41,318 nt of DNA from Denitromonas iodatirespirans. Its GTDB lineage: Bacteria > Pseudomonadota > Gammaproteobacteria > Burkholderiales > Rhodocyclaceae. The position numbers and the translations under genes were made by a program. Below the pieces are notes generated by a model. The model had not been told where the DNA came from, searched no databases, and saw nothing but the letters and a program-made list of their open reading frames with translations. Positions 1 through 41,318 of the stretch are shown here, piece by piece; position 1 is the stretch's first letter, and every line of letters starts with the position of its first letter. Where the stretch lies: assembly GCF_018524365.1 (NCBI RefSeq), contig NZ_JAEKFT010000036.1, positions 1 through 41,318 on the forward strand. Reading direction: 5' to 3'.

Positions 1-229
1 GCACCAGGGCCGAGCGGCCCGCGCGGCTGCCGTCGGAGAGCGTGCTGTGCAGCGTGACCGTCTGGCCGAGCAGGGCTTTGAGTTCGATGAAGGCGTCGGT
101 CGAGAGCAGATCGACCACCAGCTCGAAACCCGCCGAGAGCGCCTCAGTCCCCCACCACGCTTCGACCGGCAAATCGAACGGCGCGTCGCGCCAGGTGAGC
201 GCGAACAGGCGGGTGTCGGAGGTGAACAT
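1..229 (-). CDS. VgrG-like type VI secretion spike protein, N-terminal fragment
   Basis: Only the first 76 codons lie in the window; the gene runs off the left edge. The reverse-strand translation starts MFTSDTRLFALTW and continues with a segment of the type 'F-LVVDLLS-D-FIELKALLGQ-VTLHS', which is the pattern found at the N-terminus of VgrG/TssI (phage gpD-like) proteins, where a hydrophobic half-barrel introduces the 'LLGQ' strand. VgrG trimers form the puncturing tip of the type VI secretion apparatus and often carry effectors. The ATG at 229 has an AAGG sequence about eight bases upstream. Nothing else of a T6SS is visible here, so this may be an orphan vgrG or the end of a cluster to the left. 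The call rests on a short fragment. Confidence 0.6.
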   Translation of the reverse strand, partial: MFTSDTRLFALTWRDAPFDLPVEAWWGTEALSAGFELVVDLLSTDAFIELKALLGQTVTLHSTLSDGSRAGRSALV

Positions 230-337
230 GGGGGTGCCTTGCAGCCGGAAGAGGCAGCCATTTTACATACGACAATGACATTTGCAATAACACGGTTGCA
301 GGGCTTGTACTTTCCTTCACTACGCCCCGGGCTCGCC

Positions 338-1153
338 CTAGAACATCGCGCTGATCTCGTCGAAACCGACGGCCTCGTCGGCAAACGTGAAGCTGCCGTG
401 GGCGCGCATTTCGCGCGCCGCACGCAGGAAGGCGCCGAGCGCGGCGCGCGACAGGGCGCTGCCCACGCTGACACGCTTGACCCCCAGCGCCGACAGCTCG
501 GCCAGGGTCAGCCGGACGCCTTGCAGCCCCATCACCACGTTCACCGGCCGATCGACGGCGCGCACGACGGCGGCGATCTCGTCCCGACTCGTCAGCCCCG
601 GCGCGTAGAGCACGTCGGCGCCTGCCGCCTGGTAGGCCTGCAGGCGGGCGATGGTGTCGTCCAGATCGGGCCGGCCGACGAGGTAGTTCTCGGCGCGGGC
701 AGTGAGCATGAACGGGAAGGGCAGCGCCCGCACCACCTCGGCCGCCGCGCGGATGCGCTCGACCGCCTGCGGCAGGGCATAGAGCGGCGCCTCGGGACGG
801 CCGGTGGCGTCCTCGATCGAGGCGCCGACCAGCCCTGCCGCCACCGCCTGGCGCAGCGTCTCGGCGACAGTGGCCGGGTCGTCGCCGAAGCCGTTTTCCA
901 GGTCGGCGCTGACCGGCAGCTCGGTGGCCGCGACGAGGGTGCGCACATGCGCCATCATCGCCTCGCGCCCGATGGTGCTGTCGCGCTGGCCGACCGAGAA
1001 GGCGTAGCCGGCGCTGGTGGTCGCCAGCGCCGCAAAGCCCAGATGCGCCAGCAGCCGCGCCGTGCCGACATCCCACGGGTTGGGGATGATGAAGGCGCCC
1101 TCGCCCTGGTGCAGCGCGCGAAAGGCGCGCCCTTTGTCTTCCTGTGTCGTCAT
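338..1153 (-). CDS. isocitrate lyase/PEP mutase family protein
   Basis: 271 residues, the usual size for the single-domain PEP mutase/isocitrate lyase superfamily (TIM-barrel enzymes that make or break C-C or C-P bonds of 2-oxo acids). Family marks seen: the substrate-entry segment 'IPNPWDVGTARLL' near residue 23, the metal-binding stretch 'SADLENGFGDDP' around 82-93 (Asp84, Glu86), and 'ASIEDATG' near 111-118. The catalytic cysteine loop KKCGH of true isocitrate lyase is absent, so it is not a glyoxylate-cycle lyase. Related proteins are annotated as oxaloacetate decarboxylase, carboxyphosphonoenolpyruvate mutase or 2-methylisocitrate lyase-like; the substrate cannot be told from sequence. 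It may be co-transcribed with the lipoprotein gene 28 bases upstream. Confidence 0.85.
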   Translation of the reverse strand: MTTQEDKGRAFRALHQGEGAFIIPNPWDVGTARLLAHLGFAALATTSAGYAFSVGQRDSTIGREAMMAHVRTLVAATELPVSADLENGFGDDPATVAETLRQAVAAGLVGASIEDATGRPEAPLYALPQAVERIRAAAEVVRALPFPFMLTARAENYLVGRPDLDDTIARLQAYQAAGADVLYAPGLTSRDEIAAVVRAVDRPVNVVMGLQGVRLTLAELSALGVKRVSVGSALSRAALGAFLRAAREMRAHGSFTFADEAVGFDEISAMF

Positions 1154-1181
1154 CCTGGTGCTCCGGTTGTGTGCGGATGGG

Positions 1182-1628
1182 TTATTCCCAGTGCAGCTCG
1201 CGCAGCCGCCAGTCGCTGCCCTCGCGCACCCACAGACCGCGCACCCGGTAGTGGCGGCCGGCCTCGGGGATCAGCCCGTCGGCACCGGTGAGCAGCACCG
1301 AGGCGTCCGACCAGGCCTGGTCGTCGGCATGGGCCAGCGGCTCGACCGTCACGCCGGTGACGACGACGCCGATGTGCTTGTAGCGCAGGAAATAGCCGGC
1401 CAGCAGGCGCTGCACGCCGGCCTTGTCGAGGCGGCCGGGGTCATCGGCGGGGCCGCCGCGGAAGGCCTCGGCCAGTTCGGCGCGCACCGCGGCGTTCTGA
1501 TGCGCCGCAATGCCCTGCTCGATGCGGCCGACAGCCTCGCGGATGGCCTGCTCGGGGGGCGTGCGGCTGCATGCCGCGAGAGCAAGCGACAACAGGATGG
1601 CGGCCAGGGGGGCGATGAAGCGGGGCAT
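1182..1628 (-). CDS. small lipoprotein of unknown function
   Basis: 148 residues beginning with a lipoprotein signal peptide: a basic start, a hydrophobic stretch and the lipobox LALAAC, with Cys20 as the lipidated residue. The mature part is short: a helix with 'IREAVGRIEQGIAAHQNAAVRAELAEAF', then strands ending in 'HYRVRGLWVREGSDWRLRELHWE'. That ending resembles NTF2-like or SnoaL-like folds, in which the last strands carry a conserved tryptophan pattern. No catalytic motif is evident. It lies just upstream of, and in the same direction as, the PEP mutase-like gene, and diverges from the cytochrome operon beginning at 1881. Function unknown. Confidence 0.75.
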   Translation of the reverse strand: MPRFIAPLAAILLSLALAACSRTPPEQAIREAVGRIEQGIAAHQNAAVRAELAEAFRGGPADDPGRLDKAGVQRLLAGYFLRYKHIGVVVTGVTVEPLAHADDQAWSDASVLLTGADGLIPEAGRHYRVRGLWVREGSDWRLRELHWE

Positions 1629-1880
1629 GGCGACTCCGGTCTGTGCGGCAATCGATCATACGGCGCGGCAGCACGCCTGTCTTGTAATCGAGATATAGGG
1701 TGCTACACCAGTAAACAGAGCCAAAAAAATATGACGATGGCGCGCGCAAGACCGATCCACCGCGCCATCCCCCGGATCGGAGCCCCTTTACCCCGAACGT
1801 TTTCGGGGGTTGCGCCAAAGCGCCTTGTCGAGCGCTTGCACCTCGGGCCGGTCAATCCCCCGCATTGCGGAGAGCCCTTC

Positions 1881-4403
1881 ATGGTCCGCCTGTTCCTGCT
1901 TGCCATCGCCCTGACCGTCACACTCCCCTCACCCCGCCCGGCCCATGCGGCGGACACGACCGCCAAGGTCCACGAACAGGACATCCCCTACGTTGAGGCC
2001 TGTGCGCGCGAGGGGCTCAACGCCTCCGAATGCGCCGGGCGGCTGATCTGGTTCAAGGCCACGGCCGGCAACGACCGTTTCCACACCTATGTGTTCCAGC
2101 AGCGCGTCGGGGTACTGATCGACTGGTTCCGGGTGCTGCGCTCCGATGAGCGGGGCGACCGCTTCCGCGCCTGGGGCGGGATCAACGATCCGAGCTGCTG
2201 TACGCCGGGCGAGGCCAACTGCCCGGCCAAGTCGCTGGACGAGACCTACGGCCTCGACTGGTGTCCCGGCGACGAGGAGCTGCTCAAGTATGTCGGCAAG
2301 GACGGCTACCGCGACCCGGCCTGCGATTTTCGCGATGCGCCGCTGGCCGAGGGCGATGTGCACGGGCCCCAGGACCAGCGCCAGAGCGCCTGCGACCTGA
2401 AGTTCGGCACCTCGACCGGCATGCTCGGCGTGCGCAAGTTTCCCAACCCGCGCTTCAATCTTGAGCAGTGGGTCAAACTCAACGGCCGTGCCGGCAGCTG
2501 GGAAGGCTACAACGGCAAGATTCCGGCCGCCGCCGGCTCGGAGGAGCCGGCCAAGAGCCGCCTGCTCGACGGCTCGGTCGAGCCGCCCTACCTGATCGGC
2601 ACTGCCTGCGGCTCCTGCCACATCTCCTTCGATCCGCTCAACCCGCCGGCCGACCCGGCCAACCCGAAGTGGGAAAACATCAAGGGCCTGCTGGGCAACC
2701 AGTACTCGCGCATGTCCGAGATCATGGTCTCGGGCATGGCCACCAACACGCTCGAATGGCAGATGTTCGCCCACGCCCGGCCGGGCACCACCGACACCTC
2801 GGCGATCCCCAACGACCAGGTGAACAATCCCGGCACCATGAACGCACTGATCAACATCCCGCAGCGCCCGGTGTTCGCCGGTGAGAAGGTGCTCAAGTGG
2901 CGCAAGGTGGCCAGTTGCGAGGGCAAGACGGCGCCGACCTGCTGGTGCGAGCCGGGGCGTGACAACAAGTGCTGGGAGAAGTCGCTCAAGGAGGAGACCG
3001 TGCATCACATCCTCAAGGGCGGCGAGGACTCGATCGGCGCGCTGGAGGCCATCCAGCGGGTGTACTTCAACATCGGCTCCTGCTCCGAGCAGTGCTGGGT
3101 CAACCACCTCACCGACCTGCGCGTGGCCGACCCGCAACAGCGCGGCTTCGGCCAGACGCCCTTCAACATTGGCCAATGCCGACGCGACTGCCCCAACTTC
3201 CGCGCCATCGAAGACCGCCTGGTGAACGTGCTCGACTTCTTCATGTCGGCCGAGGCGCGTGCCACCGACCTGCGCGAGGCGCGCGAGAACCAGCGCCGCG
3301 CGGCCGACCCGGCGGCCACCTACGCCCTGCAGGACCTGATCGCCGACCTTGAAAAAGAGTTCGGCGAGGGCGCCGTGGCCCGCGGCCAGAAGGTGTTTGC
3401 CAACACCTGCGCGCGCTGCCACTCCAGCCAGCCCGAGGCAGCGGCCGGCCAGTTCGACGCGCTCGACTTTCACAAGGTCGACGCCAAGAGCGGCCTGCGC
3501 GCCGACTGGCTGGGCAACGATGCGCCCACCTTGGTGTCCGAGGTCGGCACCTTCCGCTGCCGCGCCCTGCACTCCAACCACATGACCGGCAAGATCTGGC
3601 AGGAATATGGCTCGGAGACCCTGCGCGCCCAGCCACCCGACCCCAACCTCAAGGAGCCGGCCGACGGCGGGCGCAGCTACTACCGCAACATCTCGCTGCT
3701 CAACCTGTGGGCGCACGCCCCCTTCATGCACAACAACGCGGTCGGCCCCGAGCTGTGCGGCCAGCCCGAGAACAAGGCCAACGCCTTCTACGCCATGCGC
3801 CCGCGCTATGTGGATGGCAAGGACCTGTCGCTGCTGCCGCCGGAGCAACAACCGGCCTGCTGGGCCTACGACCCCAGCGTCGAGGGCCGCTTCGCGCTCT
3901 ACAAGGCGAGCATGGACGCGCTGCTCCACCCCGACCAGCGCATGCCCAAGGTGACCCTGCTCAACGAGGACGTGACCCTGCGCGTCGGCCCGCGGCTGTG
4001 GGACGGCACCGACAAGGAAAAGCTGGTCGGCTTCTCGCTCACCATCCCGGCCAACATCGACGGGCGCGGCGTCAATGCCGGCACGGTGGGCAACTTCCAG
4101 CACAAGACCTTCGTGGTCGACCTGGTGCAGGCCAAGTTCAAGCCCGACGAGGTCGAGGCGCGGCTGGTCAAGCAATGGGGGCCCGAGGAGGGCAAGCGCA
4201 TCCTGGCCGACCTGAAAGGCATCACCGAGGAGGTCACCAGCCAACCCAACGGCCTGATCGAGGCGCTCAAGAAGCGGCCCTACCTGGTCAAGCAGATCTA
4301 CAGCTCCTGCTTCGCCGAGATCGAGAACGCCGGTCACCGCTTCGGCGAGGACCTGTCCGACGACGACAAGAAGGCGCTCACCGCCTTCCTGGCCACCCTG
4401 TAA
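1881..4403 (+). CDS. large periplasmic di-haem c protein, RoxA/MauG-like
   Basis: 840 residues. The open frame extends far upstream, but the start at 1881 is chosen because it has GGAGAG six bases before it and begins a clean Sec signal peptide ending PAHAAD. Two haem-c motifs are seen: CGSCH at residues 243-247 and CARCH at 510-514. After the second comes 'LWAHAPFMHNNAVGPELCG' (His617), which matches the 'W-R-P-LHNGSVP' segment of di-haem peroxidase/MauG/rubber-oxygenase (RoxA) type proteins and recurs in the paralogues at 7291 and 9384. The spacing of the two haems and the 'NPGTMNALIN' segment recall RoxA-like proteins, although this one is longer and has an extra cysteine-rich N-terminal region (NDPSCCTPGEANC). 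An oxygenase or oxidase role is an inference; a pure electron carrier is possible. First gene of a five-gene operon. Confidence 0.72.
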   Translation: MVRLFLLAIALTVTLPSPRPAHAADTTAKVHEQDIPYVEACAREGLNASECAGRLIWFKATAGNDRFHTYVFQQRVGVLIDWFRVLRSDERGDRFRAWGGINDPSCCTPGEANCPAKSLDETYGLDWCPGDEELLKYVGKDGYRDPACDFRDAPLAEGDVHGPQDQRQSACDLKFGTSTGMLGVRKFPNPRFNLEQWVKLNGRAGSWEGYNGKIPAAAGSEEPAKSRLLDGSVEPPYLIGTACGSCHISFDPLNPPADPANPKWENIKGLLGNQYSRMSEIMVSGMATNTLEWQMFAHARPGTTDTSAIPNDQVNNPGTMNALINIPQRPVFAGEKVLKWRKVASCEGKTAPTCWCEPGRDNKCWEKSLKEETVHHILKGGEDSIGALEAIQRVYFNIGSCSEQCWVNHLTDLRVADPQQRGFGQTPFNIGQCRRDCPNFRAIEDRLVNVLDFFMSAEARATDLREARENQRRAADPAATYALQDLIADLEKEFGEGAVARGQKVFANTCARCHSSQPEAAAGQFDALDFHKVDAKSGLRADWLGNDAPTLVSEVGTFRCRALHSNHMTGKIWQEYGSETLRAQPPDPNLKEPADGGRSYYRNISLLNLWAHAPFMHNNAVGPELCGQPENKANAFYAMRPRYVDGKDLSLLPPEQQPACWAYDPSVEGRFALYKASMDALLHPDQRMPKVTLLNEDVTLRVGPRLWDGTDKEKLVGFSLTIPANIDGRGVNAGTVGNFQHKTFVVDLVQAKFKPDEVEARLVKQWGPEEGKRILADLKGITEEVTSQPNGLIEALKKRPYLVKQIYSSCFAEIENAGHRFGEDLSDDDKKALTAFLATL

Positions 4404-4418
4404 GCGAGGAGGACTGCC

Positions 4419-5321
4419 ATGACACTGCATCGCACCGCCCGCCTCCTCGCCACGGCCGCCGCCGTCACCCTGCTCGCCGCCTGCGGCGCCAAGGAAGACA
4501 AGAACCCGCCGGACATCCCCTTCGCCCCCTGGGGCGAAGCGCACAACGCCAAGCCCGACTTCGCCGAGCTGGAGGCCCAGCACCCGCTGTCGGTCGAGGA
4601 TCTGTACAAGATCACCCCCAAGAACCTCGCCCTGCTCGACCAGGAACAGGTCGACCAGATCTACGCGCGGCTGTCCGCCGGGCCGATCCCCGAGGGCCCC
4701 TTCGAGGGCGACCTGTTCTTTCCCAAGGGCGGCAGCGGCAAGCTGCGCCTGTCGGAGATCGCCGGCGGCGGGCTCAAGGGCCTGCTGGTGAATGTGGCCG
4801 GCAAGAAGCTCGACCTGATGGGCGAGATCCTGTGGAAGGGCAAGGTCTTCTACCGGGACGAGCGCCTGCTGCGCAACCGCATCGAAGACCTGGGCCCGCT
4901 CAAGACCGTGGGGCTGGTCGAAGAAGGCAATGACAATCCGCTGACGAAAATCACCGTCGATGGCAAGGACCAGTGGCTGCTCTTCCCCGCGCGGCTCTAC
5001 TGCGGCCAGAGCCTGCTCGACGGGCGACGCGAATCGATCATCATCGACTACGCCTTCACCGACCAGCTGCCCGGCTACCGCCGCATGCCCGACATGATGG
5101 CCGGGCGCGACGGCTTCGCCATCCGCGACGAGATCCGCATGGTGCGCCCCGGCCTCTACCTCGGCCGCGCCTACATCGACCGCAGCTTCGTGGTGAACTT
5201 CGTGCTCTACAACAAGGCCATCGACGAGGCCGGCAAGGCCGACTACCTGAAAACCGGCAAGACGGCGGAAGACTGCTGGACCGGCACCCAGCAGCGCAAA
5301 CTCGTCGCCGCGGCGCAATGA
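4419..5321 (+). CDS. lipoprotein of the cytochrome operon
   Basis: 300 residues with a lipoprotein signal peptide (hydrophobic run, then LLAACGAK; Cys22 would be lipidated). A strong ribosome site, GAGGAGG, precedes the ATG, and the gene follows the large cytochrome after 15 bases. The mature part has no haem motif and no recognised domain. It contains 'GPFEGDLFFPKGGSGKLRLSEI' and a C-terminal part 'YRRMPDMMAGRDGFAIRDEIRMVRPGLYLGRAYIDRSFVVNFVLYN', which suggests a beta-rich substrate- or lipid-binding fold. The 'RDEIRMVRPGLYLGRAYI' segment is the kind seen in periplasmic proteins with a lipocalin-like barrel, but I cannot assign a family. Co-transcription with four haem proteins suggests a subunit, docking or assembly role. 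Confidence 0.75.
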   Translation: MTLHRTARLLATAAAVTLLAACGAKEDKNPPDIPFAPWGEAHNAKPDFAELEAQHPLSVEDLYKITPKNLALLDQEQVDQIYARLSAGPIPEGPFEGDLFFPKGGSGKLRLSEIAGGGLKGLLVNVAGKKLDLMGEILWKGKVFYRDERLLRNRIEDLGPLKTVGLVEEGNDNPLTKITVDGKDQWLLFPARLYCGQSLLDGRRESIIIDYAFTDQLPGYRRMPDMMAGRDGFAIRDEIRMVRPGLYLGRAYIDRSFVVNFVLYNKAIDEAGKADYLKTGKTAEDCWTGTQQRKLVAAAQ

Positions 5322-5331
5322 GGCCGCGCCC

Positions 5332-7278
5332 ATGCGCAGCCTCTGGCGCCGCCTCGGCCAGTGCGTGTTCGCCGCCTGCCTGGCGCTGCCGGGCAGCGCG
5401 GCGGCCGAGCCGCCCGCCTCGCTGTTCGCGCACGTGATGACACCGCCGGGCCACACGCAAGCGCAGATCCCTTTCCCCCTCGGCGCACTGCTGGCGCAGA
5501 TCCGCCCGCTGCTCGAAAGCGACGGGCCGGACCCCATGCCCCTGGTGCTGATCCCGCTTGGCCGCTCGCTGCAGCGCCACACCGCCGGCGCGGCGCACTA
5601 TTTCGAAGCGCCGCGCGTGGTGGTCGCCGTCACCGGCGAGCCGGCCGGCACCGACCGCCCGCTGCTGCGCGACCGGCTCTACATCGGCTACCACGAAGCG
5701 GCCGGCGTGCTCGAAGTGATCAGCTACAACGAAGGCGCCGGGCGCTTCGACTTCGAGATCGTCGACGACTACCGCGCAGGCGCCACCCCGCGCCTGCGCG
5801 CCGGCAACCGCGGCCTGTGCCTGGCCTGCCACCAGAACGCGGCGCCCATCTTCTCGCGCCAGAGCTGGGACGAAACCAGCGCCAATCCGGCCATTCGCCG
5901 CCTGCTGGCGGCCGCGGGCGGCGACTTCTACGGCCTGCCCTGGCGCCACGGGGTAGACGTGGCCAACGCCATCGACGACGCCACCGACCGTGCCAACCGG
6001 CTGTCGCTGGCCCAGACCGTGTGGCAGCACGGCTGTGCCAGCGCCGAGCCGAGCGCCGCCGTGAACTGCCGCGCCCGCCTGCTATCGCGCGCCCTGCTGG
6101 CCCGCCTGAGCGGCACCGCCGCCCCCGGCCTGCTCGCCGACGATCCGGCGCTGGCCCCGCTCGCCGCCCACTGGGCGCAGCACTGGCCCGAGGGCCTGCC
6201 CCTGCCCGACCCCGACATCCCCAACCGCCAGCCCTTCGCCGCCACCCTGCCATGGCAGGCCCTGCCCACCGACCCGGCCGCGCTGCGCCGCCTCGCCGAT
6301 GTGGCCGAGCGCTTCGACCCGCTCGCCCTGCGCGCGCCGCTCGAACACTGGCGGGGCGACGACCCGGCCACCCTGAGCCACGTGGTGCACGCCGTCGGCC
6401 AGTTCTTCGCCGATGCAGACATCGCCGCACTCGACCAGCGGCTGCGCACCGCGCCGACGCCGAGCACCGAGACGCTCACGCTCGCATGCACACGCCGCAC
6501 ACGCCCCGGGCGCGAAGACCTCGACTGCCACCACGCCAGCGGCATCGCGCTCAGCGCCCGGCGCACCGACACCCGCCTGTGGCTCGACCAGCTCAGCCTG
6601 GGCAGCGGCCGTGCCCATGCCGGCCTGCGCTTCGAACGCGCCGCCAGCGGCCGCTTCGTGCCGAGCGGGCCGGCGCCACGCACCGCCGAGGGCGCCGCGC
6701 TGGTGGCGGTGGCCATCACCCCGGACAGCGTCTCGCTCCAGCTGGCCGACGACCTCGCCCCGCTGCGCGCGCATATCGAGCGCCTCGCCGCCGACACCCT
6801 GGCCGGGCGCAGCGATGCGCTGGCCGATGCGCCGCTGCGCCGCGCCACGGTGCTCGCCGCGCTGCTGCCGATGCCGCCCGAGCGCACGCAACCGGTGGTA
6901 CCCAGGATCGCCGAGCGCAGCGGCGTCGACGACCCGGAGCTCGCGCCCTTCTATCGCCACTGCGGGTTGTGCCACAACAGCACCGAGGCCTTTCCGCCCG
7001 GCTTCCTGCATGGCGACCGCGACACCGTGCGCGCGCGCATCGACACCTGCGCCCCGCGCATGGCCCGCCGCCTGGCGATGTGGGCGGCGCCGGCCGGCGC
7101 GCGCGAGAAAACGCCGATGCCGCCGCCGGCCTCGTCCCAGGCCGGCGACATCCGCCACAGCGGCGACCTGGCCTCGATGCAGCAGTGGCTGGCCACCCGC
7201 CTGCAAGCGAGCGGCCACGCACCGAGCCGCCTCGCCGCCCAGCCCTATGCCGACCTGCCCGACTGTGCGGTCTTTTAG
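5332..7278 (+). CDS. periplasmic protein with two c-type haem motifs
   Basis: 648 residues with a Sec signal peptide (LRR-type basic start, then AACLALPGSAAAEP). Two CXXCH motifs are far apart: CLACH at 163-167, within 'GLCLACHQNAAPIFSRQSWDE', and CGLCH at 544-548, within 'YRHCGLCHNSTEAFPPGF'. The 380 residues between them contain no further haem site. I do not recognise a named family; the 'CLACHQNAAPIF' context is a conserved-looking signature in unannotated proteobacterial proteins. It starts 10 bases after the lipoprotein gene and ends 12 bases before the next cytochrome, so it belongs to the same operon. A role in periplasmic redox chemistry with the RoxA-like proteins is inferred. The ribosome site is weak, which may mean translational coupling. 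Confidence 0.75.
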   Translation: MRSLWRRLGQCVFAACLALPGSAAAEPPASLFAHVMTPPGHTQAQIPFPLGALLAQIRPLLESDGPDPMPLVLIPLGRSLQRHTAGAAHYFEAPRVVVAVTGEPAGTDRPLLRDRLYIGYHEAAGVLEVISYNEGAGRFDFEIVDDYRAGATPRLRAGNRGLCLACHQNAAPIFSRQSWDETSANPAIRRLLAAAGGDFYGLPWRHGVDVANAIDDATDRANRLSLAQTVWQHGCASAEPSAAVNCRARLLSRALLARLSGTAAPGLLADDPALAPLAAHWAQHWPEGLPLPDPDIPNRQPFAATLPWQALPTDPAALRRLADVAERFDPLALRAPLEHWRGDDPATLSHVVHAVGQFFADADIAALDQRLRTAPTPSTETLTLACTRRTRPGREDLDCHHASGIALSARRTDTRLWLDQLSLGSGRAHAGLRFERAASGRFVPSGPAPRTAEGAALVAVAITPDSVSLQLADDLAPLRAHIERLAADTLAGRSDALADAPLRRATVLAALLPMPPERTQPVVPRIAERSGVDDPELAPFYRHCGLCHNSTEAFPPGFLHGDRDTVRARIDTCAPRMARRLAMWAAPAGAREKTPMPPPASSQAGDIRHSGDLASMQQWLATRLQASGHAPSRLAAQPYADLPDCAVF

Positions 7279-7290
7279 AGAGACGACGCC

Positions 7291-8787
7291 ATGTCCCCCA
7301 CGCCCCGAGAACCTTCCCACTGGCTGCTGCGCACCCTGCTGTGGCTGCCCTGGCTGCTGGCCCTCATCGCCGCCATCTACGCACTCGGCCGCTTCACCGC
7401 CGACATCCCGGTGGCCTATGCCGAGGCACCCATGCACTTCAAGTACGGCTCCACCGGCGGCGAGCGCGAATCGGGCTTCCCGTACTGGATCTGGCAGGCG
7501 CTGCCCAAGGTCTGCCCCGAGCACCTGCCCGGCGAGGGCTACCGCTCGATCGGCTTCACCTACGAGCCGGGCAAGGACCTGCCGGTCGGCGTCTCCAAGC
7601 GCTTCAACCTCGGCATCGACCGGGTCTTCCTCAACTGCGCCGCCTGCCATGTCAGCACCGTGCGCGACGCGCCCGGCGCCGCGCCGCGGGTGATCCTCGG
7701 CATGCCGGCGCACCGGCTCGACATCAAGGCCTTCGAAACCTTCTTCTTCAACTGCGCGGCCGGGCCGAAATTCCGCAGCGAGTTCATCGTGCCGCAGATC
7801 GAGGCCATGGCCGGCCGGCTCAGCCCGCTCGACCGCTACGTGGTGTATCCGGTGGCCATCGCCCTGATGCGCGAACGCCTGCTGATGCTGCGCGACCGCT
7901 TCGCCTTCGCCTTCGACCAGCCCGACTGGGGCCCCGGCCGGGTCGATACCTTCAACTCGGCCAAGGTGCTGTTCAACTTCCCGATGCACCAACTGCCCAA
8001 GAAAGAGCTGCTCGGCGCCTCGGACTTCCCCTCCATCTGGCTGCAGGGCCCGCGCATGAAGCGCGACGACGGCCAGCGCATGGAGCTGCACTGGGACGGC
8101 AACAACACCCGCACCGAAGAGCGCAACAAGAGCGCCGCCTTCGGCACCGGCACCACCCCCCCGACCATCGATCTGCGCGCCATCGGCCGCATCGAGCAAT
8201 GGCTGCTCGACCTCACCCCACCGCCCTGGCCCTATGCCATCGACAAGGAAAAGGCCGAGCGCGGCCGCGCGCTGTATGCCGAGACCTGCGCCGCCTGCCA
8301 TGGCGCCAGCGGGCGCGACTTCTCGGGCAAATATGTCGGCCATGTCACGCCGATACAGCATATCGCCACCGACCGCGCGCGGCTCGACTCCTACACCTAC
8401 ACCCTGGCGGTGAACCAGGGCACGCTCTACGCCGGCTACCCGCACCGCTTCCAGCATTTCCGCAAGACCTTCGGCTACGCCAACATGCCGCTCGACGGCC
8501 TGTGGCTGCGCGGCCCCTACCTGCACAACGGCTCGGTGCCCACCGTGCGCGACCTGCTCGAACCCGCCGACGCGCGCCCCGCCAGCTTCTACCGCGGCAA
8601 CGACGTCATCGACCGCAAGCGCCTCGGCTTTGTCTCGAACGTGGCCAGCGAACCCGACCGGCAATACTTCCTGTTCGACACCACCGCGCCCGGCAACGGC
8701 AACACCGGCCACGAAGGCGCCGCCTACGGCACCACGCTGGCGCCCGAGGACAAGGACGCCATCGTCGAATATCTCAAGACCTTCTGA
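7291..8787 (+). CDS. membrane-anchored di-haem cytochrome c, paralogue 1
   Basis: 498 residues. One transmembrane anchor at about residues 12-32 (LLWLPWLLALIAAIYAL) places the rest in the periplasm. Haem motifs: CAACH at 116-120 and CAACH at 333-337. Downstream of the second is 'DGLWLRGPYLHNGSVPTVRDL', the signature of di-haem peroxidase/MauG/RoxA-type proteins. The first domain opens with 'MHFKYGSTGGERESGFPYWIW', repeated almost exactly in the paralogue at 9384 ('MRFKYGSIGAEADAGIPYWIF'), and the second haem falls at residue 333 in both. The two genes are therefore a duplication within the operon. The likely role is electron transfer or peroxidase-like chemistry at the outer face of the inner membrane; the true substrate is unknown. 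Confidence 0.85.
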   Translation: MSPTPREPSHWLLRTLLWLPWLLALIAAIYALGRFTADIPVAYAEAPMHFKYGSTGGERESGFPYWIWQALPKVCPEHLPGEGYRSIGFTYEPGKDLPVGVSKRFNLGIDRVFLNCAACHVSTVRDAPGAAPRVILGMPAHRLDIKAFETFFFNCAAGPKFRSEFIVPQIEAMAGRLSPLDRYVVYPVAIALMRERLLMLRDRFAFAFDQPDWGPGRVDTFNSAKVLFNFPMHQLPKKELLGASDFPSIWLQGPRMKRDDGQRMELHWDGNNTRTEERNKSAAFGTGTTPPTIDLRAIGRIEQWLLDLTPPPWPYAIDKEKAERGRALYAETCAACHGASGRDFSGKYVGHVTPIQHIATDRARLDSYTYTLAVNQGTLYAGYPHRFQHFRKTFGYANMPLDGLWLRGPYLHNGSVPTVRDLLEPADARPASFYRGNDVIDRKRLGFVSNVASEPDRQYFLFDTTAPGNGNTGHEGAAYGTTLAPEDKDAIVEYLKTF

Positions 8788-9257
8788 GGCCCACGCATGA
8801 ACGCCCGCCCACAAACACGTCGCCCGGATGCAGCGCAGCGGAATCCGGGGACACCGCCCCACTCCGGCACCACCACCCCCGGCGTCGGGCCTTCGGCCCT
8901 CGGCCGGGCTACGCCGACCGAGGCCCACGCATGAACGCCCGCCCGAAAACACGTAGCCCGGATGCAGCGCAGCGAAATCCGGGGACACCGTCCCACCCCG
9001 GCACCACCGCCCCCGGCGTCGGGCCTTCGGCCCTCGGCCGGGCTACGCCGACCGAGGCCCACGCATGAACGCCCGCCCGCACAAACGTAGCCCGGATGCA
9101 GCGCAGCGGAATCCGGGGACATCGCCCCACTCCGGCACCACCGCCCCCCGCGTCGGGCCTTCGGCCCTCGGCCGGGCTACGCCGACCGAGGCCCACGCAT
9201 GAACGCCCGCCCAAAAACACGTAGCCCGGATGCAGCGCAGCGAAATCCGGGGACACC
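8786..9257. repeat. 134-bp tandem repeat array, three and a half copies
   Basis: Copies start at 8786, 8920, 9054 and 9188, an exact 134-base period; the fourth is truncated near 9257. Each copy has only a few differences from the others by eye. Every unit begins with the same bases that end and follow the cytochrome gene (GAGGCCCACGCATGAACG), so the first unit starts at the stop codon of that gene. Inside each unit is a short element bounded by GTAGCCCGG and CCGGGCTAC (for example 8953-9046), containing CCCGGATGCAGCGCAGCG and ATCCGGG. This is the REP-like palindrome family common in high-G+C proteobacteria. The frames inside are not believed to be genes. Confidence 0.92.
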
Positions 9258-9367
9258 CACCCGAACCGGCATACCGTATGCCAGTGCGGTGCACCACTTG
9301 GACCAGCAACCGTTGAGATTCGGCACGCCGTTCCCGGATTCCGGCCTGCGGCCTGCATCCGGGCTAC
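9221..9367. repeat. REP-like inverted-repeat element, variant copy
   Basis: This element starts with GTAGCCCGGATGCAGCGCAG at 9221 and ends with GCATCCGGGCTAC at 9367, so the ends are inverted copies of each other. Its middle part differs from the middle of the 134-bp units and holds the stem TTCCGGCCTGCGGCCTGCAT near 9340-9358. It ends 16 bases before the ATG of the second membrane-anchored cytochrome, and its hairpin would lie at the 5' end of that reading frame if the operon transcript crosses the array. The stretch 8788-9383 contains no credible gene. Confidence 0.8.
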
Positions 9368-9383
9368 GCACAGGAGACGCCCC

Positions 9384-10853
9384 ATGAACACGACGACCGG
9401 ATCCCATCGCTGCCGCACCTGGCTGGCCGTACTCGGCTTGCTGCTCATCCTCGGCATCGCCGCCGGCGTCTATGGCTGGGTCAAGTTCTTCCGCGAGGTG
9501 CCGCAACCGGCCTGGGTCACCGAGGACCCGCACATGCGCTTCAAATACGGCTCGATCGGCGCCGAGGCCGACGCCGGCATCCCTTACTGGATCTTCTACG
9601 TGCTGCCCCGCGTGTTTCCCGACAAGCTGCCCGGCCCGGGCGGCTATGCCGCCTTCGGCGTGGCCTGGGAGCAAGGCATGGAGCTGCCGGTCGGCTTCAC
9701 CAAGAAGACCATCGGCTTCGACCGCGTGGCCAACACCTGCGCGGTGTGCCACACCGCCAGCTACCGCGTGTCCGAGGACAGCAACCCGGTGTTCGTGCCC
9801 ACCGGCCCCAACCACACGCTCGACCTGGCCGCCTTCTTCCGCTTCCTGATCGACTGCGCCAAAGACCCGCGCTTCACCCCCGACGTGCTGATGCGCGAGA
9901 TCAACCTGGTCACCGACCTGGCCTGGGACGACGCCCTCATCTACCGCTACCTCATCATCCCGATCACCAAGAAGCGCCTGCTCGAGCGCGAAGCCCAGTT
10001 CGCCTGGCTGTATCACCCGGCCTTCCCCGACTGGGGGCGCGGGCGCGACGACTCGATGAACCTCACCAAGTACTTCATGATCCGCTGGCCGATGGACGAC
10101 AGCTTCGGCCCCACCGACATGCCCTCGATCTGGAACCTCGGCAAGTACCAGCCCGACAAGGGCCACCGCATGAACTTCGCCGGCGACAGCCACAACGCCC
10201 GCTCGGTGGTCATCGATTCCGCCCTCGGCCTGCTCGGCGCGCCGCCCAAGGACAACGCCGAGTTCCTCGCCGAGATCGACTGGATGCTCGACTACCTCAA
10301 GGCCGCGCGCGCACCGGCCTACCCCTTCCCCATCGACCCGGCGCTGGCCGAACAGGGCAAGGCGGTGTTCGACGCCACCTGCGCGCGCTGCCATGCCTCC
10401 GAGCGCACCGGCACCGTGGTGCCGGTCGAGGAGGTCGGCACCAGCCGCGATCGCATGGAGACCTGGAACGAAAAGGCGGCGTATGAAGCCAACCAGGTCG
10501 TCACCGAGATGGGCATCGAGCGCGAGGGCCTGGTCGAAGAACCCCTGCGCGGCTACATCGCCGCCTTTCTCGACGGCATCTGGCTGCGCGCGCCCTACCT
10601 GCACAACGGCTCGGTGCCCACCCTGCGCGACCTGCTCGACCCGCCGGCCGCGCGCCCGGTCACCTTCTGGCGCGGCTACAACCTCTACGACCCCGAGCGT
10701 GTCGGCTATGTCACCTCGGGCGAAGCGGCCGAGCAAGCCGGCAGCCTGCACGACACCCGGCTCAAGGGCGGCGGCAACCAGGGGCACGACTTCGGCACCG
10801 CGCTGCCCGACGCGGACAAGACCGCACTGGTGGAGTATCTGAAAACCCTGTGA
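9384..10853 (+). CDS. membrane-anchored di-haem cytochrome c, paralogue 2
   Basis: 489 residues with one transmembrane anchor at about 13-33 and a periplasmic part homologous to the protein at 7291 along its whole length. Haem motifs are CAVCH at 119-123 and CARCH at 333-337, and the 'DGIWLRAPYLHNGSVPTLRDL' signature follows. The start is supported by AGGAGA eight bases upstream. Compared with the first paralogue it has an insertion-like acidic segment (MGIEREGLVEEPLRG) before the signature and lacks the 'CAACH' context of the first haem. It is separated from its paralogue by the 134-bp repeat array, so it may be expressed differently. Last gene of the cytochrome operon; a LysR gene converges on it 24 bases downstream. 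Confidence 0.85.
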   Translation: MNTTTGSHRCRTWLAVLGLLLILGIAAGVYGWVKFFREVPQPAWVTEDPHMRFKYGSIGAEADAGIPYWIFYVLPRVFPDKLPGPGGYAAFGVAWEQGMELPVGFTKKTIGFDRVANTCAVCHTASYRVSEDSNPVFVPTGPNHTLDLAAFFRFLIDCAKDPRFTPDVLMREINLVTDLAWDDALIYRYLIIPITKKRLLEREAQFAWLYHPAFPDWGRGRDDSMNLTKYFMIRWPMDDSFGPTDMPSIWNLGKYQPDKGHRMNFAGDSHNARSVVIDSALGLLGAPPKDNAEFLAEIDWMLDYLKAARAPAYPFPIDPALAEQGKAVFDATCARCHASERTGTVVPVEEVGTSRDRMETWNEKAAYEANQVVTEMGIEREGLVEEPLRGYIAAFLDGIWLRAPYLHNGSVPTLRDLLDPPAARPVTFWRGYNLYDPERVGYVTSGEAAEQAGSLHDTRLKGGGNQGHDFGTALPDADKTALVEYLKTL

Positions 10854-10877
10854 CGCCGCGCGCGGCGGCGGACCCGC

Positions 10878-11813
10878 TCAGGAGCGTCGCCGCGCCTTGG
10901 GCCGCGCCCGCGGCGCACCGAAGATCTCGTCGCGCGCGGCCTGCTGGATGGCAAGCACGGCCGGCAGGGTGGGCTTGCCCTCGGTGGTGATCGCGTAGAG
11001 CTGTTCGACCACTTCGTCGATCTTGCCCAGGGCGTCGACGCCATACTGCCGGCACACATAGTCGCAGGTGGCGCTCGGCGTCACGAAGAAACCGGTGCTG
11101 GCCTGGCCGAAGGCCTTGAGCAGGGCGCCGTCATCGAACTCCGCCACGATCTGCGGCCGCAAGCCGCGCGCCTCGAACCATTCGATCAGGGGGCCATGGA
11201 TGGCGGTGTCTTCGCCCGGCATCAGGAACGGGGCTTGGTCGAGGAAGTCCGGAAAGGGCGCCGGGTGGCGCGCTCGCAGCGCCGCGCTGCCCATCACCGT
11301 CAGGCTGCTCTCGCCGAGCAGGTGGTTGAAGCCGCGCACGCTCAGGCGCGGCGGCATCGGGCGGTCGGCAATCACCACGTCGAGCCGGTGGATCGCCAGG
11401 TCGGCCAGCAGCAGGTCGAGGCGCCCTTCGCGGCAGGTCAGCTTGATCGGCGTCTCGAGACGCAGGGTCGGCGACACCAGCCGGTAGGCCACCGCCTTGG
11501 GCACGGAGTCGGCGATGCCGATGCGCAGCGGCTGGGTGTCGCGTGTCGCCGTGTCGCTGGCCAGGGCCAGGATCTCGTCGCCCAGGCTGAAGATGGTGTC
11601 GGCATGCTCGAGGATGCGCCGCCCGGTGGCCGACAGCGTCAGCCGCCGCCCCGCACGGTCGAACAGCCGCGCCCCGAGGCTGGCCTCCAGCGCCGCCAGC
11701 TGCCCGCTGATGGCATGCGGCGTCACATGCAGCGATTCGGCCGCCCGCGCGATGCTGCCGGCCTTGGCCACGGCCCAGAAGTAGCGCAGGTGTTTGTAAT
11801 TGAGCGAAGCCAT
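10878..11813 (-). CDS. nhaR: LysR-family regulator, NhaR-like
   Basis: 311 residues. The N-terminus 'MASLNYKHLRYFWAVAKAGSIARAAESLHVTPHAISGQLAALE' is the winged helix-turn-helix of LysR regulators in the form typical of NhaR, the activator of the Na+/H+ antiporter gene nhaA in enterobacteria ('NYNHLYYFW' start). The effector domain follows from about residue 95. In this genome no nhaA is adjacent; the divergent gene is a ribosome-associated stress protein, so the target may be different. A long inverted repeat lies between the two genes. The C-terminus is rich in Arg/Lys. The subfamily assignment is good; the physiological signal is unknown. Confidence 0.82.
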   Translation of the reverse strand: MASLNYKHLRYFWAVAKAGSIARAAESLHVTPHAISGQLAALEASLGARLFDRAGRRLTLSATGRRILEHADTIFSLGDEILALASDTATRDTQPLRIGIADSVPKAVAYRLVSPTLRLETPIKLTCREGRLDLLLADLAIHRLDVVIADRPMPPRLSVRGFNHLLGESSLTVMGSAALRARHPAPFPDFLDQAPFLMPGEDTAIHGPLIEWFEARGLRPQIVAEFDDGALLKAFGQASTGFFVTPSATCDYVCRQYGVDALGKIDEVVEQLYAITTEGKPTLPAVLAIQQAARDEIFGAPRARPKARRRS

Positions 11814-11831
11814 GCGACGGGCGCCCCGTTG

Positions 11832-11878
11832 ATCGAAAAAACTGATTTTGCATCTCAGTATATTCGAGTTTTATCGAT
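11832..11878. promoter_or_regulatory. inverted repeat between nhaR-like gene and RaiA-like gene
   Basis: The sequence ATCGAAAAAACT (11832-11843) is matched by AGTTTTATCGAT (11867-11878), an inverted repeat with 11 of 12 positions complementary and 23 bases between arms. It sits 19 bases from the nhaR-like start and about 50 from the raiA-like start, in an AT-rich patch of an otherwise GC-rich region. LysR regulators usually bind such dyads next to their own gene, so this is a candidate operator for auto-regulation and for the divergent stress genes. Inference from position and symmetry only. Confidence 0.5.
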
Positions 11879-11929
11879 GAGCAGACCGCCCTAGAGTGGG
11901 GCCGTCTTCCCCACCCACCAGGAGCTGAG

Positions 11930-12328
11930 ATGCAAATCGAGATCACGAGCCAGGGGTTTTCCATGACCCCGGGCCTGCGCAACTACACCCTGCAGCGGCT
12001 GCGCGCACCGCGGGCCGTCTTGGCGGCGCGCGTCCATCGCATCAGTGTCCGCCTGTCCGACGAGAATGGCCCGCGCGGCGGCATCGACAAGCGGTGCCAG
12101 ATTGCGATCCACCTCAGCGGTCGCCCGCCGGTGGTCGTCGAGCACACCCAGGACGACCTCTACCGCGCGATCGACCATGTCGTCAAACGGGCGCTGAACA
12201 GCGTGCTGCGCCACCTGTCGCGCCGCCGCGGCCGCGGGGCAAAGGCCATGCACCCTGCCGCCCTCGCCCCCCACGATGAACCGATGCCCGACCGGTCCGC
12301 GGTCGCCGCCGACACAGGAGCACGTTGA
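11930..12328 (+). CDS. HPF/RaiA-family ribosome-associated protein
   Basis: 132 residues. The first 100 form a beta-alpha-beta pattern 'MQIEITSQGFSMTPGLRNYTLQRL' ... 'VRLSDENGPRGGIDKRCQIAIHLSGRPPVVVEHTQDDLYRAIDHVVKRALNSVLRHLSR', close to the hibernation promoting factor/RaiA (sigma-54 modulation protein) fold, which binds the 30S decoding region and silences ribosomes under stress. The C-terminal tail is low-complexity and basic. It is of the short type, without the dimerisation domain of long HPF. AGGAG precedes the ATG by seven bases. The stop overlaps the start of the TerB-like gene by one base, so the two are translationally coupled. Confidence 0.8.
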   Translation: MQIEITSQGFSMTPGLRNYTLQRLRAPRAVLAARVHRISVRLSDENGPRGGIDKRCQIAIHLSGRPPVVVEHTQDDLYRAIDHVVKRALNSVLRHLSRRRGRGAKAMHPAALAPHDEPMPDRSAVAADTGAR

Positions 12329-12723
12329 TGCGCAGTTATCCCGATGACAGCACCGAGGCAGTCGCCCGCGTCGTTTCCCTGGCCATGCTGGTCGACGGCG
12401 GTCTCGATCCGGCCGAAACCGCCCTGGTCGCCCGCAGCGGCATGATCGAGCAGCTGGGGCTGAGCCCGGACGGGTTCGACCGTGTGGTGCAGGACTTCTG
12501 CCACGACCTGCTGCAATGCTCGGCGCACTGGAGCGCTGGGCGCTTGAGCCTGTCGCCCGAGGTGGTCGAGCAGCTGCTGGGCGAAATCCATCAGCCGGCC
12601 CAGCGCGTCCGCCTGCTGCGCACCATGCTGGAAATCGTCGCCGCCGACGGCCGGGTCACCCAAGCCGAGGCTGCCCTGCTGAGCCATGCCATGCGCCGTT
12701 GGGGCGACGACCTGGAACACTGA
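12328..12723 (+). CDS. TerB-like helical protein
   Basis: 131 residues from the ATG at 12328, chosen over the TTG at 12325 because AGGAG (12316-12320) is correctly spaced and the ATG overlaps the upstream stop. It is all helical. The pattern 'VARVVSLAMLVDGGLDPAETALVARSGMIEQLGL' and then 'LLRTMLEIVAADGRVTQAEAALLSHAMRRWG' gives two helical repeats each with an acidic 'DG-L/V-ExAL' loop, the hallmark of the TerB/TerB-like domain, in which those acidic residues bind metal. TerB proteins are linked to tellurite and stress responses, but many stand-alone copies have no known role. Here it is probably part of a stress group with the RaiA-like and CBS proteins. Confidence 0.65.
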   Translation: MRSYPDDSTEAVARVVSLAMLVDGGLDPAETALVARSGMIEQLGLSPDGFDRVVQDFCHDLLQCSAHWSAGRLSLSPEVVEQLLGEIHQPAQRVRLLRTMLEIVAADGRVTQAEAALLSHAMRRWGDDLEH

Positions 12724-12753
12724 ACGCCTTCCATCCTTCGAGGAAAAAACATC

Positions 12754-13188
12754 ATGCCCAACCGTTCCGTCAGCACCCTCATCCACGACCGGTTCTTCAT
12801 CGCCGCGCCGCTGGATCTCGATGTCCTCAGCGCTGCCACGCTGATGCGCCAGCACGCCCTCGGCGCCGTGCTGGTGGTCGACGACGGCCGCCTGATCGGC
12901 ATTTGCACCGAGCGCGACATCGTCTTCGACGTGGTCGCCAACGGGCTGGACCCGGCGGCGACCCCGGTGAGCGCCGTCATGACCCGCAACCCGGTGGCAG
13001 TCGGCCCGGACATGCCCTTCGGCCACGCCTTGCACCTGATGTTCGAGGGCGGCTTCCGGCATGTGCCGGTGGTCGGCCTGCACGGCGAGGTGCTGGGCGT
13101 GGTGTCGGCCCGCGATGCGCTCGAACTCGACATGATCCGCTTCAAGCGCGATCTGGCCACGCGCGAGGCGATCACTGAAATCCTGTAG
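12754..13188 (+). CDS. CBS-domain pair protein
   Basis: 144 residues made almost entirely of two CBS motifs: first about residues 10-65 ('LSAATLMRQHALGAVLVVDDGRLIGICTERDIVFDVV') and second about 72-130 ('VSAVMTRNPVAVGPDMPFGHALHLMFEGGFRHVPVVG--GEVLGVVSARDAL'). CBS pairs bind adenine nucleotides and report energy state to partner proteins. GAGGAAAAA lies before the ATG. It follows the TerB-like gene by 30 bases and its 3' end overlaps by 17 bases the end of the convergent LysR gene. The partner is not known; the neighbours suggest a stress or stationary-phase setting. Confidence 0.88.
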   Translation: MPNRSVSTLIHDRFFIAAPLDLDVLSAATLMRQHALGAVLVVDDGRLIGICTERDIVFDVVANGLDPAATPVSAVMTRNPVAVGPDMPFGHALHLMFEGGFRHVPVVGLHGEVLGVVSARDALELDMIRFKRDLATREAITEIL

Positions 13189-14077
13189 CCGTGTCGCCCC
13201 ACACCGACAGCACCGCCGCCCGCACCGCGCGCAGCACCGGCTCCTCGGCGCGCTGGCGCAGGCAGGCGAAACGCAGGCTCACCGTCGGCGTCGGCGTCAT
13301 CGGCAGCGACACGGCAAACACGGCGCCGGCCTCGGCGGCGCGTTCGATGTCCTGCCGCCGCGTCACCGCCAGCCCGACCCCGGCGGCCACCATCGCCAGC
13401 ACCGCATCCTTCTGGTTGGCCAGCATGCTGCGCGCCGGTTCGACGCCATGCGGCTCGAACAGGGCGCGCATCACCGCGTGCTGCACCCGGTCGGGCGAGG
13501 AGTGGATCCACGGCTGGCGCGCCAGCGTGGCCACGTCGCCCGCCCCGATGGCCTCGCGCAGTGCCACGGGGGCGGCGATGGCCATTTCCTCTTCGCGCAG
13601 CACCTGGCTGTCGAACTGTGCCTCGTCGAGCGCGCCGCTGACGAAGCTGGCGTCGAGCCGGCCGCTCTTCAGCTTGGGCAGATTGGCGCCGGTGGTGCCG
13701 CCGAGGAACTCGATCTCGAGGCGAGGATGACGCGCCTTGAGCTCGCCCTGCAGCTCGACCAAGCGCAGGAAACCGGCATCGGTATTGAGCCCGATGCGCA
13801 CCGTGCCGATCACCTCGCCGCGCAGCTCTTGTGCATGCAGCCCGACCGCGCCGACCGCCGCCAGCGCCTGACGCGCCCGCTCGAGCAAGGCCTCGCCGGC
13901 ACTGGTCGGCAGCATGCCCTTGGGCGTGCGCTCGAACAGCACCAGGCCGAGCTCCTCCTCCAGCGCCTTGATGTGCGCGCTGATCGCCGGCTGGCTCACA
14001 TGCAGGCGCTCGGCCGCGCGCGTCAGGTGGCGCTCTTCGGCCACCGTGACGAAGGTTCTGAGGTGATAAAGCTCCAT
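13172..14077 (-). CDS. LysR-family transcriptional regulator
   Basis: 301 residues from the ATG at 14077; the open frame continues upstream, but 'MELYHLRTFVTVAEERHLTRAAERLHVSQPAISAHIKALEEELG' is the usual LysR N-terminus. The helix-turn-helix covers residues 17-37. The effector-binding part starts near residue 88 ('GEVIGTVRIGLNTDAGFLRLVELQ') and resembles the CysB/CbbR type fold. It diverges from an SDR gene across 215 bases, so that gene is a plausible target. The 3' end overlaps the convergent CBS gene by 17 bases. Confidence 0.88.
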   Translation of the reverse strand: MELYHLRTFVTVAEERHLTRAAERLHVSQPAISAHIKALEEELGLVLFERTPKGMLPTSAGEALLERARQALAAVGAVGLHAQELRGEVIGTVRIGLNTDAGFLRLVELQGELKARHPRLEIEFLGGTTGANLPKLKSGRLDASFVSGALDEAQFDSQVLREEEMAIAAPVALREAIGAGDVATLARQPWIHSSPDRVQHAVMRALFEPHGVEPARSMLANQKDAVLAMVAAGVGLAVTRRQDIERAAEAGAVFAVSLPMTPTPTVSLRFACLRQRAEEPVLRAVRAAVLSVWGDTATGFQ

Positions 14078-14292
14078 GGCAGGCCCTGCGATGATCGTTG
14101 CGTGCGGCCAACACCGCACAGACGCAGTACACACCAGATCCGGCCCCCATGCCATGACGATTTCGTCGCCATTCGCCGGGCCACCTTGGCGCACCGCGCG
14201 GCTTGACGGGTCGCCCGGCACAGCGTGCGGAGCGTGGCAAGCGGGAACCATCGCACGCTTAGAATGACGCCATCCCTTTTTTGGAGAGCACC

Positions 14293-14997
14293 ATGAACGA
14301 ACGGAAAGTCGCACTCATCATCGGCGGTGGCAGCGGCATGGGTGCCGACGCGGCGCGCGCGCTGGCCGAGGCCGGCTATGCGGTGGCGGTATTGTCCTCG
14401 TCCGGCAAGGGCGAGGCGCTGGGGCGGGCGCTGGGCGGCATCGGGCTGACCGGCTCCAACCAGTCGGCCGAGGACCTGCAGGCGCTGGTGGAGGCGGCGA
14501 TGGCGAAGTGGGGCCGCATCGACGCGGTGGTCAACAGCGCCGGCCACGGGCCGAAGGGCGACATCCTCGCCATGAGCGATGCCGACTGGCAGGCCGGCAT
14601 GGACACCTATCTGCTCAACGTGGTGCGCATCGCGCGGCTGGTCACGCCGATCATGCAGGCACAGGCCGGCGGCGCCATCGTCAACATCTCGACCTACGCC
14701 ACCTTCGAGCCGGAGGCGGCCTTTCCCACCTCGGGCGTGTTCCGCGCCGGCCTGGCCGCCTTCACCAAGCTGTTCGCCGACCAGTACGCCAAGGACAACA
14801 TCCGCATGAACAACGTGTTGCCGGGGTTCATCGACAGCCTGCCGGAGAAGACCGAGCGGTGCGCGCGCATCCCGATGGGGCGCTACGGGCGGGTGGACGA
14901 GGTGTCGAGGGCGATCGTCTTCCTCGCCGGTGACGATTCAAGCTATATCACCGGCCAGAACCTGCGGGTGGATGGCGGCATCACCCGCTCGGTGTGA
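14293..14997 (+). CDS. SDR-family oxidoreductase with altered catalytic residues
   Basis: 234 residues from the ATG at 14293 (GGAGA seven bases upstream). The Rossmann fold is intact: glycine motif GGGSGMG at 11-17, NSAG at 81-84, Asn109 ('LLNV'). Ser133 is present in 'NISTYA', but where short-chain dehydrogenases have the Tyr-x3-Lys pair this protein reads S147-x3-R151 ('PTSGVFRAGLAAF'). The C-terminal 'NNVLPGFIDSLPE' and 'ITGQNLRVDGG' are classic SDR parts. I recall a conserved subfamily with this same 'SGVFRAGLAAFTK' segment, so the change is likely ancestral rather than a mutation. It may have a non-oxidoreductase role or a different proton relay. Divergent from the LysR gene at 14077. 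Confidence 0.85.
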   Translation: MNERKVALIIGGGSGMGADAARALAEAGYAVAVLSSSGKGEALGRALGGIGLTGSNQSAEDLQALVEAAMAKWGRIDAVVNSAGHGPKGDILAMSDADWQAGMDTYLLNVVRIARLVTPIMQAQAGGAIVNISTYATFEPEAAFPTSGVFRAGLAAFTKLFADQYAKDNIRMNNVLPGFIDSLPEKTERCARIPMGRYGRVDEVSRAIVFLAGDDSSYITGQNLRVDGGITRSV

Positions 14998-15018
14998 GGC
15001 GGGGCGACGCCCCCACGC

Positions 15019-15330
15019 TCAGTCCAGATGCAGCGCTTCGCGCGGATCGTGGGCGGCGCGCGGGTCGTCGGCGTCGAACAGATGGTCGAAATGCTGGTGC
15101 GCCGGGATGTGGAAGGTCAGTGCCCGCCCGCGGTGATAGACGCCCCGCAGACGATTGGCGATTTCCCACACGTGCATGTAGCTGTCGCTCACCGCGACCT
15201 TGGCCAGCGGGTGATCGGCGTCGCCGTCGCGGTAGATCACCACCTCGGTCACGGTGAAGTACCGGCGCAGCCCGTCGGCAATCATCTCGGTGGACGTGTC
15301 GGCCTGCAGGCCGCCCAGAATGAAGTACAT
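15019..15330 (-). CDS. small RRM-like protein
   Basis: 103 residues from the ATG at 15330. The frame is open further upstream, but the upstream part has no conserved character. The pattern 'MYFILGGL' (strand), 'STEMIADGLRRYF' (helix), 'VTEVVIYRDGD---PLAKVAVSD' (two strands), 'VWEIANRLRGVYHRGRALTFHIP' (helix and strand) matches the beta-alpha-beta-beta-alpha-beta order of an RNA recognition motif, with FILGGL at the RNP2 position. The aromatic RNP1 residues are weak, so binding to RNA is only a possibility. The tail 'AHQHFDHLFDADDPRAAHDPRE' is acidic and His-rich. Convergent with the SDR gene. Confidence 0.6.
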   Translation of the reverse strand: MYFILGGLQADTSTEMIADGLRRYFTVTEVVIYRDGDADHPLAKVAVSDSYMHVWEIANRLRGVYHRGRALTFHIPAHQHFDHLFDADDPRAAHDPREALHLD

Positions 15331-15481
15331 CGAATCACCCAATCGTCGGAAAACGGTGCCGGCCAGACGGTGTGCAGCGCAACACGCGTGGCGCCGGCCT
15401 GCGGATACTAGCGCCGGATGCCGACAGTACAAACCCCTGGGGTCTGGTCGCCCAACGGCGTCCGACGGCCGGTCGCCGGTC

Positions 15482-15946
15482 TCAGTCGGTGGGCAGGTAC
15501 AAGGTTTCCTTGATCTCTTCCATCACCACCGAGCTGCGCGACTCGGCCGCGCCCGGCAATTTGAGCAGGATGTTGCCCAGCAGGCGGCGGTATTCGGTCA
15601 TCTGCGAGATGCGCGCCTTGACCAGGTAGTCGAACTCGCCCGACACCAGGTGGCATTCCATCACCTCGGGGATGAACATCATCTCCTTCTTGACCTTGTC
15701 GAACACGTCGCCCGACTTGGCCGACAGCTTGATCTCGACGAACACCAACAAGGGCTTGCCCAGCGCCACCGGGTTGAGGTGGGCGTGGTAGCCGGTGATC
15801 ACCCCTTCGCGTTCGAGCCGGCGCACCCGCTCGGTGCACGGCGTGCTCGACAAGCCCACCTTCTCGGCCAGTTCGGTGATCGGCAGGCGACCGTTCTTCT
15901 GCAGCAGATCGAGGATCTTCCGGTCCAGGCGATCCAGTTCGCGCAT
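15482..15946 (-). CDS. lrp: Lrp/AsnC-family regulator of the dad genes
   Basis: 154 residues. A TTG at 15964 is possible, but the ATG at 15946 (MRELDRLDRKILDLLQKNG) has GGAGAAG seven bases upstream and begins where Lrp normally begins. Helix-turn-helix at about 20-50 ('ITELAEKVGLSSTPCTERVRRLEREGVI'), then the RAM effector domain ('VFVEIKLS', 'ECHLVSGEFDYLVKARI'). It is the length and sequence type of leucine-responsive regulatory protein. It diverges from dadA, and in many proteobacteria Lrp or a near relative activates dadA in response to L- and D-alanine. A well-matched Lrp box lies between the two genes. Confidence 0.88.
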   Translation of the reverse strand: MRELDRLDRKILDLLQKNGRLPITELAEKVGLSSTPCTERVRRLEREGVITGYHAHLNPVALGKPLLVFVEIKLSAKSGDVFDKVKKEMMFIPEVMECHLVSGEFDYLVKARISQMTEYRRLLGNILLKLPGAAESRSSVVMEEIKETLYLPTD

Positions 15947-16012
15947 TTCACTTCTCCATGACAAAGGACGGGCTCAAAAAAAGTGATTGTCTTGATATTT
16001 TGCCGCATATCG

Positions 16013-16027
16013 CAGTTAAATTCACTG
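16013..16027. promoter_or_regulatory. candidate Lrp box upstream of dadA
   Basis: The 15 bases CAGTTAAATTCACTG agree with the E. coli Lrp consensus (YAGHAWATTWTDCTR) at 12 of 15 positions and have the required CAG/CTG ends. It lies 55 bases before the dadA start, in an AT-rich stretch between lrp and dadA. A possible promoter for dadA lies just upstream and overlapping: TTGATA (15992-15997), 18 bases, TTAAAT (16016-16021). Confidence 0.6.
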
Positions 16028-16043
16028 CGCAATTCGCACTAAA

Positions 16044-16058
16044 GTAGAAAATCACTAC
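16044..16058. promoter_or_regulatory. second dyad upstream of dadA
   Basis: GTAGAAAATCACTAC has GTAG/CTAC inverted ends with seven bases between. Its centre is 31 bases from the centre of the Lrp-box match at 16013, about three helical turns, so both would face the same side of the DNA. It is less like the Lrp consensus than the first site. It may be a secondary site for the same regulator. Confidence 0.35.
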
Positions 16059-16081
16059 AGCAACGGATCAGGAGACAGGTC

Positions 16082-17392
16082 ATGGACGTTATCGTACTCG
16101 GAAGCGGTGTCATCGGAACCTCCACCGCGTACTATCTCGCCCGCAACGGCGCCCGCGTCACCGTGCTGGAGCGCCAACCCGGCCCCGCACTGGAGACCAG
16201 CTACGCCAACGCCGGCCAGGTCTCGCCGGGCTACTCCACGCCGTGGGCCGCGCCCGGCATCCCGCTCAAGGCCATGAAGTGGCTGTTCCAGCGCCATGCG
16301 CCACTGGCCATCCGCCCCGACGGCACGCGCTTCCAGCTCGAATGGATGATGGCCATGCTGCGCAACTGCGCCGCCGACCGCTACACCGTCAACAAGTCGC
16401 GCATGATGCGCCTGGCCGAATACAGCCGCGACTGCCTGCGCGCGCTGCGCGTCGACACCGGCCTCGACTACGAAAGCCGCACCCGCGGCACCTTGCAGCT
16501 GTTCCGCAGCCAGGCCCAGGTCGACGCCGCCAAGCGCGACATCGAGGTGCTGACGGATTTCGGCGTGCCTTTCGAATTGCTCGACCGCGACCAGATCGCT
16601 GGCGCCGAACCGGCGCTGGCGCACGCCCGCGACAAGCTCGCCGGCGGCCTGCGCCTGCCCAATGACGAGACCGGCGACTGCCACCTGTTCACCCGTCGCC
16701 TGGCCGAGATGGCCACCGAATTGGGCGTGGACTTCCGCTTCGGCCAGGCGGTCGACGGCCTGATCGTCGACAACGGCCGCATCGGCGGCGTGCGCGTCGG
16801 CGACGAAGTGCTGCGTGCCGACCGCTATGTGCTGGCCTTCGGCAGCTACAGCCGCGACTTCCTCGCCCCGCTCGGCCTCAAGCTGCCGGTGTATCCGGTC
16901 AAGGGCTACTCGCTGACGATTCCGATGACCAACGCCGAGGCCGCACCGGTGTCCACCGTGCTCGACGAAACCTACAAGGTCGCCCTCACCCGCTTCGACG
17001 ACCGCATCCGGGTCGGCGGCATGGCCGAGCTGGCCGGCTTCGATCTGTCGCTCAACCCGCGCCGCCGCCAGACCCTGGAGATGGTGGTGAACGACCTCTT
17101 CCCGGGCAGCGGCGACGTGCCGGCCGCCGAGTTCTGGACCGGCCTGCGCCCGATGACGCCCGACAGCACGCCGATCGTCGGCGCCACCGACTACCCCAAC
17201 CTCTACCTCAACACCGGCCACGGCACCCTGGGCTGGACGATGGCCTGCGGATCGGGCAAGCTCGTGGCCGATCTGGTCGCCGACCGCCCGGCCGACATCT
17301 CGACCGACGGGCTGTCGCTCGACCGCTACCGCACATCCGCCGCCGCGCAGCGCGCCCCGCGCCTGCAAGGTGCCCACCGGAGCGCCGCTTGA
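16082..17392 (+). CDS. dadA: D-amino acid dehydrogenase small subunit
   Basis: 436 residues, the normal DadA length. FAD-binding glycine motif GSGVIG at 7-12 in '[32 protein letters not shown]'; the family segments '[30 protein letters not shown]' and the C-terminal '[44 protein letters not shown]' are those of DadA. The enzyme oxidises D-alanine and other D-amino acids to 2-oxo acids, passing electrons to the membrane quinone pool. AGGAGA stands before the ATG. The stop overlaps the TTG start of the racemase gene. Expression is expected to be under Lrp control. Confidence 0.95.
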
Positions 17393-18465
17393 GCCGTCCC
17401 GCCGCAGCCCGCATCAACCTCGCCGCCCTGCGCCACAACTATCGCCTGGCCCGCACCCGCCATGGCGGGCGGGCGCTGGCGGTGATCAAGGCCAATGCCT
17501 ACGGCCATGGCGCCGTCGCCTGCGCCCGCGCCCTGGCCGGTGAGGCCGATGCCTTTGCCGTCGCCATCGTCGAAGAAGCGCTTGAGCTGCGCGAGGCCGG
17601 CATCACCCAGCCGATCCTGGTGCTCGAAGGCGCCTTCGGCCCCGACGACCTGATCCACGCCAGCACCCACGATCTGTGGATGGTGGTGCACCAGGCCGAG
17701 CAGATCGACATGCTGGCGGCCCACCATGCGGCGCGGCCGCTCACCGTGTGGCTCAAGATGGACAGCGGCATGCGCCGCGCCGGCCTGATGCCGGCCGACT
17801 ATGCCGCCGCCCACGCCCGCCTGAGCGCGATGCCGCAGGTCGGCCAGATCGTGCTGATGACCCACTTCGCCCGTGCCGACGAGCCCGACGCGGCCGCCAC
17901 CGCCGAACAGATCGCCGTCTTCGACCGCGCCACCGCCGGCCTGCCCGGCGCGCGCAGCCTGTGCAACTCGGGCGGCGTACTGGGCTGGCCGGCGGCGTAT
18001 CGCGACTGGGCCCGCCCCGGCATCCTGCTCTACGGTGCTGACCCGATGCCGAGCGACGATCACGGCCTCACGCCGGTGATGACGCTCGAAAGCGCGATCA
18101 TGAACGTGCGCAATCTCGCCCCCGGCGAAGCACTGGGCTACGGCGGGCGCTTCGTCGCCGAGGTGCCGACCCGCGTCGGTCTGGTGGCCATGGGCTATGC
18201 CGACGGCTACCCGCGCATCGCTCCCACCGGCACGCCGGTGGCGGTCGACGGGCAGCTCACCCGCGTCATCGGCCGCGTCTCGATGGACATGATGACGGTC
18301 GACCTCACCGACCTGCCGGGCGCCCACATCGGCAGCCCGGTCGAGCTGTGGGGCCACACCGTGTCGGTGAACACCGTGGCGCAGGCCGCCGGCACCATCG
18401 CCTACGAGCTGCTGTGCAACCTCAAACGGGTGCGGCGCGAGTACATCGACACCGCGCCCGCCTGA
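17389..18465 (+). CDS. alanine racemase
   Basis: 358 residues. The start is a TTG at 17389 that overlaps the dadA stop (TTGA), giving '[18 protein letters not shown]'; no ATG or GTG would preserve the normal N-terminus. PLP lysine is K34 in '[10 protein letters not shown]'; the catalytic tyrosine is Tyr270 in 'GYADGYPR'. '[13 protein letters not shown]' is also the standard racemase segment. The fold is the full Alr fold. Next to dadA it would be the catabolic racemase (DadX type) that converts L-alanine to D-alanine for DadA, but it could also be the only racemase, needed for peptidoglycan; both names are used for such genes, so I give no symbol. Confidence 0.95.
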
Positions 18466-18483
18466 GCACCGACAGGGCATACC

Positions 18484-18577
18484 CGTAGGTTGGGTTGAGC
18501 GCAGCGAAGCCCAACGTGCAATACCGTGCCATGCTGCAACGCTGCCCGTTGGGCTTCCTGCGTCAGCCCAACCTACG
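18484..18577. repeat. REP-like inverted repeat, GTAGGTTGGG family
   Basis: The ends are inverted: CGTAGGTTGGG at 18484 and CCCAACCTACG ending at 18577. Inside are GAGCGCAGCGAAGCCCAACG and CGTTGGGCTTCCTGCGTCAG, which also pair with each other. The same family recurs at 34234-34323. It lies between the convergent racemase and haemoglobin genes and could act as a bidirectional transcript end. No T-run is present. Confidence 0.85.
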
Positions 18578-18594
18578 CTCCCGCCACAACACCC

Positions 18595-18978
18595 TCAGCG
18601 GCACAACACCTCGTCGCGAATCGATTCGGCAATCTTCGCCACCTCGCCGATCAGCGCGTCGCTCACGCCCAGTTCGCTGAGCGTGGTGGCCAGGTTCTCG
18701 ACCACCGCGTCGAAGTGCGTGTCGTTCAACCCGAGCTTGTCCACCAGCGGCTTGTGCGCCTCGCGCATGCCGCGCCCGTTGTAGCCGGGCTGGCCGCCGA
18801 AGGCCCAGGTGAGGAAGGTCTTCTGGTGCTGGCGTTGCTTGGCCATGTCGGTGTTCACGAAGAAGTGCTTGATGCGCGGATCGGCCAGCACCTTGTCGTA
18901 GAACTTGTCCACGGCGGCATCCACGGCGGGGGCGCCACCAATCTTTTCATACAGGCTCATGGCTACGGTCGTCGTCAT
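18595..18978 (-). CDS. group 1 truncated haemoglobin
   Basis: 127 residues from the ATG at 18978, preceded by AGGAG eight bases upstream (a second Met, at residue 7, gives 'MSLYEKIGG', also possible). It has the truncated globin pattern: 'SLYEKIGGAPAVDAAVDKFYDKVLADPRIKHFF', the distal region, 'GYNGRGMREAHKPL' with the proximal His (HKPL) at about residue 75, and the helical end. Group 1 truncated globins bind O2 and NO; NO detoxification by dioxygenation is the best supported role in bacteria. Here it is the last gene of an operon of redox proteins, which fits reduction of the globin by a nearby electron donor. Confidence 0.9.
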   Translation of the reverse strand: MTTTVAMSLYEKIGGAPAVDAAVDKFYDKVLADPRIKHFFVNTDMAKQRQHQKTFLTWAFGGQPGYNGRGMREAHKPLVDKLGLNDTHFDAVVENLATTLSELGVSDALIGEVAKIAESIRDEVLCR

Positions 18979-19010
18979 TTTTCGGCTCCTTGATTGAATC
19001 ACGAATACAA

Positions 19011-19367
19011 CTAGGGTTTGACGGTCTGGCTGGCCTGGACCATGTAGTCCACCGCCGCCTTGACGTCGTCATCGGACAGATCGGGATTGGCCCCGCGCGG
19101 CGGCATCTCGTCGCCGAGCGGGCCCATGAAGCCCTCCAGCGCATGGCGGTAGAGCACCGCCTTACCCTGGGCCACGCGCGGCGCCCAGGCCTGGGCATCG
19201 CCCAGCTGCGGGGCGCCGGTGGCCGGCTCCGCATGGCAGAGCTGGCAGGTGCCCAGCCACACCGCGCGGCCGCGCTCGAAGCCGGCCAGCTCCGGCGGGC
19301 GTCCGGCGTGAGCCGAGGCGGCACCGAGCAGGGCCACCGCCAGGCCAAAGGGGGTCTTCAAGCGCAT
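19011..19367 (-). CDS. small mono-haem cytochrome c
   Basis: 118 residues. Of two adjacent ATGs (19373, 19367) I choose 19367 because GAGG is eight bases before it but too close to the other. A signal peptide ends SAHAG; the haem motif is CQLCH near residue 40. The C-terminal 'LGDEMPPRGANPDLSDDDVKAAVDYMVQAS' is the class I c5/c-551-like ending, with a Met near 'MPPRG' as the probable sixth ligand. It is likely the soluble periplasmic carrier for this operon. Its start overlaps the 3' end of the Tll0287-like gene, with translational coupling. Confidence 0.85.
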   Translation of the reverse strand: MRLKTPFGLAVALLGAASAHAGRPPELAGFERGRAVWLGTCQLCHAEPATGAPQLGDAQAWAPRVAQGKAVLYRHALEGFMGPLGDEMPPRGANPDLSDDDVKAAVDYMVQASQTVKP

Positions 19368-19377
19368 CGCCATCGCC

Positions 19378-19941
19378 TCACATCGGCAGGCGCAGCACCA
19401 CACCGCCCATCACGTCGCCCATCTTGAAGTCGGTGCGCGGGCTGTCCTTGTGGTCGTTGTGACAGCTGATGCAGGCCTTGGCCACGGCCTTGTCGGGATA
19501 CACCGCGGTGAAGTAGGTCTTGCCGCCCAGCGTCTCTTCCTTGTAGAAGGGCTTGCCGGTGGCGGCGATGGCCTTGAGGCCTTCCTTCTCGACCTCGGTC
19601 TTGGGCGCGTTCTGCTTGTTCACCGGCCATTCGGAGAGCAGCGCGTAGCTGAAGCCGGCGTTCTTCTCGGCCACCATCTCGGCGCCGAAGCGGAACATCT
19701 GGGCCGGCAGCACCAGCGCCTTTTCGTCCTTCCAGTGCTCGCTGGCCTTGATCACCTTCTCCTGGTTCTGCAGACGGTTGACGATCAGCCGGGTGTAGAC
19801 CGTACGGTCGGATTCCATCACCGCATGCAGCGCATCGGCGATCTGCTGGTAGCTCCAGCCGGCGGCCATCGCCGGCGTGGCACAGCCAAGGCCGACGGCG
19901 ATGGCCGCGGCACCCAGGGGCAGTTTGAAATGCGTTTTCAT
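19378..19941 (-). CDS. Tll0287-like (DUF3365) haem protein
   Basis: 187 residues from the ATG at 19941 (open frame begins further up but has no signal peptide). A signal peptide ends PAMAAG. The mature protein is the DUF3365/Tll0287-like domain: helices 'YQQIADALHAVMESDRTVYTRLIVNRLQ', 'EHWKDEKALVLPAQMFRFGAEMV', 'FSYALLSEWPVNKQNAP', and near the end CISCH ('AVAKACISCHNDHKDSPRTDFKMGDVMGGVVLRLP'), which binds one c-type haem. Domains of this type are known as sensor-like periplasmic haem domains and also occur fused to histidine kinases. It could be an electron carrier or a gas sensor. It lies between the 11-haem cytochrome and the mono-haem cytochrome. Confidence 0.8.
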   Translation of the reverse strand: MKTHFKLPLGAAAIAVGLGCATPAMAAGWSYQQIADALHAVMESDRTVYTRLIVNRLQNQEKVIKASEHWKDEKALVLPAQMFRFGAEMVAEKNAGFSYALLSEWPVNKQNAPKTEVEKEGLKAIAATGKPFYKEETLGGKTYFTAVYPDKAVAKACISCHNDHKDSPRTDFKMGDVMGGVVLRLPM

Positions 19942-19994
19942 GGTCACTTCTCCTTCCAGGGGTTGAAACAAAATCGGGGCAGCGCGCGGGCCGG

Positions 19995-21446
19995 TCATGA
20001 GCGACCATCCTTGTCGGCAGACTCCGCCTGCGTCGCCTTGGCCGCGCGCGCCTCGCCCTCGCGGGCCACGGCCATGTCGATGCTCTTCACATGCCGGGTC
20101 GGCGCGTGCGGGAAGTTGTCTGCGCGCAGCACCGGATCGGCAAGCGCGTCGATGGCATAGCCCAGGCCGTGGCAGGCCAGGCACACCTGGCGCGCCATCT
20201 TGACCGGCGGGTTGAGACTCTTGCCCTGGGCGTGATCGACCAGGGTGCGGCGCACGAAGTCCGGGGTGTCATGGGCGACCCGTGGCAGATGGCAGGTGGC
20301 ACAGGTGACCGCCGTCTCGGGCGCCGCCGCCTCGACGGTGCGCGCATGCGGCGAGGCGAAATAGGCGCGGGTGTGGGTATCGTCATGACAACTGGCGCAG
20401 GCCTCGACCGCCGCGCGGCGGGTGTCGAAGCGGTGGCCGGCGTGGCAGCTGGTGCAACTCAGCGCCTCGTGCTGGCGCTCGGCCTTCATCGGCCGGCGTG
20501 CCTCGGCCGGGGTCATCGCCGGCAGGCCGGCCTTGAGGCGCATGCCGTGCAGGCCGGCAAGAAAGCCCTCGACCTCGGGGCCGTGGCATTGCACACAGGC
20601 TTTTTCGGTCGGCTTCTCGACCCAGGTCGCCGTGGCCACATCGCTGCCGTGCTGCGCTGCCGGCACATGGCAGGCGCTGCAATTGACGCCCGACCGGGCA
20701 TGCGCGGAGGCGGCCCAGTCTTCATGCACTGTGTCGGCGGCCGGCAGGGCGGTGCCGGCGTCGGCATCGGCACGCGCCAGCTCGACCGGCGGATACGTCT
20801 CGCTGGGGTAGTCGCCCAGCTCTTCGATGACCTCGCGCAGGTTGCGCGCCAGCACCTTCGGCTCGTCCTGCATCCGCCCCACCCCGGCATGGCGGACCAG
20901 GAAGTCTTCATACAGCGCGGTGTTGTCGTGGTAGTTGTGGCAGCCGGCGTCGGTACAGCTGGTGAAGGCCATGCCCTGGTGGCTGGGGCGCTCCTTGGCG
21001 ACGTCCTTGTGGCAGATCACGCAGTAGTCCTGCGGCAGCGTGACGCCGGCGCCGCGGGTGATGCCCGGCTTGTGCTCGACATGGCAGGTGACGCAGTAGG
21101 TAGCGTCGAGCAAGGCGGCGCGGTCGGCGTTGCGCGGGTCGGTGAATTTGGCGCGCGGGTGACTGTCGTCGACCGCCTTGAGGTCCTTGGCATGGCAGGA
21201 CTCGCACTTTGCCTGCACGTCGTCACGGCTCGGGAAGGCGCCGGCATGGCAGGCCGTACAGGCCAGCTCGATCTGGTAGTGGCCGTGGCTGGTCTGCCCG
21301 GGCAGCAGCCATGATCGCAGCACCAGGTCGGCCTTGCCGGGGCGCGGGTTGCCGAGGCTGTCGAGGCCGGCATACACGGCACCGGCAACGACGAAGGAGA
21401 TCGCCAGCCACAGGCCCCACCAGCGCAGATTGGTCTTCTTCTTCAT
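19995..21446 (-). CDS. membrane-anchored undecahaem cytochrome c
   Basis: 483 residues with an N-terminal transmembrane anchor at about 9-28 (WWGLWLAISFVVAGAVYAGL). Ten CXXCH motifs: Cys at 63, 81, 118, 142, 256, 284, 331, 350, 382 and 422; and one CTDAGCH at 164-170, a CX4CH motif known from some cytochrome c3-type proteins, which would give 11 haems. Many spare histidines ('DDSHPRAKF', 'HYHDNT') could be axial ligands. The C-terminal 50 residues are charged with no haem. I know of no named family with this exact arrangement. The gene overlaps or directly follows the reductase (8-base gap), so it is the likely acceptor of electrons from it. Confidence 0.85.
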   Translation of the reverse strand: MKKKTNLRWWGLWLAISFVVAGAVYAGLDSLGNPRPGKADLVLRSWLLPGQTSHGHYQIELACTACHAGAFPSRDDVQAKCESCHAKDLKAVDDSHPRAKFTDPRNADRAALLDATYCVTCHVEHKPGITRGAGVTLPQDYCVICHKDVAKERPSHQGMAFTSCTDAGCHNYHDNTALYEDFLVRHAGVGRMQDEPKVLARNLREVIEELGDYPSETYPPVELARADADAGTALPAADTVHEDWAASAHARSGVNCSACHVPAAQHGSDVATATWVEKPTEKACVQCHGPEVEGFLAGLHGMRLKAGLPAMTPAEARRPMKAERQHEALSCTSCHAGHRFDTRRAAVEACASCHDDTHTRAYFASPHARTVEAAAPETAVTCATCHLPRVAHDTPDFVRRTLVDHAQGKSLNPPVKMARQVCLACHGLGYAIDALADPVLRADNFPHAPTRHVKSIDMAVAREGEARAAKATQAESADKDGRS

Positions 21447-21453
21447 CGGCGCC

Positions 21454-23409
21454 TCAGAAGTAGTAAGCCTTGAGGATGTGCACGCCGAGCAGCACCGGCA
21501 GCGGCCACAGGGCGAGGATGTGCACCCAGGTGGCGCCGCGCTGCAGGCGCCGCACCCGCGCCGGCGGCAAGTCCTGCTGGCGCGACACCACCAGCGCGAT
21601 CGCCGCGCCGGAGAGGATCGCCAGCACCGCCATGGCGCTCATCAGCGCATCGAGGCGCACGCCCAGCCGGCCACCGGTGTGCACCCACATCACCGCCACC
21701 AGCAGCGCGCCGAGCAAGCCATGCACCACGCGCCAGCCGGCGAAGTCCCACAGCGCGGCCAGCCGCGGCCAGCGCTTGCGCAGGCCGATGACTGCCAGCA
21801 GCACCATGGCGCCGAGCGCGGTGTAGCCGGTGGCCTGCTTCCACACGCTGTCGCGCCAGATCACGTCCCAGCGCCAGGCCAGCTCGGCGGTGTCGGGGAA
21901 GGGGATGGTGGTCAGCAGATAGACCAGGGCCAGCAGCAGCGCCACCGCGCCGAGGCCGACCAGCGCACGCCAGCCGCGCACCGCCGGCAGCGCGCCGGCA
22001 TCGGCCAGCTCCGCCAGCAGCGGCCGGCAGCTACCGCACACGCTGCCGGCGCCGGTGTCGGCCCCGAGCGCCTCGACGCTGGCGCAACCGCGTGCCAGCG
22101 CGCCCGTCAGCTGCCCGCGCGTCACACCCGTGCAATGGCACACCGTGGCCTCGGCCGGCCACAGGCGTACATCGCCGGCGTCGGCATCCGGCCACAGCTG
22201 GCCGATGCGGGCAAAGCGCAGGCGCTGCCAGGGCAGCACCCGGCGACCGCTGCGCACCGCTTCCTGCACCCGCGACATCTCGGCCCACGGCCCGACCGCC
22301 TGGGCGCCGACGATGCGGCCCTGGCGGATCAGCACGCGCCGGTAGCCGTCGCCGTCCGGGTCGGCAAAGGCGCTCGCGCGCGCCGTGTCGGCCGGGCCCT
22401 GGCGCTCGACCTCGCCGATGCTGAACACCGCGCAGCCCATCACCTTGAGCCGTGTCGCCGCCACGCTGCCGGTATAGACGGCATCGCCGCCGCAGATGCG
22501 GTTGGCCGCCACCGCGGCCTGCTCCAGGCCGGGCGCGACCAGCCCATACACCTCGCCGCGATGCTCGGCGCACTCGCCCACCGCATGGATGCGCGGATCG
22601 GCGGTGCGGGTGTCGTCCTCGATCTTGATGCCGCGCCCGACCGGCAGGCCGGCACGCAGCGCCAGCTCGATGTTGGGGCGGATACCGGTGGCGACGATCA
22701 CCGTGTCGCAGGCGATCACCTCGCCGCCACGCAGCAGCACGCCGCTCACCTCGCGCCCGCCCTCGATGCCCTTGACCGCCGCCGACACCCGCGTCTCGAT
22801 CCCCGCCGCATGCACCGACTGCGCCAGCCAGGCCGCGCCCTCGGCATCGAGCTGGCGCGGCATCAGGCGGTCGGCATGCTCGATGACGATCACCCGGGTG
22901 TGGTAGCGGCGCATCGCCCGCGCCGCCTCCAGCCCCAGCAGCCCGCCGCCGATCACCACCGTCACCCGGCTGCGCACGGTGCGCGCCTGCAGGCGCTGCG
23001 CGTCGTTCAGGTCGCGGAAGGTGAACACGCCGGGCAGATCGATGCCGGGGATGTCGGGCAGATGCGGGCGCGAACCGGTGGCCAGCACCAGCGCGCCATA
23101 GGCCTGGCGCAGGCCCTGCGCATCGATGACCTCGCCCGCGGCCCGATCGATGCGCGCGATGCGGCAACCGAAGCGGGTCGTCACCGCCGCCGGCAGCACC
23201 GTCGGCACCGTCAGCGCCTCCCAGCGCACCTCGCCGACCAGCAAGGAGGACAGCTTGATCCGGTTATACGGCGACCACGGCTCCTCGCCATACCAGACGA
23301 TGGCGCGCCCGGGCGCCTGGGCGCCGATCGCCTGCACCACCCGGTGGCCGGCGGGCCCGCTGCCCACCACCACCACCGGACGCTCCGAAGTCTCTGCCGC
23401 TGGTCGCAT
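21454..23409 (-). CDS. NirB-like FAD/[2Fe-2S] oxidoreductase fused to di-haem b membrane domain
   Basis: 651 residues from the ATG at 23409, chosen over 23433 because GGAAGG is six bases upstream. Domain order: FAD Rossmann motif GSGPAG at 16-21; NAD(P) motif GGGLLGLEA at 154-162; ferredoxin-reductase body with 'ADGYRRVLIRQG'-like C-terminal part; BFD-type [2Fe-2S] domain with Cys424, Cys426 (CHC), Cys458 and Cys461 (CGSC); then about five membrane helices (480-502, 525-543, 559-579, 589-609, 626-647). Two helices carry His pairs of the same spacing, H563/H577 and H630/H644 (both H-x13-H), the pattern for two b-type haems. It would pass electrons from NAD(P)H through FAD and the cluster into the membrane haems, and then to the 11-haem cytochrome. 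The NirB-type siroheme part is absent. Confidence 0.85.
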   Translation of the reverse strand: MRPAAETSERPVVVVGSGPAGHRVVQAIGAQAPGRAIVWYGEEPWSPYNRIKLSSLLVGEVRWEALTVPTVLPAAVTTRFGCRIARIDRAAGEVIDAQGLRQAYGALVLATGSRPHLPDIPGIDLPGVFTFRDLNDAQRLQARTVRSRVTVVIGGGLLGLEAARAMRRYHTRVIVIEHADRLMPRQLDAEGAAWLAQSVHAAGIETRVSAAVKGIEGGREVSGVLLRGGEVIACDTVIVATGIRPNIELALRAGLPVGRGIKIEDDTRTADPRIHAVGECAEHRGEVYGLVAPGLEQAAVAANRICGGDAVYTGSVAATRLKVMGCAVFSIGEVERQGPADTARASAFADPDGDGYRRVLIRQGRIVGAQAVGPWAEMSRVQEAVRSGRRVLPWQRLRFARIGQLWPDADAGDVRLWPAEATVCHCTGVTRGQLTGALARGCASVEALGADTGAGSVCGSCRPLLAELADAGALPAVRGWRALVGLGAVALLLALVYLLTTIPFPDTAELAWRWDVIWRDSVWKQATGYTALGAMVLLAVIGLRKRWPRLAALWDFAGWRVVHGLLGALLVAVMWVHTGGRLGVRLDALMSAMAVLAILSGAAIALVVSRQQDLPPARVRRLQRGATWVHILALWPLPVLLGVHILKAYYF

Positions 23410-23451
23410 CGCCTGCCTTCCGCTGATCATCACCCGGGTGCCGGAAACGCA

Positions 23452-23511
23452 AAAGGCGCCACATCTTCAGGCACGCCGCACAACCGGCCCTGCCTGAAAA
23501 TGGACGCCTTT
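23452..23511. ncRNA. possible structured leader upstream of the reductase gene
   Basis: Two nested stems can be read: outer AAAGGCG (23452-23458) with CGCCTTT (23505-23511), 7 bp; inner TTCAGGCA (23466-23473) with TGCCTGAA (23491-23498), 8 bp. The loop is CGCCGCACAACCGGCCC. It lies just upstream of the minus-strand reductase start (23409) and would be in its 5' leader if transcribed from the right. The stems also form on the plus strand, so the direction is not decided. It does not match a riboswitch that I recognise. Confidence 0.45.
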
Positions 23512-24060
23512 GTCCTTGTTCCTGCCTGTCACCCACCGCCATTGGCGGGCTCACCCCACCCGTAGCGAGGGGCGTGCCAGGATCTACAACTTTTTGATTA
23601 GTCTTGATTTACTTGCAAAACCCGCCAATCCCAGCGGCTCGACTTGCACTGCTGCAGTGCAGCAAGAGCAGCTCATGCACCATGCCGACGCGCCATATCG
23701 CATCCCGACGAATCAGCCGATCTGCAAGCCCTCATCAACCGGACCAAGCCGGCGGAGCTCACGCACAGCCACATGCGAGGTGTTGCGTCTTCAACAAGCG
23801 TCGGCACACACAGCAAGCCCGACGCACGCAACCTGCCGGTGGAAGCCACTGAACGTCGCCCCCTTCCGCTCCTGAGGCTACCCGCTGAAACACGGCAACA
23901 AAACCGTCACATGATTGCCGTCTGAATCCGCTATCTTCGGCCGGACACAGTGTCTGGCGCCGTGATCGGCCCGCATCGCGGCCGAGCGGCGCCGGGCTTC
24001 GATCGCCACGCCCGGGCGGTTCGCTCCGCATGGCAGGCGCGCACCCACCGGAGTCTCATC
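23512..24060. other. gene-free stretch between reductase operon and arsC
   Basis: No open frame here has a start, ribosome site and codon pattern that I can support. It contains an AT-rich patch (about 23586-23620) with two direct TTGAT copies ten bases apart, a perfect 17-base palindrome at 23645-23661, and the region before the arsC start at 24061. It probably holds the promoters of the two divergent transcription units. Confidence 0.5.
23645..23661. promoter_or_regulatory. 17-base palindrome, candidate operator
   Basis: TGCACTGCTGCAGTGCA reads TGCACTG / CTG / CAGTGCA, a perfect inverted repeat around a 3-base centre. It lies about 235 bases from the reductase start and 400 from arsC. It has no T-run, so it is not a terminator. 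Such a dyad could be an operator; no known consensus is recognised. Confidence 0.35.
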
Positions 24061-24561
24061 GTGAGCGAATGCAGCTACAACGTCCTCTTCCTCTGCACGG
24101 CCAATTCGGCCCGCAGCATCCTCGCCGAATCGATCATGAACGCCCTGGGCAAGGGGCGCTTCCGTGCGTTCTCGGCCGGCAGCCACCCCGCGGGCGAGGT
24201 CAACGCCCTGGTGCTCGACATCCTGCGCCGCAAGAAGCTGCCGACCGACAACCTGCGCAGCAAGAGTTGGGAGGAATTCGCCGGACCGGATGCCCCGCAC
24301 CTGGATTTCGTGTTCACGGTCTGCGACAAGGCCGCCGGCGAAGTCTGCCCGGTGTGGCCCGGGCAACCGATGACCGCCCACTGGGGCGTCGACGACCCGG
24401 CGGCCGTGGCGGGTAACGATGCCGAGCGCGCCGAGGCGGTGAATCACGCCTTCCGGGTGCTGTCGCGGCGGATCGAGATCTTCCTCAACCTGCCGCTGTC
24501 CAGGCTCGACGCGATGGCTCTGCAGGACGAACTCGACGACATCGGCCAGTCGGACCGCTGA
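24061..24561 (+). CDS. arsC: thioredoxin-type arsenate reductase (ArsC), low-MW phosphatase family
   Basis: 166 residues from the GTG at 24061, which has CGGAG eight bases upstream; a longer open frame exists but lacks any family features. The P-loop is C12-T-A-N-S-A-R18-S, as CX5R. Cys88 and Cys96 ('FTVCDKAAGEVCPVW') take the place of the two resolving cysteines of the thioredoxin-linked ArsC, and Asp111 ('WGVDDPA') is the general acid. The enzyme reduces arsenate to arsenite with electrons from thioredoxin. No arsB, acr3 or arsR is in the window, so it stands alone. The family is certain; arsenate as the natural substrate is an inference. Confidence 0.85.
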   Translation: MSECSYNVLFLCTANSARSILAESIMNALGKGRFRAFSAGSHPAGEVNALVLDILRRKKLPTDNLRSKSWEEFAGPDAPHLDFVFTVCDKAAGEVCPVWPGQPMTAHWGVDDPAAVAGNDAERAEAVNHAFRVLSRRIEIFLNLPLSRLDAMALQDELDDIGQSDR

Positions 24562-24577
24562 GCGCCTCCTCAGGCGA

Positions 24578-25462
24578 TCAGGACAGCGCGCCCAGCAGCG
24601 ACTGGTACTCGGCCTCGATGTCGTCGGCGAGCGAGGCCAGTTGCTCCTCGTCCAGCGGCACAGGGGCGCCTGTCGGCGCCTCGCTGCCGAACAGCCAGCC
24701 GGCCGTGCCGCCGGCCAGTGCGTTGGCCACGTAGACGACGTCTTCCAGGGTTTTCAGGCCGCGTTCGAGCGGCCGCGACTGCTCGTGTTCGCGCGTGGCC
24801 TGGATGATGGTTTCGGGCAGGCCGAGCGCATGCATCAGCGATTCACCGATGCTTTCGTGCCACTGGGCGATGAGGTGTTTGACCGAGTCGGGGCGGATGC
24901 GCAGCTCTTCGTACTGGGTGGCGCGATAGAGCATGTAGAAGGCGCCCAGGTCGTGCACCAGGCCGGCCATCATGGCCTCTTCGCGGTTGACCCGGGTCAG
25001 CCGGCCGGCAATGACGCGGGCGGTGGCGGCGGTGCGCAGGGTGTGCAGCCACAGCGCCTTGGGCAGTTCGCCGAAGCACAGCAGCCCCTTGGAGCGCAGG
25101 AGCTGATCCATGGCGGTGGAGATCGCGATCGTCCGCGTGGCCTCGACACCGATGCGGGTCACGGCGGTCTCGATATCGGTGATGGCACGCCCTGAAGGAT
25201 TGAGCGCCGCCGAGTTGGCGACGCGCAACACCTTGGCGAGCACCAGCGGTTCCATGCCGATGAGGCCAGCCACACGGCGCAGGGATACGCCCGGATCGCG
25301 CAGGGCGTCGCGGATCATCAAGGCGGCGTCGAAACAGGTGGGGAAGGAGACGTCGCGGGAGGAGAGCTCTTCGGCGATATCCTCGAGCATCCGAAAGCGT
25401 TGCGCCCGCAGCGCCATGTCTTTCTTGTCGACGGCGGGATCATCCGGGAGAGCGTGGGTCAT
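24578..25462 (-). CDS. HDOD-domain signalling protein
   Basis: 294 residues. The HDOD domain runs from about residue 35 to 240: 'SFPTCFDAALMIRDALRDPGVSLRRVAGLIGMEPLVLAKVLRVANSA' is the conserved start; 'AMMAGLVHDLGAFYMLY' and 'REHEQSRP' carry HD-like residues of the superfamily, but the family generally lacks full HD phosphohydrolase chemistry. HDOD proteins act in signal transduction, motility and chemotaxis networks. The C-terminus is acidic. The gene converges on arsC, 16 bases apart, and diverges from the cytochrome c4 operon. Confidence 0.88.
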   Translation of the reverse strand: MTHALPDDPAVDKKDMALRAQRFRMLEDIAEELSSRDVSFPTCFDAALMIRDALRDPGVSLRRVAGLIGMEPLVLAKVLRVANSAALNPSGRAITDIETAVTRIGVEATRTIAISTAMDQLLRSKGLLCFGELPKALWLHTLRTAATARVIAGRLTRVNREEAMMAGLVHDLGAFYMLYRATQYEELRIRPDSVKHLIAQWHESIGESLMHALGLPETIIQATREHEQSRPLERGLKTLEDVVYVANALAGGTAGWLFGSEAPTGAPVPLDEEQLASLADDIEAEYQSLLGALS

Positions 25463-25620
25463 GAGGTCTACCTGTCCAGGCGGGCGGGGCCGGAGGCGAT
25501 TTTCGCACAGTCCCGCCTACTTCGTGCCGTGGCGCCCGCATGGCCCTCTCTTGCGCTGCGTCAAACCGCCGCGCCTCCCCAGCGGCGATACTTCAGCGAT
25601 CCCTGATTGACAGTTCTGCC

Positions 25621-26295
25621 ATGCCATTGCGTCCGCTCCGCCTTGCCCTGTTTGCGTTGTGCCTGCCCACGCTGGCCGTCGCCGCCGAGCCCGATCTCGA
25701 CAACGGCCGCGCCGTCAACGGCACCTGTGCGGCCTGCCATGGCGAGAACGGCCAGGGCGGCAAGCAGGGCGAATACCCGCGCATCGCCGGGCAGAGCGCC
25801 AAGTTCATCGAATTCACGCTGAAGAGCTTCCGCGCCCGCGAGCGCATCAACCTGCCGATGTTCCCCTACACCCAGGAGCGCGAGCTGCCGGACGAGGACA
25901 TCCGCGACATCGCCGCCTACCTGTCGGCCATCGAGCTGCCGACCAAGCCGCCCAAGTTCAAGGACGACGACGACGCGCTGACCCGCCTCACCGCCATGCA
26001 GAAGGTGATGATCATCCCGCGCGTCGAGGGCGACATCGCGGCCGGCGGCGCGATCTACCAAGACCGCTGCACCACTTGCCACGGCAACGACGGGCGCGGC
26101 AAGCGGATCGTGCCGATGCTCGCCGGCCAATACACCAACTACCTGATGCGCCAGATGGAGCAGTTCCGCGAAGGCGTGCGCCCGCATGATGAAGAGCAGC
26201 CCGGCGAAGGCGTGCTGAAGGACCTCAAACCCGCCGACCTGCAGAACATCCTGGCCTACCTCACCACCTTGCAGAATCTCGAGGACAAGCAATGA
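25621..26295 (+). CDS. di-haem cytochrome c4-like protein
   Basis: 224 residues from the ATG at 25621 with a signal peptide ending LAVAAEP. Haem motifs CAACH at 36-40 and CTTCH at 150-154, each followed by the 'GENGQGGK' and 'GNDGRGKR' loops and by 'PRIAGQSAKFIEFTLKSF' / 'PMLAGQYTNYLMRQMEQF'. The tandem pair of class I domains with AGQ segments is typical of cytochrome c4, a di-haem carrier that feeds terminal oxidases. Its 3' end overlaps the next gene by four bases. Next to a SCO gene, it would serve aerobic or microaerobic respiration. Confidence 0.9.
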   Translation: MPLRPLRLALFALCLPTLAVAAEPDLDNGRAVNGTCAACHGENGQGGKQGEYPRIAGQSAKFIEFTLKSFRARERINLPMFPYTQERELPDEDIRDIAAYLSAIELPTKPPKFKDDDDALTRLTAMQKVMIIPRVEGDIAAGGAIYQDRCTTCHGNDGRGKRIVPMLAGQYTNYLMRQMEQFREGVRPHDEEQPGEGVLKDLKPADLQNILAYLTTLQNLEDKQ

Positions 26296-26633
26296 AAACC
26301 GCCATCCATGTCGTCATCCTGCTCGCCCTGTCGGCCCTGTTCGCCGTCCTGCCCGCCCGCGCCGCCGATGCCGGCACCGGGCTGATCACCGAATTGGGCG
26401 ACGCCAACGGCATCGCCCTGGCCTGCAAGCAGGCGGCCAACATGTCGGCGATCAAATCGCTGATGATCAACACCGTGCCCAAGACCCGCGCCAACGGCGA
26501 GCTGTTCGAGCACGCCACCAGCGAAAGCTTTCTGCGCCAGGGCAGCGCGGCATGCCCGTCGAGCGACGCGCTGTCCGCCCGCGTGACCGAGCTCGAAGCC
26601 CGGCTCAAAGCGCAGTTCAAGCAAGGCTCATGA
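26292..26633 (+). CDS. small periplasmic protein of unknown function
   Basis: 113 residues with a signal peptide ending ARAADAG. The mature part is mostly helical: 'GLITELGDANGIALACKQAANMSAIKSLMINTVPKTRANGELFEHATSESFLRQGSAACPSSDALSARVTELEARLKAQF'. Two cysteines (about 42 and 87) could form a disulfide. I recognise no family. The ATG overlaps the stop of the cytochrome c4 gene, and its own stop overlaps the SCO gene start, so all three are translationally coupled and this protein is likely to work with them. Confidence 0.75.
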   Translation: MKTAIHVVILLALSALFAVLPARAADAGTGLITELGDANGIALACKQAANMSAIKSLMINTVPKTRANGELFEHATSESFLRQGSAACPSSDALSARVTELEARLKAQFKQGS

Positions 26634-27229
26634 TCCGCGCGCTTGGCCGCTTCGCGCTTACCGCCCTGCTCGCGCTCGGCGCCTCGGCCGTGCCGGCCGC
26701 CGATGCCACTACCGACGACACGCCGCTGCGACCGCGCTATCTGCTGATGGACGCCAAGGGGCGGGCGGTCACCAACGAGACCTTTCCCGAGCAGTTCCAG
26801 CTGCTCAGCTTCGGCTACACCTTCTGCCCCGACGTGTGCCCCACCACCCTGGCCGAGGTGGCCGAGGTGATGAAGCAGCTCGGCCCGCTGGCCGACCGGG
26901 TGCAGCCGGTGTTCATCACCGTCGACCCGGCGCGCGACACCCCGGCCCAGCTGCAGCAGTATGCCGACTTCTTCGATCCGCGCATCATCGGCCTGTCCGG
27001 CTCGCCGGCGCTGGTCGAGCGCGTGGCGCAGAACTACAAGGTGCGCTACGAAATCGTGCGCGAACCGGGCGCCGCGCCCGACGCCTATGCGGTGGATCAC
27101 TCCGCCGGCCTGTACGTGCTCGCCCCCGGCGGCAGCTTCGTCAAGAAGTTCGCCTTCGGCACCCCGGTCAATCAGATCACCGACTCCCTGCGCCAGCTCA
27201 TCGATCAGGCGCCCGCCCCGCGCCAATGA
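26630..27229 (+). CDS. SCO1/SenC copper chaperone family protein
   Basis: 199 residues with a signal peptide ending VPAADA. The thioredoxin fold shows the copper motif C66-P-D-V-C70-P in 'FGYTFCPDVCPTTLAEV' and the third ligand His157 in 'AYAVDHSAGLYV'. SCO proteins deliver copper to the CuA centre of cytochrome oxidase or maintain its cysteines in the reduced state. It follows the cytochrome c4 gene and overlaps the preceding small gene. The copper motif is complete, so it should be functional. Confidence 0.92.
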   Translation: MIRALGRFALTALLALGASAVPAADATTDDTPLRPRYLLMDAKGRAVTNETFPEQFQLLSFGYTFCPDVCPTTLAEVAEVMKQLGPLADRVQPVFITVDPARDTPAQLQQYADFFDPRIIGLSGSPALVERVAQNYKVRYEIVREPGAAPDAYAVDHSAGLYVLAPGGSFVKKFAFGTPVNQITDSLRQLIDQAPAPRQ

Positions 27230-27281
27230 CTGGGCGCGCGTTACAATCGGTCGCGCCCGCCCACCGATACGCCCCCTGCCC

Positions 27282-28019
27282 ATGACCGCCCCCCTGGACG
27301 ACACTTTCGGTTATCAGAACGTCGTGCCCGCCGAACGGCAGCGCCGTATCCGCCAGGTGTTCAACGCCGTGGCCGGCCGCTACGACCTGATGAACGACAT
27401 GATGAGCTTCGGCATCCACCGCCTGTGGAAGCGCCGCTTCGTGCGCGACCTGCCGCGCGAGGGGCTGATCGTCGACCTGGCCGGCGGCACTGGCGACGTG
27501 GCGCGCCTGATGGCCGACGCACCCGGCCGCACCCTGGTGGTATGCGACCCTAGTCTGGCCATGATGCAGGCCGGCCGGGCCCGCGCCGACGGCCCTGCGC
27601 TGCACTGGCTCGGCGGCGAAGCCGAGCGCCTGCCCTTTGCCGACGGCAGCGTGCGCGCGCTCACCGTCGCCTTCGGCCTGCGCAACGCCACGCAGCTGGC
27701 TGCCGCACTGGCCGAGATCCACCGTGTGCTGGCCCCGGGCGGGCAGTTCGCCTGCCTCGAGTTCTCGCGTCCGCAGTGGTGGCTCAAGCCCTTCTACGAC
27801 GCCTACTCCTTCCTCGTCATCCCGCGCCTCGGCGCCTGGGTGGCCAAGGCCCCGGCGGCCTACCAATACCTGGTCGAATCGATCCGCCGCTTCCCCGACC
27901 AGCGCGCCTTCGCGCAGATGGTGCGCGACGCCGGTTTCGACACGGTGCGCTGGCGCAATGTCTCCTTCGGCATCGCCTGCATCCACACCGCCACCAAAGC
28001 GACACGGGAGGCGGCATGA
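27282..28019 (+). CDS. ubiE: ubiquinone/menaquinone C-methyltransferase
   Basis: 245 residues from the ATG at 27282. It has the UbiE signature: 'VFNAVAGRYDLMNDMMSFGIHRLWKR' at the start and 'VDLAGGTGDVARLM' (SAM-binding motif I) near residue 64, then 'LPFADGSVRALTVAFGLRNAT' and 'GGQFACLEFSRPQ'. It methylates the ring of demethylmenaquinone and of the ubiquinone precursor. The 3' end overlaps the menA-like gene by four bases (ATGA), which points to a shared quinone role. Confidence 0.95.
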   Translation: MTAPLDDTFGYQNVVPAERQRRIRQVFNAVAGRYDLMNDMMSFGIHRLWKRRFVRDLPREGLIVDLAGGTGDVARLMADAPGRTLVVCDPSLAMMQAGRARADGPALHWLGGEAERLPFADGSVRALTVAFGLRNATQLAAALAEIHRVLAPGGQFACLEFSRPQWWLKPFYDAYSFLVIPRLGAWVAKAPAAYQYLVESIRRFPDQRAFAQMVRDAGFDTVRWRNVSFGIACIHTATKATREAA

Positions 28020-28930
28020 ACCTGCGCTCCGGCACCCGTCTGGCCGATACTGGCCGGCGCGGCCTCAAGCTCGGCCTGTGGTGGATGGCGATCCGCCCGC
28101 GCACCCTGTCGCTGTCGGCAATTCCGGTGGTGGCCGGCAGTGCGCTGGCCTGGCACGAGGGCGCCGGCGTGGCCTGGCTGCCGCTCGTCGTCGCGCTGCT
28201 GTGCGCCCTGCTCATCCAGGCCGGCACCAACCTGTTCAACGACGTGGGCGACGCGCTGCGCGGCAACGACGGCCCGACCCGCCTCGGCCCGGCCCGCGTC
28301 ACTGCCGCCGGGCTGGCCACCCCCGGCCAGGTGCGCCGCGCCGCGCTGGCCACCTTCCTCGCCGCGCTGCTCGGCGGCCTCTACCTGGTGGTGGTCGGCG
28401 GCTGGCCGATCCTGGCCATCGGGCTGGCCTCGCTGGCTGCCGGCTGGGCCTACTCGGGCGGGCCGCGGCCGCTGTCCTACACCGCCTGGGGCGAAGTCTT
28501 CGTGATGGCCTTCTTCGGCCTGGTGGCCGTGGCCGGCAGCCACTACCTGCAAAGCGGCGCCTTCACCGGCTCGGCCCTGTGGCTGGGGCTGGCGTTGGGC
28601 TGCCATGCCGCCGCCGTGCTGCTGGTCAACAACGTGCGCGACCTCGAAGCCGACCGCCGCGCCGGGCGCCGCACCCTGGCCTCGGTGCTCGGCACGCGCC
28701 ACGCTCGCAGCCTGTATGCCGCCCTGATGCTGGCGCCCTTCCCCCTGCTCACGCAGCCGCTCGGCATCGCCGGCATGGGAGCCGGCTGGCTGGCGCTGCC
28801 GGTGTGCCTGTGGCTGGCGCTGCGCTTTCGCCACCAGCCGCCCGGCGCGCAGATGAACCATCAACTGGCGCGCACCGCCCAGGCCCAGCTGCTGCTCGGT
28901 GCCCTGTTGTGCGTCGCCCTGCTCTGGTAG
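28016..28930 (+). CDS. menA: 1,4-dihydroxy-2-naphthoate polyprenyltransferase-like protein
   Basis: 304 residues from the ATG at 28016, which overlaps the ubiE stop. UbiA superfamily membrane prenyltransferase with about nine transmembrane helices. Motifs: 'LLIQAGTNLFNDVGDALRGND' (first Asp-rich, NxxxD) near residue 70 and 'LLVNNVRDLEADRRAGRRTLA' (second Asp-rich) near 205. The start 'WWMAIRPRTLSLSAIPVVAGSALAW' is the usual MenA beginning. MenA attaches the isoprenoid tail to naphthoate in menaquinone synthesis. Fusion of the operon to ubiE supports this. No other men genes are in the window; a different aromatic substrate cannot be excluded. Confidence 0.85.
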   Translation: MNLRSGTRLADTGRRGLKLGLWWMAIRPRTLSLSAIPVVAGSALAWHEGAGVAWLPLVVALLCALLIQAGTNLFNDVGDALRGNDGPTRLGPARVTAAGLATPGQVRRAALATFLAALLGGLYLVVVGGWPILAIGLASLAAGWAYSGGPRPLSYTAWGEVFVMAFFGLVAVAGSHYLQSGAFTGSALWLGLALGCHAAAVLLVNNVRDLEADRRAGRRTLASVLGTRHARSLYAALMLAPFPLLTQPLGIAGMGAGWLALPVCLWLALRFRHQPPGAQMNHQLARTAQAQLLLGALLCVALLW

Positions 28931-28937
28931 CGCCGCG

Positions 28938-29792
28938 ATGATCAAACTCCTGCTGCCCCTCGGCCTCGCCTTCATCATGTTCAGCCTCGGCCTGGGGCTG
29001 CGCCTGGCCGACTTCCGGCGCGTGCTGCGCCGCCCCGATGCGCTCGCCCTCGGCCTGCTGGCGCAGGTCGTGCTGCTGCCTACTACCGCCTGGCTGATCG
29101 CCACCGGCCTGTCGCTGGCGCCCGAGGCGGCGGTCGGGCTGATGATCCTCGCCGCCTGCCCGGGCGGCGTCACCGCCGGCATGGTCACGCATCTGGCGCG
29201 CGGCGAAACCGCGCTGTCGATCAGCCTCACCGCGCTCACCAGCATGGTGGCCTTCATCAGCGTGCCGCTGATCGTCGGCGGCAGCCTGCTGCTGTTCATG
29301 GGCGACACCTCCACGGTGCGCCTGCCGGTCGGCCAGACCGCCGGCGGCCTGTTCCTGATCACCCTGCTGCCGGTCGGCCTCGGCCTGTGGCTGAACGAGA
29401 CCGGGCGCATCGGCGCACGCCATGCGGCCCTCGTGCACCGCGTGGCGACCGGCCTGTTCCTGCTCATCGTGCTATTCACCTTTGCCAGCCAGTGGCCGGC
29501 CATGGCGCGCCATTTCCCCAGCGTCGGCCCCGCCGCCCTGTTGCTGAATCTGCTGACCATGGCCACCGGCGCCGCCCTCGGCGCACTGGTGCGGCTCGAT
29601 GGCGCCGGGCGTGTCGCCCTGGCCATGGAATGTGGCATGCAGAACAGCGCGCTGGGCATCACCCTGGCGGTGAGCCTGCTGGGCGCCCCGGCGCTCGCCG
29701 TGCCGGCAGTGATCTACGCCTTCCTGATGAACATCACCGCCTTCGCCGTCATCGCCGTGCGCCGCGCGCGCCACGCCACGGCGCACGGCTGA
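28938..29792 (+). CDS. bile acid:sodium symporter (BASS) family protein
   Basis: 284 residues starting at the ATG near 28938, eight bases after menA. About nine hydrophobic helices. The segments 'LIILAACPGGVTAGMVTHLARGETALSISLTALTSM' and 'MECGMQNSALGITLAVSLLG' are typical of the BASS fold (sodium-linked transport of organic anions; in bacteria the substrates include pantoate, 2-keto acids and others). There is no sign of the substrate. It ends five bases before the convergent EamA gene and may be co-transcribed with menA. Confidence 0.85.
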   Translation: MIKLLLPLGLAFIMFSLGLGLRLADFRRVLRRPDALALGLLAQVVLLPTTAWLIATGLSLAPEAAVGLMILAACPGGVTAGMVTHLARGETALSISLTALTSMVAFISVPLIVGGSLLLFMGDTSTVRLPVGQTAGGLFLITLLPVGLGLWLNETGRIGARHAALVHRVATGLFLLIVLFTFASQWPAMARHFPSVGPAALLLNLLTMATGAALGALVRLDGAGRVALAMECGMQNSALGITLAVSLLGAPALAVPAVIYAFLMNITAFAVIAVRRARHATAHG

Positions 29793-29797
29793 GGCGC

Positions 29798-30649
29798 TCA
29801 GGCCATCGCCAGCAGGCTGACGCCGGCGAGCATCAACACGGCGCCGAGCAGACGGGTGGGCGTCAGCGCCTCGCGCAGCACCCGCGCCCCGATCACCACG
29901 CCGATCAGCATCGACATCTCGCGCAGCGGTGCCACGTAACTCAGGGGTGCCATCGTCATGGCCTGCAGCACCAGCAGATAAGCCAGCGGCGAACACACCC
30001 CGATCACCAGCACATGGCGCCGGCTGTCGCGCCAGCAGGCACGCAAGGCCGAGGGCGCACGCAGCACGCCGGGCGCCAGCATCAGCGTTCGGGCCAGCAG
30101 GCCGAGGCAGTAGTAGAGCGCCACCGGCACCCCGATATGGGTCACCGCCCAGGCATCGGTCAGGGTGTAGCCGGCGATGAACACGCCGGTCAGCGCGCCC
30201 CAGCGCACCCCCACCGCCGCCGCCTGGCCACGCGCCAGCACGGCCCGGCCGCCACCCAGCAGGAACAGGCCCAGCACGATGCTGGCAATGCCCAGCGCGC
30301 CCAGCGCCGACGGACGCTCGCCGAACAGCAGCAGCGCACCGAGCACCGCGAACAGCGGGCCGGTGCCGCGTGCGGTGGGATAGACCACGGAAAATTCGCT
30401 GTCGCGATAGCCGCGCAGCAAGGCCAGGTTGTAGCCGATATGGATCAACGCGCTGGCACCGATCGCCGCCCAACCGAGCAGGCTCACCGGCTGCCAACTG
30501 ACCACCGCCAGCGGCGCGGTGACCGCCACGCTGACCGCGTTGAAGGCCCAGATGAAAGCCGTGCCGCCACCGGCCTGTTTGGCCGACAGGTTCCACACCG
30601 CATGCAGCAGCGCGCCGGCCACCACCAGCAACAAGGCATCGAACGGCAC
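29798..30649 (-). CDS. EamA/DMT-superfamily transporter
   Basis: 283 residues from the GTG at 30649, chosen because GAGGAG is five bases upstream. About ten transmembrane helices in two repeats of five. The EamA pattern 'NALLRGYRDSEFSVVYPTARGTGPLFAVLGALLLFGE' at the end of the first repeat and 'APLSYVAPLREMSMLIGVVIGARVLRE' in the second are those of drug/metabolite exporters. Substrates of this family are amino acids and metabolites, but not predictable here. It diverges from the ATP-grasp gene. Confidence 0.85.
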   Translation of the reverse strand: MPFDALLLVVAGALLHAVWNLSAKQAGGGTAFIWAFNAVSVAVTAPLAVVSWQPVSLLGWAAIGASALIHIGYNLALLRGYRDSEFSVVYPTARGTGPLFAVLGALLLFGERPSALGALGIASIVLGLFLLGGGRAVLARGQAAAVGVRWGALTGVFIAGYTLTDAWAVTHIGVPVALYYCLGLLARTLMLAPGVLRAPSALRACWRDSRRHVLVIGVCSPLAYLLVLQAMTMAPLSYVAPLREMSMLIGVVIGARVLREALTPTRLLGAVLMLAGVSLLAMA

Positions 30650-30756
30650 ACACACTCCTCGGGCGGAAAACCCCGCCATGATGCCGCCACGCCCGGCATC
30701 GCGCCAGCGCGCGGCGGCGCGGGTAGAATCGCGCCTTTTCCCGCCTTGCCGCCGCC

Positions 30757-31662
30757 ATGCCCTGCGCCATCGACGTCACCATTCTCACCGACGACCGCTA
30801 TGTGAGGCCCGACCCGGCCGACTGGTACCAGCAGCAGATCGCCACCGAAGACGGCCTGGTGGCCGATGCACTGAGCGCACGCGGGCTGACCGTGGCACGG
30901 CGCAGTTGGTCGGATCCGGCGGTGGACTGGCGCGACACCCGCTGCGCGCTGTTTCGCAGCACCTGGGATTACTTCGACCGCTTCGCCGAATTCAGCGCCT
31001 GGTTCGAGTGCGTATCGGATCAGACCCGGCTGTTCAACGACGCCGCCACCCTGCGCTGGAACATGGACAAGCGCTACCTGGCCGAGCTGGCCCGCGCCGG
31101 CGTGGCCAGCGTGCCGACGGTGTATGCCGAGCGCGGCAGCCGCGCCACGCTGGCCGGCCTCCTCGCCGAGCAGGGCTGGACAGAGGCCGTCTTCAAGCCA
31201 GTGGTGTCGGGCGCCGCACGCCTCACCTACCGGATCGACACCACCACGGCCGCTGCACATGAAGCCCGCTTCGCCGAATGCGTGGCCGCCGAGGCGATGA
31301 TGGTGCAGGCCTTCGAGCCGGCCATCGTGACCAGCGGCGAGCTGTCGCTGATCGTCATCGACGGGCGCACCACCCATGCGATCCGAAAGACCGCCAAGGC
31401 CGGCGATTTTCGCGTGCAAGACGACCACGGCGGCACCGTGCATGCCCACACCCCCGCCGCCGACGAGCGCGCCTTCGCCGAAGCGGCAGTACGCGCCTGC
31501 CCCACGCTGCCGCTCTACGCCCGAGTGGATTTCGTCCGCCGCGGGCCGGGCGACTTCCGCCTGATGGAGCTGGAACTGGTCGAGCCCGAACTGTTCTTCC
31601 GCTTCGCCCCCGCGGCCGCCGACACGCTCGCCGATGCGCTGGTGCGGCGGCTGGCGGGGTGA
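30757..31662 (+). CDS. ATP-grasp protein, RimK/glutathione-synthetase-like
   Basis: 301 residues. 'ILTDDRYVRPDPADWYQQQIATEDGLVADALSARGL' starts the N-terminal subdomain. The ATP-grasp part shows 'AVFKPVVSGAARLTYRI' (lysine and loop for ATP), then 'MVQAFEPAIVTSGELSLIVIDG' and 'ARVDFVRRGPGDFRLMELELVEPELFF', where the Asp/Glu/Asn-type metal ligands of the family lie (ELELVEPELFF). Members form amide bonds using ATP; the D-cycloserine ligase-like subgroup is similar in size. The substrate is unknown. It is single and follows the divergent EamA gene; a biosynthetic product and an exporter may go together. Confidence 0.75.
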   Translation: MPCAIDVTILTDDRYVRPDPADWYQQQIATEDGLVADALSARGLTVARRSWSDPAVDWRDTRCALFRSTWDYFDRFAEFSAWFECVSDQTRLFNDAATLRWNMDKRYLAELARAGVASVPTVYAERGSRATLAGLLAEQGWTEAVFKPVVSGAARLTYRIDTTTAAAHEARFAECVAAEAMMVQAFEPAIVTSGELSLIVIDGRTTHAIRKTAKAGDFRVQDDHGGTVHAHTPAADERAFAEAAVRACPTLPLYARVDFVRRGPGDFRLMELELVEPELFFRFAPAAADTLADALVRRLAG

Positions 31663-31792
31663 GGCAATAGTCCGCTTATCCGACACCGCAAAAGGTGAGG
31701 CGATACAAAAGCTGCGTCACAGAAGACGAACCGCTTGGAGGGGGAAGCGAGGGGTCTGGCGGTCAGCAAGCGGCCAGGAGTGGACGTCCGAT

Positions 31793-31827
31793 GTAGGGCG
31801 GATCAGCGAAGCGTCATCCGCCGAACG
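31793..31827. repeat. REP-like hairpin, GTAGGGCGGAT family
   Basis: GTAGGGCGGATCAGCGAAGC begins at 31793. The stem GGCGGAT (31797-31803) pairs with ATCCGCC (31816-31822), with a 12-base loop. This is a common proteobacterial repetitive sequence. It lies in the 214-base gap between the ATP-grasp gene and the low-G+C island, near its left edge. Confidence 0.8.
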
Positions 31828-31876
31828 CCCCCGCTCCAATCACCTCATGCGGTGGAGGGCACTTCACTTTTCCGTG

Positions 31877-32617
31877 CTACGCGGACAGGGAGTTTTCCCC
31901 TTTTAAGAGCAGCAGTCGCTCCGGTTGTGGAATCAGTTCATCAAGCAACTCTTTCGCCGCGTAGTGTGCGTCCAGATAAAGAGAGGGGTGTCCCCGTACG
32001 GTCAAGGTTGCGATGGCGCTCATGCATGGTCTAGCCATGCCTAGCCATCCTTGGAACGCTTTTTCGTCAAAGGTCGGAAAATGGGCTAAGGCATGTATGC
32101 CTTCCATGTGAGCCAATGAAGCAGAATGACTAAATTTGCATAGAGCCACGTAAGTTGAGCGGAGTTGATTGAGGTGGACATTCCGCCCGCCGGCGAAGGG
32201 CTCCGTTGCTCGAGCAATGTCAAATAGACCGGAGATGCTTGTGGTTGTTAGCGCCAAGTTGTCGAACGGACCAGCTGCGAATCGAAGAAAGTTCTCAATG
32301 CTGCTGCGGAGGGCCATATGCCCTGGCTTGTATGCTCCGTGAAGACAACAGAAAAATCCGCTCCCGGTATCGGATATCGCCTCGCGGAGGTGAGAAAGCT
32401 CGGGGTCTTTAGCGCCGATCGATCTGCCAAAGTGCATGAGGCTGCCCTTTGTAGCCTCATCCAAACAAATAGCCCAGAGCTGAAGAAACGGCAGGAAAGC
32501 TTTATGCGCCGACTTAACTGTGGCTAACTGCTGGGCAGTAGTTACAACTTGGCCGAGTGTGTAGCTGTTCAAGAAGTCCTTGAGTAGTTCAAAGTCTGCG
32601 TCGATTGCCCTCGCCAT
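31877..32617 (-). CDS. unknown protein of the ParA operon, possibly HEPN-like
   Basis: 246 residues, no signal peptide, no membrane segment; mainly helical. The pattern 'MALRSSIENFLRFAAG' (Arg104, Glu108) and later 'LRSTYVALCKFSHSASLAH' (Arg153, His164, His170) recalls helical HEPN/AbiV/DUF5677-like proteins, in which an Arg/Glu helix is followed by a helix with Tyr and a conserved His. I infer this only from the pattern; it is not a firm family match. Its ATG directly abuts the stop of the gene before it (TAA then ATG), so translation is coupled. G+C content is lower than in the flanks. Confidence 0.5.
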   Translation of the reverse strand: MARAIDADFELLKDFLNSYTLGQVVTTAQQLATVKSAHKAFLPFLQLWAICLDEATKGSLMHFGRSIGAKDPELSHLREAISDTGSGFFCCLHGAYKPGHMALRSSIENFLRFAAGPFDNLALTTTSISGLFDIARATEPFAGGRNVHLNQLRSTYVALCKFSHSASLAHMEGIHALAHFPTFDEKAFQGWLGMARPCMSAIATLTVRGHPSLYLDAHYAAKELLDELIPQPERLLLLKGENSLSA

Positions 32618-33160
32618 TTAGCCCTGCTCACGAAGTAGCTCTTGGAGCGTTTCGTTCCAAGAGAAGCTTCCTGTTCTCTTTCTCTCTGCCATCTGGGCGA
32701 GCTTGTCTTTATTCTCGACTAGATTTTCGAGTGCTTGTACGAGCATGCTTAGTTCGTTGTCGTCTAGCGTGTCGGTCTCGCAGACGACCTTTCCTATGAT
32801 CTCGTACCGAGAACGCTTTTCCGTTCGGCTCATTTCAAGCTTGAGTGCGGCATTCGCGAAATCCGCGATGTCGTCATTCTGAGGGAATAGCTCCTTATCC
32901 TGAAAAAGCTTCGGAAGAACACCAATAAGAAACTGCTTGTTGGGATTGGAAGACTGGTACGTGCTTGCGACCGAAGGAGCGAAGTCTTCGCGAGTAAGCG
33001 AACTGCGTAGCAGATCAGCGGCCGCCCGTAACTGTTTAATATCCAGTTTTTGGATCGTCCAAACTAGATCATCGATGGCCATCGACGTCTTACGTAACTG
33101 TGGCAATGCCATGCGAGAAGCATCATTACTGCTTGTTTTCTTAGAGGCCATCAATGTCAT
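32618..33160 (-). CDS. unknown protein of the ParA operon
   Basis: 180 residues as read from 33160; the ATG at 33151 (MASKKTSS) is equally possible. Both overlap the end of the ParA gene. The protein is hydrophilic and helical: 'IDDLVWTIQKLDIKQLRAAADLLRSSLTREDF', 'PNKQFLIGVLPKLFQDKELFPQNDDIADFANAALKLEMSRTEKRSRYEIIGKVVCET', then 'MLVQALENLVENKDKLAQMAERKRTGSFSWNETLQELLREQG', which may be coiled. It is not recognised. In ParA operons the second gene often encodes a ParB-like or adapter protein; there is no HTH that I can see. Low G+C. Confidence 0.55.
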   Translation of the reverse strand: MTLMASKKTSSNDASRMALPQLRKTSMAIDDLVWTIQKLDIKQLRAAADLLRSSLTREDFAPSVASTYQSSNPNKQFLIGVLPKLFQDKELFPQNDDIADFANAALKLEMSRTEKRSRYEIIGKVVCETDTLDDNELSMLVQALENLVENKDKLAQMAERKRTGSFSWNETLQELLREQG

Positions 33161-33980
33161 CCATGAATTTATTTACTAAACCGGTCAGACCCGCACGAAG
33201 GTTGAAATCATCCATTTTCAGAATAAATGGCTGCGTAAGCTGCTGCTTTACTAACGCAGAGCGCTTTGGCAAGTATTCGTCGATTACGTAGCTTTTCCAG
33301 TACTTGTTGCTGGCGAGGTTCGCCTTTGCGGTGCTGTAGACCACGCTGTCCGGGCGTTCAACCATGGTCAGAACCACACCCAAGCATTTTAGCTTTAGGC
33401 CGTAGCTTTTTCGCCGACGGTCTATGATAGACCATAACAAATCGATCCCGATTAGCGAGAGCGGGTCGGGCTTGACCGGAATGATGTAATAATCTGACGC
33501 TATGAGGGCACTGGTCATCCAAACCGACGGCGTGGGCGGAGTGTCCACAATGGCGTAATCAAAGCCTGCTGGTTCGAGATTCTGCTCAATGAATCGTTGA
33601 ATCGCGAATTCTCTGCCTTCACCGTTGGTCATTTCGAGTCGGTAGAGATCAATGTTACCCGGGAGAGCCCAAAGCAAATCCTTCTTTTGTAGGACTATTT
33701 CGCTCAATTCTTTCGGCTCTGACGTCGTTGCGCCTCCCACGACACTTGCAATTGGCTTGATACCTGAGTCAAAGAGGTCTAATACGGTATCAGCGCCATT
33801 CTTCAGGAGGCCCACGTACTCCGAGCCGCTGAAAAGACATTGCGTTGCATTGAACTGGGGGTCGACGTCGATGACTGCCACTTTCTTGTCATGAGTACGG
33901 GCAAGGCAATCAGCGACGTTTAGTGCGAGAGTGGTCTTGCCAACGCCCCCCTTCATGTTCACAAAGCTGATGGTCTTCAT
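33141..33980 (-). CDS. ParA/MinD-family ATPase
   Basis: 279 residues from the ATG at 33980, with AAGG six bases upstream (an ATG at 33986 has no space for a ribosome site). Deviant Walker A 'KGGVGKTTLA' with K10 and K15, then 'VAVIDVDPQFNATQCLF' (Asp40 area, Walker A-prime), and 'FDYAIVDTPPTPSVWM' (Walker B, Asp146). It is a full-length ParA-type ATPase, similar to the chromosome/plasmid or orphan type. These ATPases move cargo along the nucleoid. No ParB or parS is visible. It is the first of three coupled genes of an AT-rich island, unlike the surrounding core genes. Confidence 0.85.
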   Translation of the reverse strand: MKTISFVNMKGGVGKTTLALNVADCLARTHDKKVAVIDVDPQFNATQCLFSGSEYVGLLKNGADTVLDLFDSGIKPIASVVGGATTSEPKELSEIVLQKKDLLWALPGNIDLYRLEMTNGEGREFAIQRFIEQNLEPAGFDYAIVDTPPTPSVWMTSALIASDYYIIPVKPDPLSLIGIDLLWSIIDRRRKSYGLKLKCLGVVLTMVERPDSVVYSTAKANLASNKYWKSYVIDEYLPKRSALVKQQLTQPFILKMDDFNLRAGLTGLVNKFMDDIDGL

Positions 33981-34029
33981 TTTCATCCTTCGGATGGGTT
34001 CCGCCCTGTCGATGTGAACTGGGGGCTAT

Positions 34030-34075
34030 GTACGTAAATAGCCGGAAGCGTACTTCCAAAAAATACTGATGACAA
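34030..34075 (-). promoter_or_regulatory. candidate promoter and dyads of the ParA operon
   Basis: On the minus strand TTGTCA (34075-34070) is followed after 17 bases by TACGCT (34052-34047), a fair sigma-70 type pair. Two overlapping small dyads sit on the -10 region: GGAAG/CTTCC (34044-34057) and GTACG/CGTAC (34030-34053). Autorepression by ParA operons is common, so a repressor site here is plausible. The distance to the start at 33980 is about 65 bases. Confidence 0.35.
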
Positions 34076-34360
34076 CATTGCCTTATATACGGCTTCGGGT
34101 CGATCTCTGCCATTCGCCAAAGCGAGCGAGGGAGAGCCCGACAGGGAGCCAGCTCGCCGACCGGACGCCGCGTGAAAGCCGCAGCGGGTTGCGCAGTTGG
34201 CACGAAACCCATCCCGCCTCCACCGCCAGCAAGCGTAGGTTGGGCTGACGAAGGAAGCCCAACACTCATCGCTCGATGTCTGCACTTCCGATGTTGGGCT
34301 TCGCTGCGCTCAGCCCAACCTACATGATGCTGTCGACCTCAGCCGACCGACCGCAACGGG
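34076..34360. other. non-coding junction right of the ParA island
   Basis: The stretch between the ParA promoter and the pseudogene fragment contains no credible gene. Base composition rises again to the high G+C of the flanks after about 34100. It contains the REP-like element at 34234-34323 and probably marks the right edge of the inserted DNA. No direct-repeat attachment site was found by eye. Confidence 0.5.
34234..34323. repeat. REP-like inverted repeat, GTAGGTTGGG family, second copy
   Basis: CGTAGGTTGGG at 34234 and CCCAACCTAC at 34314-34323 are inverted ends, and GAAGCCCAACA / TGTTGGGCTTC pair inside. It belongs to the family at 18484-18577. It lies between the ParA operon and the sensor kinase gene. 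Confidence 0.85.
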
Positions 34361-34433
34361 GCGACTTCCACCTCCCCACACCACTCGACCATCAAGCACG
34401 AAGAGCGGCTGCGTCAGTTCCTGTCGGGCAAGC

Positions 34434-34441
<8 letters not shown>
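34361..34441 (+). pseudogene. possible 3' remnant of a coding sequence
   Basis: In the plus frame ending TAG at 34439-34441, the last 17 codons read TIKHEERLRQFLSGKLK, a natural-looking protein end with good codon use. The frame continues only a short way up, with no start or known domain, and the kinase gene ends at 34434 on the other strand. It may be the tail of a gene deleted when the island was inserted, or chance. Confidence 0.3.
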
Positions 34442-35738
<1,297 letters not shown>

Positions 35739-35739
35739 G

Positions 35740-36351
35740 TCAGAGGCTCGCCAGGAAGCGGTCGATGGCGTCGCGCAGCACGAGGATCTGGTCCTCCGGC
35801 AACAGCATCACCAGATGGCAGGCAAAGGAGCGCTTCTCGAGGCGGAAGTTCACCTCGACGAACAGGGCGCACGGCGAATCCATGCGGCTGACGTCGAGCA
35901 GGGTGGCCACCTCGGCTTCGGAGGCCATCAGCGAGGGCGCGGAGAAGCCCATCTCGGCGCTGATCTGTTCGGCCAGCCCGCCCAGGCAGGCGCCGACCAG
36001 CACATTGCTCACATCGAGCAGGAGCTCGCGTTCGGCGGCCTCGTCCAGCGAATCGTCGTAGCCCATCAGGTCGGCCAGCTCGCGGCAATGCGCGGCGCCG
36101 AACACCACCACCGCCTCGCCGCGCAGGTCGCCATGAAAGCCCTGGCGCACCGCAGTCACCTTCTCGGCGCCGACTATGCGCTCCAGCGCCGCGGGAATCA
36201 ACGCCGGCTTGAGTACCAGGATGCGCGGCACCGATAGCTGCACGAACTCGCCCAGCACCGCCGCCACCGAGGCGCCGGCCTGGCCCATGCCGATGTTGGT
36301 CAGTTCCTGCAGCGCATCGCGCTGATCTTCGGAAAACAGCGCGGTCGTCAT
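35740..36351 (-). CDS. CheC-like phosphatase
   Basis: 203 residues. Both CheC-type active-site motifs fit exactly: Asp12-x3-Glu16-x2-Asn19-x22-Pro42 in 'DALQELTNIGMGQAG...SVPR', and a second 'E-x3-D-x2-N-x22-P' in 'ELLLDVSNVLVGACLGGLAEQ...SAP', where the middle Glu is replaced by Asp. CheC removes phosphate from CheY. It overlaps the receiver gene by four bases (ATGA), so this receiver is its expected substrate. No CheA, CheW or receptor is in the window, so this is a stand-alone module. Confidence 0.85.
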   Translation of the reverse strand: MTTALFSEDQRDALQELTNIGMGQAGASVAAVLGEFVQLSVPRILVLKPALIPAALERIVGAEKVTAVRQGFHGDLRGEAVVVFGAAHCRELADLMGYDDSLDEAAERELLLDVSNVLVGACLGGLAEQISAEMGFSAPSLMASEAEVATLLDVSRMDSPCALFVEVNFRLEKRSFACHLVMLLPEDQILVLRDAIDRFLASL

Positions 36352-36716
36352 AGTGCCACCCCATAGTCGCGCAGGACCACGCCGAGCTTCTCGGCATCGA
36401 CCGGCTTTTTGACAAAGGCGATCGCCCCCAGCCGCCTGACGCGCTCCTGCGCCTCCGGCTGGATGTCGGCCGACACCACCACCACCAGGCAGTTGAGCCC
36501 CTCGGCGCGCAGCGATTCGAGCACCTGGAAGCCGTCCATCTCGGGCATGGTCAGGTCGAGAAACATCACATCGACGTCGCCCTGGCGATAGGCCGCCATG
36601 GCCTCGACGCCATTGGACGCCTGCCTGACCTCGACATCCCATGACGCCGGCAAGGAGCGAATGAGCATCTTGCGCGCCATTGCCGAGTCGTCCACCACCA
36701 AAACCGTTGATGCCAT
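36348..36716 (-). CDS. single-domain response regulator (CheY-like)
   Basis: 122 residues; a receiver domain only. Acidic pair D9/D10, phospho-site D54 ('DVMFLDLTMPEMDGF'), Lys104 before Pro ('FVKKPVDAEKL'). No output domain, so it works by protein contact. First of the three coupled genes followed by the CheC-like protein and the kinase. The kinase would phosphorylate it and the CheC-like protein would reset it. Confidence 0.93.
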   Translation of the reverse strand: MASTVLVVDDSAMARKMLIRSLPASWDVEVRQASNGVEAMAAYRQGDVDVMFLDLTMPEMDGFQVLESLRAEGLNCLVVVVSADIQPEAQERVRRLGAIAFVKKPVDAEKLGVVLRDYGVAL

Positions 36717-36810
36717 TCAGTTCTCCTTGGCCCCTGGATCCCATGCCATCTGGCTGGGGCGAAGCACCCCATTGTCTACGGCTCAGACAACGGCGTCCCT
36801 CCCGCAGACT

Positions 36811-37665
36811 TTAACGCCACGGGCGCGGCCACCCGACAGGCGGCTGACCGTCGGTAAGGCCGGCCAGCACCTCGCGCAACACACGCCTCTCCAGCCGGGG
36901 CAGATAGCGGCTGCGGTAGAAGCGCCCCTGCGGGCCGAGCCGGAAGGCCTGCCCGGCCGGGGTATAGGCCGGCAGGCAGAGCCCGGTGTCGGCCAGGCCC
37001 GACCGCAGCTGCCGCCACACCGGCGCCATGTCGATGGCACCGCGCCGCAGCGCCGGCGGCATGATGAAGACGGTCTTGCCGAGCAGCCCCTGCGCCACCA
37101 GTTGCTGCACCTCCCAGCCGGTTTCGCCCTGATCGCTGGGGATCATGATGATCCAGCGGGCCGCATCGATCAGGCGCTGGAACATCGCCTTCCACTCGGC
37201 ATCGCTCACCGCGATGCGCCCGGCCCCGATGGCCTCGCCCGGCCGACCGAGCGCCACCAGCGGCAAGGCCGGCGCCAGCGCACCGGCCAGCAGACGCTCG
37301 AACTCCAGCGTCGGCTCATGGGCGAAATAGCGCGGCAGGATCGGCAGGCCGCGCCAGCGGCGGTTCGTCACGGTGAGCCGGCCGGTGACCGAGAACGGGC
37401 GCAGGTACACCGCAAAGTGTGGCGGCGTGTCGCCAGGCGACGCGTTCAGCAAGCGCTGCAACACCCGCGTCGCCCGCGCATCGCGCCGACGCTGCACCCA
37501 GCGCCGCCCCAGGGCGGTGAAGCCCTGCCCGAGCACCAGCAAACAGCCGCAGGCGATGGCCGTGGCCGACACCGGCAGGCCGCCGCCCAGATCCTGGCGG
37601 GTCAACAGATGCACCGCCACCACCAGCGCTGCCAACAGGTAGCAGTAGTGCGCCAGCACCTTCAT
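36811..37665 (-). CDS. membrane protein with TIR-like domain
   Basis: 284 residues from the ATG at 37665, which overlaps the stop of the upstream gene (ATGA). Two hydrophobic helices at about 6-22 and 32-50, then a cytoplasmic domain: 'FAVYLRPFSVTG' (strand), 'EPTLEFERLLAGALAPALPLVALGRPG', 'EWKAMFQRLIDAARWIIMIPSDQGETGWEVQQLVAQGLLGKTVFIMPP'. The order of strands and helices and the 'TGWEV' Glu resemble TIR/STALD-type folds; proteins of the type 'YLRPF' with membrane helices occur widely unannotated. A function, such as NAD cleavage, is not shown. It has no other recognisable motif. Confidence 0.55.
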   Translation of the reverse strand: MKVLAHYCYLLAALVVAVHLLTRQDLGGGLPVSATAIACGCLLVLGQGFTALGRRWVQRRRDARATRVLQRLLNASPGDTPPHFAVYLRPFSVTGRLTVTNRRWRGLPILPRYFAHEPTLEFERLLAGALAPALPLVALGRPGEAIGAGRIAVSDAEWKAMFQRLIDAARWIIMIPSDQGETGWEVQQLVAQGLLGKTVFIMPPALRRGAIDMAPVWRQLRSGLADTGLCLPAYTPAGQAFRLGPQGRFYRSRYLPRLERRVLREVLAGLTDGQPPVGWPRPWR

Positions 37666-38921
37666 GGCCGCCCCCCGCAAGCGTCGACCTCGGGCAAGGG
37701 CTGCGCGAGCAGCACCGACGCGTCCCAAGTGCGCAGGCACTGCTCATAGTCCCGTTCGGCCGCCAGACGGGCCAGGATCGCGTCGATCACCGCGGCATGC
37801 GCCGGGTCGGTGACGCGCGCACGTGCCGCGGCAAACACGGCCGCCTCGGTCGCCCGGTTCTCGAACCAGGTGCGCGGCACGGCCAGTGGATCGGCCGCCC
37901 CGGCCGGCAGAGGCAACACCAGCACGGCCAGCCAGCGCAGGCGCATGCCGGCAAAGCCCATCAAGGCGTGATCCAGCCGATGGTCGATGGTCGCATCGCT
38001 CAGTCCGCCCTCGCCAAGCTGCGCCTCCAGCCGCGCCAGATCGCCATCCAGCGCGGCGTCGAGCCGGCGGATCGGCGCCAGCAGCTGCTGACGGTGCGCG
38101 GCATAGTGCCGGCGCAGCGCAGCCGCCTGCGCGTCCAGCGCCGATACGCTCAACCCGGGCGCTGCCGCCAGAAAAGCGCGCGCGGCCGGCACCAGCTGGG
38201 CTTCCGCCGCCCTGGCGGTGGCCGCCCGCTGCACGCTGAGATCGATCCACGGATCGGCCAGCAGGGCCAACGGCAAGGCCAGATAGGCCACCAGCTGACC
38301 GCTCTGGCGCATGAGCCCGGCCCCGCTGCGCCCCAACGCCCCCCCGGCGCGCAACGCCAGGAAACCGACACCGGCGCCGCCATGGCGCCACACGGTCAGC
38401 AGCCCGTCACGCAGGTCCTCCCCGGCGTGGCGCAAACGCCGCGCCCACGACCCGTGCCCGGCCCCCTCGCCGCGCCGCCGTTCGCGGCGCATGGCGCGCG
38501 CCCGGCGCAAGCGACCGATACGCCCCGCCGCCCGCGGCCGGGGGAGCGCCTCCGCCATCGCCCGCCAGCCGCGCCGGCCGGCCTCGCTCAACCCCACCGC
38601 CACGGCCACACAACCCGCCGCGCAAACCAACAGGCTCGCGAGGCTGGCGGCCGTGCCCGCCGGGTCCGCCGACAGCCCCGACAGCAACTCGCCCCCGGCC
38701 CGCTGCCACACCTCGACGCCCTGACGCCGGTCCGACAGCGCCAGCACGATGCCATCGACCGTCACCAGCGGATGCCACAGCCAATGGCCGAGGGCCGCGG
38801 CGACACGCTGCACGCCATCGGCCAGCCCCTCGCCGACGCCGCCCATGCTGTCCCCAAGCGTCGCCGCCCAGGCGGTGGCAGGCAGGCACCAGGGCAGGAG
38901 GCGAAAACGGCGCAGGGGCAT
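37662..38921 (-). CDS. unknown multi-membrane-segment protein
   Basis: 419 residues from the ATG at 38921, where a signal-like start (MPLRRFRLLPWCLPATAWA) is found; the ATG at 38975 would add 18 residues and no ribosome site is clear for either. Hydrophobic segments are near 80-100, 215-235 and 330-345; in between are long Ala/Arg-rich helical stretches ('LDAQAAALRRHYAAHRQQLLAPIRRLDAALDGDLARLEAQLGEG'), which may be coiled coils. No family is recognised. It overlaps the following gene by four bases, so the two probably form a complex. Confidence 0.55.
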   Translation of the reverse strand: MPLRRFRLLPWCLPATAWAATLGDSMGGVGEGLADGVQRVAAALGHWLWHPLVTVDGIVLALSDRRQGVEVWQRAGGELLSGLSADPAGTAASLASLLVCAAGCVAVAVGLSEAGRRGWRAMAEALPRPRAAGRIGRLRRARAMRRERRRGEGAGHGSWARRLRHAGEDLRDGLLTVWRHGGAGVGFLALRAGGALGRSGAGLMRQSGQLVAYLALPLALLADPWIDLSVQRAATARAAEAQLVPAARAFLAAAPGLSVSALDAQAAALRRHYAAHRQQLLAPIRRLDAALDGDLARLEAQLGEGGLSDATIDHRLDHALMGFAGMRLRWLAVLVLPLPAGAADPLAVPRTWFENRATEAAVFAAARARVTDPAHAAVIDAILARLAAERDYEQCLRTWDASVLLAQPLPEVDACGGRP

Positions 38922-39244
38922 GGGCAAGGTGGCGGCGCGCGGACGCTCAGCGGCAATGCGCGCCGGAGTGGGCATGCTTGAGCTATAGCCACTGGCCGGG
39001 CGCAGATCAAACCGGCTGACAGCCGCAAGCCCCCCTCCCGCCGCCGCAGTGGCATCATGCCGGAAAGGCGATTGGATGCGCCCACCCACGCAGGCATGGT
39101 CGCCGCCGACGCCTCCGCCGACGATCCTTGTCAGGCGCGTTGGCCGGCAATCGCACCGGATTTGCGTCCGCGCAAGGCGCGCCCGGGCCAGCGTCGGCAA
39201 GCTGGGCGCTTCATCTGCCTTTGCCACTCAAGGAGAACCGATCG

Positions 39245-39739
39245 ATGTCGATGCTGACCCGACTGTGCGGCCTGCTGGCCATCACCGCGGCGCTCGGCCT
39301 GCCCATGCTGGCCGGCGCCGCCGACGCCAACCCCGGCGAACACCCCATCCACCAGATTGCCCGCACCGGCACCGGCGCCGAGGTCGCCGCCGCGCTCAAA
39401 GCCAACCCCAAGGCACGCGACGCGCGCACCGCGCGCGGCTCCACGCCGCTGCATCTGGCCGCCATGAATTCCGACCTCAGCGCCATGCGTGCGTTGATCG
39501 CCGCCGGCGCCGATCCCAACGCCCGCGACGAAGACGGCTCCACCCCGCTGCACATGGCCGCCTACGCCAGCCGCGCCGACAACGCGCAGATCCTGCTCGA
39601 CGCCGGTGCCGACCCGGTGGCCAAGAACCTCGCCGGCCGCGACCCGGCCGCCATGGGCCGCAAGGTCAAGGCCGACGAAGCGGTCGGCATCATCTCGCTA
39701 TGGATTCTCAAAGGCTGCCAGGCCGGCAAGCCGTGCTGA
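39245..39739 (+). CDS. periplasmic ankyrin-repeat protein
   Basis: 164 residues from the ATG at 39245 (AAGGAG nine bases upstream). A signal peptide ends LAGAADA. Then about three ankyrin repeats: 'HPIHQIARTGTGAEVAAALKANPKARDARTARGSTPLHLAAMNSDLSAMRALIAAGADPNARDEDGSTPLHMAAYASRADNAQILLDAGADPVAKNLAGRDP'. The C-terminus has two Cys (GCQAGKPC). Ankyrin repeats mediate protein binding. It is followed by the DUF411 gene 11 bases later. Confidence 0.88.
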   Translation: MSMLTRLCGLLAITAALGLPMLAGAADANPGEHPIHQIARTGTGAEVAAALKANPKARDARTARGSTPLHLAAMNSDLSAMRALIAAGADPNARDEDGSTPLHMAAYASRADNAQILLDAGADPVAKNLAGRDPAAMGRKVKADEAVGIISLWILKGCQAGKPC

Positions 39740-39750
39740 AGGAGGCCACC

Positions 39751-40251
39751 ATGAAAGCACTGCTCACCGCCGCCCTGCTCGCCCTGACCGGCACCGCCGC
39801 CCATGCCGAGGCCGCGCCGCCCCAGATCGAGATGTACACCCCCACCGTCTGCCTGGCCTGCATCGACTACGCCGAGCACCTGCGTCAGCACGGCTTCAAG
39901 GTCACGGTGAACCGACTGCCGATGGACGATCTCGACGCCACCAAGCAGCGCCTGAACGTCCCAGCCGGCTACCGCGCGATCCCCTCGGCCACGGTCGCCG
40001 GCTACTTCATCGAAGGCCATGTCCCGGCCGAGGACATCCAGCGCCTGCTCAAGGACAAACCCGACGCCCGCGGCCTGGCCGTGCCCGGCCTGCCGCTCGG
40101 CGCGCCCGGCCGCGAGTACTCCAGCCCCACCTGCGAGACCGGCTGCACCACGCTCGACAAGACCAAGGGCACCGAACGCCCGCGGCGCGAGCCGTTCAAT
40201 ACCTTCCTGATCCTCAAGGACGGGGACAGCAAGGTGTGGTGGCGGCACTGA
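39751..40251 (+). CDS. DUF411-family protein with altered metal motif
   Basis: 166 residues with a signal peptide ending AAHAEA and a ribosome site GGAGG before the ATG. The DUF411 backbone is clear: 'YTPTVCLACIDYAEHLRQHGFKVTVNRLPMDDL', 'GYFIEGHVPAEDIQRLLKDKPDARGLAVPGLPLGAPGREY'. Where the family has CGCC this protein has C34-L-A-C37, and where it has SCHTA it reads PSATV, so the second Cys-His site is lost. A C-terminal extension has CETGC and continues for about 35 residues. DUF411 proteins are linked to copper binding. The changed sites may indicate a different metal or redox role. Confidence 0.8.
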   Translation: MKALLTAALLALTGTAAHAEAAPPQIEMYTPTVCLACIDYAEHLRQHGFKVTVNRLPMDDLDATKQRLNVPAGYRAIPSATVAGYFIEGHVPAEDIQRLLKDKPDARGLAVPGLPLGAPGREYSSPTCETGCTTLDKTKGTERPRREPFNTFLILKDGDSKVWWRH

Positions 40252-40920
40252 GGGGGTGATGGCGGCACCGGCGCGGCGCCCGGCAGAAGGCCGGCACCCA
40301 CCCGCGCAGCCGCCTTCATCCGCCGCAGGCGATTGCTCAGACGAAATTGCCTGAATTGTCACATCGGGGCGCAGCCACATTGCGCCTTCGGTGGCTCGAC
40401 GGACGTGCCTTCGGCGCGCTTGGATTGGCCGGGTCTCGCCCCGGCGGGCGACCTACTTTCTTGCTTGTGCAAGAAAGATAGGCAAAGAAGCACACCCCAC
40501 TGTCGTGGCCCTTCGGGCTTCCCTCCCTCCGCAAGCACGGGGCGGGCAGCTTCGCAAACTCGCCCTGCGGGCTCAAACAGCGAAGCCGCTTTTTCCGCCC
40601 CGTACTTGCTGCGCTCGGCACGACAGAGGGGGATGGGTGCCAGCCGGCAGCAGCGGTGCAGGTTTTTGTAGGGCGGGTTCCAACTCGCCAATGGCCTGCG
40701 AACGAATACCAAAGGCGGTTTGAAACCCGCCCTACGCAGCACCAAGCGGGCAATGGCGAAGCCGAGCCCGCGTGCCCTCCCCCTTCTGTGCCGCCGAACG
40801 GAGAACGGCGACGGCGGGAATTGTCGTGTCGCTGTTTGAGCCCGCAGGGCGAGTTTGCGACACGACCCGCCGGCGCCGGGCGTAGAGAGGGCACCGGCGA
40901 AGCCGGCGGCACAGTCGGGG
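40252..40920. other. gene-free intergenic region built of inverted repeats
   Basis: No gene is supported in this 670 bases. It holds a perfect 30-base inverted repeat (40552-40581 with 40831-40860), a smaller inverted repeat (40668-40679 with 40724-40735) nested inside it, and sequences of the type 'CTTGCTTGTGCAAGAAAG' and 'AAGAAGCACACCCC' (40462-40500) that are common intergenic repeats in Gram-negative genomes. The frames in it encode the repeat-type peptides often mis-annotated as proteins. Confidence 0.7.
40552..40860. repeat. 30-base perfect inverted repeat with nested REP-like hairpin
   Basis: The left arm TCGCAAACTCGCCCTGCGGG... (40552-40581) and the right arm GCTGTTTGAGCCCGCAGGGC... 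(40831-40860) are exact reverse complements of 30 bases. Between them lies another element with arms GTAGGGCGGGTT (40668-40679) and AACCCGCCCTAC (40724-40735). No gene lies between the arms. Confidence 0.9.
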
Positions 40921-40921
40921 G

Positions 40922-41318
40922 TGTACGGTTCACACTCATCGGTAACAAATCGGTTCAAAGACATGGGTAACAACTTCTACCCTGCATGGGAGCGGATAGG
41001 AGGGCAGCCCCATGCCTTGGAACGAGGTCAAACCGATGGACCAACGGGTTCTGTTCATAGCCGATCACCTGCGTGATCGCTACAGCTTCGGCGAGCTGTG
41101 CTCGCGCTACGGGATCAGCCGCAAGACTGGCTACAAATGGCTTGGGCGCTATCGGCGCGATGGCGTGGAGGGGCTCGAGGAGCGCAGTCGGCGGCCACAT
41201 CACTGCGCCACCGCCTACCCCTTCGCCGTGCGCCAGGCCGTCATCGAGCTGCGCACCGACGGGGGCGACGTGCTCGGCCCCAAGAAGATCCAGGCCCTGC
41301 TGGCACGGCGCTATCCCG
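40922..41318 (+). mobile_element. IS481-family insertion sequence, left part
   Basis: The end begins TGTACGGTTCACACTCATCG and then has GGTAACA twice (40951-40957 and 40976-40982), the repeated transposase-binding pattern typical of IS481-type ends. The element continues beyond the right edge. It lies directly next to the inverted-repeat region. The terminal position is judged from the TGT start alone. Confidence 0.7.
41012..41318 (+). CDS. IS481-family transposase, N-terminal part
   Basis: The frame starts 'MPWNEVKPMDQRVLFIADHL' and continues 'RYSFGELCSRYGISRKTGYKWLGRYRRDGVEGLEERSRRPH', the helix-turn-helix of IS481/IS3-like transposases, followed by 'VIELRTDGGDVLGPKKIQALLARRYP'. The gene is cut by the right edge after 102 codons, before the DDE integrase domain. 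It looks intact as far as it goes. The IS481 call rests on the 'MPW-E' start and the GTAACA repeats. Confidence 0.88.
   Translation, partial: MPWNEVKPMDQRVLFIADHLRDRYSFGELCSRYGISRKTGYKWLGRYRRDGVEGLEERSRRPHHCATAYPFAVRQAVIELRTDGGDVLGPKKIQALLARRYP

Follow-up and report, generated by a model that had tools for sequence, protein, structure and literature searches.

NirB (TIGR02374) contains an FAD/NAD domain, a Rubredoxin_C-like part and a BFD-type [2Fe-2S] domain, followed by a sirohaem/4Fe-4S half. In proteins of the NOX/FRD type, one chain combines a cytoplasmic NAD(P)H-flavin reductase with two haem sites that are stacked in the membrane and carried by TM3 and TM5; in NOX2, the ligands are H101/H115 on TM3 and H209/H222 on TM5 (available part of PMC3591440). 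The narK-bjgb-flp-nasC genes of Bradyrhizobium combine an NAD(P)H flavoprotein and a single-domain globin with nitrate genes under NasT control (PMC4724949, in the portion available). In Paracoccus, NasT causes antitermination at hairpin leaders (PMC5424462, likewise in its available portion). Among multihaem systems, UetJ of the Uet complex has eleven (or twelve) haem motifs, and the complex is described as a porin/tri- and tetrahaem conduit (accessible text of PMC10734462); it is compared here by description only. Clusters of an FAD/4Fe-4S/cNMP oxidoreductase, a cytochrome b (~290 aa) and an FHA-decahaem cytochrome are seen in the phylum studied here and have a similar three-part layout.

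The window is the whole stretch of 41,318 nucleotides of Denitromonas iodatirespirans DNA analysed here. Its minus strand contains a cassette of five genes, headed by a fusion gene, with the following features.

21454–23409, minus strand: fusion gene of 651 aa, FAD/NAD(P)H reductase, BFD [2Fe-2S] domain and predicted membrane di-haem b domain
22507–23376, minus strand: NirB-like Pyr_redox_2 domain of the fusion, aa 12–301 (Pfam, 1.3e-54)
22006–22146, minus strand: BFD-type [2Fe-2S] domain of the fusion, Fer2_BFD aa 422–468 (Pfam, 2.8e-11), C424-x-C426-x31-C458-x2-C461
21457–21990, minus strand: membrane domain of the fusion, aa 474–651, H563/H577 on TM3 and H630/H644 on TM5
19995–21446, minus strand: 11-haem c-type cytochrome with a hydrophobic N-terminal segment, 10 CXXCH and 1 CX4CH
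19378–19941, minus strand: Tll0287-like monohaem protein (PF11845, Pfam), 187 aa, CISCH
19011–19403, minus strand: small cytochrome c (PF13442, Pfam), start codon uncertain
18595–19002, minus strand: bacterial-like (truncated-type) globin (PF01152, Pfam), start codon uncertain

The frame of the fusion begins with ATG at 23409 and its stop ends at 21454; a GTG at 23433 is a possible longer start. As the earlier note observed, a NirB-like reductase, a BFD domain and a membrane domain are joined in one protein. Rubredoxin_C is found at aa 318–388 (Pfam), and the order of domains is that of NirB. The NCBIfam model of NirB aligns to residues 12–470 with its positions 1–466 of 794, and the score is below the curated cut-off (367.3 against 578.35 bits). 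Because the match ends at position 466, the sirohaem half is absent from the fusion, as that note had also claimed, and the predicted membrane di-haem domain is found instead of it.

Third-position GC is 0.89–0.96 over the entire frame. Among 101 relatives searched, a full and stop-free fusion is seen in 5 genomes including that of the window, and the other four are 72–84% identical to it. A fusion of two genes by sequencing error, an objection considered at the outset, is ruled out by the even third-position GC and the stop-free frame in five genomes.

The four Cys and four His, the latter in two H-x13-H pairs, are at the positions first assigned to them. All eight (C424, C426, C458, C461, H563, H577, H630, and H644) are invariant in 85/85 aligned rows. 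The window supplies one of these rows, L065 and L066 duplicate two genomes of the genus, and some further pairs of loci are near-duplicates. The glycines that bind FAD and NAD are conserved in 83/85 rows, and the remaining two rows are cut; the row of G240 lacks most of the FAD part. Residue 177, which we take to be the place where NADH enzymes usually have an acidic residue, is E or D in 63/85 rows. This weakly favours NADH as the donor.

The membrane domain is made of five helices with the two H-x13-H pairs. Among 74 sequences, the putative cytoplasmic loops have on average 4.6 and 4.0 K+R, and the putative periplasmic loops 2.3 (balanced by 2.6 D+E) and 0.9. By this positive-inside bias, the reductase would be cytoplasmic, and the His near the cytoplasm would be H563 and H630, those near the periplasm H577 and H644. 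By simple arithmetic, two His 14 residues apart fall on the same face of their helix, at a distance of ~21 Å. The AlphaFold model (pLDDT 94.3) is helical over the membrane stretches. Loop charges and model together point to a reductase in the cytoplasm and to a pair of haem sites, one above the other in the membrane, as known from NOX/ferric reductases, with the haems placed by prediction.

The TM3 and TM5 pairing is the same as in NOX2, although the spacing on TM5 is x12 there and x13 in the fusion. Unlike in NOX/FRD, the reductase is NirB-like with a [2Fe-2S] domain, lies N-terminal to the membrane part and has no FNR-type domains, and the protein is paired with a dedicated cytochrome gene. 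Pfam Ferric_reduct (PF01794) aligns to aa 527–586 with an E-value of 0.52, which is not significant. The earlier note had likened the membrane domain to di-haem cytochrome b and pointed to the cytochrome b561 and ferric-reductase families; in Pfam searches of 74 membrane domains only weak resemblance was found, with cytochrome b561 in 10/74, DUF4405 in 25/74, and Ferric_reduct at E ≤ 0.1 in 2/74. A Foldseek search of the fusion model against PDB gave no significant match; the best had an E-value of 0.08, to talin helical bundles.

Kinship of a broader sort is seen with the FHA-decahaem clusters. Their cytochrome b proteins carry the same two H-x13-H pairs, and the membrane domains are related to those of the fusion over TM2–TM4 (hhalign E 2e-11, four sequences each). 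The N-terminal haem regions of the 11-haem and FHA-decahaem cytochromes are also related (hhalign E 2e-16, four sequences each). In contrast to the fusion, these clusters consist of separate proteins with ferredoxin-type clusters rather than BFD. They also have an FHA-type domain on the cytochrome and a long insert between TM4 and TM5.

The 11-haem cytochrome gene is indeed close downstream of the fusion, as first reported, but the gap between the fusion stop and the cytochrome ATG is 7 bases and not 8. The haem motifs number 10+1 in 79/80 loci and 10+2 in one. Twelve His outside the motifs are conserved (ten in 74/74 rows, two in 73/74), which is enough for eleven bis-His haems. This pattern favours a cytochrome that acts as a wire; an open haem would be compatible with it too. 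The cytochrome model (pLDDT 83) has no significant Foldseek match in PDB. The Tll0287-like protein passes the Pfam gathering score (76 against 24.1 bits), and one CXXCH is present in 79/79 of these proteins.

Five of the ten members of the genus, including the window's genome, carry the cassette, and in each of them the fusion, the 11-haem cytochrome, the Tll0287-like protein, the small cytochrome c and the truncated-type globin are encoded in a row. In L031, the globin was missed by the gene caller, yet it is present. In G008, the unit is kept while the flanking genes differ. The full 11-haem protein is seen in the same 5/101 relatives as the full fusion, and two further genomes have only short weak matches.

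A wide scan of genomes with an alignment of the cytochrome, with no fusion part in the query, gave 333 relatives, and 80 loci were kept. According to record titles, they belong to beta-, gamma- and alphaproteobacterial MAGs and isolates, and to Verrucomicrobia, Nitrospirota and Poribacteria. Marinobacter, Alcanivorax, Aliagarivorans, Filomicrobium and Thiobacillus are named carriers in these titles. In 78/80 loci, the three-domain FAD-BFD-membrane fusion is the next gene upstream of the cytochrome on the same strand, one of these fusions (L091) being cut at the contig start. The other two loci are cut by contig ends: L094 begins inside the membrane domain and L110 inside the cytochrome. The distance from the fusion end to the first aligned cytochrome residue is 3–127 bases (79 loci). 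The Tll0287-like gene is found in 79/80 loci: in 78 it follows the cytochrome at a distance of no more than 391 bases, and in L143 it lies upstream. The contig ends in the one locus without it (L097).

In 398 genomes of the phylum, the full-length membrane domain was found in three (G000, G221, and G240) and partial matches in 26 more. The full-length cytochrome was found in the same three, among 110 genomes with any match. The co-occurrence of the fusion and the 11-haem gene, for which a survey had been suggested, is thus seen in 78/80 loci, 5/101 relatives and 3/398 phylum genomes. The system is rare (<1% of sampled genomes) yet tightly coupled. The membrane domain has no match in the plasmids searched, and no relative of the 11-haem cytochrome was found in the viral contigs.

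The region upstream of the fusion, on which the earlier note is silent, contains the following elements.

23564–23580, minus strand: sigma-54-like -24/-12 promoter element (pattern match)
23531–23550, minus strand: leader hairpin P1 with hexaloop AATGGC (A1, G4)
23502–23515, minus strand: leader hairpin P2, GGAC[AAAGGC]GTCC with hexaloop (A1, G4)
23451–23511, minus strand: long terminator-like hairpin ending in CCTTTT, with bases in common with P2

TGGCAC-N5-TTGCW is a sigma-54 site, and A1 and G4 in a hexaloop are the hallmark of ANTAR targets. The features of a leader of the narK RNA/NasT type, two A1/G4 hexaloop hairpins and then a terminator, are present in the window. The Rfam narK RNA (RF03032) matches at 23578–23501 on the minus strand with 29.4 bits (E 0.0012). 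In all 10 genomes of the genus, the score is under the Rfam gathering score of 43.2, and the best is 38.1 bits. Since weak matches at E ≤ 5 are seen in 10/14 control genomes, only low-E matches are meaningful. A 191-base leader stretch folds 4.5 s.d. better than its shuffles (z -4.5).

Only two narK-RNA matches below E 0.01 are found in the window's genome. One is the cassette leader. The other is flanked on one side by a NasT-like (ANTAR/response-regulator) gene and on the other by an operon that encodes a permease, an ATPase and a binding protein of the NMT1_2 type. This permease (242.5 against 209.05 bits) and ATPase (331.7 against 291.8 bits) pass the NCBIfam cut-offs for nitrate ABC transporters. 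In G001, G006 and G007, three of the ten genus genomes, the cassette leader outranks every other narK-RNA match of the genome (E 2–3e-5), and the second-best match in G001 and G006 is just after nasT. G009, which is without the cassette, has a comparable leader beside nasT. The leader is kept in four of the five cassette carriers of the genus; the cassette of G008 (L034) is without a clear leader (narK RNA E 3.7 at the right place), and the NasT match of this genome is partial. The cassette appears to carry a NasT-type two-hairpin leader and a sigma-54-like promoter, as does the operon for the nitrate ABC transporter in its own genome. NasT would bind to this leader.

These elements recur in part of the wider set. 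Upstream regions of 71 loci were compared, including those of the window and L031 and leaving out L104, L073, L083, L065, L066 and L134. A sigma-54-like site is seen in 30/71 and missing in 41/71, against 1.4 expected, a count that is partly post hoc because the pattern was relaxed to fit the site of the window itself. Two hexaloop hairpins are seen in 13/71, against 0.1–0.3 in controls, and 58/71 are without them by the rule applied here. The P2 motif is found within 420 bases upstream of the fusion in 19/78 loci, with 25 occurrences in 1.96 Mb on both strands; this wider pattern was drawn up after the forms were known, so that the count is partly post hoc, and two loci of the genus are among the 19, as are two pairs of near-duplicates, L072/L073 and L083/L087. 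The strict P2 pattern is seen in 4/74 upstream regions. The comparison of P2 and sigma-54 sites against the remainder of these loci holds good.

Genes around the cassette were clustered by single linkage in 77 of the 80 loci (L104, L073 and L083 are near-duplicates and were left out), with antisense clusters ignored. The clusters, whose family identities were checked on examples only, include single-domain globin (56 loci), small cytochrome c (45), NrtA/NasS-like (30), NasT-like (21), NrtB-like (20) and NrtD-like (17) proteins. At least one nasT/nrt-type gene lies within the fetched stretch in ~33/77 loci; among 35 loci with nrt-type matches, L108 and L131 have only an ABC ATPase and are excluded from the 33. 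The truncated-type globin is seen in 8/80 loci, in none of them together with the single-domain globin.

Genome searches for NasA-like and NirD proteins covered 50 of the 80 loci. Here NasA-like, our own label, means at least 400 bits to the protein of L128. This molybdopterin oxidoreductase carries a BFD domain at its C-terminus and passes none of the curated cut-offs of NCBIfam. NasA-like genes are present in 45/50 cassette genomes and 65/148 phylum controls (Fisher p 3e-9, uncorrected for phylogeny); fewer candidates were scored per genome in the controls, and the listed control matches do not include G240, which is a cassette genome. In 13/50 cassette genomes they lie within 30 kb of the cassette on the same contig, compared with ~0.8 expected, and this is a lower bound owing to contig breaks. 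The two examined among these nearby proteins have a BFD domain of their own. In the genus of the window, no NasA-like match lies within 30 kb on the contig for any of the five cassettes, a point against the nitrate-linked reading.

Taken as a whole, the cassette is probably a nitrogen/nitrate-controlled NAD(P)H:periplasmic multihaem cytochrome oxidoreductase. NAD(P)H would reduce FAD in the cytoplasmic NirB-like domain, and electrons would pass from FAD to the BFD [2Fe-2S] cluster. From there they would move to the cytoplasm-side haem b (H563/H630) and then to the periplasm-side haem b (H577/H644). The 11-haem cytochrome would accept them next and relay them to the Tll0287-like and small cytochromes. 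The membrane potential would help this transfer, because the electrons travel toward the positive side. Expression of the operon would be turned on by the sigma-54 promoter and the NasT (ANTAR) antitermination leader under a shortage of fixed nitrogen with nitrate available. The core of this scheme, a path from NAD(P)H to membrane haem that feeds the 11-haem cytochrome, had been put forward in the earlier note, and the invariant ligands, the positive-inside topology, the helical model and the gene pairing lend support to it. The direction of electron flow, the occupancy by haem b and the choice between NADH and NADPH are predicted parts of the scheme.

Control of the nitrate type and the presence of a globin suggest, by analogy with the Bradyrhizobium system, that reactive nitrogen species are the likely reason why the module exists. 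Our leading guess, a tentative one, is that it supplies reductant for periplasmic nitrite or nitric oxide during nitrate assimilation, alongside the globin. At the level of the enzyme, this corresponds to detoxification, in which the 11-haem cytochrome itself would reduce nitrite or NO in the periplasm and the globin would handle cytoplasmic NO. To this form we give a little less than an even chance. A globin gene is present in the fetched stretch of 64/77 loci, the control is of the nitrate type, and the Bradyrhizobium narK-bjgb-flp-nasC genes, which counter NO arising from nitrate assimilation, are a precedent (PMC4724949, available part), although a membrane haem domain and a multihaem cytochrome are not mentioned in that part. 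The cytochrome also has a weak match to the NrfA family (PF02335, E 3.4e-7), but its best stretch is just 48 residues around haem motifs, and the twelve conserved His would allow all eleven haems to be bis-His, as in a wire without an open substrate site.

In another reading, electrons run in reverse or branch: the FAD/BFD part would be a NasC/Flp-like cytoplasmic donor to nitrate reductase or globin, and the periplasmic cytochromes would send electrons inward via haem b to the [2Fe-2S] cluster. The NirB-like reductase, the NasA-like genes near the cassette in 13/50 genomes and the proposal of Flp as donor to NasC and the globin (PMC4724949, same portion) are in line with it. We consider it unlikely, since the FAD/NAD glycines kept in 83/85 rows make NAD(P)H the natural donor, and a NasA-like gene occurs without the cassette in five of the ten genus members, which indicates that the cassette is not required. 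Even less probable is a role in metal reduction or extracellular electron transfer, in which an outer-membrane conduit would have the 11-haem protein as its periplasmic component. The cytochrome is multihaem and weakly similar to the DmsE/MtrA decahaem family (TIGR03508), but 47.8 bits is far under the cut-off of 192.2, the control is nitrate/nitrogen-like, and no porin-cytochrome partner is among the recurring neighbours of 77 loci, where an alginate-export-like protein is seen in 11. A superoxide- or ferric-reductase-like enzyme of the NOX type, with the cytochrome merely accessory, would explain the di-haem ligand layout shared with NOX/FRE on TM3 and TM5 (PMC3591440, as available). It is the least probable of these readings: in samples that were not started from the cytochrome, the full-length membrane domain or fusion is always accompanied by the full-length 11-haem gene (3/3 and 5/5), and an FNR-type domain is absent from the 78 three-domain fusions and found only in G240.

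Nitrate assimilation is cytoplasmic in textbooks. If the cassette is under nitrate-like control, either a step is missing from this picture, the handling of nitrite/NO in the periplasm, or nitrate assimilation has an unsuspected electron route. It can be speculated, with somewhat less confidence than in the guess about reductant supply, that the oxidoreductase proposed here forms a branch of nitrate assimilation that is periplasmic and so far undescribed, a conduit under NasT/sigma-54 control whose 11-haem cytochrome reduces nitrite/NO, in at least four phyla (by record titles, many of them of MAGs). Nitrate-type control would tie an unstudied electron-transfer module to bacterial nitrate feeding. 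The fusion also offers a compact, predicted single-chain conduit from NAD(P)H to multihaem cytochrome that is open to direct testing. In the literature covered, with subscription papers mostly and preprints wholly outside its scope, we recognised no description of the fusion, of its pairing with an undecahaem cytochrome, or of a multihaem cassette in nitrate assimilation. The parts are of known kinds; their combination and its control are new to us.

A role of the cassette as a replacement of NirBD is unsupported, as NirD is above its cut-off in 40/50 cassette genomes. In 13/50, NirD lies within 30 kb of the cassette, and in L077 a full NirB is found near it.

Gene clusters combining an FAD oxidoreductase, a cytochrome b and a decahaem cytochrome are seen at three loci fetched from other genomes (L060, L061 and L064). 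In Pfam, the FAD oxidoreductase of L060 also has cNMP and 4Fe-4S domains. The cytochrome b of these clusters is about 290 aa long with two H-x13-H pairs, and their decahaem cytochrome bears an FHA-like domain. These clusters are a wider family with the same three-part layout as the cassette, with related membrane and haem regions. A further haem protein frame adjoins a cytochrome b of this type:

L062, 8268-9929: 553-aa frame with 21 haem-type motifs.

The fusion itself has a variant in the genome G240, where the contig start falls inside the gene:

L059, 1-1692: fusion variant of G240.

Here, an FNR-type FAD/NAD module is inserted, with the BFD domain on one side and the membrane domain on the other. 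The 11-haem gene and the Tll0287-like gene come after this fusion gene.

The five-gene unit is kept in the genus member G008:

L034, 8475-10502: five-gene unit of G008.

Despite this, a clear NasT-type leader was not found at the G008 cassette, and the NasT search of the genus genomes gave only a partial match in G008.

Directly 3' of the cassette in L129, L134 and L137 is a truncated-type globin gene followed by an FNR-type reductase gene. The two possibly constitute a globin reductase pair.

The window contains two further gene groups with haem proteins:

7291-8787 and 9384-10853, plus strand: tandem pair with cytochrome-c-type haem motifs.
25540-27229, plus strand: cytochrome c (two CXXCH), small unknown protein and SCO1/SenC protein.

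The tandem products resemble each other by eye. Beyond the pair, the opposite strand encodes a LysR-type regulator. The SCO1/SenC group also adjoins the cassette in G001, and partly in G006 and G007; it was not seen beside the cassette in G008.

At 32-34 kb of the window, G+C drops to 0.50-0.51, against 0.63-0.77 elsewhere:

32000-34300, minus strand: low-G+C region.
33141-33986, minus strand: ParA/MinD-type ATPase inside this region.

The region is possibly a mobile-element remnant.
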